51,638 nt of DNA from Clostridiaceae bacterium BRH_c20a (GTDB lineage Bacteria > Bacillota > Peptococcia > Peptococcales > BICA1-8). The notes beneath the pieces were generated by a model. It saw only the letters and a program-made list of their open reading frames with translations. It searched no databases and was not told where the DNA came from. Positions within the stretch are counted from its first letter, which is position 1. Each line of letters opens with the position of its first letter. Shown here in pieces: positions 1-51,638 of the stretch. The stretch covers positions 1 through 51,638 of the forward strand of contig LADT01000060.1 in assembly GCA_000961765.1 (NCBI GenBank). The letters run 5' to 3'. The position numbers and the translations under genes were made by a program.

Positions 1-504
1 ACTTAAGACCTTACCGATACACTTTGAAATTTCTTCTGCCCTTCGCATCTGTCATAGGCTTTTGACCTATACCAGCCACATCAACTCTGTGATGTGTCAC
101 CTAAGTTTTCCCCTCCAGACAATTACTTGCTTTCGTTGGCTTAGGTTTTATCACTACTACAGCTTCATCTGCATACTGCACTCTCACTTCACTTCTTGCT
201 TTCGCTTGTAAGTGAAACTTACAGCTTCGAGTACAGTACTTCCGAGGTTAAGTTACTCCGCCTGTTGTTAAAACGACCATCTAAACACATGTAGCTAAGC
301 TAATTTTAGGACGTTCCCGCTTTTTGGAGGGTTATCCACTACATATGCCAACACTGGTTCACTCTCGTTTCGTTCCAACAACCGCCATCAGCTTCCTTCA
401 GACCCTTTCGTCACCGAAAACGCCCTTGCCTACAGCTTATCTTCCCATTAGCTAGGTGATAGGTTTTCTTTCAAACCATCGGCTCGGCAACATGCCTCGC
501 AAAC
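1..504 (-). mobile_element. Group II intron, 5' part (runs off the left edge)
   Basis: Read on the minus strand, the DNA from 504 down to 1 resembles domain I and onward of a bacterial group II intron. It starts GTTTGCGAGGCATG, followed by the conserved block GGGCG...GTGACGAAAGGG, then TCTGAAGGAAGCTGA, then GGAACGAAACGAGAGTGAAC. No reverse-transcriptase ORF is visible here, so it would lie further left or be absent. The likely 5' boundary is the G at 504, directly after the T-run of an intrinsic terminator, which is the usual insertion preference of group IIC introns. The exact 5' nucleotide and the class are inferred; the 3' end is outside the window. Confidence 0.8.
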
Positions 505-529
505 AAAAAAACAGTCTTATGACAGACTG
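505..529 (-). terminator. Intrinsic terminator after the c-di-GMP aptamer
   Basis: On the minus strand CAGTCT-gtcata-AGACTG forms a 6-bp stem followed by six T (510 to 505). It lies about 25 bases past the aptamer and is the likely expression platform of the riboswitch. The group II intron begins at the next base. Confidence 0.75.
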
Positions 530-552
530 CCGGAAAAAAATTTTTAGTTTAA

Positions 553-632
553 ATCGGCAACCTGGCAATCATAGCTTACGCCTTAGACCCACGGCTTTGC
601 GTCCCATCTTTTCAAATGGTTTGCCTTTATCT
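553..632 (-). promoter_or_regulatory. Cyclic-di-GMP-I (GEMM-I) riboswitch
   Basis: Minus-strand sequence contains the GEMM-I signature in order: GGCAAACC (625-618), a short hairpin, GGGACGCAAAGCC, GTGGGTCTAAGG, a second hairpin, then CAGGTTGCCGA. GGCAA and TTGCC close the aptamer. It is followed by a terminator, so it looks like a transcriptional switch. The gene it would control lies beyond the group II intron and the left edge. GEMM-I variants can prefer cyclic GMP-AMP, which I cannot settle by eye. Confidence 0.88.
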
Positions 633-888
633 ATTTTTCTTTTTAAATCTCATTATTATTATATAAGAAAGATTGAGAAAGTTATGTCGAAATTTGTAGA
701 TAAATTAAATTTATTGTTTGCTTTAAGTATTTTGTTATAAATACCCGCTTCCCACATATTTTAATATAATACTATCTAATTCACAATTAACCAAACATAT
801 ATTCCCATACCAAACTAACTCAAATTATTTTTAATACATTCATAAAATTATAACTTTAATACTTTATAAAGCTAAAAGGGTGATTTAT

Positions 889-2445
889 TTGGGAAGCTAT
901 CTTATTCATCTTAGAAAGTCTAGGGCTGATATAGAAGCTGAAGCTCGGGGTGAAGGTGAGACTCTCGCTAAGCATGAAAAGTCTTTATTAAAGCTAGCTA
1001 AAGACCTAAAATTAAATATAGTTAAAATAAGAAAAGAGCTAATCTCCGGGGAGAGCTTAATGCACCGGCCGGAAATGTTGGAAACCCTTAGGGAGGTTGA
1101 GCAGGGTTTATATGATGGTGTGCTCTGTATGGATGTTGACCGCCTGGGGCGGGGTAACATGCAGGAGCAAGGTCTTATTCTGGAAACCTTCAAAAAGTCT
1201 AATACCAAGATTGTTACCCCCCGCAAAACCTATGACCTTAGTGATGAGTTTGATGAAGAATATAGTGAATTTGAAGCTTTTATGGCTAGGAAGGAATTAA
1301 AGATAATAACCAGGAGGCTGCAGCGTGGAAGAATCAGATCTGTTGAAGATGGAAATTATTTAGGTGCCCGCCCCCCCTATGGTTATTTAATTGAGGATAA
1401 CGGTCGCGAAAGATACCTTTTCCCCCATCCGGAACAATCGCTGGTTGTTAAGTTAGTTTTTGAATTGTACACACATAATGATCCGGAGAAAAGAATGGGT
1501 ACCAATAAAATTGCCAACGAACTAAACAGACTTGGGTATCGATCATATACCGGTAAAAGATGGAACGCATCTTCCGTTCTTAACATAATTAAAAATGCAG
1601 TTTATGCCGGCAGGATCCAGTGGAAAAAGAAAGAGGAAAAAAAATCATCAAGCCCTTATAAAACCAAAGATGTTCGGACCCGACCTGTTAAAGAATGGAT
1701 TGACGCCGAAGGCAAACATGACCCACTAGTATCCAGAGAGCTATATAAAAAAGCCCAAGAGAAACTTAAAGGCAAATACCATGTCCCCTACCAGCTACAA
1801 AATGGTATTACTAACCCATTAGCTGGGATAATTAGGTGTGGTGTCTGTGGCTCATCAATGGTTTATAGACCTTATGTGCATCAGCAGTATCCCCATATTA
1901 TGTGTTATAACCGGCAGCATTGTATTAATAAAAGCAGCCGCTTTGAATATGTTGAGCAAAAAATCATTGAAGGGCTTGAGGAGTGGCTCGAACAATACAA
2001 GAAAAAATGGGGGAAAAGCAAAAAAAATAAGGCTAAAGAAAATAATCTTATTAGTATTAAAGAAAAACAGCATCAGAATCTTGAAAAAGAACTGGCTGAA
2101 TTAGAAAAACAAAAAAACAGTTTGCATGATTTCTTAGAAAAAGGCATTTATGATACTGCAACATACCTTACCCGCTCTCGTAATATTTCTGAACGTATCG
2201 TAAATTGCCTCAGAGCCATTGAAAATACAAAAGATAGTATTTTATATGAAATGGATAGAGAGCAAGCTGCAAAGGAAATAATACCGAAGGTAGAGAATGT
2301 ATTAAAATTATATAACAGTTCTAAAGACCCGGCTCAAAAAAACAGCCTTCTAAAATCAGTTTTAGAAAAAGCTGTATATATTAAGGAGCAGCATAAGAAA
2401 AACGATGATTTTCTAATTAACCTCTATCCCAAGCTGCTCAAGTAA
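889..2445 (+). CDS. Large serine recombinase 1 (SprA-like) of element 1
   Basis: Site-specific recombinase of the large serine family. The N-terminal resolvase domain (about residues 3-150) has the catalytic serine in HLRKSRAD and the arginine regions HRPEM and DRLGRG. A recombinase domain follows (about 160-270), then a zinc ribbon (RCGVCGSSM ... MCYNRQHC, four Cys) and a Lys-rich coiled coil. The opening (LRKSRADIEAE...GEGETLAKH) recalls SprA of phage SPbeta, which excises during sporulation. I place the start at TTG 889 because AAAGGGTGAT (875-884) is a good ribosome site for it; GTG 880 lies inside that site. The gene ends about 35 bases before the sigK junction, so it is the likely integrase/excisionase of element 1. 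Confidence 0.9.
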   Translation: MGSYLIHLRKSRADIEAEARGEGETLAKHEKSLLKLAKDLKLNIVKIRKELISGESLMHRPEMLETLREVEQGLYDGVLCMDVDRLGRGNMQEQGLILETFKKSNTKIVTPRKTYDLSDEFDEEYSEFEAFMARKELKIITRRLQRGRIRSVEDGNYLGARPPYGYLIEDNGRERYLFPHPEQSLVVKLVFELYTHNDPEKRMGTNKIANELNRLGYRSYTGKRWNASSVLNIIKNAVYAGRIQWKKKEEKKSSSPYKTKDVRTRPVKEWIDAEGKHDPLVSRELYKKAQEKLKGKYHVPYQLQNGITNPLAGIIRCGVCGSSMVYRPYVHQQYPHIMCYNRQHCINKSSRFEYVEQKIIEGLEEWLEQYKKKWGKSKKNKAKENNLISIKEKQHQNLEKELAELEKQKNSLHDFLEKGIYDTATYLTRSRNISERIVNCLRAIENTKDSILYEMDREQAAKEIIPKVENVLKLYNSSKDPAQKNSLLKSVLEKAVYIKEQHKKNDDFLINLYPKLLK

Positions 2446-2449
2446 TTAC

Positions 2450-2475
2450 GCCCCTCACAGATAAACAGTGAGGGG
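2450..2475. terminator. Hairpin after recombinase 1
   Basis: CCCCTCAC-agataaacag-TGAGGGG is a stem of 7-8 bp directly after the recombinase stop. There is no T-run, so it may be a weak terminator or part of the attachment site of element 1. Confidence 0.45.
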
Positions 2476-2491
2476 TAATTCATTACCCTCT
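2470..2491. other. Putative attachment junction of element 1 in sigK
   Basis: On the minus strand GAGGGTAAT-GA-ATTACCCCTC is a near-perfect palindrome (one extra C) with a two-base centre. Large serine recombinases commonly use such a layout, cutting at a central dinucleotide. One arm is sigK coding sequence (codons for K-E-G-N-E); the other belongs to the interrupting DNA. The crossover position (TC at 2480-2481 on the plus strand) is inferred from this symmetry and from the end of sigK homology. Confidence 0.5.
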
Positions 2492-2565
2492 TTATCTACA
2501 CCAATGGGGTCATATAAGGATACTTCCCCCCTATTTTTTTTAATTGCCCTTAAGTGCATAAGAAT
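2482..2565 (-). CDS. sigK: sigK, isolated middle segment
   Basis: Minus-strand translation across 2568-2482 gives [11 protein letters not shown], then NRGEV, then [14 protein letters not shown]. From memory, Bacillus sigma-K has [30 protein letters not shown] at this point, so about 28 codons from conserved region 2 onward are recognisable in the right frame. Both ends break abruptly. Upstream, the frame joins unrelated DNA at AGAAT (2561-2565); downstream, homology ends at 2482 and a stop follows at about 2459. It has no start, ribosome site or promoter, so it makes sense only as a piece to be spliced at DNA level to the 5' part at 16348-16697 and to a C-terminal part beyond the left edge. 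Confidence 0.88.
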
Positions 2566-2571
2566 TTCTAT
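2551..2571. other. Left attachment site of the skin-like element
   Basis: Plus strand GTGCATAAGAATTTC. The shared core is AGAAT (2561-2565), also found at 16348-16352; with one mismatch the match extends to CATAAGAAT versus CATTAGAAT. Left of the core is sigK coding DNA (codons for HLRAI), right of it is element. Joining at the core gives the frame [15 protein letters not shown] with no gain or loss. Confidence 0.75.
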
Positions 2572-2703
2572 ATAAAAGTCATAGTATTAGCGGAAAATTA
2601 TCCCACGCAACATCACTTCAATTTTTGCGACATAAGCCCCGTAGTCAGTAATCGGACAAATCCCCGGTTGCATATTATCTACAAAGGGGAGGGTGAAACG
2701 CTA

Positions 2704-2880
2704 ATGAAAGTGACTTTTATAGAAAGCGAGAACACCAAAAGTCTGCGTTCTAATGCATACAGGTACCTTTTAAAGAAATATCTGACAGAAAAGACTTATG
2801 ACACCAGAGGGGGAGAAAGAAATGACAATCGGAATATATTGCAGAGTATCAACGGAGGAGCAAGCAAGCAAAGGTTATAG
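2704..2880 (+). CDS. 58-aa basic protein overlapping the SpoIVCA-like gene
   Basis: Short ORF beginning MKVTFIESENTKSLRSNAY, rich in Lys and Arg, with a good ribosome site (GGGGAGGG at about 2687-2694). Its last 59 bases overlap the recombinase start in another frame, so the two are probably co-transcribed and translationally coupled. A weak sigma-E-like -10 (CATATTAT, 2671-2678) lies just upstream. I recognise no family. Size, charge and coupling to a developmental recombinase would fit a recombination directionality factor (SprB of SPbeta is of similar size), but this is inference. Confidence 0.5.
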   Translation: MKVTFIESENTKSLRSNAYRYLLKKYLTEKTYDTRGGERNDNRNILQSINGGASKQRL

Positions 2881-4333
2881 TATCTCTGACCAAATTAGAC
2901 AATGTAAAAAGAAAGCTGGAACTGAACAAGTTCTTGAATATATCGACGAGGGAGTAACTGGCGAGGTTCTCGAACGTCCCCAACTAATAAAATTGAGACA
3001 AGATTTAAAGGAAGGAATTATTTCGGAGGTAATATGTTACGACCCCGATAGACTTTCTAGAAAATTACAAAATCAATTAATACTGGCTGATGAAATCGAA
3101 CGTAAAGGTAAACTAACTTTTGTAAACGGTGATTATGCTAAAACTCCCGAAGGAATTTTGTTTTTCCAGCTCCGTGGAGCAATCGCAGAGTTTGAAAAGG
3201 CGAAAATTACTGAAAGAATGTCTAGAGGTCGCAGAGAAAAAGCTAGACAAGGTATAATTGTTAAAGACCCCAAGACTTATGGATATAAGTTCAATAAAAC
3301 TACTCGCCAACTTGAGGTCGACGAGGAAGAAGCTCAAATAGTTCGTTTAGTCTTTGATTTATTTACAGGAAAGACAAGTAAACAAATTGAGGGAATAAAT
3401 GGAATTGCTAAATATCTGACTTCTCTAGGAATACCAACAAAGAAAAAAGTCGGACAGTGGCATCGTCAGGTAGTTAGACAAATTCTTTTTAATGAAACTT
3501 ATACAGGAATATTTTATCAAAATCGTTGGAATTGTGAAGGCATGCTTTACAACAAGTTTAAGACCGAGGATAAAATTTCTATAAAACAACGTCCGAAAGA
3601 AGAGCAAATAAGTGTTCGTATCCCTGTTATTATCGAAGAAGGACAGTTTCAATACTGTCAATTATTATTAGAACAATCACGCCGACGCTGGGCAGGTACT
3701 AGCAAAAAAAACTATTTATTGAGTGGTCTTTTACGATGTGGTAACTGTGGAAATACACTTACAGGACACACAACAACGAACTGGGGAAAAACTGTATTCC
3801 AATATACCGACATAAAGAACACCGCAGGGGCAAAGCATAAAGGTTGCCGTACTACGTTACGCATGGAAAAACTTGACCAGTTAGTCTGGGAAACAGTTAT
3901 AAATTGGCTTAATAACCCAAACGCTATTCACGAGGAAAGCGTTAATAATCAAGGTTCGCTATTAGACTATGAGAAAGCAGAATTGGAAAGAATTACTCAA
4001 AGGCTTGATGCCCTTTCTAACGGACGTTCACGGCTATTAAACTTGTTAACCGAAGGTGATATTCTGGGGGAAATTGGCGAGAAGGAGTTGCGGGAAAAAT
4101 TAAAACAATTTAAAGATGAAGAAGAGCATTTAACTTCGGAATTAAGTAAACTCAATGAACGTTTAAATTCTCAACAAAATAATGAATTATCTCAAAACAT
4201 TATTCAAGAAGCTTCCGAGTACTATTTATCAAAACAAAATGAACTAACCTTCTATGATAAACAGCAACTTATAAGGTCAATAGTTAAAGAGATAATTGTT
4301 TTTAATGATGAAATTAAAATATTGAGTTTTTAA
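2822..4333 (+). CDS. spoIVCA: SpoIVCA-like sigK-element large serine recombinase
   Basis: Likely catalyses excision of element 2 to fuse sigK. It aligns along its length with B. subtilis SpoIVCA as I recall it: IYCRVSTEEQ (catalytic Ser10), DEGVTGEVLERP, EVICYDPDRLSRKL, GAIAEFEKAKI and WHRQVVRQIL. The order is resolvase domain (1-140), recombinase domain (150-235), zinc ribbon (about 300-345), coiled coil and C-terminal tail; 503 aa is family-typical. ATG 2822 is chosen because GAGGGGGAG (2806-2814) precedes it; upstream ATG 2798 lacks a site. One oddity: the zinc ribbon keeps C306, C309 and C342, but the third ligand position (YTC in SpoIVCA) reads YTD. It is transcribed away from the left attachment site. 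Confidence 0.92.
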   Translation: MTIGIYCRVSTEEQASKGYSISDQIRQCKKKAGTEQVLEYIDEGVTGEVLERPQLIKLRQDLKEGIISEVICYDPDRLSRKLQNQLILADEIERKGKLTFVNGDYAKTPEGILFFQLRGAIAEFEKAKITERMSRGRREKARQGIIVKDPKTYGYKFNKTTRQLEVDEEEAQIVRLVFDLFTGKTSKQIEGINGIAKYLTSLGIPTKKKVGQWHRQVVRQILFNETYTGIFYQNRWNCEGMLYNKFKTEDKISIKQRPKEEQISVRIPVIIEEGQFQYCQLLLEQSRRRWAGTSKKNYLLSGLLRCGNCGNTLTGHTTTNWGKTVFQYTDIKNTAGAKHKGCRTTLRMEKLDQLVWETVINWLNNPNAIHEESVNNQGSLLDYEKAELERITQRLDALSNGRSRLLNLLTEGDILGEIGEKELREKLKQFKDEEEHLTSELSKLNERLNSQQNNELSQNIIQEASEYYLSKQNELTFYDKQQLIRSIVKEIIVFNDEIKILSF

Positions 4334-4340
4334 ATTAGCC

Positions 4341-4366
4341 CCCTGCATTAAATGCAGGGCTTTTTA
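4341..4366 (+). terminator. Terminator of the SpoIVCA-like gene
   Basis: CCCTGCAT-taa-ATGCAGGG is a perfect 8-bp stem followed by CTTTTTATTTT, seven bases after the stop codon. Confidence 0.9.
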
Positions 4367-4721
4367 TTTTAAATTTTGATAAAAAAAGAGGACGAAAGCA
4401 ATTAAGCCTTCCTCCCTATCGTGTATTTATTTGCTAAATAATATTAGTCACCACAAAAAATTTGCTGTCAAATATAACCTATTCATAACTATTTTTTTCC
4501 GAATTTCATTTATGTCGCAACATAAACATAGTTCTAGTGTGCAGTAAGAAATATGTATGTATTACTCATTAACGTTCCCGCTATTCACGACGCCACCCAA
4601 TAGGGTAAGTCCGGCATGCTACCTGAAAAAAAATTCGAAAGTGGGAGTGGGCGTTTATACGATGGCAATACGTATAATTTATTTAAAAAAGCTGCTTGAT
4701 TTAGCCAAACAGCTTTTTGTG
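4367..4721. other. Non-coding stretch with a bidirectional terminator
   Basis: No convincing gene. AAAAAGCTG (4686-4694) and CAGCTTTTT (4710-4718) form a 9-bp stem usable from both sides, ending the leftward gene cluster that follows. Otherwise AT-rich sequence without recognised motifs. Confidence 0.6.
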
Positions 4722-4937
4722 TTACTTCTTTTTCGAATCTTTCACAAAGAATTCAATTTTCTGTTTAAATGATGGCTGACCCTTCTCAATATCAACGATG
4801 CCGAAATTCGGTAACTCTCTTTGATCATCTTGTGTACCAAAGCTTGGACTATTATTACTTGTACTATTGCTAGCATTGTTGTCCCCTTGGCTAACTAATC
4901 TATTCAAAGCATCGTTCCAATTTTCATCTTTCTCCAT
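4722..4937 (-). CDS. Small hydrophilic protein, unknown
   Basis: 71 aa with a strong ribosome site (AGGAGGGG) before the ATG. The middle is low-complexity and Ser/Asn-rich (about residues 20-35); the C-terminus is Lys-rich (KQKIEFFVKDSKKK). No family recognised. It lies 15 bases downstream of the three-helix membrane protein gene and probably shares its transcript, ending at the stem-loop at 4686-4718. Confidence 0.6.
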   Translation of the reverse strand: MEKDENWNDALNRLVSQGDNNASNSTSNNSPSFGTQDDQRELPNFGIVDIEKGQPSFKQKIEFFVKDSKKK

Positions 4938-4952
4938 AGAATCCCCTCCTTT

Positions 4953-5510
4953 CTATACTGCAAATAAGGACAAAATATAACTAACCGCAGTTAAAACTAA
5001 TGAAATCAATATGAAATATACCCCTGTTTTATAGAATCTTATCTTCTTATTATTAGCTTCATTATTGTGCTTAATTATACTTTTATACTCGATCATCAAG
5101 GAGGTGGATACTAATCCCTCTTCATAAGTCGCATTATTTTCAGTAAATCCTTCCAAAGATAATCTTTTATATGTCTGGATTGATACTACCTTTATAAAAA
5201 AAGTCAACGATATAAACAATGATAAAATTGTCAATATTGAAAATATTATTATTAAAACATACGGTAACGCCTGTAACACAGAATCCACTTGCACATTCAG
5301 ATTTGGAATTTTAATAGTACTTGCAAAAAATACTAATATTGCACCAACAAATGTCATAAATATTCCAGTCCTAGTTTCTAGACTACGAAACCGATCTGCC
5401 TCATATTCATATTCTTTCTCCAAGACTGATAATAATATTTTTCCAGACGGGAATTTTGTAGTATCGTTTTTATTCGTCTTTAAGTTTTCCTTTTCTTCCT
5501 GTTCTAACAT
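4953..5510 (-). CDS. Small three-helix membrane protein, unknown
   Basis: 185 aa. A charged N-terminal part (about 1-45) is followed by hydrophobic segments at about 48-66, 80-110 and 163-183, with a cytoplasmic stretch between the second and third. The amphipathic segment before the first helix (EKEYEYEADRFRSLETRTG) recalls small membrane effector proteins of the SLATT or Pycsar-effector type found in defence islands, but I see no diagnostic motif and do not assign it. The start is ATG 5510, which follows GGAGG at the right distance; the TTG 12 bases upstream overlaps that site. It forms a small operon with the 71-aa gene downstream. Confidence 0.65.
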   Translation of the reverse strand: MLEQEEKENLKTNKNDTTKFPSGKILLSVLEKEYEYEADRFRSLETRTGIFMTFVGAILVFFASTIKIPNLNVQVDSVLQALPYVLIIIFSILTILSLFISLTFFIKVVSIQTYKRLSLEGFTENNATYEEGLVSTSLMIEYKSIIKHNNEANNKKIRFYKTGVYFILISLVLTAVSYILSLFAV

Positions 5511-5744
5511 ATGAGCCTCCAAATTGTACTTATATCATCATTATACCATAAAATTCCTTCTTTATAGTTACAGTGTATAATGTAATGTCCCGTGAATTTC
5601 CGAAGTAAGGTTGTCACATTAATATATTCCCATATTTAGGAAATTAGCTGTTGCACTAAACCACTGCGCGGTGGCACCTGCAATCACCATTTATGTTATC
5701 ATTTTTCCTATATTCCACTATAGAAAGGAAGTTTTATACACGTT
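5511..5744. other. Intergenic, no gene seen
   Basis: Holds only a short GC-rich hairpin (CCAC-tgcgcg-GTGG, about 5660-5675). Nothing else recognised. Confidence 0.4.
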
Positions 5745-6500
5745 TTAAGCGGCTATTATCAAGGCTAGAATTATTAAAATAACGGGAAATATAATATTTT
5801 TTAAATCATCAAACAATCGTCCCTTTGTATCTCCAATTATTATCTTTTTAACCATTATTAAAAGGGACATAATAACGAATAAAAGAATTGCATTTGTAAC
5901 TAGCATCATTGTCACTATCTCAAAGATTGTTGTAAATTGATAATTTAAAAAGACGGAAATATTCCCACCTATAAGAGCAACAATAGCAATAAAAATTGTT
6001 AGTACTTCAATATTTCGTATCATACTACTATCTAGTTTCTTTTTAACTTCAAAAAAGTCATCTCTAATCTTATTCGTTTCTGGAATTATTTTTTGTAATT
6101 CTTCAAATTGATTTGATAGTCTTTCCTTTATAATTTGAAAGTAAATATGGGTTCCAGAAATGGATCTTTCACCTTCGACTGTAATACGTATATAATTTTT
6201 TTGATTTCTCCATGACTCTTCTAGATCAAAGTGTCTTTCCAGTTCTCCTCTAGCAGACTTACTGATATTATTTACAGAACTGTAACTATATGGGACATAC
6301 GATGTAAGCCCATGAAAATACAAACTATCTGTTAGTTTTTTTAAATCTTCATAAGTCATCTTTTTATCATAGTAATCTTTATATATTTCCTCTAAACTTT
6401 TCGTTCCAGTGTAAGGTTCAAGCGGTTTTGACTTATTATGGTCACCTAATATTTCAAGAAATTCCTTCTCCTCATTAGTTAATTCTTCATAATTAAACAA
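5745..6500 (-). CDS. Membrane protein with cytoplasmic N-terminal domain, unknown
   Basis: 251 aa. An acidic, helical N-terminal domain of about 165 residues is followed by three hydrophobic segments in the last 90 (around IEVLTIFIAIVALIGG, MMLVTNAILLFVIMSLLIMV and the extreme C-terminus IIFPVILIILALIIAA). TTG 6500 is the better start because AGAGGAGGT sits six bases before it; GTG 6551 has no site. It has its own upstream region and is separated by 230 bases from the next membrane gene. No family recognised; within a mobile element next to another small membrane protein, a phage-resistance role is conceivable but unsupported. Confidence 0.6.
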   Translation of the reverse strand: MFNYEELTNEEKEFLEILGDHNKSKPLEPYTGTKSLEEIYKDYYDKKMTYEDLKKLTDSLYFHGLTSYVPYSYSSVNNISKSARGELERHFDLEESWRNQKNYIRITVEGERSISGTHIYFQIIKERLSNQFEELQKIIPETNKIRDDFFEVKKKLDSSMIRNIEVLTIFIAIVALIGGNISVFLNYQFTTIFEIVTMMLVTNAILLFVIMSLLIMVKKIIIGDTKGRLFDDLKNIIFPVILIILALIIAA

Positions 6501-6914
6501 TTCTAAACCTCCTCTGTGCTTAAAATATCTTATAATACGGAATTCTCTCACCTGTTCGTGAATACCTTTATATGATTCCTATTCCCGAATGTAAATTCGG
6601 AATGCTCTTAAATCTCTAGGGGTCTTAACAATTTCTGGAATATTTATTTTAGATAATTTACTTTGTGCACATGAAAAAGAACACCTTGTTAAAATTGCCC
6701 ATAAACATGAACTTTCCTTGCTAAATAATAATTTAGTTTCCTTAAAGCACCCCTAAATGTAGATGTAGATAATAGAAGGGGAGCATATTTCTTTAAGGGA
6801 GTTATGCATTTTTTCATACTGTGTAGCAAGCAATTATTACCCTAACTTCTTACGGTTCTTCCTTTGGGCATCACCCCTCAAATCCAATTTTTTTATAAAA
6901 AGAAGCAAGACGTA
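6501..6914. other. Intergenic with a dyad, no gene seen
   Basis: CCGAAT-gtaa-ATTCGG (6586-6601) is a perfect 6-bp dyad about 85 bases upstream of the TTG start at 6500 and may be an operator. Nothing else recognised. Confidence 0.4.
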
Positions 6915-7109
6915 TTATTCGTCCTGCTCCTTTTTCTTTGTTTGATAATATTTTGATAACCAATAAGTCGCTGATAACTTTTTTTCAGTTTCGTTCAACT
7001 CGATAATCGGATTATCGTTTTTTTCTTTCTTCTTCTTCTGCTGTTCAGAACTCTGCTTGTACCCTTGACGGAGCAATTCCTGTGCTGTTGGTTTCTTCTT
7101 CTCTGACAT
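6915..7109 (-). CDS. 64-aa charged protein, unknown
   Basis: Begins MSEKKKPTAQELLRQGYKQ and is very rich in Lys, Gln and Glu, with no hydrophobic core and no known family. Its ATG overlaps the stop of the coiled-coil gene upstream (TAATG), so translation is probably coupled. Last gene of the small leftward cluster 8520-6915. Confidence 0.6.
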   Translation of the reverse strand: MSEKKKPTAQELLRQGYKQSSEQQKKKKEKNDNPIIELNETEKKLSATYWLSKYYQTKKKEQDE

Positions 7110-7798
7110 TATTTGTCACCTTCCTTTTTCTCGGCAAGTTCACTCAATTTTTTATTTGCTTCTTCGTTACTTTCCAAAATTATCCCTGTTTGAATGTAAA
7201 GTTTAACCCACGGCTGTACACGCCCAAACTTATAGGCTTCTACGAATTCCCTTTCGAGAATTCCGACAGGTTTATCTATGCCACTGTGCGTACTCGTAAG
7301 GTTAATTTCTGGAATTAAACTGAAATATCCACGGTCAAAATCTCGGCAATTGATTTTGTGACTTGCTGCCAGAAATCCACGTCTAATATCTTGAATCTTT
7401 ACCACTCGGGAATGTAACAAGAGTACAAACATAAGATATTCTGCCTTTAACTTACGTAAATCTTTAACCATATCGTCGAGCTTCTCACGCTCAAATTTTA
7501 GCTCCCTATCCATTCCAATTTTTGCGTCATTCAGAAGAATACGAAGTTCTTTCTGTTTTTTCTCCTTAACAAGTTCGATTTTGTCTTCTGTGAGCTTTAA
7601 ATCGCGTTCAGTCGCGTCCAGTTCCTTCTGTAACGCTCTTTGCTCCTTAATCGAGCAATCATCAACCAACGATTGGAACAGTTCTTGTTGAACCCTCACA
7701 CCGTCGGCGATTAGCTTGTGTTTCTCAACCTCTAATTCGTTAGTTCGTTTTACATTTTTCTCTATTTCTATTTTCAAGTTTTCCAGCTCTAAATACAT
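7109..7798 (-). CDS. Coiled-coil protein, unknown
   Basis: 229 aa. Residues about 5-125 form a long, heptad-like, highly charged coiled coil; the C-terminal 100 residues look globular. The start is ATG 7798, behind GAGAGGGG; the upstream in-frame start lies within or before that site. It sits between an HTH protein gene and a 64-aa ORF in a tight cluster, which suggests a structural or accessory protein of the plasmid- or phage-like module. No family recognised. Confidence 0.65.
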   Translation of the reverse strand: MYLELENLKIEIEKNVKRTNELEVEKHKLIADGVRVQQELFQSLVDDCSIKEQRALQKELDATERDLKLTEDKIELVKEKKQKELRILLNDAKIGMDRELKFEREKLDDMVKDLRKLKAEYLMFVLLLHSRVVKIQDIRRGFLAASHKINCRDFDRGYFSLIPEINLTSTHSGIDKPVGILEREFVEAYKFGRVQPWVKLYIQTGIILESNEEANKKLSELAEKKEGDK

Positions 7799-7829
7799 AA
7801 ATATTACCCCTCTCAATTTTTAATTTAGT

Positions 7830-8273
7830 TTAAACCTCGATAACGTCGTCGTCAGTATCGTCGTCCAACAGCTTACTCAACCGATCAATGTCGCTTTTTA
7901 TTCGTTCGTCAGTTCGTGAATTGAATTCAACATCATTGGTAGTAGCCACTAGAAGCCGTTCCTGTAAGACCCCTAATGATTTAAGGAACAGTTCAATCGC
8001 TTTTATATTTCCGGCAATGGCTTGGTCTTTAAGCACATTCACAACTTTAGGAAGGTGTTCGTTCAAATTCAGAAGTGTTCGCTTTTGTAACTCCCTCTGG
8101 AACACTTCGCTCTGTCGCCACCTACGAAGTTGCTTCGGACTTATCTGTGCTAATTCAGCTATTTGCTCGAACGTATAGCCCCCACGGTTTGGTTGTGACA
8201 TTATTTCTAACGCAACTTCCTGCCCATAAGAAAATGAGCGTTTCGCTGGTAGGTTATTATTATTCTCCGTCAC
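7830..8273 (-). CDS. HTH DNA-binding protein (phBC6A51 / small-terminase-like)
   Basis: 147 aa. Residues about 30-65 (YTFEQIAELAQISPKQLRRWRQSEVFQRELQ) have the pattern of the phage-type helix-turn-helix found in small-terminase or phBC6A51-like proteins; the C-terminus is acidic (KLLDDDTDDDVIEV). The start is GTG 8273, preceded by GGAGGGGAGAACA; this overlaps the end of the upstream XRE gene by 14 bases. No large terminase gene is present, so DNA packaging is doubtful and a regulatory or replication role is equally possible. Confidence 0.6.
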   Translation of the reverse strand: MTENNNNLPAKRSFSYGQEVALEIMSQPNRGGYTFEQIAELAQISPKQLRRWRQSEVFQRELQKRTLLNLNEHLPKVVNVLKDQAIAGNIKAIELFLKSLGVLQERLLVATTNDVEFNSRTDERIKSDIDRLSKLLDDDTDDDVIEV

Positions 8274-8520
8274 TGTTCTCCCCTCCACCTCTACGTTCAA
8301 CTTCTAAATAATCATATAAAGCGAGCAATCTTTCTAAAGTGGCAACATTATCAATCTCGAAAGCGTCTAAAATTTTCTTTTCGGAAGCACTAGATAAACC
8401 TCGCTTTTGCTTCTCAATATAGAAAATCATAGAATAATGCAAGCCAGCTTTTTGCCCCAGTTCCCGAAGTGTCCAACCTTTCAATTTTCTCAATTTCTTG
8501 ACCCTTTCTGGTGTCAGCAT
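8260..8520 (-). CDS. XRE-family transcriptional regulator
   Basis: 86 aa. An HTH_3 domain covers residues about 3-58 (VKKLRKLKGWTLRELGQKAG ... IFYIEKQKRGLSSASEKKIL), the typical Cro/CI fold; the rest is a short acidic tail. GGAGGT precedes the ATG. First gene of the leftward cluster 8520-6915, so probably its autoregulator. Confidence 0.8.
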   Translation of the reverse strand: MLTPERVKKLRKLKGWTLRELGQKAGLHYSMIFYIEKQKRGLSSASEKKILDAFEIDNVATLERLLALYDYLEVERRGGGENSDGE

Positions 8521-8835
8521 TTTGTTATACCTCCAAATTTTATTTTTATTTTTTTCAATGTATTAAAACGGAAAAGCTCCACAACTCACTCGAAAAGGAG
8601 GAACGAGCGAGAAATGGAACTACCCATTTAATTTCCAACAAAGGAATATTTTTTTCCCTCTACTTTAATAGCCAGCAAACCCTGCGGTTGACAAGTTTTA
8701 TTTAAATTAATTTTGACTTATTTTATAAATAAAAAGGAAACTGCGTTGTCAGTTGAGAACGTGAAACCCAAAATTTGTTTTTAACGTTCAGAAAAATCGA
8801 CCTCTCGACGTTTAGCTTCTGCTTCGGTTCTTCTG
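8521..8835. other. Intergenic between Rep-like and XRE genes
   Basis: AT-rich, no gene seen. It contains TTGACA-like hexamers (around 8693 and 8714, plus strand) without convincing -10 partners, and one AACGTT palindrome (about 8782), a hexamer that recurs across this module (also near 9124, 9343, 9389 and 10033). Confidence 0.35.
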
Positions 8836-9978
8836 TTATTCCCGAACCCCTAACTGTTCCATTTTCGCGTAAAACACACTTAAATCAGGCTTTGGAGCGT
8901 TCATTCTCCGTTCCAACTCCTGCTTCTTCGTTTTACGTTCCTGTGCCACTTTAAACGCTTCCACATATAACCACGAAGAAAAAGCTCCCAATGTTGGACA
9001 TGGGAACTTCTCATTTGACCATCTTAAACGGTAGTCCTTGATGGCAATCTCGACAATTTCTTCGAACTGTTCTTCCGTATATAATCCAACGATTTTCTGA
9101 ACCTTTAAAATATCGGCTTTCCTAACGTTAAATTGCTCGTCATAAACTTCGAAATATTTCTTACAAAACTGATTGACAATAATTTGTGCTTTATCTTGTT
9201 CAGTATTATCTTGTTTCTTCTCAACGGTATCTTGCTCTTGTTCTGTAATTTCTTTCATGGTATTTTTATTTTTATTCTTAACGATAAGTTGTTCTTTATC
9301 TTGTTTAATAATATTTTGTTTTTCTTTTACAATATTTGTCTTAACGTTAAATTCGTAAGGTTTGCCATTATTAATTTCTTTATTAACTTCAACGTTTTTA
9401 TTATTAATAGTTAATTGGATATTGTTCTTGGGTATCGTTCTTTGGATATAGTTATTGTGAAGATTTACGTCATTACTATTACACGTTTCTGCACATTGCT
9501 CTACACAAATCTGCATATTGGTATTACGTAAATCTGCACATTGGTCTTTGGCGAGTTCTTGCACATTGATATTATCTTGGCGAGTTTCTTCACATTGGTC
9601 GTTTTGGACAACCTCAATTTGACCGTCGAATATTGCCACTTGAGCTGTCGGGAGAATTTTATAGACGGAGTATAAATGCTGTCCGTTATATTTTTTGGTT
9701 CGCTCAATTATCGGTTTATCGTTCCAGCGAAACTCAAGCAATGAATTAATCCAATCGTTAGCAGTTCGCCTTGATACACCCATTTTGTCGGCGAGTTCTT
9801 CTTGTGATGGGAAACAAACCCCATTTTTGTCCATATATGCGGAGAGAGCTATTAGAGTCGTTAACCTTTTCGCTCCAAGCTCTGCCATTAACCCATTTTT
9901 GACTAGGCTAATGTAAACCCTAAAATGTAAGCCATTGGTATCCTTTTGCTTTTTTTCCATTTCTTTCTTTTCCTTCAT
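8836..9978 (-). CDS. Winged-helix replication-initiator-like protein
   Basis: About 380 aa. The N-terminal domain (about 20-110) is a winged HTH of the kind in plasmid and phage replication initiators (LGAKRLTTLIALSAYMDKNG ... FPSQEELADKMGVSRRTAND). A long, low-complexity linker rich in Gln, Asn, Lys and Cys covers about 125-260. The C-terminal part (about 260-380) is a helical domain that may be DnaD-like. ATG 9978 follows AAGGG; GTG 9987 overlaps it. The linker-coding DNA holds iteron-like repeats (9492-9597), as in initiators whose origin lies inside the rep gene. Function is inferred from architecture; it could also be a phage-type DnaD-like helicase-loading protein. Confidence 0.65.
   Translation of the reverse strand: MKEKKEMEKKQKDTNGLHFRVYISLVKNGLMAELGAKRLTTLIALSAYMDKNGVCFPSQEELADKMGVSRRTANDWINSLLEFRWNDKPIIERTKKYNGQHLYSVYKILPTAQVAIFDGQIEVVQNDQCEETRQDNINVQELAKDQCADLRNTNMQICVEQCAETCNSNDVNLHNNYIQRTIPKNNIQLTINNKNVEVNKEINNGKPYEFNVKTNIVKEKQNIIKQDKEQLIVKNKNKNTMKEITEQEQDTVEKKQDNTEQDKAQIIVNQFCKKYFEVYDEQFNVRKADILKVQKIVGLYTEEQFEEIVEIAIKDYRLRWSNEKFPCPTLGAFSSWLYVEAFKVAQERKTKKQELERRMNAPKPDLSVFYAKMEQLGVRE
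9492..9597. repeat. Five iteron-like repeats inside the Rep-like gene
   Basis: The core CACATTG occurs at 9492, 9537, 9562 and 9591, with a one-mismatch copy CATATTG at 9514. Most copies extend to a form like TCTGCACATTGGTC. Start-to-start distances are 22, 23, 25 and 29 bases, close to two helical turns for the first pairs. They encode the Cys-rich linker. AT-rich sequence (9200-9450) follows, as in a replication origin. Confidence 0.5.
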
Positions 9979-10000
9979 TTTCAACACTACCCTTCGCGTT

Positions 10001-10753
10001 TTATTTTGGGAAAGACGACCCCTCCAGTTAATTCTCTAACGTTGACACTACCCTCAAAAAAAGAACGCCCCGAAGTAGGAGCGTCCTATAGCAAAAGGTA
10101 GTCTATATTAAAGAGAAGGAAAATGGAGGTGAATTATCTACCGGTTAACCATGAAAACTGGAAATAGAAAACTCGTCCTCACTTACCTGTCGAGGCAAAG
10201 GGTGTTTTTACAAGGTTGACTTAAAGAAATATGGGACATTATAAAAAAGCATCTTGTTGGTAATGTCAAACAAAATGACGTATGACATTGACAGCTCTCA
10301 AACCTTTACGTGGCTTGACTTCTAAATGTCATGCTCCTGACATACGAATATTGTTTTAAATACCAGCAAACTACGCTGTGTACGTCCCCTTCCGAAAATC
10401 CTTTAGTGTGTTAAAGCATTATAGTAAGGTTCACGCTGAACCCCACTTGAAAAGCTGGTGTATGTTTAACATACGTCAGTCCTCGTCTAATTGCTTGTTT
10501 AATGCGTCGGCAATACCTACCCAAACGTAAAAGCGTCATAGAATTTGCTAGGTTCACGCTGAACCTTGCAAACTTTGAAACTCGTCCTGGTATTGTCAAT
10601 AAAGATAACATCATTTAAACCGACGCTATTTTTTTGCTGGTGACAATGTGTCACTAACAAATTTCCGTTCAATGGACACTTTAAAAGGAGGTAGATTAAA
10701 CATACCCCCTTTTGTCAGCTTGACCATTGCAAATAAAAAAAGACGCTCTCAAT
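10001..10753. repeat. Dyad-rich non-coding region
   Basis: No gene seen over about 750 bases, but several perfect dyads occur. AATGTCA ... TGACATT and ATGTCA-tgctcc-TGACAT lie at about 10262-10345. GTATGTT-t-AACATAC is at about 10461-10475. Two identical copies of GGTTCA-cgc-TGAACC are at 10428-10442 and 10551-10565, 123 bases apart. TGACA-atg-TGTCA is at about 10642-10654. Sitting between a Rep-like gene and a tyrosine recombinase gene, this could be a resolution or attachment site, an origin or an operator array. Confidence 0.55.
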
Positions 10754-11614
10754 TTAAGAGAAAAACGCCTTGTCGATTGCTTCCGTGAGTTCTTTCGCTG
10801 TTGGCTTCGAATACCGACGAGTAGTATTAATATCAGAATGACCTGCGAGTTCTGCGACCGTCGCAATATCAATCCCTTTGCGAACAAGGACGGAACAGTA
10901 TGAGTGGCGAAGCTGATGGGGATATGTTCCGAGCTTTTTTAATAAATGCTGAACGCTTCTGACGCTTATACGCTTTCTATAATTGGAGAGGAATAAAGCT
11001 GGGTTATTATCCTCTCGTTCTTCCAGATACTCTGTTAAATATAAACGAGCTTCACCTGGAAGTGGCACAGTTCGGGCAACGTTTCCTTTACCGTTGCGAA
11101 CCTTTAGCGAACCGCTCCTTGTACTTATGGTAATGTCCTCACGATTAAGAGCAACGAGTTCAGACACCCTCACGCCTGTATATAAAAGCGTATAGACGAT
11201 AGCGGTGTCACGTGGGTTATTCTTACGCTCAACCTTGCGAAGTAAATTATTAAGTTCGTTACACTCTAAACACTTCGGAGCGATATGTTGAACCTTGCGG
11301 ACTTCTGGTAATCTAATATTATCTGTAATTTCTAGACGCTTGATAAACTTCGCAAACACTCTAATAGTTGAAAATGTTTTATTCAGCGTCGTTGCTGTCC
11401 TTCCTTCTGCTTCCAGGTATGTAATATAACTCTGTATATCAAAACGAGTTAATGCGTTTAAGCTGCCGCCCTTATCGTTGAGGTAACGACTAAATGCTTC
11501 TATAACTTGACGGTATGTTTTCGCGGTCAATTCAGCCTTACCTTTGTCACGTTGAGCTTCGACGAACCTTTCGATAATATTAATTGGCGTGATTTCTGCG
11601 ACACTTTTCTTCAA
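10754..11614 (-). CDS. Tyrosine recombinase (XerC/D-like)
   Basis: 286 aa. An N-terminal SAM-like core-binding domain (about 10-95) is followed by a catalytic domain with all expected residues: R149 (TGVRVSEL), K176 (RNGKG), H233 and R236 (HQLRHSY), H259 (GHSDINTTRRYS) and Y268. It belongs to the phage or plasmid integrase / resolvase group. A plausible role is multimer resolution or an earlier integration of the plasmid-like module, since the flanking sigK junctions fit a serine recombinase instead. The dyad-rich region lies just downstream, and an operator-like dyad (11668-11687) just upstream. Confidence 0.9.
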   Translation of the reverse strand: MKKSVAEITPINIIERFVEAQRDKGKAELTAKTYRQVIEAFSRYLNDKGGSLNALTRFDIQSYITYLEAEGRTATTLNKTFSTIRVFAKFIKRLEITDNIRLPEVRKVQHIAPKCLECNELNNLLRKVERKNNPRDTAIVYTLLYTGVRVSELVALNREDITISTRSGSLKVRNGKGNVARTVPLPGEARLYLTEYLEEREDNNPALFLSNYRKRISVRSVQHLLKKLGTYPHQLRHSYCSVLVRKGIDIATVAELAGHSDINTTRRYSKPTAKELTEAIDKAFFS

Positions 11615-11667
11615 CGTTATCCCCTCCGTTTATGCTTGTTTCACACCTCAATTATATCATAAAGTGA

Positions 11668-11687
11668 CGTAGAATTCGATTTCTACG
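11668..11687. promoter_or_regulatory. Operator-like dyad before the tyrosine recombinase
   Basis: CGTAGAA-ttcgat-TTCTACG, perfect 7-bp arms, lies about 55 bases upstream of the recombinase start. A TATAAT (minus strand, about 11653-11658) lies just downstream of it, so a protein bound here could block the promoter. Confidence 0.5.
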
Positions 11688-11689
11688 AC

Positions 11690-12413
11690 AGTATTATATG
11701 TAACGTTTTCATGGCATATCAAGATTATAAAAGAGGGTACGGCATGGGGGAGGGGGTATCTCTCTCTCACATCAAGCAATAAAACAAAACATACTGTTTT
11801 TTCTATAAAGTTGACTTATGAAGGACTAGCGAGAGCGAAGCGAGAACAGCGTCGCCTTCCAACTTCCCCACACATGACACCTACACGTCAATCCTTCGAG
11901 AAAGAAACGCTCTCACGTTAATTTTGAGCGTCTGAACAGGTAATCGACGCAGGTACAACGCTTACCTGCGTGGCAATCCATACCCTGTAAGGCTCGCAGG
12001 ATAGCGTTAAAAAGGGGTATGTATTTTACTAATTATATATTTAAACGCGGCATATCGCCATTTTGAGGGTGTGGCATGGCTTCCGTGAGGAGAATACTTT
12101 ATGGACTCTAACGAATTAAGCTGGACATAACCGAAAGGTTAGCGTCACAAGTTGAAACTCTATTAAATGAGGGGTGGTTCAAGAAATCGACCTTCCCGAA
12201 ACTGAAAACCACATATAAAAATTTTTAAAATTTTCCCGAACCTCGGCGAGCAATTGCTGGGGTTCTTTTTACAGGTTTCTAGAAAACCTTGATTTTGTTC
12301 ACTCCAGGCTATTCCTGACCCTAACTATAGTAGTAATACATAGTATTTTATCGGCGAACTATACAGGCTTCGAGTGTTTTTAGTATAATAATGGAAAAAG
12401 GAGGGTGATTTTT
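11690..12413. other. Structured non-coding region
   Basis: About 720 bases without a long ORF. It holds ACGCAGGTA-caacgct-TACCTGCGT (11947-11971, perfect 9-bp arms). It also holds a possible 9-codon plus-strand leader ORF at 12101-12130 (MDSNELSWT) behind GAGGAGA. A plus-strand terminator lies at 12238-12270. The arrangement suggests a short regulatory transcript upstream of the 128-aa gene at 12414. Confidence 0.4.
12238..12270 (+). terminator. Intrinsic terminator or attenuator
   Basis: GAACC (12238-12242) pairs with GGTTC (12261-12265), with an inner AGCAA/TTGCT palindrome, followed by five T. No long ORF precedes it, so it ends a short RNA or attenuates the gene at 12414. Confidence 0.65.
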
Positions 12414-12800
12414 ATGAGTTGGGAAAATATTAAATCGGATATTTTCACTCTGACAGGCGTTATACACGATAAGAATGCTGATAAATTATTTGTTAGTCTA
12501 CTTCAAGAAATCGAACGGAAGGATATCGATATTAAAAGGTGGATTAATATCGGGGAAATTACTGAACTGATACCGAGAGGCACTGCTGGAGTTAATAACT
12601 ACGCCACCTATGGTTATTCCTTAATGAGTATGCTTGGCGGTCAGAACCATAGGGACTATTTTCTGTTTGACACCGAGGGATTAAGGGACGAATTTACAGC
12701 GATATGTAGTAACACCCATGACAGGGATAATTACCTTTGGAAAAAGTTATATTTAAACGAGAAAGTTTGCATTAATCCGAAATATATAAAGTCCTCTTAA
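12414..12800 (+). CDS. 128-aa protein, unknown
   Basis: Soluble, mixed-composition protein beginning MSWENIKSDIFTLTG, without signal peptide or membrane segment. ATG 12414 follows AAAGGAGGGTGAT; GTG 12405 lies inside that site. It is the only plus-strand gene in the right half of the element and ends at a strong terminator. No family recognised. Confidence 0.65.
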   Translation: MSWENIKSDIFTLTGVIHDKNADKLFVSLLQEIERKDIDIKRWINIGEITELIPRGTAGVNNYATYGYSLMSMLGGQNHRDYFLFDTEGLRDEFTAICSNTHDRDNYLWKKLYLNEKVCINPKYIKSS

Positions 12801-12820
12801 AGTAGAGTGTTTTTTCTATC

Positions 12821-12857
12821 AAAAAAGCACCATTCTAACGAGAAGAACGGTGCTTTT
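12821..12857. terminator. Bidirectional terminator
   Basis: AAAAAAGCACC and GGTGCTTTTTT form an 11-bp outer stem with further pairing (TTCT/AGAA) inside. It ends the plus-strand gene at 12414-12800 and can also stop transcripts arriving from the minus-strand gene at 12986. Confidence 0.9.
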
Positions 12858-12985
12858 TTATTTGTATAACCAGCGTGACTGCAATAGACCTGCCTCTACC
12901 TGGAACTCGCAAGCTAGAAAGCAACATGAAAAGGGATGCAACTATGCACCTATTAAAATTCAATTATAATTTATTTTCACTTCTG

Positions 12986-13861
12986 CTACTTATCACCAAA
13001 TTTGTATAATTCATCAATCAAACTTAATTGCTCTTGTTTTAAATAATCTACGTATTGGTTATATAACTTTTCAAAATCCGATTGGTATTTCTTTTTATTT
13101 TCATTCAATATATCCTTAAACTCTTGGCAAATGTCCTTTGACTTCAATTCATCTTCATCAAATTCCTCTGTTTTTTTAAATAATTCGTCTCTGTTTAAAA
13201 TTGCTTTTATTTTGATTTTAGGCTCTGATTTCTGCGTTTTAAAAATCTTCATCTCGGCTTCGGCAATGTCAAGTCGTTCAGATAATCTTTCATACTCACT
13301 TCCAATTAGTTCAATAATATTCATAGAATTTTGGAGAAATTTCTTTTCAATATCACTACTAATATTTCGGGAACTTGCAAAAAATTCAATATTTTTATAA
13401 CACTCAATTAGTTTTTGTGGATATGAAGTAAAAGCTTTATTCATTAGCATCTCTTGAAAACCTTTATCCTCAAGCGCATCAAGTAAAATAACATTTTTAA
13501 TAGTTTCTGCTTTACGGTATATGTTCTCATATTTTTCATCTAAAAAGATTTTTCTATTATTTGCTATTGTCATATGTCGTTGAAATTTTTCGGATTTCCT
13601 ATTTTGATTATTGGTAAAAATTATAGTCGCAACTACAGCTATTATAGTTGAAACCGAACCAAATATCGTTCCATAAAATATAAGAGCTTCACCCGCACTC
13701 CATTCCGCTACAAACAGGTCTTTTGATGCATTTGTTTTGAAAATGAAATTGATTATTAATGGAAATATTCCAAGTGCAACTATACCTGCAAGCAACCATA
13801 CCCACCATTTACCAAACCAAGGTCTATTAGAAGAATAAGCTTTTTTAAAATTGTTGTGCAT
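12986..13861 (-). CDS. Two-helix membrane protein with coiled-coil domain, unknown
   Basis: 291 aa. Two hydrophobic segments at about 19-42 (WWVWLLAGIVALGIF...) and 60-84 are joined by a short loop with the motif EWSAGEALIFYGTIFGS, which I have seen in uncharacterised Firmicute membrane proteins. A long, charged, helical cytoplasmic domain (about 95-291) follows. TTGGAG precedes the ATG. It lies next to the DUF262 nuclease gene but is separated from it by about 210 bases. A phage-resistance function is possible from context only. Confidence 0.65.
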   Translation of the reverse strand: MHNNFKKAYSSNRPWFGKWWVWLLAGIVALGIFPLIINFIFKTNASKDLFVAEWSAGEALIFYGTIFGSVSTIIAVVATIIFTNNQNRKSEKFQRHMTIANNRKIFLDEKYENIYRKAETIKNVILLDALEDKGFQEMLMNKAFTSYPQKLIECYKNIEFFASSRNISSDIEKKFLQNSMNIIELIGSEYERLSERLDIAEAEMKIFKTQKSEPKIKIKAILNRDELFKKTEEFDEDELKSKDICQEFKDILNENKKKYQSDFEKLYNQYVDYLKQEQLSLIDELYKFGDK

Positions 13862-14071
13862 GGTTGTTCACTCCAAATATATTAAATGTAACTTCACATA
13901 CTTATTAGTTATTTTTAAAGATTAACTGATTGGCTTTTCATATTTCTAAAAATTTATAATTCTGCAACATTATGAGCCAGTAAAAAACTAGGGTTCTATT
14001 TCTGTCCTTTATTAACGAAACATTTAGCTTCCCGTTCAGTTAGGCTTCCATTGCGGTTGAAGGTAACAGTT
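13862..14071. other. Intergenic, no gene seen
   Basis: AT-rich spacer downstream of the DUF262 gene; no clear terminator. Confidence 0.3.
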
Positions 14072-16117
14072 TTATGCCCGAAGTTTGAAGTAAATATCAT
14101 TCTGTAAATCATATTTTTCGGCAATCAATCTACAGTAATTTAAAATAGCATTAGCACTTAAATTGGTCTCAATAAAGATATTTTCTTTAAATTGAAATGG
14201 TGAGTTCATGCCTTCGTGATTGTTTGAAATGATACGCTTATCTCTACCTTCAAAATCTTTATGTTTAACAAAAGAATTAAAGAGTTGAGAATCTAATTCG
14301 TATAATTGATTGCATAGTTCCTTTAAGAAATCCTTCCATGAGTTAACACTATATTCTGTATCTAATATTATTATCTGTCTTGGTTTTTCGCCGGTTACAT
14401 TTACATTATCCATAATGTTATAGTCCGTATCATAATCTATACTATTTTCTTTAGAAGCATCATTATATTTTCCTGGCAAGTTCCACACTAAAACAGCTGT
14501 CTCAAATAAAATTTCTGCTCGTGTTTTAATAGTACTATCATTCCAAATATCATAATCTTTTAAATTTCTATTTAAAGATATATTTGAATTTAGTAGAATG
14601 TTCTTTTTTTCTGAAAACCTCTTATTTGATAATTCTGGATTATAACCTGATAATGTCAAATTTCCTATTGTATGTAAAAATTCATTATATATTTCTTCGT
14701 ATCTTTTTCCCAAATCTAATTGCCAATTTGGCGTTAATTTTTGCGGCATAATATGCTCGACTGTTATATCCTCATTAAGATTGATAACTTCTTTATTATT
14801 ATGTTTTTCCACTTGAACCAAAGTATATCGGTCTATTTTTGTTTTGTACAAATCCTTTGATATAAAGGCTCTTTTAAATTCCTCATTACGAGGGAACACA
14901 CCACTTCCAGATTTCGTAGCCAATATTTCTACCACCGCATCATAATAAGATTCATTAGTTAACATTAATTTTGCTAAATCATTCGCTAAATGTGCAAATA
15001 TTTTACTTAACGCATTAGTAGGGTACTCACAAATTATTCGTCTGTAAAGATAAGATAATATTATTCGTAGGATTTTCTCGGTATTATCTATTTCCATTTT
15101 TTTATAGGTAAAACAGTCTTCAAAAATATATATTAAGGCAGGATAAGTAACTGTTGACTTAATTTGTTGCAATTGCTGTAATAGATCATTAAGATTTTGA
15201 TACGGACTGTTGCAATTTATTAGCCATGAATAATATTCTGCATATGTAACTAATTCTTCTAATATACCCTCTTCATCATATTGCTTATTTTCCCTAACAT
15301 AATCTTTAAAAGTAATATACACTTTATCTTTAGTTGGAATAGAACCATTTTTCATCGTCAGATAATCACGGACGAAGTCTGAAATAATCGCATTAGGTAA
15401 GTAGTCCTCTATTTTTAACCAATAATTTTTATATAATCGCTTTTGTTCCTCATATTCATGATTCATTAAAAGAAAATTCCTTATTAAATCTGCCTGTGTT
15501 AGAGAGAGTCCAGTTGAATTTAAACTTTCAAATATTAGTTGAGGATTTTCTGATTTTTTATCTTTATCTAACGCAATATAAACTATCTCAACATTATTTA
15601 GAGCATTATAAAGAGTTTTAGGAGAACAGTTAGAGTTTGCAATTAATTGCCTAAATAAATAATAGTTTCTAATAATATTTGAGTTATTGGGAGTAGCATT
15701 GTTTTGCATAACATTATCATAAGCTCGCATATCACTTTCAATAGGTTTTAGTTTTATTCGAAGTGTTTCAGGTGCTCTTTTGTTTATTAAATATGTCTCA
15801 AATATATCTTCTTTAAGGTCAAAATCCTCTAATAGGTCATGTAACGCCTTTATTAAGAGCATAATACTTGTTATCCTCTGTTGACCATCAATAACTATAA
15901 ATTCCATAAAATTTGGTTGTGCTGAACCAACTACATAAACTATTGTTCCTAAAAAATGTTGTGCTTCGAAATTTTTGGAAGCTATTTGCTCAATGTCAAA
16001 AAATAGCCTACGACAATGTTCTTCTTTCCAGTCATAGTTTCTCTGATATACTGGTATATTAAAAGTCCTCTTACTTGAGCCGATGAACTCTAACAATTTT
16101 ATTTTATTAGCTTCCAC
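14072..16117 (-). CDS. DUF262/DUF1524 (GmrSD-type) nuclease, likely phage defence
   Basis: 681 aa. The N-terminal DUF262 domain has the motifs IPVYQRNYDW (21-30) and IDGQQR (76-81), the NTP-sensing part in GmrS/BrxU-type enzymes. A DUF1524 HNH-type nuclease lies in the middle (VEHIMPQ at about 454, then HTIGNLTL and a conserved N...F..K). An extra domain of about 110 residues follows (RQIIILDTEYSVNSWKDFLK ... FIETNLSA), probably for substrate recognition. In the GmrSD family these proteins cut modified phage DNA. The start is GTG 16117 behind GAGGGGGAT. It is the right-most gene of the element, next to the sigK junction. Confidence 0.85.
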   Translation of the reverse strand: MEANKIKLLEFIGSSKRTFNIPVYQRNYDWKEEHCRRLFFDIEQIASKNFEAQHFLGTIVYVVGSAQPNFMEFIVIDGQQRITSIMLLIKALHDLLEDFDLKEDIFETYLINKRAPETLRIKLKPIESDMRAYDNVMQNNATPNNSNIIRNYYLFRQLIANSNCSPKTLYNALNNVEIVYIALDKDKKSENPQLIFESLNSTGLSLTQADLIRNFLLMNHEYEEQKRLYKNYWLKIEDYLPNAIISDFVRDYLTMKNGSIPTKDKVYITFKDYVRENKQYDEEGILEELVTYAEYYSWLINCNSPYQNLNDLLQQLQQIKSTVTYPALIYIFEDCFTYKKMEIDNTEKILRIILSYLYRRIICEYPTNALSKIFAHLANDLAKLMLTNESYYDAVVEILATKSGSGVFPRNEEFKRAFISKDLYKTKIDRYTLVQVEKHNNKEVINLNEDITVEHIMPQKLTPNWQLDLGKRYEEIYNEFLHTIGNLTLSGYNPELSNKRFSEKKNILLNSNISLNRNLKDYDIWNDSTIKTRAEILFETAVLVWNLPGKYNDASKENSIDYDTDYNIMDNVNVTGEKPRQIIILDTEYSVNSWKDFLKELCNQLYELDSQLFNSFVKHKDFEGRDKRIISNNHEGMNSPFQFKENIFIETNLSANAILNYCRLIAEKYDLQNDIYFKLRA

Positions 16118-16295
16118 AAAGAAATCCCCCTCTTTTTACCAAAATTATATTTTGCCTACCGATTTTTGTTAAAATAGCCAAGAAAGTATTGTTAACATAT
16201 TTTACAATTCGACCCAATACCACATAACCCTTTTCTTGGTAATCAAAAATATATAAAAATACGGAGAATATAAAGTTCCCTCAAAAATCTTTTTT

Positions 16296-16697
16296 TCAAT
16301 TTGGACTAATCTTAAATACTCCTTGACATAGCACCCCTAATGACATTAGAATATCATTTTCAATACACCGCGCAGCATAGGTTGCTAATTTAGTTCCTTT
16401 GTCGGGGTCAAAGGTATTAATTCCCTTAATGAGACCAATTGTACCTATAGAAATTAAGTCATCTGTGTCTTCATTAGTCCCATCAAATTTTTTTGTAATA
16501 TGGGCAACTAATCGCAAATTATGCTTAATTAAAATGCTTCGTGCTTCTTCATCGCCATTACGGAAAAGACCAAGATATTTTGTTTCATCTTCTTCTGTTA
16601 ACGGTTGAGGAAAAGCGTTGTTGGTGATGTAGGAGATAAATAGAAGGATGCTTCGCACTAAGGTGGTAGTTAAAGCGGCGAGACTTTCAATTGACAT
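16296..16697 (-). CDS. sigK: sigK, 5' part (pro-sigma-K N-terminus)
   Basis: Mother-cell sigma factor, interrupted. The first 30 residues are the hydrophobic pro-sequence ([20 protein letters not shown] ... NNAFPQPL). Region 2 follows: [27 protein letters not shown] and [19 protein letters not shown]. Homology stops at 16348; the last codons ([15 protein letters not shown]) are element sequence, so as it stands it encodes a non-functional fragment of about 133 aa. The start is ATG 16697 behind GGAGGTGGG; GTG 16709 overlaps that site. Joining at AGAAT restores the frame with the segment at 2482-2565. Having a pro-sequence implies control by proteolysis (SpoIVFB-like) as well as by DNA excision. 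Confidence 0.93.
16339..16358. other. Right attachment site of the skin-like element
   Basis: Plus strand AATGACATT-AG-AATATCATT is palindromic at eight of nine arm positions, with a central AG dinucleotide at 16348-16349. The AGAAT core is shared with the left site. The right arm is sigK coding sequence (codons for E-N-D-I), the left arm is element. Confidence 0.75.
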
Positions 16698-16733
16698 AAA
16701 AAAACCCACCTCCGATAAGATAACTCATTTTTA

Positions 16734-16761
16734 ATCATATGTATCGGAGAAAAAATTGTGC
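16734..16761 (-). promoter_or_regulatory. Sigma-E/sigma-K-like promoter of sigK
   Basis: Minus strand GCACA (16761-16757), 15 bases, then CATATGAT (16741-16734). The -10 fits the CATA-type box of mother-cell sigma factors. CCGATA / TATCGG flank it as an inverted repeat. sigK is known to be read by sigma-E and then by sigma-K. Confidence 0.5.
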
Positions 16762-16827
16762 GTGTCCTGAAAATATTTCTAATTAAAAGGGACAGGGAAA
16801 TTTTCCCTGTCCCATCTTCTTAATTTA

Positions 16828-17121
16828 TTAACTCGCCTTAGTATCGCTATTTTCTGATTTGGGATCAGCTTTAGTATCACTATTTTCTGATTTAATATCA
16901 GTTGCCTTATTCCCGCTTTTTTCCGATTTAGTATTAATTAAACTAGCTTTATTATCGGTTGAATAAAACCCTGAGCCTTTTAATATTATATTGACATTTT
17001 TACCTATCAGCCTTTTAATAGGGTTTTCACAAGTTGGGCACTGATTAAGAGCCTTTTCTTTTATACTTTGTGTAACCTGAAATTTGCCGCATTCTTCGCA
17101 TCTATAATCATAGATAGGCAA
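16828..17121 (-). CDS. FmdB-family zinc ribbon protein with repeat tail
   Basis: 97 aa. It begins LPIYDYRCEECGKF and has CEEC ... CPTC zinc-binding pairs, the pattern of FmdB/CxxC_CxxC_SSSS proteins. The start is TTG 17121 behind GGAGGTGAATAAG; upstream in-frame starts lack a site. Residues about 60-97 are a short repeat (SEKSGNKATD, SENSDTKADP, SENSDTKAS), Ser/Lys/Asp-rich and probably disordered. Family members are often called regulatory, but no function is firmly established. It lies directly upstream of sigK. Confidence 0.8.
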   Translation of the reverse strand: MPIYDYRCEECGKFQVTQSIKEKALNQCPTCENPIKRLIGKNVNIILKGSGFYSTDNKASLINTKSEKSGNKATDIKSENSDTKADPKSENSDTKAS

Positions 17122-17296
17122 CTTATTCACCTCCATTATTATGTCTACACAAAGACTGTTATAAAGCAAATTAAAGAATTTGTCAAGGGGCGTATTTTCT
17201 AAAACAGTATATATATACCTTAAATGCTATTATAAAAGGTTTTTGGAGAAATATGACGAAACTAAAAATAATCTTATAAAATTTAAGGAGGTCTGT

Positions 17297-18577
17297 ATGA
17301 AAAAAGTCAACATATTTTATTTAATATTTATCCTATTTTTTCTAATCCCATTACTGCCAAAAGCACTTATTGCTCAAGAAGCTGATAAATCAATTAGTGT
17401 AACCGTTGATGGTGCACCCGTTTCCTTTGATGTCCAACCTGTAAGTAAAAATAACCGGACATTGGTTCCTTTTAGGGCTTTAGCCGAGGCACTGGATATA
17501 AACGTTGACTGGAATAGTTCTAACCAAAAAATTATAGCTACAAATAGTTCCACTATTATTGATTTACAAATCGGCAATAAAAATGCCCTAAATAATAATC
17601 AACCAATAGAATTAGATATGGAACCAATATTATTAAATGGCCGAGCATTAGTTCCTTTAAGATTTTTTAGTGAAGCATTTGGCTGTGAAGTTTCCTGGGA
17701 TCCCATTTTAAGCAAGGTGTCTATCTTATCTGCCCTTAAAGAAATTAAGGTAATTGGCTTTTATGCATTAGGAGATAAAAATACCAGCAGTTGGACTAAT
17801 CTATTTCAAGCCCCTTATCCTCAATCAACAGCAGGTAATACAGATTTAATAAAAAATTTAGCTCTTGGCTGGTATAGTTTAGACCGTAATGGTAATATTT
17901 TGACCCATAGCACAACAGGCTGGCAAAGACCAAGTTCTTGGGAAATGGTCCTTCTAAACGCCAGACAATATGGTTTAAAATCAGAAATGGTTATTCATGT
18001 CACAGATAAAGATAGCACTATCTCTAATTTTATTGCCAATAATACAGCTATTGATAACCTGCTTAATCAGATTTTAGGAGAGGCCAGACTTTATTCCGGT
18101 GTGAATTTGGATTTTGAAGGTCTAGGTTGGAATGAGAGTAATGAAGAATTGGCCTTAACCAAAACAAATTTTACTAACTTTATTACCAAACTATCTCAAC
18201 ATTTAAAAATGGCTAACCTTAAACTAACCTTAACACTTCATGCCCCTAATAGTGCTTATAAAGGATATGATTTTCAAGCATTAGGTCAGATTGCCGATGA
18301 AATCATTATTATGGCCTATGATTATGGGCAAAATCCTGAACCTCTAAGCCTTGTTGGGCAGGCTATTGAGATGGCTCTAAACCAGGTTCCGTCTGATAAA
18401 TTAGTTCTAGGCATTTCCTTGCCTAATGAAACACCGGAAAGCATCAAAGATAAGATTACCCTTGCTAAAAATAAAAGGCTAAAAGGAATAGCCCTCTGGA
18501 GATTGGGTTTAATATCAGAGGAAATGTTTAAGACTATGAGGACAACCCTAAACTCCCAATTTATGCATATCCGCTAA
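17297..18577 (+). CDS. Exported GH18-like protein with stalk (copper amine oxidase N-like) domain
   Basis: 426 aa. A signal peptide (KKVNIFYLIFILFFLIPLLP) is followed by a stalk domain at about 30-145 (VDGAPVSFD...RTLVPFRALAEAL and RALVPLRFFSEAFG). The glycoside hydrolase 18 domain covers about 148-420 (VIGFYALG; catalytic region GVNLDFEGLGW with the proton-donor Glu; IIIMAYDYG). Such proteins resemble spore cortex or coat glucosaminidases (SleL/YaaH group), so a role in peptidoglycan or spore cortex turnover is likely. ATG 17297 has AAGGAGGT at the right distance. It is transcribed divergently from the sigK/FmdB side. Confidence 0.85.
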   Translation: MKKVNIFYLIFILFFLIPLLPKALIAQEADKSISVTVDGAPVSFDVQPVSKNNRTLVPFRALAEALDINVDWNSSNQKIIATNSSTIIDLQIGNKNALNNNQPIELDMEPILLNGRALVPLRFFSEAFGCEVSWDPILSKVSILSALKEIKVIGFYALGDKNTSSWTNLFQAPYPQSTAGNTDLIKNLALGWYSLDRNGNILTHSTTGWQRPSSWEMVLLNARQYGLKSEMVIHVTDKDSTISNFIANNTAIDNLLNQILGEARLYSGVNLDFEGLGWNESNEELALTKTNFTNFITKLSQHLKMANLKLTLTLHAPNSAYKGYDFQALGQIADEIIIMAYDYGQNPEPLSLVGQAIEMALNQVPSDKLVLGISLPNETPESIKDKITLAKNKRLKGIALWRLGLISEEMFKTMRTTLNSQFMHIR

Positions 18578-18776
18578 AAAAGCTTGGCCTACGTCAAACC
18601 TTAGTAAAGGTGAAGACTAAGAAAGGCGCGGTTTAATAGGGAAACTTGTTGAACCATACCCTAAACCGATACGGAAAAGCAATAGAGAGGCGCTGTCCCA
18701 CAAGGGATAACGTCTCTCTCTTTACTAATTCTTTGGTCGTACGAAGACCCTCTCATAAGCATTGTCTGCAGTTGCT
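18578..18776. other. Intergenic with inverted repeats
   Basis: No gene seen. AGAGAGGCG (about 18685) and CGTCTCTCT (about 18710) form an inverted repeat around CCC-acaa-GGG. It may be a terminator or the remnant of a mobile element that brought the GC-richer toxin-antitoxin islet. Confidence 0.35.
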
Positions 18777-19052
18777 TTATCCGAACAAATCGCTGTGGGT
18801 TCCGGTGCGGGTGAGAGTCAAAACGAGTATGTCATCCTCAACCTTATATATGAGCAACCAGTCCGGTGTGACGTGACATTCCCGATGCTTTGACCAAACG
18901 CCGCTCAACGCATGATCTCTATGCTTTTCAGCAAGAGGCTCGCCTGATGCCAGCGTTTGAATAACTGCCGTAAGAAGGCGCATATCATAGCCTCTGCGCT
19001 GGACATATTTCAGATCACGCTTAAAGCGACTGGTTGACTTCACTTCATACAT
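18777..19052 (-). CDS. YafQ-type mRNA interferase toxin
   Basis: 91 aa RelE/YafQ fold. FKRDLKYVQRRGYDM, LAEKHRDHALSG, RECHVTPDWLLIYK and VLTLTRTGTHSDLFG match the ribosome-dependent YafQ family, including the His and Phe near the C-terminus used in catalysis. The start overlaps the end of the antitoxin gene by eight bases, the usual coupled order. GC content is visibly above the neighbouring genes, a sign of acquisition. Confidence 0.9.
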   Translation of the reverse strand: MYEVKSTSRFKRDLKYVQRRGYDMRLLTAVIQTLASGEPLAEKHRDHALSGVWSKHRECHVTPDWLLIYKVEDDILVLTLTRTGTHSDLFG

Positions 19053-19326
19053 CGGACAAAAGCTCCTTCATCATCTGATCGACATCAGTATAGCCTTTAA
19101 CCGAAGGATCGCGGCTGATACGATCAGCCTCTTCCATGGCGGCAATTGTCTCGGTATTCGGAATCTCAAGAGCAATGTCAAACGGAATTCTCTGCTGACG
19201 CACGGCCTGACGCAGGAAAATATTGAAGGCCGTCGTCATGTTCATTCCGAGCTCAGAGAAAAGCTGCTCAGCCTGTTTTTTTAATTCGACATCCATACGA
19301 ATGCTTATATTCGTCGTGTCGGCCAT
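19045..19326 (-). CDS. DinJ/RelB-type antitoxin
   Basis: 93 aa. The ribbon-helix-helix N-terminus (NISIRMDVELKKQAEQLFSELGMNMTTAFNIFLRQAV) is characteristic of RelB/DinJ; the C-terminal half would bind the toxin. It lies upstream of and overlaps the toxin gene. It binds its own operator in known systems; a matching inverted repeat lies at 19376-19397. Confidence 0.9.
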   Translation of the reverse strand: MADTTNISIRMDVELKKQAEQLFSELGMNMTTAFNIFLRQAVRQQRIPFDIALEIPNTETIAAMEEADRISRDPSVKGYTDVDQMMKELLSDV

Positions 19327-19375
19327 AATATCATCAACTCCTTTGCTTTAGTATATTCAATATATCGCAAAATAT

Positions 19376-19397
19376 GTGCATTGTAAATACATTGCAC
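19376..19397. promoter_or_regulatory. Probable antitoxin operator
   Basis: GTGCATTGTA-aa-TACATTGCAC: arms of ten bases pair at nine positions, 50 bases upstream of the antitoxin start, amid AT-rich promoter-like DNA (TATTAT, TATAAT-like on the minus strand). Confidence 0.55.
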
Positions 19398-19540
19398 AAG
19401 AATATAATATAAAACCTGGTATAAATGCTTAAAGCGAAACCGAGAAAACAAAATAGGCGACATAGAAAAGCAGAAAGCCAGCCATCAAAATCACTCTTTT
19501 TTTGGCGTTCTACCATGGTTCAAACAGTATACAAAAAGAA

Positions 19541-19570
19541 AGCCGCCTAAAGGCCGTCCTTTTTTTTATT
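19541..19570 (-). terminator. Terminator of the penicillin-binding protein gene
   Basis: Minus strand GCC-TTTA-GGC core within GGACGGCCTTTAGGCGGC, then TTTCTTTTT, directly after the stop at 19566. Confidence 0.6.
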
Positions 19571-21230
19571 CGACTATATTTAAAACTCGTTCTAATATTT
19601 CTTTAAAGATTGGACCTGCATGATATCCCCCTTGAAGATCTCCTTTAGTAAGGCCTTCGATTTCTTCAATCAAAACAGCAACAGCATATTTGGGCTTTTC
19701 AATAGGAGCATAACCGGTATACCAAGCCATATATTCCCCTAATTCGTTGGCTTGAGGAGTTCCTGTTTTCCCGGCGGAGCCATAACCTTCAATCCAGGCT
19801 CTTCGGCCTGATCCCCGCTGATTAGTTGCTGTTAAAACTTCTTTTAATTTTTGTGCAGTATCTCTACTATATATCTGTTTGTATTCGGGAATCTCAATGT
19901 AGTTTTCCATTATTTGCTTATTCCTCATTGCCATTACTAAGCGACTCTTCCAGGGGTCCATTATTTCCTGATGATAGCCATCCCTGGCAATTGTAGCCAT
20001 CATATTTGCAATTTCTAAAGGCGTTACCTCGAAAATCTCTTGTCCGATAATACCGTGGGCAATAGCTGCGGATGAATCAAAAGTTTTATTTTCAATAGGA
20101 TTAAACCCAAACTTTTCTATGATAAATTCTTCTAGTACTTGACGCCCTAAACTTAAGCCGACTTGGACAAACGTCACATTACAGGACTGCTCCATAGCTT
20201 GTGAAAAAGTTATTTCACCATGTTCCCTAGGACATTTTACACGAAAGTCAGAAGATGAACCGGTACAGATAAATTTTGTATCCAAAGTAACCACACCTTT
20301 TTCTAAAGCTGCAGCAGCAGTAATAACCTTAAAAATAGAGCCGGGATATACTTTATAATCAATGGTTCGCTCTATTTGGTTATCCTTAAAACCCATTGTA
20401 TTGTCCAGATTGTTTTGATCATAAATAGGTCTAGTTGCACCAGCTAAAATATTTCCGGTATCTATGTCTAGGACAACAACACTGCCTTTTATAATACTAT
20501 TTTCAACTAATACATCTTCTGCTATTTTTTGAATTCTACTATCAATGGTTAAAAATATATCTGTCCTCTTTTCATCTTTCCCCAGATCTATTAGTCGAAA
20601 TCCTAAACCATTTAGTATACTATTTCTGGCATCTGTTATTGGTGTTATTATTTTTTCCGTTCTACTTCCTTTGAGTAAAGCATCAAAACGACCTTCTATT
20701 CCTGTCATACCTTGAGGTTCATGACCATTTTCCTTAAAACCCATATAGCCAATTAAATGAACAGCCAATGAATCTAGTCCATAGCGTGATTTATAAGGTA
20801 AAATCGCAATACCCGGTTCATTCCACGCAGAAACTTTTGAGAGGAAATCTATATTATTCTCTACCCGAATAATAAATGGTTCAGGATAAATTTTTGTATT
20901 ATTTTTAAAATAGGGTTTAATTGCTTTATCAGAAAGGCTTATTTGCGGCAATTCCATCTTTAGCCTTGCTAATAATCCTTCGGGCTCCGAGACAAATTTA
21001 GGGAAAATTACAACCGTTGGGCGATAGGTAGCATCTGTTAAAGATATACCATTACGGTCTAAAATTTCACCCCGAACATATTCTTCAGCTGAAAACTGTT
21101 TGGTTCTTATTTCTAAAGACTTAGAAGCATATGTAGGTCCCATGATTATTTGCTCATAAAAAGCTTTTCCGATAATACCCATAATTAAAATAGTAAAGAT
21201 TATAATTAATACTCTCAACCTGCTTTGCAA
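19566..21230 (-). CDS. Class B penicillin-binding protein (transpeptidase)
   Basis: 554 aa. An N-terminal anchor helix (about 5-27) and a dimerisation domain with RGEILDRNG (53-61) precede the transpeptidase domain, with S298-x-x-K301 (PGSIFK), SCN (349-351) and KTGT (488-491), all three active-site motifs. It crosslinks peptidoglycan outside the membrane. It is shorter than most PBP2/SpoVD proteins and lacks PASTA domains. Its place near spore genes makes a sporulation-specific enzyme possible, but this is not shown. It is separate from the toxin-antitoxin islet downstream. Confidence 0.9.
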   Translation of the reverse strand: MQSRLRVLIIIFTILIMGIIGKAFYEQIIMGPTYASKSLEIRTKQFSAEEYVRGEILDRNGISLTDATYRPTVVIFPKFVSEPEGLLARLKMELPQISLSDKAIKPYFKNNTKIYPEPFIIRVENNIDFLSKVSAWNEPGIAILPYKSRYGLDSLAVHLIGYMGFKENGHEPQGMTGIEGRFDALLKGSRTEKIITPITDARNSILNGLGFRLIDLGKDEKRTDIFLTIDSRIQKIAEDVLVENSIIKGSVVVLDIDTGNILAGATRPIYDQNNLDNTMGFKDNQIERTIDYKVYPGSIFKVITAAAALEKGVVTLDTKFICTGSSSDFRVKCPREHGEITFSQAMEQSCNVTFVQVGLSLGRQVLEEFIIEKFGFNPIENKTFDSSAAIAHGIIGQEIFEVTPLEIANMMATIARDGYHQEIMDPWKSRLVMAMRNKQIMENYIEIPEYKQIYSRDTAQKLKEVLTATNQRGSGRRAWIEGYGSAGKTGTPQANELGEYMAWYTGYAPIEKPKYAVAVLIEEIEGLTKGDLQGGYHAGPIFKEILERVLNIVE

Positions 21231-21293
21231 GCAAAACCCTCCAATTGATAATCATCCTAATTAATATCCTTACCGTTTTTTCTCTTGATAAAC

Positions 21294-21325
21294 AAAAATA
21301 AGTCCTGAATCAGGACTTATTTTTG
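21294..21325 (-). terminator. Terminator of rubredoxin
   Basis: AAAAATAAGTCCTGA / TCAGGACTTATTTTT, perfect long stem with T-run in the minus direction. Confidence 0.9.
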
Positions 21326-21348
21326 TAAATTCCATAAAAATCAATAAT

Positions 21349-21510
21349 CTATTCTTCTTTTTCGAACATTTCCTTTCCAACGCCACAATCAGGGCAAACC
21401 CAGTCATCACCAATTTCCTCAAATGCTGTACCCGGTTCAACCCCATTATCAGGATCACCTATTTCGGGATCATACACATAACCACACACGGTGCAAACCC
21501 ATTTTTCCAT
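21349..21510 (-). CDS. rub: Rubredoxin
   Basis: 53 aa electron carrier of anaerobes. [10 protein letters not shown] and VCPDCGVGK supply the four iron-binding Cys; length and order are family-typical. ATG 21510 follows GGAGG; the longer reading frame upstream lacks a site. Monocistronic, with its own terminator. Confidence 0.97.
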
Positions 21511-21623
21511 AAAAAAACCTCCTCGTATATAAAATATTAACAAAAGTAATATACACATTTCCCGATAAATCTAAACAATAGTTTCTAGTTTTGGGAATTT
21601 TTTTACTTCTAAACTGAGAGAAA

Positions 21624-21830
21624 CTATAAAAAAACAATTTTTTTTGGAAAGTTGTAAAGTATACCTAATACATCAATCTTAGTTTCCGGAGTAACTGTTA
21701 AAGCAATTAAACCTTCCTGCCTATTTAAGGTAGTAACAACTGCCAAGCCATCATAGCCTTCAAATATTTTATTTATATATGAAATGTCTCGGGGTTCGAC
21801 CTGAATAAGTATTTTTAAAGGATTATTCAT
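21624..21830 (-). CDS. DUF4911-like small protein
   Basis: 68 aa, beginning MNNPLKILIQVEPRDISYIN, with a compact alpha/beta pattern. Its start overlaps the end of the U32 gene by eight bases, so it is translated with it. It resembles DUF4911 proteins found in the same place in other Clostridia; the function is unknown but a link to tRNA modification is suggested by the operon. Confidence 0.65.
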   Translation of the reverse strand: MNNPLKILIQVEPRDISYINKIFEGYDGLAVVTTLNRQEGLIALTVTPETKIDVLGILYNFPKKIVFL

Positions 21831-23049
21831 CTATTTTTTCCCTTCTTAATAAATCATAGGGGAAAACTCTTTCTTTGACAGGTATTTTAACAATTTGTCT
21901 AGGGTGGGGTGCGGCTTCTATTTGATTGCCCTCAGAATCAACAATTTCTTCTATTATTTGACTAAAATCATTATCCTGGGGTCCAAAAAATTCAACCTTA
22001 TCCCTTATCTGAAAGCGGTTTCTTTGTTCAATAGTTGCTATTTGGCTTTTTTCATCATAATCCAAAACAACCCCAATAAAATCATAGGGCCTGATATAGC
22101 TGGAACTAGTTAAAGTGGCAGCACTATCCCCTGGCTTTCCGAAATAAAATCCAGTTGTATAGGGTCTATGACTTACTTTTTCTAGTTCGTCACGCCAATA
22201 ATTAAAATCAAGCTTTTCATGACCCGGTCTTAAATAATAATCAATAACTCTTCGATAAGCTCTAATTACCGTTGCTGAATAATATAAACTTTTCATGCGC
22301 CCTTCAATTTTAAAGCTATCAATACCAGCATCAACCAATAATTCCATATTTTCAAATAAACAAAGGTCTTGGGAATTAAAAACATATGTACCCCGATCAT
22401 CTTCAATTACAGGGTAATACTCACCCGGTCTTTTTTCTTCTACTAAATTATAATTCCATCGGCAGGCTTGCGCACATTCACCCCGGTTGGCATCCCTGTC
22501 AGCCATATAGTTGCTTAGAAGGCAGCGACCAGAGTAAGAAATACACATAGCACCATGAATAAAAGCTTCTATTTCCACAGGAACTCTTTTTTTAATATCT
22601 TTAATTTCTTCTAAAGACAACTCGCGAGCTAAAACTATCCGCTCAATCCCCTGTTCATACCAGAATTGGGCACCCGCCCAATTAACATTATTAGCCTGTG
22701 TACTTAGATGTAAAGGCATAAGAGGTACAATTTCTTTAGCAATTTTTATTACACCAGGATCAGCACAAATAATAGCATCAACGCCTATTTTTTGCAGACT
22801 ATCTAAATAGTCAGGCAAGTCTTTTAAATCTTCATTATGAGGAAAGATATTAACAGTTATGTATACTTTTACTCCATGTTTATGGGCAATTTTAACACCC
22901 TCTTTTATTTCTTCCAGGCCAAAATTGCCGGCAAATGCCCTTAACCCAAAATTTTTACCGCCCAGATATACGGCATCAGCTCCATATATACAGGCAAATT
23001 TTAATTTTTCAAGATTTCCGGCAGGAGCTAATAACTCCGTTTTTTTCAT
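21823..23049 (-). CDS. U32 peptidase family protein, TrhP-like tRNA hydroxylase
   Basis: 408 aa. ELLAPAGNLEKLKFACIYGADAVYLGG at the N-terminus, HLSTQANNVN, and the Cys cluster EAFIHGAMCISYSGRCLLSNY ... GECAQACRW are typical of the U32 family. TrhP-type members hydroxylate U34 of tRNA using prephenate. The next gene is the matching methyltransferase (TrmR-like), which strengthens this reading. The start is ATG 23049 behind AAAGGGTGAT. It overlaps the DUF4911 gene. Confidence 0.85.
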   Translation of the reverse strand: MKKTELLAPAGNLEKLKFACIYGADAVYLGGKNFGLRAFAGNFGLEEIKEGVKIAHKHGVKVYITVNIFPHNEDLKDLPDYLDSLQKIGVDAIICADPGVIKIAKEIVPLMPLHLSTQANNVNWAGAQFWYEQGIERIVLARELSLEEIKDIKKRVPVEIEAFIHGAMCISYSGRCLLSNYMADRDANRGECAQACRWNYNLVEEKRPGEYYPVIEDDRGTYVFNSQDLCLFENMELLVDAGIDSFKIEGRMKSLYYSATVIRAYRRVIDYYLRPGHEKLDFNYWRDELEKVSHRPYTTGFYFGKPGDSAATLTSSSYIRPYDFIGVVLDYDEKSQIATIEQRNRFQIRDKVEFFGPQDNDFSQIIEEIVDSEGNQIEAAPHPRQIVKIPVKERVFPYDLLRREKIDE

Positions 23050-23054
23050 ATTCA

Positions 23055-23702
23055 TCACCCTTTTTTCCAAATAAGAGCTACTCCATCACCTAAGGGAACT
23101 ATACTGTTAATAAAATCAGGATTATCTTTCAGGTCTTCCAAAAAATTCCTCATTCTATAAACCATAGTCTTCTTTCTGCGCTCGGGATAATTTAAATCAA
23201 TAACCCAACCATTTAATAATACATTATCAGCAACTAATAAGCCTCCCGGTTTTAGAAGCTTTGCACATAAATTAAGAAACTCTGGATATTGACCCTTGGC
23301 TGCATCTAGAAAGATAAAATCAAATTGATCTGATAAGTTCTTAACTATAATTTTAGCATCTCCATTTATTGCGATAATTTTATCAGCTACTCCCGCTTTT
23401 GCAAAATTTTCTTGAGCTAATGCAAACCTTCGGGGCAAAAGCTCAATGGTGGTAAGCTTTGCACCACAATTAAGCCCTCTAGCCATACAAATTGTCGAAT
23501 AGCCAATAGCTGTACCAACTTCTAGAATCTTATTCGGCTTTGTTAGATTTACGAGGAGATTTAATAATTGTCCTACCTCTGCTTCCACAATAGAAATATG
23601 ATGCTCTTGGGCATATTTTTCTACTTCTAATAATAATTCATCTCTTTCAGGTAATAATGATTTTAAAAAATATTGTAGTTTATCATTTAATACATCTTTC
23701 AT
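23055..23702 (-). CDS. trmR: O-methyltransferase, TrmR (YrrM)-like
   Basis: 215 aa, Rossmann-type SAM methyltransferase: ILEVGTAIGYSTICMA (motif I), TTIELLPRR, FIFLDAAKGQYPEF (metal and substrate residues) and VADNVL. In B. subtilis TrmR methylates 5-hydroxyuridine at tRNA position 34 to mo5U. It lies six bases upstream of the TrhP-like gene and downstream of mltG, as in the yrr operon of Bacillus. Confidence 0.85.
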   Translation of the reverse strand: MKDVLNDKLQYFLKSLLPERDELLLEVEKYAQEHHISIVEAEVGQLLNLLVNLTKPNKILEVGTAIGYSTICMARGLNCGAKLTTIELLPRRFALAQENFAKAGVADKIIAINGDAKIIVKNLSDQFDFIFLDAAKGQYPEFLNLCAKLLKPGGLLVADNVLLNGWVIDLNYPERRKKTMVYRMRNFLEDLKDNPDFINSIVPLGDGVALIWKKG

Positions 23703-23723
23703 TAAGACACCATCCGCCTAATT

Positions 23724-23766
23724 GGTATAATAATAGGGGTGACCAAGTCACCCCTATTATTATACC
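23724..23766. repeat. Perfect 43-bp hairpin between mltG and trmR
   Basis: GGTATAATAATAGGGGTGAC, three bases (caa), then its exact complement in reverse: 20-bp arms without mismatch. It ends in the MltG-trmR gap and can act as a terminator or RNA stabiliser. The GGTGAC core recalls the GTCACC repeats at 27.4 and 40.1 kb. Confidence 0.8.
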
Positions 23767-23780
23767 TTAAAAAGCATCAT

Positions 23781-24815
23781 TTAATAGCCTAATTTTCTCT
23801 TGTTTTCTATATGTTGGTTATGAGTTTTAGCAAAAACATGTTCCCCGCTGCCATCCTTTTTAGCAACAAAATAAAAATATTTGCTTTCACCAGGTTGATG
23901 GACAGCCTCTAACGATGCTTTACCCGGACTGCCTATCGGGCCAGGAGGTAAGCCTTTATATTTATAAGTATTATAGGGGGAGTCTATCTCTAAATCACTA
24001 TACAAAACCCTGGTTTTTCTTTCTGGGAAAATATATTGCAGGGTGGCATCACTATCCAGTTTCATCCCGATTCTTAACCTATTTAAAAAGACTGAAGCAA
24101 TTAAAGGTCTATCTATATCAACCAAGGATTCCAATTCTACCAAAGAAGCCAAAATTATTACATCTCTTTTATTTAAACCGCTAGTATTCTCCGGCAGTTT
24201 ATTATATACCTGTTCAAAACGCTTGAGCATCATTTCAACAATTTGTTTTTCTGACATTCCTTTAGGAATAAGGTACGTGTCAGGAAACAAATATCCTTCT
24301 AATCGCTTTTCACCCTTTGGTATATCTTCTAGAAAATCGAATTGGCTAAATGAATCTTCTTCAATAACCCTCCAAAATTCCTTTTCATCTACTAAATCTT
24401 TGGCAATTAAAACATCGGCAATTTGTTTTAGAGTATACCCTTCTGGAATGGTAAATTTTTGGGTGATAATCTGTCCTTCTAAAAGCCTGTCCACTATTTC
24501 TTTCATAGTCATACTAGGACTTAGCGTGTAATCTCCGGCTTTTAATTTTCCATCCATTTTATTCATGCGGACATATAGTTGAAAATACTTGGGGTTGTTG
24601 ACTATTTGTTCCTTTGCTAATATTTGGGCAATAGCTGAAGTAGATAGACCCTGTTTAATATTTATATTATATGTGTTAGAGTCCTCGGGATTATTCGGTC
24701 CGAAAATGTTATTAAATATAAGCCAGATTACTAAAAATACTATTAATAACAAAGTTGTTAATAAGACCAGAATTTTTTTAGGCTTATTGACCAACCTTTG
24801 GGCATTGATATTCAT
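23781..24815 (-). CDS. mltG: MltG endolytic murein transglycosylase
   Basis: 344 aa. One N-terminal membrane helix (about 14-36), a LysM-like segment (FTIPEGYTLKQIADVL), then the YceG catalytic domain with ILASLVELES (putative catalytic Glu) and SPYNTYKYKGLPPGPIGSPG, the family hallmark. It cuts nascent glycan strands at the membrane. Position between ruvX/VanW and trmR/U32 genes is the Clostridia/Bacillus order. ATG 24815 or 24818. Confidence 0.95.
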   Translation of the reverse strand: MNINAQRLVNKPKKILVLLTTLLLIVFLVIWLIFNNIFGPNNPEDSNTYNINIKQGLSTSAIAQILAKEQIVNNPKYFQLYVRMNKMDGKLKAGDYTLSPSMTMKEIVDRLLEGQIITQKFTIPEGYTLKQIADVLIAKDLVDEKEFWRVIEEDSFSQFDFLEDIPKGEKRLEGYLFPDTYLIPKGMSEKQIVEMMLKRFEQVYNKLPENTSGLNKRDVIILASLVELESLVDIDRPLIASVFLNRLRIGMKLDSDATLQYIFPERKTRVLYSDLEIDSPYNTYKYKGLPPGPIGSPGKASLEAVHQPGESKYFYFVAKKDGSGEHVFAKTHNQHIENKRKLGY

Positions 24816-24865
24816 CACTACTCCCCTTTTAACTATGATAAGTTATTATACTATATATAAATAGT

Positions 24866-24898
24866 AAAATCTATGGATCGAAAATCCATAGATTTTTA
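24866..24898. terminator. Terminator after the VanW gene
   Basis: AAAATCTATGGAT and ATCCATAGATTTT are perfect arms around a short loop, T-rich in both directions. Confidence 0.8.
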
Positions 24899-24915
24899 GC
24901 TTTTAATTATATTTA

Positions 24916-26238
24916 TTAATGCTTGGCTGTAAGAATTATTTTATTCACTGGTGGATAATAATCCCTGGTCAGAATTTCCTGCATTAGAATATTTTTTTTA
25001 TTATCCCTAATTATTCTTTCTACCCTAACAATATAACCTTGTGCACCTTGCTGTTCAACTATAATTTGGCCAATTAAAAGATCTGGCTTATTTTTAAAAA
25101 TAGTTTCAGGCGTAAATGTTTTTTCCACTATGCTAATGATTTCAACTTCTTGATCCTCCTGTATTGCACCAAAAATTTTCATCGTTAAAGCACCTTGACC
25201 AACATAGGTTTTAAAGAAAATATAACCTTGAGTATTATTTAAAAACTTTAAATCTTTTAATCCGTATACAACTGCTGCATCCATACCTTTAGGGACATAT
25301 CGAATTGGTAATGAATGTGGGTGTCGCTCAGTTACTAACAAATTAGCTCTCAATAAAACATTATAGAGGGTAGAAGACACCTGACAAACACCACCGCCAA
25401 TACCCTCCACAAACTGATTGTTTAAAATGATGGGAGCATCATTATATCCTGCTTCCTTTGTTCTTGGCCCCACTATTTCGTTAAAGGAGAACTCTTCTCC
25501 AGGTTCCAAGAGAAACTCATCAAGGGCCTGGGCAGCCTTCTTAATATTTTGGGAACGATTTTTTTTCTGAGGATTAAACCATGTTGTAAACTGTCCTAGC
25601 AAGGTTTCAACGTTCATTTTTCTAATATCTTCAGAGGTAAGCTTAGCTTTTATTTCCTTAGTTTTAATCACAACATTCAGAGGACCTTGCAGCTTTAAAT
25701 TAGTCTCTAATTGGTTAAGGATACTTTCCAGATCAATACCGATACCGGAAATATCGGGAATAATTATTACTTTATTTTGTGAGTTTATAGTTATCCTAGC
25801 TTCTTGGGGGTCTTTAACTAAGCTTTTTGTTAATCTTATAATGTTCTCTACAGCTATCCGGTGATTAATCTGTAACTTCAAAGGGATATTATGTTTTTCT
25901 CTTTTAATCTTTAATATATCCCACCATCTTTTTAAAAATAAACCTTTATTTCCCTTGTCTAATCCTTCTAGGATTGCCTTTTCTAAATCTATTTCTAAGC
26001 CCATCTCTTGATAACTAGTTATCCATACTTGTTTTCTATCGGGGCTAATAACTATTATGTTCTGATTTAAAATTTCCTTAATAAAAGGAGTGAGTTTTTC
26101 CTTAGCCTGTAAATCAGTAAGACCAGCCACATCATAACCCTGGATTAAAATGCCGTCGATAAATACCGGTTCTTGGGGAGATGAAAAAAGTGGTATCATA
26201 AAAAAAAAGAGCATTATTATCAATAGTTTATTTTTCAT
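24916..26238 (-). CDS. VanW family exported protein
   Basis: 440 aa. A signal peptide (KLLIIMLFFFMIPLFS) precedes two repeats of the YoaR/PG-binding-4 type (about 30-210). The VanW domain is at about 230-360 (SFNEIVGPRTKEAGY, GIGGGVCQVSSTLYNVLLRA, HSLPIRYVP), followed by a G5-like C-terminal domain. Family members act on or bind the cell envelope, but the reaction is not established. ATG 26238 follows AGGTGAT; GTG 26247 overlaps this site. Confidence 0.88.
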   Translation of the reverse strand: MKNKLLIIMLFFFMIPLFSSPQEPVFIDGILIQGYDVAGLTDLQAKEKLTPFIKEILNQNIIVISPDRKQVWITSYQEMGLEIDLEKAILEGLDKGNKGLFLKRWWDILKIKREKHNIPLKLQINHRIAVENIIRLTKSLVKDPQEARITINSQNKVIIIPDISGIGIDLESILNQLETNLKLQGPLNVVIKTKEIKAKLTSEDIRKMNVETLLGQFTTWFNPQKKNRSQNIKKAAQALDEFLLEPGEEFSFNEIVGPRTKEAGYNDAPIILNNQFVEGIGGGVCQVSSTLYNVLLRANLLVTERHPHSLPIRYVPKGMDAAVVYGLKDLKFLNNTQGYIFFKTYVGQGALTMKIFGAIQEDQEVEIISIVEKTFTPETIFKNKPDLLIGQIIVEQQGAQGYIVRVERIIRDNKKNILMQEILTRDYYPPVNKIILTAKH

Positions 26239-26315
26239 AATTATCACCTGAAGGAATTTAATTCATTAATGCATATTCGGATTTAAACAAATTAGCACAA
26301 AAAGGTCAAAAAAAT

Positions 26316-26338
26316 CCACCGGTTCTACCGGTGGATAA
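26316..26338 (-). terminator. Terminator of the DUF1292 gene
   Basis: Minus strand CCACCGGT-aga-ACCGGTGG followed by ATTTTTTT, just after the stop. Confidence 0.9.
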
Positions 26339-26340
26339 AT

Positions 26341-26634
26341 TTACTCATCATCCTCAATCATTTCTTGCCAAGCATCAGCAACCTTTTCCCATTCTTCATC
26401 ATTTTCAATATCATATAAGATATCTTCGCCATTTTCATCTTTACCAATCTTTAAGATAATTGCTTCATCTGACTCTTCGTCTTCCTCTTCCATGGGCGAG
26501 AGAATAGCATATTGCTCACCCTCAACCTCTATCGAATCAACCAAAGCAAATTCATGTTCTTTTCCTTCTTCATCAACCAACGTAACTATTCCTAATTCCT
26601 CATTGTCATGTTCATGATTGTTGTTTTTTTCCAT
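26341..26634 (-). CDS. DUF1292 protein (YrzB-like)
   Basis: 97 aa, strongly acidic: IVTLVDEEGKEHEFALVDSIEVEGEQYAIL and a Glu/Asp-rich C-terminus. Conserved next to ruvX and ireB in Firmicutes; function unknown. ATG 26634 follows AAAGGGGTG. Confidence 0.9.
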   Translation of the reverse strand: MEKNNNHEHDNEELGIVTLVDEEGKEHEFALVDSIEVEGEQYAILSPMEEEDEESDEAIILKIGKDENGEDILYDIENDEEWEKVADAWQEMIEDDE

Positions 26635-26727
26635 ATAAATACACCCCTTTCTAAAAGCTATTGCCATTTTAAATCTAAATGGTAAGGTTTGTCAACTGAT
26701 TTCCTATATAGCATTATAACCAGAATT

Positions 26728-27141
26728 CTACTGTTTCAGACGGTCTAGATAATTTTGCAATATTACCGCTGCCGCTAACTTATCTACTACAGTTTTTCTT
26801 TTTTTTCTGGAAACATCACCGGATATTAATGCTCTTTCTACTGTAACAGTACTTAGTCGTTCATCAATATAGATAATTTTAACTTCTTTTGCTTTAAGTA
26901 AATCTTCAACAAATTCTTTAACCTTTTCTACTTGGGGGCCTAAGGTGCCATTCATATTTTTAGGAAGTCCTACAACTAATTCTTCTATCTCAAATTTTTC
27001 TAAAAGCTCACATAAATAGGAAATATCCTTTTCTAACTTCGTTCTATTTAAGGTTTCTAAGCTCTGAGCCGTTATCATTAGAGGATCACTAACAGCGATA
27101 CCTATTCTTCTGTCTCCGATATCCAAACCCATTACACGCAT
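26728..27141 (-). CDS. ruvX: RuvX/YqgF Holliday junction resolvase-like, pre-16S rRNA nuclease
   Basis: 137 aa RNase H fold: MGLDIGDRRIGIAVSDP (first catalytic Asp), ELVVGLPKNMNGT, IYIDERLST and DKLAAAVILQNYLD (last catalytic Asp). In E. coli YqgF matures the 5' end of 16S rRNA. The start is ATG 27141 behind GGAAGGTGGT. Confidence 0.95.
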   Translation of the reverse strand: MRVMGLDIGDRRIGIAVSDPLMITAQSLETLNRTKLEKDISYLCELLEKFEIEELVVGLPKNMNGTLGPQVEKVKEFVEDLLKAKEVKIIYIDERLSTVTVERALISGDVSRKKRKTVVDKLAAAVILQNYLDRLKQ

Positions 27142-27475
27142 AACAATACCACCTTCCATTAATTATTTAAAACGGTTACACCGTTTTGTACCTACAGAAC
27201 CTACAGTGCTACAGTGCTACAGAAAAACATTAAACACTATGAACAATAAACATATTATTTAGAATATCAACCAAAGACCATAATCCGAGACTACTGAAAA
27301 AGTCGAGGATCGTGTCATTCTGAAAGAAACGAAGTGAAATGAAGAATCTCTAAAGCCGCTTAAATACTTAGATCCTTCGCTACGCTCAGGATGACAATCT
27401 TGGCTATTTCTTTTACTAGTCACCAGTCACCAGTCACTAGTCACCAGTCACTAGTAACTAACCACTAGCCACTTC
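27142..27475. repeat. Intergenic with several short repeats
   Basis: Contains AAAACGGT-tac-ACCGTTTT (27169-27187, perfect). A dispersed hairpin-type repeat follows at about 27300-27405 (GTCATTCTGA ... TCAGGATGAC, with GATCCTTCGCTACGC), of a kind scattered in many Clostridia genomes. Then comes a heptamer-type array of AGTCACC/AGTCACT units (27415-27473). No gene. Confidence 0.7.
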
Positions 27476-28423
27476 TTATATAATTTTAATACAAAAATTA
27501 GGACAAAACGCACCGCAATAGCCACAAAGCACACAATTATTTCTATCTACCAGAACCCGTCCTTCTACTATCTTTAGAGCTTTGTGAGAACATTTTAAAA
27601 CACACTGACCGCAGGCTTCACAATAATCCTCGATATGCAATTTCCGTTTTTTTGCACTTATACTCGCCAAATATTGGGCCTTCGGTATTTCGCCTTTTAA
27701 TAATGCTATATTGGTTTTTACTTCGGCAATAGATTGCATGCCAACTGCAACTGCATCTAATTCCGGTCTCTTAAAGGCCCAAATAAGAGCAGTCGTTGCC
27801 TCACTAATTAGATTACCTCCTCCAATGGGTTTCATGCCATATATTCCTTTACCAATTTTTTTGGCCTTTTGTAACAGTTCCAGCATTTTGTCAATATTAC
27901 CATCAAGTATGCCCAAACCTCTATAATTTACTATAGGATGGATTATTTCAATCTCCGAAAACTCTAATGCAGCTTCTACACCTTTGATAGTATGAGTTGA
28001 TAGTCCCACTGCTCTTATTTTACCCTTAGTCTTGGCTTCCAACAAATATTCTAAGGCTTCATAATGCCCTTTAACTGTAAGTATACTTTCTTGTTCGTGT
28101 AAGAGAAAAATATCTATAACATCTCTATTGAGTTCCCTTCTTGCCTTTTCTAAGCTTGCTGCCATCATTTTTTTAGTATGACTGTATGATTTTGTAGCAA
28201 CTATTAAATTTTTATTTAGTTTTTCCTGTGCTTTTTTTATATATGAGTAGGTTTGATATAATTCAGCAGTATCAATAAAATTAACGCCTAAGTTTACAGC
28301 CTTTTCAATAATTTGTACCCCTTCATCAATAGCTAAATTAGCCTGTAAGGGTCCTAATGTTAAAGAACCAAAGCACAGCTTGGAAACATGTATACCTGTA
28401 TTACCCAAATATTCATATTGCAT
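27476..28423 (-). CDS. Aldo/keto reductase with C-terminal 4Fe-4S ferredoxin domain
   Basis: 315 aa. A TIM-barrel aldo/keto reductase domain (about 1-255; FIDTAELYQTY with the catalytic Tyr, IDIFLLHEQ, VGLSTH) is followed by two Cys clusters (CEACGQCVLKC and CVLCGYCGAFC) of a bacterial ferredoxin domain. Probably an NAD(P)H- or ferredoxin-linked oxidoreductase; substrate unknown. Separate transcript upstream of the repeat region. Confidence 0.9.
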   Translation of the reverse strand: MQYEYLGNTGIHVSKLCFGSLTLGPLQANLAIDEGVQIIEKAVNLGVNFIDTAELYQTYSYIKKAQEKLNKNLIVATKSYSHTKKMMAASLEKARRELNRDVIDIFLLHEQESILTVKGHYEALEYLLEAKTKGKIRAVGLSTHTIKGVEAALEFSEIEIIHPIVNYRGLGILDGNIDKMLELLQKAKKIGKGIYGMKPIGGGNLISEATTALIWAFKRPELDAVAVGMQSIAEVKTNIALLKGEIPKAQYLASISAKKRKLHIEDYCEACGQCVLKCSHKALKIVEGRVLVDRNNCVLCGYCGAFCPNFCIKII

Positions 28424-28448
28424 TTTCTTATCACCTTCTCCGCACAGA

Positions 28449-28474
28449 TGAAAACCCCACCTTATGGCGGGGTT
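28449..28474 (-). terminator. Terminator of the ireB gene
   Basis: Minus strand AACCCCGCC-ataa-GGTGGGGTTTT: GC-rich stem followed by Ts, just downstream of the stop at 28479. Confidence 0.85.
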
Positions 28475-28478
28475 TATA

Positions 28479-28736
28479 TTACTTTGTGGATAAATAGCTT
28501 TTCACTAACTCTTCCAAAAGCTCATCCCGTTCTAATTTTCTAATGAGATTTCGAGCATCTTGGTAACTAGTTATATAGGCCGGATCACCAGAAAGCAGGT
28601 AACCTACAATTTGATTGATAGGATTGTATCCCTTCTCCTTCAAGGCCTCATAGACATTCATTAAAATGTCCTTGGCGTTAATCTCTTCATCATTATTAAT
28701 TTTAAAATACATGGTACGATCTAGGTCTAGTGACAT
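28479..28736 (-). CDS. ireB: IreB (UPF0297)
   Basis: 85 aa: [51 protein letters not shown] and [20 protein letters not shown]. In Enterococcus it is a phosphorylation target of the Ser/Thr kinase IreK and affects envelope stress tolerance. It follows alaS, as in most Firmicutes. The start is ATG 28736 behind AAGGGAGTGATC. Confidence 0.95.
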
Positions 28737-28842
28737 CCAGATCACTCCCTTATAAATCTATTTAGCCATGTTTTCAGCCATGTTATATATTTAGAATTCG
28801 CTATAAAACCAAAATATCCTTTAAAGTATACCCAAAAAAGTG

Positions 28843-31835
<2,993 letters not shown>

Positions 31836-32055
31836 AAAAAAAATCCCCATCCCCTTGCAGGGACGAGGAGTTCCTCGCGGTACCACCCTGTTACCGATAA
31901 ATACCGGTCAACTCATTAGCAAAATGCATAGCCCATTAACGAGGGCCAATCGTCCAATCTCTTGGCAATTCTCAGGATGGGCCTGGATTCTAGTAATACC
32001 GGGAAGATTGCAGCAGGTTCTTCCCTCTCTGGAGGTGTTAACTAAATCCATCTAA
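31836..32055 (-). promoter_or_regulatory. T-box leader of alaS (alanine)
   Basis: Minus strand carries the T-box AGGGTGGTACCGCG (31889-31876), a terminator ending in a T-run (31842-31836), and upstream stems. A specifier candidate (GCT/GCA, Ala) lies in CCTGCTGCA at about 32017-32009. It senses uncharged tRNA-Ala and permits read-through into alaS. Confidence 0.92.
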
Positions 32056-32092
32056 TCCTTCAGCGAAATAATATGTAAATTTAATTGAATTA

Positions 32093-32121
32093 ATTATACA
32101 AAGTTAAGTTTTAATTGTCAA
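32093..32121 (-). promoter_or_regulatory. Sigma-A promoter of alaS
   Basis: Minus strand TTGACA (32121-32116), 17 bases, TATAAT (32098-32093): perfect consensus, about 40 bases before the T-box. Confidence 0.85.
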
Positions 32122-32124
32122 ACA

Positions 32125-33168
32125 TCAAAGTTCCATTGTTTTCTTGATTATAAAAGTTAATATCACTTTCAAGATACCAGTCAATGGTATCGCAAAAATC
32201 ATCCCTAAAATACCAAATAAATGTCCTCCCGCAAGTAAGGCCAAAATTATTATCAAAGGATGCAAACCAATACTTTTACCTAAAATTTTTGGAGTTATAA
32301 TATTACCTTCTATCTGTTGGATTGTAACCATAATTATGAAAACATAAATTGCCATTTTTTTAGACTGAAGTAAGGCTAAAGCTACAGCAGGTATTATACC
32401 AAATAATGGTCCAAAATACGGGATGATATTAAAAACTCCTGCAATGAGTCCTAAAACTAGCGCAAACTCCATGCCCACTAAGGATAAACCAATAGTTGTC
32501 AAACCTCCAACAAGGAAGGCAACAATTAGATGTCCACGCAAAAAACTTTTTAGAATTCTATCCATTTGCTGCCCAATAATAATAATATCTTTACGTGCTA
32601 CAACAGGTATCAGTTTTAAAAAATATTCCTTTATTTCATCAGAGTCCTTTAAAAGATAGAACGCTAAAATCGGTGCCAAGATAATATCAAATATTTTCGT
32701 GAAAAAATAAACAAAACCTTGAGCTGCACTTTTAAAAATTGCTATCAAAAAGTTTTCTGCTTGTTCTATAGTATCATCTGTAATAACTCTTATGCTTTCA
32801 GGTATATCAATCTTACTGTAATTATTTTGCCATATTTTTATATATTCTTGAATCTGTTTGGCATATAGAGGAATTGTATCTGCAAATTTATTTAGTTCAA
32901 GAATTATTCTGGGAAATCCATAAATAATTCCGGCAGAAATGATTAAAATTAAAGAAGCATAAATAATTAATATCCCCCAAATTCGGCTGATGCGCTTTTT
33001 TTCAAACCAATCAACTAATGGGTCTAGTACGTATGCTAAAAAAAATGCAATAAAAAAGGGCGTAGTTATCGGCCAAGCCAATATGATAAGATATAATAAT
33101 AAAATAAATAAAATTATCAATATAATTATTCGTATTAATTTTATTTGTTCGGTCTTAATCATTTTCAT
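32125..33168 (-). CDS. AI-2E family (YtvI/PerM) membrane protein
   Basis: 347 aa with about eight hydrophobic segments: LIRIIILIILFILLLYLIILA at the N-terminus, FLAYVLDPLVDWFEKK, ILAPILAFYLLKD, and a C-terminal block GVFNIIPYFGPLFGIIPAVALAL ... GILGMIFAIPLTGILKV. The family holds transporters and exporters of uncertain substrate; the name alone does not prove autoinducer-2 export. It ends just past the alaS promoter. Confidence 0.9.
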   Translation of the reverse strand: MKMIKTEQIKLIRIIILIILFILLLYLIILAWPITTPFFIAFFLAYVLDPLVDWFEKKRISRIWGILIIYASLILIISAGIIYGFPRIILELNKFADTIPLYAKQIQEYIKIWQNNYSKIDIPESIRVITDDTIEQAENFLIAIFKSAAQGFVYFFTKIFDIILAPILAFYLLKDSDEIKEYFLKLIPVVARKDIIIIGQQMDRILKSFLRGHLIVAFLVGGLTTIGLSLVGMEFALVLGLIAGVFNIIPYFGPLFGIIPAVALALLQSKKMAIYVFIIMVTIQQIEGNIITPKILGKSIGLHPLIIILALLAGGHLFGILGMIFAIPLTGILKVILTFIIKKTMEL

Positions 33169-33233
33169 ACCCCATGTGTATTTTTACCTCTAAAAGCTCA
33201 GCGCTAAAGCTTATTATTGCGCTTATCTAAATG

Positions 33234-33256
33234 CTAAAAAAGCAGCCTACGCTGCT
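33234..33256 (-). terminator. Terminator of the YtxH-like gene
   Basis: AGCAGC-ctac-GCTGCT; minus-strand Ts follow (33240-33236). It overlaps the stop region of the gene at 33256. Confidence 0.75.
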
Positions 33257-33444
33257 TATTTTTTCTTGATAAGATTTGTTACATCTTTTGTTACTTCTCC
33301 TACTATTTTAGAAGCTCTGCCGGATATTTTTTTTGTTTTACCCATTAAACTTTTCCTTTGCGGCTTAAAATTTCCATTGATCATCAATCCAACCATTCCA
33401 CCTATTAGACTACCGAGCATAATTCCGTTCAAAAAACGCCGCAC
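33256..33444 (-). CDS. YtxH-like small membrane protein
   Basis: 62 aa: a Gly-rich hydrophobic segment (IMLGSLIGGMVGLMING, about 7-24) followed by a basic tail. It resembles the start of YtxH/general stress proteins. GTG 33444 is behind GGGAGGTG. Downstream of two small genes in the same direction, probably one transcript. Confidence 0.65.
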   Translation of the reverse strand: MRRFLNGIMLGSLIGGMVGLMINGNFKPQRKSLMGKTKKISGRASKIVGEVTKDVTNLIKKK

Positions 33445-33463
33445 TGTTTTACACCTCCCTTCT

Positions 33464-33649
33464 TTAAATTAAAGTGGCATCAATATCAGCCATCTCTAGT
33501 TCTTCTAAGGTACCATCTTCTGCAATATCATAGACTTTTATTTGATTCCCCAAACTGCTGTACTCTACAAAACACTCCCAGCAATAAAACTGATCTGACC
33601 CTACTTTCCCCACTGCTCTGCTATTACATATCGGGCAATATTGCTGCAT
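33464..33649 (-). CDS. Small zinc-ribbon protein, unknown
   Basis: 61 aa. CPICNSRAVGKVGSDQFYCWEC has two Cys pairs of a zinc ribbon; an acidic C-terminal half (EDGTLEELEMADID) follows. No function known. It sits between a PRC-barrel gene and the YtxH-like gene. Confidence 0.7.
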   Translation of the reverse strand: MQQYCPICNSRAVGKVGSDQFYCWECFVEYSSLGNQIKVYDIAEDGTLEELEMADIDATLI

Positions 33650-33664
33650 TTATTTTCCTCTCCC

Positions 33665-34126
33665 TTATTCTTCTTTAATTATAACCGCATCTTCCCCATA
33701 TGTAATAATCTGGGGAACAGTAAGTAAGCTTCTTCCAGAGACCAAATCCTTTAATAATCCATCAGAAACCTCATATCCTAATATCTTACCTGAATTATCT
33801 TCTACTAATATATCTCCTATCGTACCAAGATATTTTCCACCTTCAGTCATTATGGGAGTACCAATAATATAGCCCGGTAAAAAATTAGGAGGATTAACAG
33901 GGTCTTTATACTTTTCTAAGATTAAATCAAGGTCATCAATTTCTACTATGACAGCATCCTTGCCAAAATTCTTCACCTTACCCAAAGGCAGAAGTTTATT
34001 TTCACAAAGAAATCCATGCAGTATATCATTATCTGCATTCAAAACGACATCTTTAATTGTAGCTAATTGTCTACCTGAGGTTAGGTCAATAACGGGAAGA
34101 TTAATTAGATCCGAAACTTTTCGCAA
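33665..34126 (-). CDS. Protein with two PRC-barrel domains
   Basis: 153 aa. Two copies of the PRC fold: KVSDLINLPVIDLTSGRQL (about 3-70) and PGYIIGTPIMTEGGKYLG (about 83-150). Firmicute members include the YlmC/YmxH and photosynthetic-type groups; here the role is unknown. TTG 34126 is preceded by AAGGAGGT at a slightly long distance. Located downstream of mnmA. Confidence 0.85.
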   Translation of the reverse strand: MRKVSDLINLPVIDLTSGRQLATIKDVVLNADNDILHGFLCENKLLPLGKVKNFGKDAVIVEIDDLDLILEKYKDPVNPPNFLPGYIIGTPIMTEGGKYLGTIGDILVEDNSGKILGYEVSDGLLKDLVSGRSLLTVPQIITYGEDAVIIKEE

Positions 34127-34202
34127 AGGTTCCTAACCTCCTTAGATATTGTCGTTTTATAGTATTGCCAGAAAAAAAAGAAAACATGCGCTCTCGCACA
34201 TG

Positions 34203-35291
34203 TTAAATGCCTTTAACTATTGTTCCGCCACCTACAACATAATCACCTTGATAATAAACCACAGCCTGACCAGGAGTTATTGCCCGCTGGGCTTCTACAA
34301 ATTCGACTAAAACTTCTTCCTTATTTAGTGGCTTAAGTATAGCTTTAGCAGGCTTGGCAGAATACCTAATTTTAGCCTCAACTTGGATCTCATCATGTAA
34401 ATCTTCAAACAGAATATAATTATTTTGACAGGCTATTAACTTTCCTTGAAAAACTTCATTGTCTTTGCCAATAATAACTGCATTTTTTTCTACATCAATT
34501 TTCACAACATATACTGGATAACCTAAAGCTAAACCCAAGCCCTTTCTTTGACCTATTGTATAATTGGGCAATCCCTCATGGGTTCCTATCCAATTGCCTT
34601 GGGTGTCTAAAAAAGGTCCTGGTCTAAAATGCTCTTGACCAACTCTGTTTTCAATAAAATTTTTATAGTTATTGTCTGTAACAAAGCATATTTCCTGACT
34701 ATCAGGTTTGTTAGCCACCCTTAATTCAATTGAAGCGGCAATTTCTCTTATTTGTGGTTTTGCATAGTTTCCTAAGGGTAATAGGGTGTGGGCCATCTGT
34801 TCTTGAGTAAAATTATATAAGGCATATGTCTGATCTTTCATTGTATCCACAGCCTTTTTTAACACAAATCTCTTTTTAGTATTATCATAAAGTAATTTTG
34901 CATAATGACCTGTTGCAATATAATCCGCCCCTAATTGTTTCGCTTTAGTCAAAAACCCTTCAAACTTGATCTTTTTATTACATGCAATACAAGGATTAGG
35001 TGTTCTTCCTTGCAAATATTCATTAGTAAAATAATCTATTACTTCAATTTCAAATAAGTCCCTAAAATTCATCACATAAAAAGGGATTCCCAATTTATCA
35101 GCAACCCTGCGGGCGTCATTTACAGCTGATAAGGAACAACAGCCTCCTACCCTTTCCTCATCATGTTCAACAGGCCAAATCTGCATTGTTACACCGATTA
35201 CATCATACCCTTGTTCTTTTAGGAGATATGCAGCTACTGAGCTATCCACACCTCCACTCATCCCAACTACAACCGTACCCTTAGAAGACAT
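34203..35291 (-). CDS. mnmA: tRNA-specific 2-thiouridylase MnmA
   Basis: 362 aa. PP-loop GMSGGVDSS (9-17), first catalytic Cys in [13 protein letters not shown], second in DSQEICFV, and the C-terminal beta domain ([11 protein letters not shown]). It makes s2U34 in tRNA-Lys, -Glu and -Gln, taking sulfur from a cysteine desulfurase; nifS and nifU lie directly upstream in the same direction, which fits a sulfur-transfer operon. ATG 35291 follows AAAGG and avoids a long overlap with nifU. Confidence 0.96.
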
Positions 35292-35307
35292 CCATTTACA
35301 CCAACCT

Positions 35308-35670
35308 TTACTTGCTTTTATAGTCTTCAATAGCTTTATGAAGAGCATCGGCTGCTAAATTGGAGCAGTGCATTTTAGCTGGTGGCAATCCACCTAAAGC
35401 TTCAGCTACAGCTTTGTTTGTTACTTCTAAAGCTTCATCAATAGTTTTTCCTTTGACCATTTCAGTAACCATGCTGCTTGTTGCAATTGCGGCTCCACAC
35501 CCAAAGGTCTTAAACTTTATATCTTTTATTTTATTATCTTCAACATCTAGATATATCCTCATAATATCACCGCATTTAGCATTTCCTACTTCCCCAATAC
35601 CGCTAGCCTTGTCAATCTCTCCTACATTTCTAGGATTAGAAAAATGGTCCATTACTTTGTCAGTGTACAT
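35308..35670 (-). CDS. nifU: NifU/IscU-type iron-sulfur scaffold
   Basis: 120 aa. The three scaffold Cys are in [16 protein letters not shown] and AKMHCSNLA. It accepts sulfur from the NifS-like protein encoded upstream; the genes overlap by 19 bases. Its short length is that of the N-terminal NifU/IscU domain alone. Confidence 0.95.
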
Positions 35671-36860
35671 TTAGAACACTCCTCTCTATTCTCTATCTGC
35701 ATTGAATTAAACAAAGGTGACATACTTCTAAGCTTTTCCACTATCTCCGGTAATACTTCTAGGACATAATCAATATCTCCTTCTGTATTGATCTTACCTA
35801 ATGTTAACCTTAATGAGCCGTGGGCTATTTCGTGGCAAATACCCATAGCCATTAAAACATGGGATGGATCTAATGAACCCGAAGTACAAGCAGAACCACT
35901 TGATGCAGCTATTCCTTTCATATCTAGCATTAGTAGTAAACTTTCTCCTTCAATGTATCGCAAGCTGACATTAACATGACCAGGTAGTCTCTTAGTACGA
36001 CTACCGTTTAATTGGGATTCGGGAATTTTTTCCAAAATGCCATCTATTAATTTATCTCTGAGCATAGTCAATCTAATACTTTCAGCTTCCATTTCTTTTC
36101 CTGCTAACTCTGCTGCTAAACCAAACCCTACAATGCCTGGTACATTTTCTGTTCCAGGACGGCGTTTCCGCTCTTGTGAACCACCAAAAAACAGCGGTGA
36201 TAGTTTAATACCTTTGCGCAGATATAGACATCCTATACCTTTAGGAGCATATATTTTATGACCTGAAGCTGAAAGAAGGTCAATATTCATCTCATTAACG
36301 TCAATAGGAATTTTACCAAAACTTTGTACTGCATCAACATGCAAAATAATATTCTTTTCTTTAGCTATTTGTCCCACTTCTTTTATTGGCAGGATAGTTC
36401 CTACTTCATTATTCACATGCATAATTGTAATTAAAATTGTATCTTCCCTAATTGCATTTTTTAGTTGGTTTAAATCAATATTTGCATCATCACTTACAGG
36501 TAAATATGTGACTTCAAAGCCTTGTTTTTCTAAATAATGGCAAGTATCTAAAACAGCATGATGTTCAATTTGAGTAGTAATTATATGCTTACCCTTATCA
36601 CGGTTAGCCATTACTGTCCCAATAATAGCCATATTATCAGCTTCTGTCCCACCACTGGTAAAAAAAATTTCTTCAGGTTTAGCTTTAATTAGACTAGCAA
36701 TCTGCTCTCGGGCATTTTCTACTCCTTTTCTAGCATCTCTTCCATAAGCATGGACACTAGAAGCATTCCCAAAAGTTTCTGTGAAATATCCTGTAACCAA
36801 TTGTGCTACTTCAGACCGAACTGGTGTTGTTGCACTATGGTCCATATACACTCTACGCAT
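35652..36860 (-). CDS. nifS: Cysteine desulfurase NifS/IscS
   Basis: 402 aa, class V aminotransferase fold: YMDHSATTPVR at the start, ITTQIEHHAVLDTC, HVDAVQSFGKIP, PLP lysine in SASGHKIYAPKG, active Cys in SSGSACTSGSL. It supplies sulfur for iron-sulfur clusters and for MnmA. Part of the iscR-nifS-nifU-mnmA operon. Confidence 0.97.
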   Translation of the reverse strand: MRRVYMDHSATTPVRSEVAQLVTGYFTETFGNASSVHAYGRDARKGVENAREQIASLIKAKPEEIFFTSGGTEADNMAIIGTVMANRDKGKHIITTQIEHHAVLDTCHYLEKQGFEVTYLPVSDDANIDLNQLKNAIREDTILITIMHVNNEVGTILPIKEVGQIAKEKNIILHVDAVQSFGKIPIDVNEMNIDLLSASGHKIYAPKGIGCLYLRKGIKLSPLFFGGSQERKRRPGTENVPGIVGFGLAAELAGKEMEAESIRLTMLRDKLIDGILEKIPESQLNGSRTKRLPGHVNVSLRYIEGESLLLMLDMKGIAASSGSACTSGSLDPSHVLMAMGICHEIAHGSLRLTLGKINTEGDIDYVLEVLPEIVEKLRSMSPLFNSMQIENREECSKCTLTK

Positions 36861-36876
36861 AAAATCCTCTCCTAAC

Positions 36877-37323
36877 TTAGATATAATACATATAACTTTG
36901 TTCTTGAAGGTTTTTTGATTCTTCCAGCATATCTTTTAATGTAATAGAATCCAACACCTGAGCTACACTATCCCTAACCTTAGCCCAGATATTTCTGGTT
37001 ATACAAAAATCAGCGTTTTCACAGTGCTCAGGTTCATCTTCATTAACACAATCAACCGGAGCAATAGGTCCCTCTAAAACACGGATAATATCACCAACTG
37101 TAATTGTTTCTGGTGACTTACTTAATATATACCCACCCTGCGCTCCTCTTACACTTTTAACTAAACCCGCTTTTCTTAAAACTGCAATTAGCTGCTCTAA
37201 ATAATGCTCCGAGATATTATTCCTCCGTGCTATATTATTTAAAGGAATAGGCCCACTTCCATAATTTTGGGCTAAATCAAACATGGCTTTTACCCCATAC
37301 CTACCTTTGGTTGATAGCTTCAC
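36877..37323 (-). CDS. iscR: Rrf2/IscR-type regulator
   Basis: 148 aa. Winged HTH at the N-terminus (MKLSTKGRYGVKAMFDLAQ ... ISEHYLEQLIAVLRKAGLVKS) and three Cys in the PVDCVNEDEPEHCENADFC region (about 92-105), the usual 2Fe-2S ligands. Likely represses the downstream nifS-nifU-mnmA genes when its cluster is loaded. GTG start behind GAGGTGAT. Confidence 0.93.
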   Translation of the reverse strand: MKLSTKGRYGVKAMFDLAQNYGSGPIPLNNIARRNNISEHYLEQLIAVLRKAGLVKSVRGAQGGYILSKSPETITVGDIIRVLEGPIAPVDCVNEDEPEHCENADFCITRNIWAKVRDSVAQVLDSITLKDMLEESKNLQEQSYMYYI

Positions 37324-37373
37324 TATATCACCTCAACTTATTTCCTACTGATTTGCTCGGCTTTCTTTTTTAG

Positions 37374-37401
37374 ATTATCATAGGACTTATGCTCTGGTCA
37401 A
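37374..37401 (-). promoter_or_regulatory. Probable promoter of the iscR operon
   Basis: Minus strand TTGACC (37401-37396), 16 bases, GATAAT (37379-37374), about 50 bases before iscR. Confidence 0.5.
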
Positions 37402-37418
37402 TAAAATTGCCGAGTTAT

Positions 37419-38747
37419 TTACTCTGTTTTTTTATCATATTTAAATAAATTATTTTTATACAGTTCTTGTTCCCTACCTTCTCCTGAAGGAACATAGTAT
37501 TTTTTATCAGATAAACCATCAGGTAAATACTGTTGTTCTACATAATGACCTGGATAATCATGGGGATACAAATAACCCTTGCCATGTCCTAACATATGGG
37601 CCCCCTTATAGTGGCTATCCCGCAAATGCTGTGGTACTGGTCCAATAACTCCTTTTTTTACATCATTTAAAGCTTCATCTATGCCTCTTAGAACAGAATT
37701 GCTTTTAGGGGCAACTGCAATATACAAAGCAGCCTGAGCTAAGACAAGTCTACCTTCAGGAAGACCAATAAAATTTAAAGCTTGAGCCGCATTTTGAGCT
37801 ATGATTAATGCTTGAGGATCAGCAAGGCCTATATCCTCTGCTGCATGAATTACAATCCTTCTGGCTATAAAACGGGGATCTTCTCCAGCATCGAGCATTC
37901 GTGCCAGATAGTGAAGGGTAGCATGGGGATCAGAACCCCGCATACTTTTTATAAAAGCAGAAATGACATCATAGTGTTGATCACCTGTTTTGTCATATAA
38001 AACAGCCGGTCTTTGAATAGATTCTTCAACGGTTTCTAAATTAATCTTCCTAATACCTTTATGATCAGGCTGAGTTGAAAGGACAGCTAGTTCTAATCCG
38101 TTTAAAGCTATTCTGGCATCACCCTGAGCATAATGAGCTAAATGCTCTAATGCCTCTTCTGATACCTCAATTTTATAATTTCCTAAACCCTTTTCTTTAT
38201 CCTCAATGCTTCTTTTGATTAATATCCTGATATTTTTTTCCGATAAAGGGGTTAGCCCAAAGATTAATGACCTAGATAATAGAGCAGAATTAATACTGAA
38301 ATATGGGTTTTCCGTAGTCGCACCAATTAAAATTATAACTCCGCTTTCTACAACAGGTAATAGTACATCTTGCTGTGCTTTATTAAAACGATGAATTTCG
38401 TCAACAAAGACTATTGTAGTTTTTTGATACATACCTAATCTTTCTTCAGCTTCAACAATAAGTTTTCTGATGTCTTGTACTCCTGCAGTTACTGCATTAA
38501 TTTTAGTGAAGTGCCCTTTAGTTACAGAAGCAATAACACTAGCAATTGTTGTTTTTCCTGAGCCTGGCGGTCCATGGAAAATTATAGAGCTTAACCTATC
38601 ACTCTCAATTGCCCTTCGTAAAAGCTTACCAGGTGCTAATAAGTGTTCTTGACCTTCAAGTTCATCTAAAGTTTTAGGTCTCATCCGATCTGCTAGGGGT
38701 GAGACTTTTTTTAAATGTTCATCTTTTAGTGTGCTAAATATATCCAT
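37419..38747 (-). CDS. rarA: Replication-associated recombination protein RarA/MgsA
   Basis: 442 aa AAA+ ATPase: RPKTLDELEGQEHLL, Walker A GPPGSGKTT, Walker B VFVDEIHRFN, sensor 1 GATTENP, then the MgsA C-terminal domain (DPHATLHYLARMLDAGEDP ... YPHDYPGHYVEQQYLP). Acts at stalled replication forks. Convergent neither way; a single gene upstream of the iscR promoter. Confidence 0.96.
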   Translation of the reverse strand: MDIFSTLKDEHLKKVSPLADRMRPKTLDELEGQEHLLAPGKLLRRAIESDRLSSIIFHGPPGSGKTTIASVIASVTKGHFTKINAVTAGVQDIRKLIVEAEERLGMYQKTTIVFVDEIHRFNKAQQDVLLPVVESGVIILIGATTENPYFSINSALLSRSLIFGLTPLSEKNIRILIKRSIEDKEKGLGNYKIEVSEEALEHLAHYAQGDARIALNGLELAVLSTQPDHKGIRKINLETVEESIQRPAVLYDKTGDQHYDVISAFIKSMRGSDPHATLHYLARMLDAGEDPRFIARRIVIHAAEDIGLADPQALIIAQNAAQALNFIGLPEGRLVLAQAALYIAVAPKSNSVLRGIDEALNDVKKGVIGPVPQHLRDSHYKGAHMLGHGKGYLYPHDYPGHYVEQQYLPDGLSDKKYYVPSGEGREQELYKNNLFKYDKKTE

Positions 38748-38787
38748 ATTATATCACCAACCATAAGTTTCTTATAGAAACTGTTTT

Positions 38788-39825
38788 CTAATTTGGCATA
38801 ATTTCTGTTATTACCTGGATAGTGAAATCAATGTCTTGAGGAGTAACATCTCTATGGGTGACAAATCTTAATCTTCGCTCATCTACACTGTTTACTAATA
38901 TACCCTTATTTTTAAGTAATTTTACACAATCTTGAACATTTGCTTTAGAATTATCTATCTCCACCATAACAATGTTTGTCTGTACTGAATCCATTTCTAT
39001 CTTTATACCGGAAAGCTCATTTAGTGCTTGCGCTAATTTCCTAGCCTGTATGTGGTCCTCTTCTAATCTTTCCACCAAATTTTCCAGGGCGTAGATTCCA
39101 GCTGCTGCCAAAATACCAGCCTGTCTTAGGCCTCCACCTAGCATTTTCCGATATTTCCGAGCACGTTCAATAAATTTCCTAGTTCCTACCAACATACTCC
39201 CTACAGGAGCTCCTAATCCTTTTGATAAACAAAACATTACTGAATCAGCATTTTTTACAAGTTCTTGCACAGGAATTTTCAAATATACAGCAGCATTGAA
39301 AATCCTTGCTCCATCTATATGAACTTTCAGACCATTATTTTTGGCAAATTCAGATAAATTGTCTATTTCTTCCAAGGTATAAACAGTACCTCCCCCAAAG
39401 TTACTGCTATTTTCCAGACAAAGTAAAGTGCCTTGAGGATAATGGATATTCTCCGGCTTAATAGCTTCTTTTAATTGGGATAAGGATATTTTTCCATTGA
39501 TACCTATAATAGTATTAGGCATCACTCCTGCCAGCATAGCTATTCCCCCTACCTCAAAAGCATAAATATGGGCGCTTTTTTCCAAAATAATCTCATCGCC
39601 ACGAGAAGTAGAAGCTAAAACTGCCAACTGGTTACCCATTGTTCCACTAGCAACAAAGAGCGCGGCCTCTTTCCCTAACTTTTGTGCTGCTAAGCTTTCT
39701 AACTTAAGCACCGTAGGATCTTCACCATAAACATCATCTCCGACTTCTGCTTCAGCCATTAATTTACGCATAATATCACATGGTTTAGTAACTGTATCGC
39801 TTCTTAAATCAATATATCTATTCAT
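38788..39825 (-). CDS. ltaE: Low-specificity L-threonine aldolase
   Basis: 345 aa PLP enzyme: DLRSDTVTKPCDIMRKLM, VGDDVYGEDPTVLKLE, ASGTMGNQLA, PLP lysine in CLSKGLGAPVGS, then GGGLRQAGILAAAG. Cleaves threonine to glycine and acetaldehyde. AAGGAG precedes the ATG. Confidence 0.95.
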   Translation of the reverse strand: MNRYIDLRSDTVTKPCDIMRKLMAEAEVGDDVYGEDPTVLKLESLAAQKLGKEAALFVASGTMGNQLAVLASTSRGDEIILEKSAHIYAFEVGGIAMLAGVMPNTIIGINGKISLSQLKEAIKPENIHYPQGTLLCLENSSNFGGGTVYTLEEIDNLSEFAKNNGLKVHIDGARIFNAAVYLKIPVQELVKNADSVMFCLSKGLGAPVGSMLVGTRKFIERARKYRKMLGGGLRQAGILAAAGIYALENLVERLEEDHIQARKLAQALNELSGIKIEMDSVQTNIVMVEIDNSKANVQDCVKLLKNKGILVNSVDERRLRFVTHRDVTPQDIDFTIQVITEIMPN

Positions 39826-40179
39826 TTCTTTCCCAGCTCCTTGTATTTTATCACCTTTAAATTCGTTAAAAGCTTGATGGATTCCTGCATTTATAGTTAC
39901 TAGTTACTGGTGACTAGTTGTTAGTTGTTAGTCAGAGCGTGTGACCATGAAGGTCTAGCTTTCTTGATGTGTGATCGTGTTACTTGCCACCAATTAAGGG
40001 AATTAGCTATTGAGTTAAGATGAAATACAAAAAAGGGTCAATAATGACCCTTTTCGTCTTATCCTTTACCGGTGACTAGTCACTAGTCACCGGTCACTAG
40101 TCTTACCAGTCACTATGCGTTGGGGACATTCCTGTCTTGCAGTAAATCAGAAGCTCCCGCAGGTGTGTCCCCCTCCTCT
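39826..40179. repeat. Intergenic with GTCAC repeats and trxA terminator
   Basis: No gene. AGTTACTGGTGACTAG-type repeats at 39896-39930 and GGTGACTAGTCACTAGTCAC-type repeats at 40071-40113 resemble the array at 27415-27473. GGGGACA (about 40123) and TGTCCCC (about 40164) form an REP-like inverted repeat. Confidence 0.65.
40029..40056 (-). terminator. Terminator (trxA side)
   Basis: Minus strand AAAAGGGTCA-tta-TTGACCCTTTT with further Ts; downstream of trxA. Confidence 0.75.
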
Positions 40180-40503
40180 TTACAGTGCCTGTTCAATAGC
40201 TTTAGATAACTCGCCTTTAGGACGGAAACCAACAATCCGGTTTTGTTCTTTACCATCTTTGAATATTATTAAAGTTGGTATACTCATTACACCATATTCC
40301 TGAGCAGTTTTACCATACTCATCAACATTTAATTTACCAATTTTTGCTTTGCCAGCAAAATCCCCCGCTAATTCTTCTACTACAGGTGTAATCATTTTGC
40401 ATGGTCCACACCATGCTGCCCAAAAATCTACTAATACAGGTTCTTTTGCTTTTAGTACCTCATCTTGAAAATTTTCATCAGTAAAAGTAATTAAATTCGC
40501 CAT
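40180..40503 (-). CDS. trxA: Thioredoxin
   Basis: 107 aa, complete: [13 protein letters not shown], active site [10 protein letters not shown], conserved cis-Pro in SIPTLIIF. Cytosolic disulfide reductase. Co-directional and 32 bases downstream of the CsoR-type gene, so probably under its control. Confidence 0.97.
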
Positions 40504-40535
40504 ACTACTAACCTCCTAATATAATTTGAAATTTA

Positions 40536-40805
40536 TTATTTAATGAAGCTTGTCAATACTTGCATAAGCTCCTTTACAACATCCTCTTGGGTTTTATTAG
40601 ACTCCCTAGAGGATGTTAGGCACTCATTTGCATGATTTTCAAATATTAATGTTCCCGTCTTATTTATAGCAGCTTTTACTGCTGCTATTTGGATAAGAAC
40701 ATCAACACAGCAGGCATCACGCTCAATCATTTTTTGAATGCCTTTAAGCTGCCCCTCTATTCTCCGTAGTCTTTTTAAAATGTTGCTTTTTTCATCATTT
40801 ATCAT
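40536..40805 (-). CDS. CsoR-type metal-sensing repressor
   Basis: 89 aa, all-helical DUF156 family: ILKRLRRIEGQLKGIQKMIERDACCVDVLIQIAAVKAA ... FENHANECL. The Cys (CCVDV), His and Cys (HANEC) positions match the copper-binding triad of CsoR rather than CstR, which lacks the His. Start ATG 40805 behind GGAG. It probably represses itself and trxA; the operator is described separately. Confidence 0.88.
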   Translation of the reverse strand: MINDEKSNILKRLRRIEGQLKGIQKMIERDACCVDVLIQIAAVKAAINKTGTLIFENHANECLTSSRESNKTQEDVVKELMQVLTSFIK

Positions 40806-40821
40806 TTCTACCAACTCCAAA

Positions 40822-40838
40822 ATACCTAGTAGGGGTAT
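40822..40838. promoter_or_regulatory. CsoR-type operator
   Basis: ATACC-tagtagg-GGTAT: G/C-tract pseudo-palindrome of the kind bound by CsoR family repressors. It lies between the promoter and the csoR start. Confidence 0.7.
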
Positions 40839-40847
40839 CTACGTATG

Positions 40848-40876
40848 ATTATAATTATTCAGGTAGAAGATGTCAA
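40848..40876 (-). promoter_or_regulatory. Sigma-A promoter of csoR-trxA
   Basis: Minus strand TTGACA (40876-40871), 17 bases, TATAAT (40853-40848): perfect consensus. The operator lies at about +3 to +19. Confidence 0.85.
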
Positions 40877-40898
40877 TTAGTATTTAAAAATTCTTTAG

Positions 40899-41615
40899 TT
40901 AAATATTTAATAAATCACTAATTACTTGACCGGCTATGATTAAACCTGCTGTAGGAGGAACATAAGAAATACTTCCGGGCATCTCCCGCTTACCGGAGCT
41001 GTTATCCAATTTAACTTTATCTGGTTTAATAATAGGATCAGGTGAATATACAACCTTTACACCATTATGTATTCCTCTTAATCTCAATTCTTTTCTTATT
41101 ACTTTTGCTAAGGGGCAAACTCTAGTTTCCCTTATGTCTACAACCTGGAAATTTTTATTGCTTAATTTATTAGCTGCCCCCATGCTTGATATTATGGGTA
41201 TCCCATGTTTTATAGAATGTTCAATAATAGCTAGTTTTCCCGTGATATTATCAATTGCATCAACAATATAATTATATTGTCCCAATAATAAGTCATTAAT
41301 ATTATCCGGTGTGCAAAAAAATTTTTCTGCCTTAATTTGAGCTTCAGGATTTATGTCATTTAATCTCTGTTGCATTATGTTGACCTTCGCTTTACCTATA
41401 GTTGAAGTTAACGCATGAATTTGCCTATTTATATTGGTGACATCAATAACATCATGATCAATAATAGTCAAGGTTCCGATTCCTGCTCTAATTAACGCTT
41501 CAGCTGTATATGAGCCAACACCACCTACACCAAATACTGCCACATGGGAGCTTTTTAAAGTCTCAAAACCTTCTTCACCTATTAAAAGCTTTGTTCTATT
41601 AAAAATTTGAGACAT
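40899..41615 (-). CDS. tcdA: tRNA threonylcarbamoyladenosine dehydratase TcdA (ThiF/E1-like)
   Basis: 238 aa. E1-type nucleotide-binding site VFGVGGVGSYTAEAL (about 27-41), DVTNINRQIHA, and DAIDNITGK. It cyclises t6A37 of tRNA to ct6A in an ATP-dependent step. Gene order tcdA-6S RNA-aspS equals that of B. subtilis (yrvM-bsrA-aspS), which supports the call over other ThiF proteins. Confidence 0.92.
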   Translation of the reverse strand: MSQIFNRTKLLIGEEGFETLKSSHVAVFGVGGVGSYTAEALIRAGIGTLTIIDHDVIDVTNINRQIHALTSTIGKAKVNIMQQRLNDINPEAQIKAEKFFCTPDNINDLLLGQYNYIVDAIDNITGKLAIIEHSIKHGIPIISSMGAANKLSNKNFQVVDIRETRVCPLAKVIRKELRLRGIHNGVKVVYSPDPIIKPDKVKLDNSSGKREMPGSISYVPPTAGLIIAGQVISDLLNI

Positions 41616-41662
41616 CCTTCGCCACCTCTTAATTTTCTTAGTTTATTAATTTCAAATTTATT

Positions 41663-41691
41663 AAAAAAAATACGCAGTTAATAACTGCGTT
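41663..41691 (-). terminator. Terminator of 6S RNA
   Basis: Minus strand ACGCAGTT-att-AACTGCGT followed by ATTTTTTTT. Confidence 0.9.
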
Positions 41692-41692
41692 T

Positions 41693-41872
41693 TAATACCC
41701 CACATATGCCGTGATGCCGGAGTTTTGAACCTGCTCCCGGAGGTGGGTGCCCTCCTGATTGTTTCGTAAGTCCCCCGATGGGCATATACTACACAGCCAG
41801 AGTTAGGCTCCCAATGTTTAAGTGTTGGCTCAAAACTACCGAATCGCCCCACGAACACCGTAGGGAGTTATA
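41693..41872 (-). ncRNA. ssrS: 6S RNA
   Basis: About 180 nt between tcdA and aspS, the place of bsrA in Bacillus. The ends pair (CTCCCTACGGTGTTCGTGGGG near the 5' end with CCCCACATATGCCGT near the 3' end, as read on the two strands). Between them lie interrupted stems and an internal bubble region (GGGAGCCTAACTCTGGC ... CCACCTCCGGGAGCAGG). A terminator follows. It mimics an open promoter and binds RNA polymerase. The 65-residue reading frame here is not a gene. The exact 5' end is approximate. Confidence 0.88.
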
Positions 41873-41931
41873 GTCTATTTCTTAACAATATGTTATCATA
41901 AACAACGGCTCTCTTCAAGTTTCCAAAGGTG

Positions 41932-43728
41932 TTATTTATTATTTGCCCGTTTGGAATCTAACATTATGTGCAGTTCCTTTAGCTGCTTAAGATTTACTTC
42001 AGAAGGAGCATCTGTCATCATATCTGCAGCACTTTGGGTTTTAGGGAAAGGAATCACGTCCCTAATAGTATCCTTACCCGCCATTAACATTAACAGTCGA
42101 TCAATCCCAAAAGCTATACCTCCATGGGGAGGTGTACCATACTCAAAAGCCTCTAATAAATATCCAAACTTTTGGTTTGCTTCTTCAGATGATAAACCAA
42201 GTAAATCAAACATCTTCTCCTGCACTTCCCGTTGGAATATTCTAATACTTCCCCCACCAATTTCCACACCATTTAAAATCATATCATAAGCTTGAGCCCT
42301 AATCTTATCAGGCTTACTTTCCATCAGTTCCAGATCATCAATTACCGGTGAAGTAAAAGGATGGTGCATAGCAAAATACCTTTTTTCCTCTTCATCCCAT
42401 TCCAATAATGGAAAATCTACAACCCATAAGAAGTTTAACTCTTCAGAGTTAATTAAATTTAATCTGTTACCTAATTCTAAGCGCAGGTGGCCTAGGCTAT
42501 CATTTACAACCTTTTGCTTATCAGCTACAAACAATAGTAAGTCCCCGGATTCTGCTTTTAACTTTTGCAAAAGTGCATTTATCTCTTCATTAGTAAAAAA
42601 TTTAGCAATTGGTGATTTAATACCTTCTTCCGTTATGATTATATACGCTAAGCCCTTTGCACCAAAAATATTAGCATATTTAGTTAAGTCATCAATTTCT
42701 TTGCGGGAATATCCTGCACAGCCTTTTGCATTAATCCCTTTGACCTTACCACCATTTTTAGCAGTTTCGGTGAAAACTTTAAACTGCGAGTTTCCCACAA
42801 GCTCAGTAACATCCTCTAATTCCATGCCAAAACGAAGGTCGGGCTTATCTGAACCATAACGTTCCATTGCCTCAACATACGCCAATCTATTAAAGGGAGT
42901 CCTTATTTCTTTATTTAAAGTCTCTTTAAATACATAGGCAATCATTTTTTCCATCAGAGTTAATATATCATCTCTTTGGATAAACGACATCTCTATATCT
43001 AATTGTGTAAATTCAGGCTGCCGGTCAGCCCTTAAATCCTCATCTCTAAAGCAACGGGCAATCTGAAAGTATTTTTCCATGCCTGCTACCATAAGTAACT
43101 GTTTGAAAATTTGCGGTGATTGAGGCAAAGCAAAGAATTTACCCTCATGGATACGACTAGGTACTAAATAGTCCCTAGCTCCTTCAGGTGTACTCTTGGT
43201 TAAAATAGGTGTTTCTATTTCTAAAAAATCATATTTGTCTAAGAAATCTCGGATAGCCTTAACGGTTTTATGTCGCAATATTATATTCTTTTGCATTTCT
43301 GGTCTTCTCAGATCAAGATATCTATATTTTAACCTAATTAATTCATCGGCATCTAATTCATCGGCTATATAAAAGGGTGGGGTTTTAGCTTTATTTAAAA
43401 TAACTAGCTCCTTAGCTATAACTTCAATATAACCGCTTGCAATATTGGGATTTATCATGCCCTCAGGACGTAATATTACTTCTCCCCTTACAGCAATTAC
43501 AAATTCTGAACGAATCTTTTCTGCTGACGCAAAAGCTTCATTTTCGATTTCTGGACTAAATACAACTTGGACTATACCAGAACGATCCCTTAAATCAACA
43601 AATATTAATCCACCGTGGTCACGGCGTTTTTGGACCCAGCCCATTACTACTACTTCACTGCCAACATCATTTTTACTGATATCATTTGAATTATGAGTAC
43701 GTTTTAAATGTTGTGCACCATTAATCAT
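41932..43728 (-). CDS. aspS: Aspartyl-tRNA synthetase
   Basis: 598 aa. OB-fold anticodon-binding domain ([23 protein letters not shown]), class II motifs ([59 protein letters not shown]) and the bacterial GAD insertion. Overlaps the end of hisS by eight bases, so both are made from one T-box-controlled transcript. Confidence 0.98.
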
Positions 43729-44995
43729 TCTTAAGTAAGCCCCTCTCTAAATAGCTTAATATGTCATCAATAGGTATTTCTTTTTGTTCACTTGTTGCCA
43801 TTTCTTTAACAATTATCTTATTATTAGCTAATTCTTCTTCACCTAAGATAAGGGTAAATTTTACATCAAACCTATCTGCTGCTTTCATTTGGGCCTTAAG
43901 ACTCTTTTCAAAGTAATCTTTCTCTGTACTAATGCCCTTTTTCCTTAATTCCATAGCCAGCCTAAAAGATAACTCCTGGGCTTTGGGACTTGTTACTGCA
44001 ATATATATTTCCGGATTAGACAAGAGACCGGTTAAATTAACCTTCTCGTTATTTAATGTTAGGAGAAGCCGTTCAAGTCCCATAGCAAAGCCTATTCCCG
44101 GCATAGGCTTTCCACCACATTGCTCAATTAACCCATTATAGCGCCCCCCGCCGCAGATAGCACTTTGTGCACCTATACCCTGTACTAGTATTTCAAAAGC
44201 TGTATGTGTATAATAGTCTAATCCTCGAACTAGTTTGGGATCAACTAAATAGTTCACTTCTAATATTTCAAGGTAATTCAAGACCTGTTGAAAATGACCT
44301 TTGCACTCAGAGCAGGCTGAACTTTCGGTAGTGGGTGCACTAATACTTATTTCCTGACAGGTGGAATTTTTACAATCTAATATCCGCAATGGGTTTTTAG
44401 CCATCCTATCCTGACAAGTGTTACATAGCTTGTCTTTTTTATCTTCAAAATATTTAAGTAAATTCACATGATGCTGAGGCCGACATTCCGGACAACCTAC
44501 AGTATTGATATGAACTTTTATGCCTGATAAACCTAATTTCTCCAAGTAAGTACAGGCCAAGCCAATAACTTCCGCATCAACACTAGGATGATGGGAGCCA
44601 AATACTTCGACTCCATACTGGTGAAACTGCCGATACCTGCCAGCCTGTGGTCTATCATATCTAAACATAGGACCAATGTAATACATTTTTGTTGGCTGTG
44701 GTTCAGCGAAAAGTTTATTTTCTAAAAAGGCTCTAACAGTCGAGGCCGTTCCTTCCGGCCTTAAAGTAATATTTCTTTTGCCCCGATCAAAAAAGGAGTA
44801 CATTTCTTTTTCAACAATATCAGTAGTCTCCCCTACTCCCCTGAGAAATAGTTCTGTATGTTCAAATATAGGAGTGCGAATCTCCTGATAACCAAAATCC
44901 CTACTTACTTTTCTAGCCTCATTTTCTATAAATTGCCACTTCTCAACCTCTCCGGGTAAAATATCATTTGTTCCCCTTGGACGAGTAGTTAACAT
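43721..44995 (-). CDS. hisS: Histidyl-tRNA synthetase
   Basis: 424 aa. [15 protein letters not shown], motif 2 [21 protein letters not shown], the His-specific [14 protein letters not shown] and [14 protein letters not shown]. Bacterial long form with a C-terminal anticodon domain. AAGGAG precedes the ATG. Confidence 0.98.
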
Positions 44996-45050
44996 GTCTT
45001 ACTCACTCCTTTAAATTTAACTAATCAACTGTTTACTTAATTATTGGCAT

Positions 45051-45290
45051 AAAAAAAACTCGAACCCAAAAAGACTTTTGGGACGAGACTTACCCGCGGT
45101 GCCACCCAATTTGGGCATACTTATTATGCCCCAACTTATTCACATTTAACGATGCCCCGGATGCATATGCATCAACTCCAAGGTGTTCTTTCAATAGGCT
45201 TTTTTAAAAACTGTTCTCAATCACGACAGTTTATCCCTGTTAGAAACAATCCTATTTACTCGCCTTTTCATAGTTATTACCTTTATTTAC
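45051..45290 (-). promoter_or_regulatory. T-box leader of hisS-aspS
   Basis: Minus strand T-box GGGTGGCACCGCGG (45107-45094), then a terminator (CTCG...CCCAAAA / TTTTGGG...CGAG, 45089-45059) and a T-run. A possible specifier CAC (His) lies in AGAACACCTTGG at about 45192-45181. It senses uncharged tRNA-His and so also links aspS to histidine supply. Confidence 0.9.
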
Positions 45291-45293
45291 ATT

Positions 45294-45322
45294 ATTCTAG
45301 CCAAGGCCTAGTATTTTGTCAA
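45294..45322 (-). promoter_or_regulatory. Promoter of hisS-aspS, inside the end of hemZ
   Basis: Minus strand TTGACA (45322-45317), 17 bases, TAGAAT (45299-45294). The -35 lies within the last codons of hemZ. Confidence 0.75.
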
Positions 45323-46730
45323 CTTTAGTTTTTATTATTTCGTCTATCCTTTGGCAATAAATAATTAAATCTTTGGGATTATATGTATTAATGAGGGTCC
45401 AATCTCGGGTGTCAACAATTTTAGAGCCGGCTCCTACACCAAGCCCCCAAATAGTCTGTCTCTCCTCTATCATCTGTATATTATAAATACACGGTTGTTC
45501 ACCTAAGCTATAGCCAATATTTTCTTGGTTTCCTAAAATTTGTTTTTGCCTGTATAAATAGTAGGGTAAATATCCATTATCCTTACACCAATCCTCAGTA
45601 AATGCAAACATTTTATCCAACTGGTTATCTAAATAGGGTTCAGTTTGTCCCTTTAGTTTCGCTGTTCTTTTAATAGCTAACGCATGCAGAGTCAAGTTTT
45701 CTGGTTTTAGATACCCAATTTTCCCTAAAGTATATTTAATGTTTTGTAATCCTTCATCAGGTAATCCAATAATCAGATCCATATTGATATTCTTAAATCC
45801 TATATTACGGGCCATATTAAATTTTTCAAGAATATCCTGGGGGGAATGGTTTCTGCCAATTTTTTGTAAGGTCTTTGCCCACATGGTCTGAGGGTTAATG
45901 CTAATCCTATTTACATTATAGTTCAATAATAAAGTCAGTTTTTCCTCATCAATAGTATCTGGCCGGCCTGCTTCAAAGGTATATTCTATTGTATCTTGGG
46001 AGAAAAAACTTTCTTTAATACCGTTCAATAAAATTTTTAACTGCTTTAAATTAAGTGTGGTAGGAGTCCCGCCTCCAACATAAATGGTTTGGATTTTAAT
46101 ATCAGATCTTTTAATGGCTTCCCCGACCCCTTTGATCTCTTTTAATAAATACTGCAGGTAATTTTCAACCTCATTAGGCCCAGTCGAAAAGGCGGGGAAA
46201 GAACAATAGCTGCATCTTGTAGGACAGAAAGGAATGCTAATATAGATGCTAACTAACTTTTTTGCTTCCTCTGAATTCAGAAGATATTTTCTTTGTAATT
46301 GGGTTATCTGAATAAGCTTCTTCGCTTTTTCAGATGCCAATAAGTATCTACCCTGGAGGATTTCTGTAATCTTTTCCTTTGTTAAATCTTGTTCCCAAAA
46401 ACGATGCACAATTTTTGTTGGCCTAATGCCGGTCAAGATACCCCATGGGCTGGCTTTATACATTAAAACTTCTGTAAATAAACGATAAACAGCTAATTTA
46501 ATTGTTCTTTTAACCTCGTTTTCGTCGGAACTTTCAAGATCCTCTACTATACTTGGACCAGTACAAAATCCAATAACAACCTCACTATTATCTACTCTTA
46601 TAAATAGATTATTATCAGTATTATTTTCACCTACTAATTGCTGCCAATGTAATTGGGGTAAAAAAATTCTAATAACATCAAATACTATTCGAGCATATTT
46701 TCTACTATCTTGGGTTAAGGAAATAATCAT
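45297..46730 (-). CDS. hemZ: HemZ, coproporphyrinogen III dehydrogenase-like radical SAM protein
   Basis: 477 aa. An N-terminal extension of about 165 residues precedes the radical SAM domain, with SIPFCPTRCSYCSFPAFS (three Cys for the 4Fe-4S cluster), YVGGGTPTTL, EAGRPDTI and INMDLIIGLPDE. HemN-like C-terminal region. Thought to act in oxygen-independent haem synthesis, though HemZ activity is not well shown. Last gene of the relA-dtd-MBL-hemZ series. Confidence 0.9.
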   Translation of the reverse strand: MIISLTQDSRKYARIVFDVIRIFLPQLHWQQLVGENNTDNNLFIRVDNSEVVIGFCTGPSIVEDLESSDENEVKRTIKLAVYRLFTEVLMYKASPWGILTGIRPTKIVHRFWEQDLTKEKITEILQGRYLLASEKAKKLIQITQLQRKYLLNSEEAKKLVSIYISIPFCPTRCSYCSFPAFSTGPNEVENYLQYLLKEIKGVGEAIKRSDIKIQTIYVGGGTPTTLNLKQLKILLNGIKESFFSQDTIEYTFEAGRPDTIDEEKLTLLLNYNVNRISINPQTMWAKTLQKIGRNHSPQDILEKFNMARNIGFKNINMDLIIGLPDEGLQNIKYTLGKIGYLKPENLTLHALAIKRTAKLKGQTEPYLDNQLDKMFAFTEDWCKDNGYLPYYLYRQKQILGNQENIGYSLGEQPCIYNIQMIEERQTIWGLGVGAGSKIVDTRDWTLINTYNPKDLIIYCQRIDEIIKTKVDKILGLG

Positions 46731-46742
46731 TTTATCCCTGCT

Positions 46743-47369
46743 TTATTTTAAGAATGGATTAATAGCCTTTTCTTCTCCAATTGTGGAGCTAGGACCGTGA
46801 CCAGGATATATTTTAACTTCATTTGATAAGTTTATTAGTTTATCCTTTAAGGAATTTGTTAATGTTTTATAATTACCTCCTGGCAGGTCTGTTCTGCCAA
46901 CTGAACCATTAAATAAGGTATCTCCCGTAAAGCAAATCTTTTTAGTGGTATTTAAAAGGCAAATACAGCCCGGCGTATGCCCCGGAGTATGCAATACTTT
47001 TAGTGTAATATTACCAAAACTAATTATATCCCCATCTGTGAGTTCCTTATCTGCTTTTGGTTCAGTTGTCTTCTCCCCCAGATAATGGGAGAGATTCCGG
47101 GAGGGGTCTGTTAACATAGCTGCATCTGAAGTATGAATTAAAATTTCTGCTCCTGTGGTTTCTTTAACTTCCTTATTTGCCTTAATGTGATCATGGTGCC
47201 CGTGGGTATTTATAATATATTTTATTCTGATTCCTAAGTTAGTAATAGCTTCTACCAGTTTTGCACCTTCATCACCAGGATCTATTACTACTCCCTCCTT
47301 TGTATCTGGACAATAAGCTATGTAGCAATTTGTTTCAATTGGTCCTACTATTAGTGTTTTAATCTTCAT
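46743..47369 (-). CDS. Metallo-beta-lactamase-fold hydrolase (glyoxalase II-like, YqgX)
   Basis: 208 aa. IINTHGHHDHIKANK (HxHxDH metal motif), LHTPGHTPGCICL, FTGDTLFNGSVGRTDLPGG and IYPGHGPSSTIGEE. The group includes glyoxalase II-like thioesterases; substrate unknown. Small gaps (11-13 bases) to dtd and hemZ place it in an operon. Confidence 0.93.
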   Translation of the reverse strand: MKIKTLIVGPIETNCYIAYCPDTKEGVVIDPGDEGAKLVEAITNLGIRIKYIINTHGHHDHIKANKEVKETTGAEILIHTSDAAMLTDPSRNLSHYLGEKTTEPKADKELTDGDIISFGNITLKVLHTPGHTPGCICLLNTTKKICFTGDTLFNGSVGRTDLPGGNYKTLTNSLKDKLINLSNEVKIYPGHGPSSTIGEEKAINPFLK

Positions 47370-47381
47370 ATCCCTAACCTC

Positions 47382-47831
47382 CTAAAATATCTTTTTGCTT
47401 TCTAAAAGTATAGTTACTGGGCCATCATTAATTATTTCAACCTGCATATATGCTTGAAATACACCCTTTTCCACCTCTATGTTTAATCCTTCTAGATACT
47501 GATTGAATTTATTATATAATTCTTCAGCTAATTTAGGATAAGCCGCTTCTGTAAAACTTGGCCGCCTGCCTTTTCGGCAGTCACCATATAGGGTAAATTG
47601 AGATACCGATAGAATTTTTCCTTTGATATCCAGTAATGATAAGTTTAATTTATTATTTTCATCTTCAAAAATTCTTAAGTTAGTTATCTTTTCTGCTAAA
47701 TACTTAGCATCTTCCTCGGTATCGTCATGGGTAATACCTAAGAGCACAACTATGCCCTGATTTATCTTTCCAACAATTTTTTCTTCTACTGATACTGATG
47801 CTTTTTTTACCCTTTGGATAACAGCACGCAT
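47382..47831 (-). CDS. dtd: D-aminoacyl-tRNA deacylase
   Basis: 149 aa. [38 protein letters not shown] and the C-terminal [11 protein letters not shown] (Gly-cis-Pro motif is the NDGPVT region). Hydrolyses D-amino acids off tRNA. Directly downstream of relA, as usual in Firmicutes. Confidence 0.97.
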
Positions 47832-47846
47832 TATCTCACCTAACTT

Positions 47847-50027
47847 CTAGTAATTATTAGGAGTTACCCTTCTTACTTCTACAATATCCTTAACTCGTTT
47901 TATTTTCACAATTAAAGCATTTAATTGTTCAAGATTGTTAATTTCAATTTTTAAATCAATTACTGCACTACCATTTTTTCTCGCCCGGGCATTTAGAGCA
48001 TTTATATGAATTTTAGCATCATTAACTATATTAATAACATCCATGGCAAGCTTAGCGCGATCTAAAGCAGAAATAATAATTTCTACCTGGAAAGAAGATT
48101 TTTCGGTTTCATCCCAGGCTGCCTCCACCAACCTCTCAGGCTCTTCTCTGATATATAGCTTAACATTAGGACAATCTCCCCTATGGACTGAAACTCCCCT
48201 GCCTCTAGTTATATACCCAATTATTTTATCCCCAGGTAAAGGATTGCAGCAGCGAGAAAAGCGGATCATAACATCATCTACGCCCTTTACCCTAACACCT
48301 TGAGAGCTTTTTTTTGTATCACCGGTTCTTTTAACCTCTTTAGGAAAACCCAAAGTACTTTCGTCATTTTCAATCTTATAGGATTTGTCATATTCTTCTC
48401 TTAGTTTAAATTGCACGTGCAACGGACTAATTGTCCCATCCCCTATGGCAACAAATAAGTCCTCAGCCATACTAAGACCTAGTTTTTTTGCAATATTATT
48501 TAATCTCTCTGTTTTGGTATAATAACCAATTTCAAGACTATGTTTTTTTAGTTCTTTTTCTAAGAGTTCCCGGCCCTTTAGGTAATTTTCCTCCCTTTTT
48601 TCTCTTTTAAACCATTGTCTAATCCTGTTCTTAGCCTGAGAACTATTGACAATCTTTAACCAATCCCGGCTAGGACCATTGGCTTGTTTTGAGGTTAAAA
48701 TTTCAACTATATCTCCTGTTTTAAGCTCATACTCTAGGGGGACAATCCTACTGTTGACTTTGCTCCCTATACATCTATGGCCTACTTCTGTATGAACTCG
48801 ATAGGCAAAATCGATAGGGGTAGAACCAGCCGGAAGTTCAAACACATCACCTTTGGGGGAAAAAACAAAAACAACATCTGAAAACAAATCTATTTTTAAA
48901 GTTTCGACAAATTCCTTGGAGTCTTGTAATTCATTTTGCCATTCACTAATCTGCTTCAACCAAGTAAAAGTCTCATCAAATTTAGTTTTTTGTTTAACAG
49001 TCTCCTTATAAAGCCAATGGGCAGCAATACCATATTCTGCAGTACGATGCATGTCCCAGGTTCGAATCTGGATTTCAAAGGGTTCACCCCTAGGTCCAAT
49101 AACGGTAGTATGCAGAGACTGATACATATTGGGTTTAGGCATGGCAATATAATCTTTAAATCTGCCTGGTATGGGCTTCCATAAAGTATGAATAATACCT
49201 AAGGTTCCATAACAATCTTTAACACTATCAACTATTATTCTAACTGCAATTAAATCATATATTTCATTAAGGTCTTTATCTTTTTTCTCCATTTTATTAT
49301 AAATGCTATAAAAATGCTTAGGTCTGCCGCTAATATCAGCTTTAATACCAGCTTGAGACAAATCATTATCCAAAATATGCATAACCTCATTCATATATTC
49401 TTCCCGTTCTTTGCGTTTCATAGATATCTTTTCTACAAGATCATAATATTTGTCAGGCTCAAAATAACGGAAAGAGAGGTCTTCTAACTCCCATTTAAAT
49501 TTAAAAATTCCCAATCTGCTTGCCAGTGGTGCAAAAATTTCTAACGTCTCCTGAGCTATCTCCCTTTGTTTCCAGAAGCTTTGATGTTTTAAAGTCCGCA
49601 TGTTATGGAGTCGATCCGCTAGCTTGATTAATATAACCCGAACATCTTTTGCCATTGCCAGAAACATCTTGCGGTAATTTTCTACTTGACGCTCTTCTTT
49701 TGAGTAATATTCTATTCTACTTAATTTTGTAACTCCATCAACTAATAAAGCTATTTCCTCACCGAATATTTCACGAATCCTTTTGAGCTCAATGTTTGTA
49801 TCTTCAACAACATCATGTAAGAGTGCGGCTGCAATTGTTGTATCATCTAAACCGAGGTTAGTTAAAATGATACTAACTGCTAAAGGATGGATGATATATG
49901 GTTCCCCTGAATTACGCAACTGTCCCTCATGAGCATTTACAGCAAAATCATATGCTTTTTTGATTAACTCAGTATTTGCTTTAGGGTTTAATTTTAATAG
50001 TGTTTCCAATAACTCCGTTAGGGACAT
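47847..50027 (-). CDS. relA: RelA/SpoT family (p)ppGpp synthetase/hydrolase
   Basis: 726 aa, the standard Rel length. HD hydrolase (AALLHDVVEDT, LADRLHNMRTL), synthetase (PKHFYSIYNKM, LIAVRIIVDSVKDCYG, KDYIAMPKPNMYQSLHTTV), TGS (VFSPKGDVFELPAGSTPIDFAYRVHTEVGHRC), zinc-finger-like CCNPLPGD, and C-terminal ACT domain. Bifunctional by motif content. ATG 50027 follows AAAGGAGGGTGG. Confidence 0.98.
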   Translation of the reverse strand: MSLTELLETLLKLNPKANTELIKKAYDFAVNAHEGQLRNSGEPYIIHPLAVSIILTNLGLDDTTIAAALLHDVVEDTNIELKRIREIFGEEIALLVDGVTKLSRIEYYSKEERQVENYRKMFLAMAKDVRVILIKLADRLHNMRTLKHQSFWKQREIAQETLEIFAPLASRLGIFKFKWELEDLSFRYFEPDKYYDLVEKISMKRKEREEYMNEVMHILDNDLSQAGIKADISGRPKHFYSIYNKMEKKDKDLNEIYDLIAVRIIVDSVKDCYGTLGIIHTLWKPIPGRFKDYIAMPKPNMYQSLHTTVIGPRGEPFEIQIRTWDMHRTAEYGIAAHWLYKETVKQKTKFDETFTWLKQISEWQNELQDSKEFVETLKIDLFSDVVFVFSPKGDVFELPAGSTPIDFAYRVHTEVGHRCIGSKVNSRIVPLEYELKTGDIVEILTSKQANGPSRDWLKIVNSSQAKNRIRQWFKREKREENYLKGRELLEKELKKHSLEIGYYTKTERLNNIAKKLGLSMAEDLFVAIGDGTISPLHVQFKLREEYDKSYKIENDESTLGFPKEVKRTGDTKKSSQGVRVKGVDDVMIRFSRCCNPLPGDKIIGYITRGRGVSVHRGDCPNVKLYIREEPERLVEAAWDETEKSSFQVEIIISALDRAKLAMDVINIVNDAKIHINALNARARKNGSAVIDLKIEINNLEQLNALIVKIKRVKDIVEVRRVTPNNY

Positions 50028-50044
50028 AACCACCCTCCTTTAAT

Positions 50045-50557
50045 TTAATATTTAATTAATGAAATTATATCATAACCAGCCAAATTATTACTTCCTTCCA
50101 AAAAGGAAAGTTCAATAAAGAAACCTAGTCCAACTACTTGTCCCCCTAATTCTTCAATCAAATTGATAGTTGTCTTCATAGTTCCGCCGGTTGCTAATAA
50201 ATCATCAGCAATAAATACCCTTTGGCCCGGCTTTATGGCATCCTTATGGATTTCCAATTCGTCTTTACCGTATTCTAATTCATATGTGGCACTTATTGTA
50301 TCTGCAGGAAGCTTCCCTTTTTTTCTAATAGGAACAAAGCCGCACTCCAGCTTGTAAGCCAAAGGACCGCCTATTACAAAACCCCGTGCTTCAGGACCAA
50401 CAATGATATCGATCTTTTTATCCTTAATTTCTGTGATTAACTGATCTACAGCGTACTTAAAAGCTTTCCCATCTCCTAGGAGTGGGGTAATATCTAAAAA
50501 ACGAATACCTTCTTTGGGAAAATCCGGAATAACTCTAATATACTCTCTTAAATCCAT
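50045..50557 (-). CDS. apt: Adenine phosphoribosyltransferase
   Basis: 170 aa. [48 protein letters not shown] and the PRPP-binding loop [16 protein letters not shown]. Salvages adenine to AMP. Lies between recJ and relA, the common order. Confidence 0.98.
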
Positions 50558-50585
50558 TCACATCTACTCCCTCAATAGTATAATT

Positions 50586-51638
50586 TTATAAGGCAATTTG
50601 CACATAATCTAAGAATTTGTTTCTTTCCGTAATAGCTTTTTGATATCTTAAGGAACATTCCAGATTTACTTTGGGTTGAGTAGTGGGTAGATAAATGCTT
50701 TGAGTTATACCCTCTATTTCACGTTTTATTATATCTAATTCTTCAAGAATATCTAACCAAATTCCAATATTGTTAGCGTGAATACCAACTATTTTATATA
50801 TATTTGCCCATTGTGCCAATTGGCTATTAGTTATATTTATTGGATTAGTCTTTTCTGTCAGTTTCTTTAGCAAAAGGAAAAATAAAGCTAACTGCTCACG
50901 GTTGGGGGAAGTACCCGCTAATAACAACTGGTTTAACTCCCTATCTTGGGAGCCATAAAGCAGATGAATTTTTGTTTCTATATTTGACTGGGCCCAGCCT
51001 GCCACATGGTTATGCTCTTCCTGGGAAAAACACATGTGGTAGAAGATTACATTTTTTATATCGGGGATATCCATCCCTAAACTAAATGCACTTGTTGTTA
51101 CAATAAACTGTATTTTTCCTTCCCTAAGTAAATCCTCAACACTTTGACGATCTTCGTTATTTAAACCAGCGTTATAATACCCAAACTTTTCTTTATACAT
51201 AGGGAGATCTCTACGCAAATCCGCTGCTAGGTAGTATGACGCGTTTCTACTATTGACATAGATTATACTCTTTTCTCCTGTTCTTACTATGTTTTTTATA
51301 TATCCAATTTTATCATTAAAGCCTCGTACGTCAATGCAGACTAATTTATCTTGGATAAAAGGGTCAATAACCTTACTTTGTTTATCCTTATTTTCTAGAT
51401 ATTCTTTGATATATATTTCTTGATCATTATCTTCCATTATATACTTTGAACCATTTATAAATAAGTGCTCTAAAAAGTCCTGTTTTATGTATGGATTATC
51501 AGGTTGGGTACAAGATTTAATATCTTTTAAAACTAATTGCAGTGTTGTTTTCCCGTTCCAGTTATTTTTATCTAAGGTAAAAGCAATATCTAATGGCTTC
51601 TGGGCTGCGGCTAACTCCAAATAACAAGACATATTAAA
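50586..51638 (-). CDS. recJ: RecJ C-terminal part with degenerate helicase C-like domain (partial)
   Basis: The visible part starts inside the RecJ OB-fold region (LDIAFTLDKNNWNGKTTLQLVLKDIKS). It continues into a helicase superfamily 2 C-terminal-like domain: SIIYVNSRNASYYLAADL (motif IV-like), YNAGLNNEDRQSVEDLL, and IQFIVTTSAFSLGMDIPDIKNVIFYHM (motif V). Motif VI is degenerate (HNHVAGWAQ in place of QxxGRAGR), so arginine fingers are missing, and no N-terminal ATPase half is expected in RecJ. The reading frame is open to the window end; the DHH exonuclease domain lies beyond it. Upstream of apt, the usual recJ place. Confidence 0.85.
   Translation of the reverse strand, partial: FNMSCYLELAAAQKPLDIAFTLDKNNWNGKTTLQLVLKDIKSCTQPDNPYIKQDFLEHLFINGSKYIMEDNDQEIYIKEYLENKDKQSKVIDPFIQDKLVCIDVRGFNDKIGYIKNIVRTGEKSIIYVNSRNASYYLAADLRRDLPMYKEKFGYYNAGLNNEDRQSVEDLLREGKIQFIVTTSAFSLGMDIPDIKNVIFYHMCFSQEEHNHVAGWAQSNIETKIHLLYGSQDRELNQLLLAGTSPNREQLALFFLLLKKLTEKTNPINITNSQLAQWANIYKIVGIHANNIGIWLDILEELDIIKREIEGITQSIYLPTTQPKVNLECSLRYQKAITERNKFLDYVQIAL

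Follow-up and report, generated by a model that had tools for sequence, protein, structure and literature searches.

A group IIC-like intron abutting the terminator of a c-di-GMP-I riboswitch in a split sigK gene

When the 5' end of a self-splicing intron directly follows a riboswitch, does the ligand govern the ribozyme, or does the neighborhood reflect the insertion habit of the intron? This question is raised by one end of a contig from Clostridiaceae bacterium BRH_c20a (genome G000; 4.5 Mb, 92 contigs). The window analyzed here is the whole of that contig, C29, with a length of 51,638 nucleotides, and its base 1 is the contig end. A previous reading made from the sequence alone had placed, on the minus strand, an aptamer for c-di-GMP, followed by a terminator and then the 5' end of a group II intron, and it was right in this respect. 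The c-di-GMP-I aptamer, at 635-553 (-), matched the Rfam covariance model RF01051 over its full length (model positions 1-87, 83.6 bits with a gathering score of 35, E value of 4e-15) and is one of 13 c-di-GMP-I riboswitches in this genome. The intrinsic terminator of the riboswitch, at 505-531 (-), consists of a stem at 531-510 (GGCAGUCU/AGACUGUU) and a T-run of seven residues at 511-505, where the sequence-only reading had counted six. A terminator search recovered 531-510 (-), with T residues onward to 505, as the sole terminator-like site in the region 480-900, and folding of the terminator alone gave -10.1 kcal/mol (z = -3.9 versus shuffled sequences). Promoter-like sites upstream of the riboswitch leader were found at chance level only. 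The closest paralogue of this leader, on contig C76 (G000:C76:55893-55811, L102), comprises a c-di-GMP-I riboswitch, a terminator in the corresponding place (GGCAGTCT/AGACTGCC), and a Spo0E-like ORF of 53 codons, without any intron.

The intron starts at G504 (-), directly after the T-run. Bases 1-504 (-) correspond to the 5' quarter of a group IIC-like intron of ~2.08 kb, cut by the contig end; this assignment relies on a covariance-model match, on a 5' end shared with other introns, and on a second copy in the genome. The check by covariance models was positive for the intron as it was for the aptamer, with group-II-D1D4-3 (RF02001), which describes the domain I end of group II catalytic RNA, matching 420-252 (-) with 63.3 bits. 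The second copy, 97% identical, is located at the end of contig C71 (G000:C71:80066-80569), and C29 and C71 both break ~500-510 nt into the repeated intron. We also looked upstream of the C71 copy for a degenerate c-di-GMP aptamer; RF01051 gave no match there, even at an E value of 10. C29 stops at base 1 within the intron, the 3' half of which is absent from the window, and no contig spans the intron here; judging from its homologues, the two intron ends should be ~2,084 nt apart. The sequence-only reading depended on a group II domain V/VI lying beyond the contig end. In substance, a domain of this kind exists in the genome: RF00029 (domain V/VI) identified tails of the same intron family, 412 to 507 nt long, on contigs C74, C90, C46, and C8, none of them joined by sequence to the C29 copy. 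Counting against our model, the tally of intron ends in the assembly is unbalanced (two 5' ends versus four or five 3' ends), and we found no reverse transcriptase (RT) gene of this family in the assembly, presumably because it was lost with the collapsed repeat. More generally, at least three multicopy families of group II introns break this assembly (at C74, C90, C46, C8, C20, C28, C41, C50, C62, C72, C1, C24, and C53), and the tails of one family, on C20, C28, C41, and C62, are followed by ORF starts that by eye resemble REP-associated transposases.

The intron is a member of a terminator-homing, IIC-like family. An exact match to its first 24 bases, GTTTGCGAGGCATGTTGCCGAGCC, is present in 33 further stretches of bacterial genome sequence, from hosts including Anaerovirgula, Maledivibacter, Geosporobacter, and Tepidibacter. 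In these 33 stretches, the upstream sequences are unrelated to each other right up to the intron start and mostly end with a hairpin and a T-run. Defining a terminator by a dG of -6 or below together with four or more T among the last 8 bases, we detected one at 26 of 33 clean insertion sites (31 of the 33 outside stretches plus two sites in this genome), compared with 118 of 1973 random windows (6%; odds ratio of 58, p = 5e-25). This enrichment supports the earlier proposal that terminator homing accounts for the placement of the intron, and insertion of group IIC introns after intrinsic terminators is regarded as established (Robart 2007, as cited in PMC4424553). Complete copies of the family measure 2,084 to 2,086 nt (others, 1,277 and 2,727 nt) and have the 3' end CTACTCGAT. 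The protein encoded by two homologous copies (L059 and L083) contains only the Pfam domains RVT_1 and GIIM. Among solved chains, the intron-encoded protein (IEP) of the homologues is closest to 7uim, a group II intron RT/maturase, and to 6ar1, the GsI-IIC RT. The family resembles known IIC introns in its insertion just after a hairpin and T-run and in an IEP that is closest to solved IIC RTs and likewise lacks an endonuclease domain. It differs from them in its 5' end, GUUUGCG instead of the GUGYG usual for group IIC introns, and, at the present locus, in that the terminator is the expression platform of a riboswitch.

These features allowed us to evaluate whether the aptamer directly controls group II splicing, in the manner of the c-di-GMP-II aptamer and the group I intron of C. 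difficile. Such an allosteric ribozyme would be compatible with the position of the aptamer, on the same strand and with 48 nt separating it from the 5' splice site downstream, but a complete terminator separates the two RNAs, and this terminator belongs to the riboswitch, since the C76 leader has one without an intron. Furthermore, the 33 other intron starts sit behind other hairpins, and Rfam models at gathering scores revealed no riboswitch near them. Pattern searches across 398 genomes of the phylum turned up no further riboswitch-intron case with the exact start of this intron, other matches being at chance level, and the pattern GCAAA-N80-110-intron start exceeded chance at this site only. 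Direct allosteric control is, in our judgment, hardly credible. In the C. difficile allosteric ribozyme, the ligand sets the choice of splice site (PMC9481103). In both systems, a self-splicing intron follows a c-di-GMP aptamer, but no terminator lies between them in C. difficile, whereas a complete one intervenes here, and the parallel drawn by the sequence-only reading is not supported. In a natural allosteric ribozyme of the C. difficile type, no terminator parts the aptamer from the ribozyme, and the aptamer can pair with the splice-site region; here, the terminator is intact. A closer precedent was described by Sherlock and Breaker, namely a SAM-I aptamer, an uninterrupted terminator, and a group IIC intron, which they judged to be probably a false positive with respect to allosteric control (PMC9481103). 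The present locus is the c-di-GMP-I equivalent of that case: a riboswitch, an uninterrupted terminator, and a IIC intron again follow each other on one strand, with the differences that the ligand class is c-di-GMP-I, that the downstream gene is Spo0E-like, and that the whole lies inside a sigK-intervening element. It represents the second reported type of false friend among riboswitch-ribozyme pairs. An intron that homes to terminators will occasionally end up behind a riboswitch and look like part of an allosteric ribozyme, a point of importance to those searching for such ribozymes.

The evidence that the first base of contig C65 is the 3' exon of the insertion is strong but indirect. C65 starts with TATTTTTAAATTTAATTTATGGAGGGAGTAAGTG, followed by a Spo0E-like ORF of 50 codons whose N terminus is nearly the same as that of the C76 ORF. 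When the window leader and C65 were aligned to C76, there was no gap across the junction, and the distance from the terminator stem to ATGGAGG was 25 nt in both. In addition, C29 and C65 can be paired as two flanks because each carries pieces of a split sigK gene. The Spo0E-like ORF of C65 provides the gene in the minus direction that the sequence-only reading anticipated beyond the intron. The contigs with intron tails were also considered as the far side, namely C74 (DUF2232/GdpP operon), C90 (DUF2179), C46 (kamA region), and C8 (mgsA/phoB), but they have no sequence link to the window and, with gene names assigned by eye, are unlike the targets of c-di-GMP-I riboswitches in relatives; C65 fits in their place. 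Unlike these four contigs, C65 lacks an intron tail and opens directly at the exon boundary, which counts against our model and would be expected if the intron end had been wrongly joined to a leader that really continues straight into C65. We consider such an assembly artifact very unlikely, since both contigs break at one base, as a repeat would cause, the insertion point is typical of the intron family, and C71 is broken likewise ~510 nt into the intron.

The ORFs of C65 and C76 are called Spo0E-like with reserve, by motif alone. Their proteins scored 12.2 and 20.4 bits, respectively, with the Pfam model PF09388, below its cutoff of 23, and a search of solved structures with the Spo0E-like protein gave no match. 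They have in common S..LD.LI..Y, which we take to be the motif of Spo0E-like proteins. The intron-free C76 unit suggests c-di-GMP control of a putative Spo0A phosphatase.

How the riboswitch may operate can be predicted from folding. The region of the P1 3' strand is predicted to form an antiterminator by pairing with the terminator 5' arm, at calculated energies of -11.3 kcal/mol for the window and -11.2 kcal/mol for C76, and the pairing differs between the two leaders by one compensatory change, from G-C to A-U (pair read by eye). In the window, the alternative stem reached -12.4 kcal/mol versus -10.1 kcal/mol for the terminator. Upon binding of c-di-GMP, P1 would hold the strand that otherwise pairs with the terminator 5' arm, and transcription would stop before the intron, as in an OFF switch. 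In the absence of ligand, RNA polymerase would read through into the intron and then into the Spo0E-like ORF. As the intron lies 3' of the T-run, its transcription from the leader promoter requires read-through of the riboswitch terminator, and this part of the earlier claim that c-di-GMP gates the ribozyme stands. The uninterrupted terminator between aptamer and ribozyme implies that control, if any, is exerted over transcription only, and we saw no sign of control over splicing. If the intron is spliced, the leader would be restored, and we do not expect this step to respond to c-di-GMP. Besides, the Shine-Dalgarno sequence and the start codon of the downstream ORF both lie past the intron, so its translation probably need not await splicing.

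The coupling might have been selected, with c-di-GMP restricting intron mobility or expression of the Spo0E-like protein to conditions of low c-di-GMP. The order and orientation of the parts are compatible with such a recruited switch, and in the same element another c-di-GMP-I riboswitch accompanies HD and CBS-GGDEF genes. Nevertheless, this arrangement was seen once, the 97% identity to the C71 copy suggests that the intron inserted recently, and the unit of riboswitch, terminator, and Spo0E-like gene exists intron-free in C76, so we view recruitment as unlikely. IIC introns of this kind sit behind terminators anyway, and their coupling with a riboswitch terminator is a by-product. For the locus as a whole, it is highly probable that a mobile IIC-like intron entered the leader of a small Spo0E-like gene inside the second of two sigK elements, directly behind the T-run of a c-di-GMP-I riboswitch whose terminator is intact, and that the coupling resulted from the insertion habit of the intron.

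The sigK gene is split into three pieces. The N-terminal piece, at 16344-16709 (-), covers residues 1 to ~120, with a start codon assumed at 16709, and ends in a core A site (ATTCTAATG, 16352-16344). A middle piece of ~30 residues, at 2479-2565 (-), lies between the two elements and is bounded by core A (ATTCTTATG, 2565-2557) and core B (GGTAATGAA, 2487-2479). The C-terminal piece is located on C65 (G000:C65:3771-4055 (+)), where it is followed by genes in the same order as in relatives. Joining the three pieces at the cores ATTCT(A/T)ATG and GGTAATGAA gives an uninterrupted reading frame for 239 residues, which share 89% identity with the intact SigK of a relative (G004). Each sigK junction has a large serine recombinase alongside. 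That of element B, at 880-2445 (+), contains the Pfam domains Resolvase, Recombinase, and Zn_ribbon and is 64% identical to the recombinase beside the split sigK of another genome, G007; that of element A, at 2798-4333 (+), was identified by Pfam and adjoins the core A site. Element A measures 13,787 bp and is wholly within the window. Element B would extend from ~2,487 down to base 1 of the window, through the intron, and on C65 up to ~3,771, with the riboswitch, the intron, and the Spo0E-like ORF inside. A search for prophage attachment repeats, matching the region 500-900 to the rest of the window, gave none above chance, and the split sigK explains the recombinases instead.

Elsewhere in the window, a gene for a GmrSD type IV restriction protein (14072-16117) adjoins the N-terminal sigK piece within element A, and a tyrosine recombinase is encoded at 10754-11614. 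A T-box leader (45280-45076) upstream of a hisS-like gene and a 6S RNA (41869-41693) after an aspS-like gene, with the gene names assigned by eye, are ordinary chromosomal features.

Two skin-like elements thus interrupt sigK, possibly as a double skin element. Among 46 genomes of the class, sigK is cut near residue 140-149, the position of element B, in G003, G007, G033, G037, and G044, and only the present genome is also cut near residue 123. In the open-access literature that we searched, we found no description of a sigK gene carrying two elements. In B. subtilis and C. difficile, sigK is interrupted at different places (PMC5025042, PMC6957869). As with those skin elements, a large serine recombinase element lies in sigK and its excision would restore the frame, but here there are two elements at two sites of one gene, and element B is small and carries c-di-GMP genes. 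Other arrangements occur in the class: G037 has one N-terminal piece, two distant C-terminal pieces, and an extra full-length sigK-like gene (C1:566583, 678755, 728951, and 1143078), and in G033 the N- and C-terminal pieces are ~3.3 kb apart on opposite strands (C96:17926-18351 (-) and 21672-21947 (+)), as would follow from an inversion within the element.

The far end of element B (G000:C65:1-3771, L140) contains the Spo0E-like ORF, a riboswitch, an HD gene, an ORF of unknown function, and a CBS-GGDEF gene, ahead of the C-terminal sigK piece. This second c-di-GMP-I riboswitch of the element, at C65:1515-1599, precedes the HD, unknown, and CBS-GGDEF genes. The unknown ORF and the CBS-GGDEF gene are also side by side on the G003 and G037 chromosomes, with an HD gene before them in G037. 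A speculative reading, to which we give rather little weight, is that the second sigK element carries a c-di-GMP-responsive sporulation cassette, in which one riboswitch would repress the intron and a Spo0E-like Spo0A phosphatase while the other would control the HD/CBS-GGDEF operon; the element would then bias entry into sporulation in response to c-di-GMP and have to be excised, together with its sister element, for sporulation to be completed.

The pairing of riboswitch and intron is a known kind of accident, and the sigK setting is the more unusual feature and the one that matters more. With sigK cut twice, two excisions would be needed before late sporulation, and since element B combines c-di-GMP signaling genes with a Spo0E-like ORF, a link between c-di-GMP and the decision to sporulate is directly testable.
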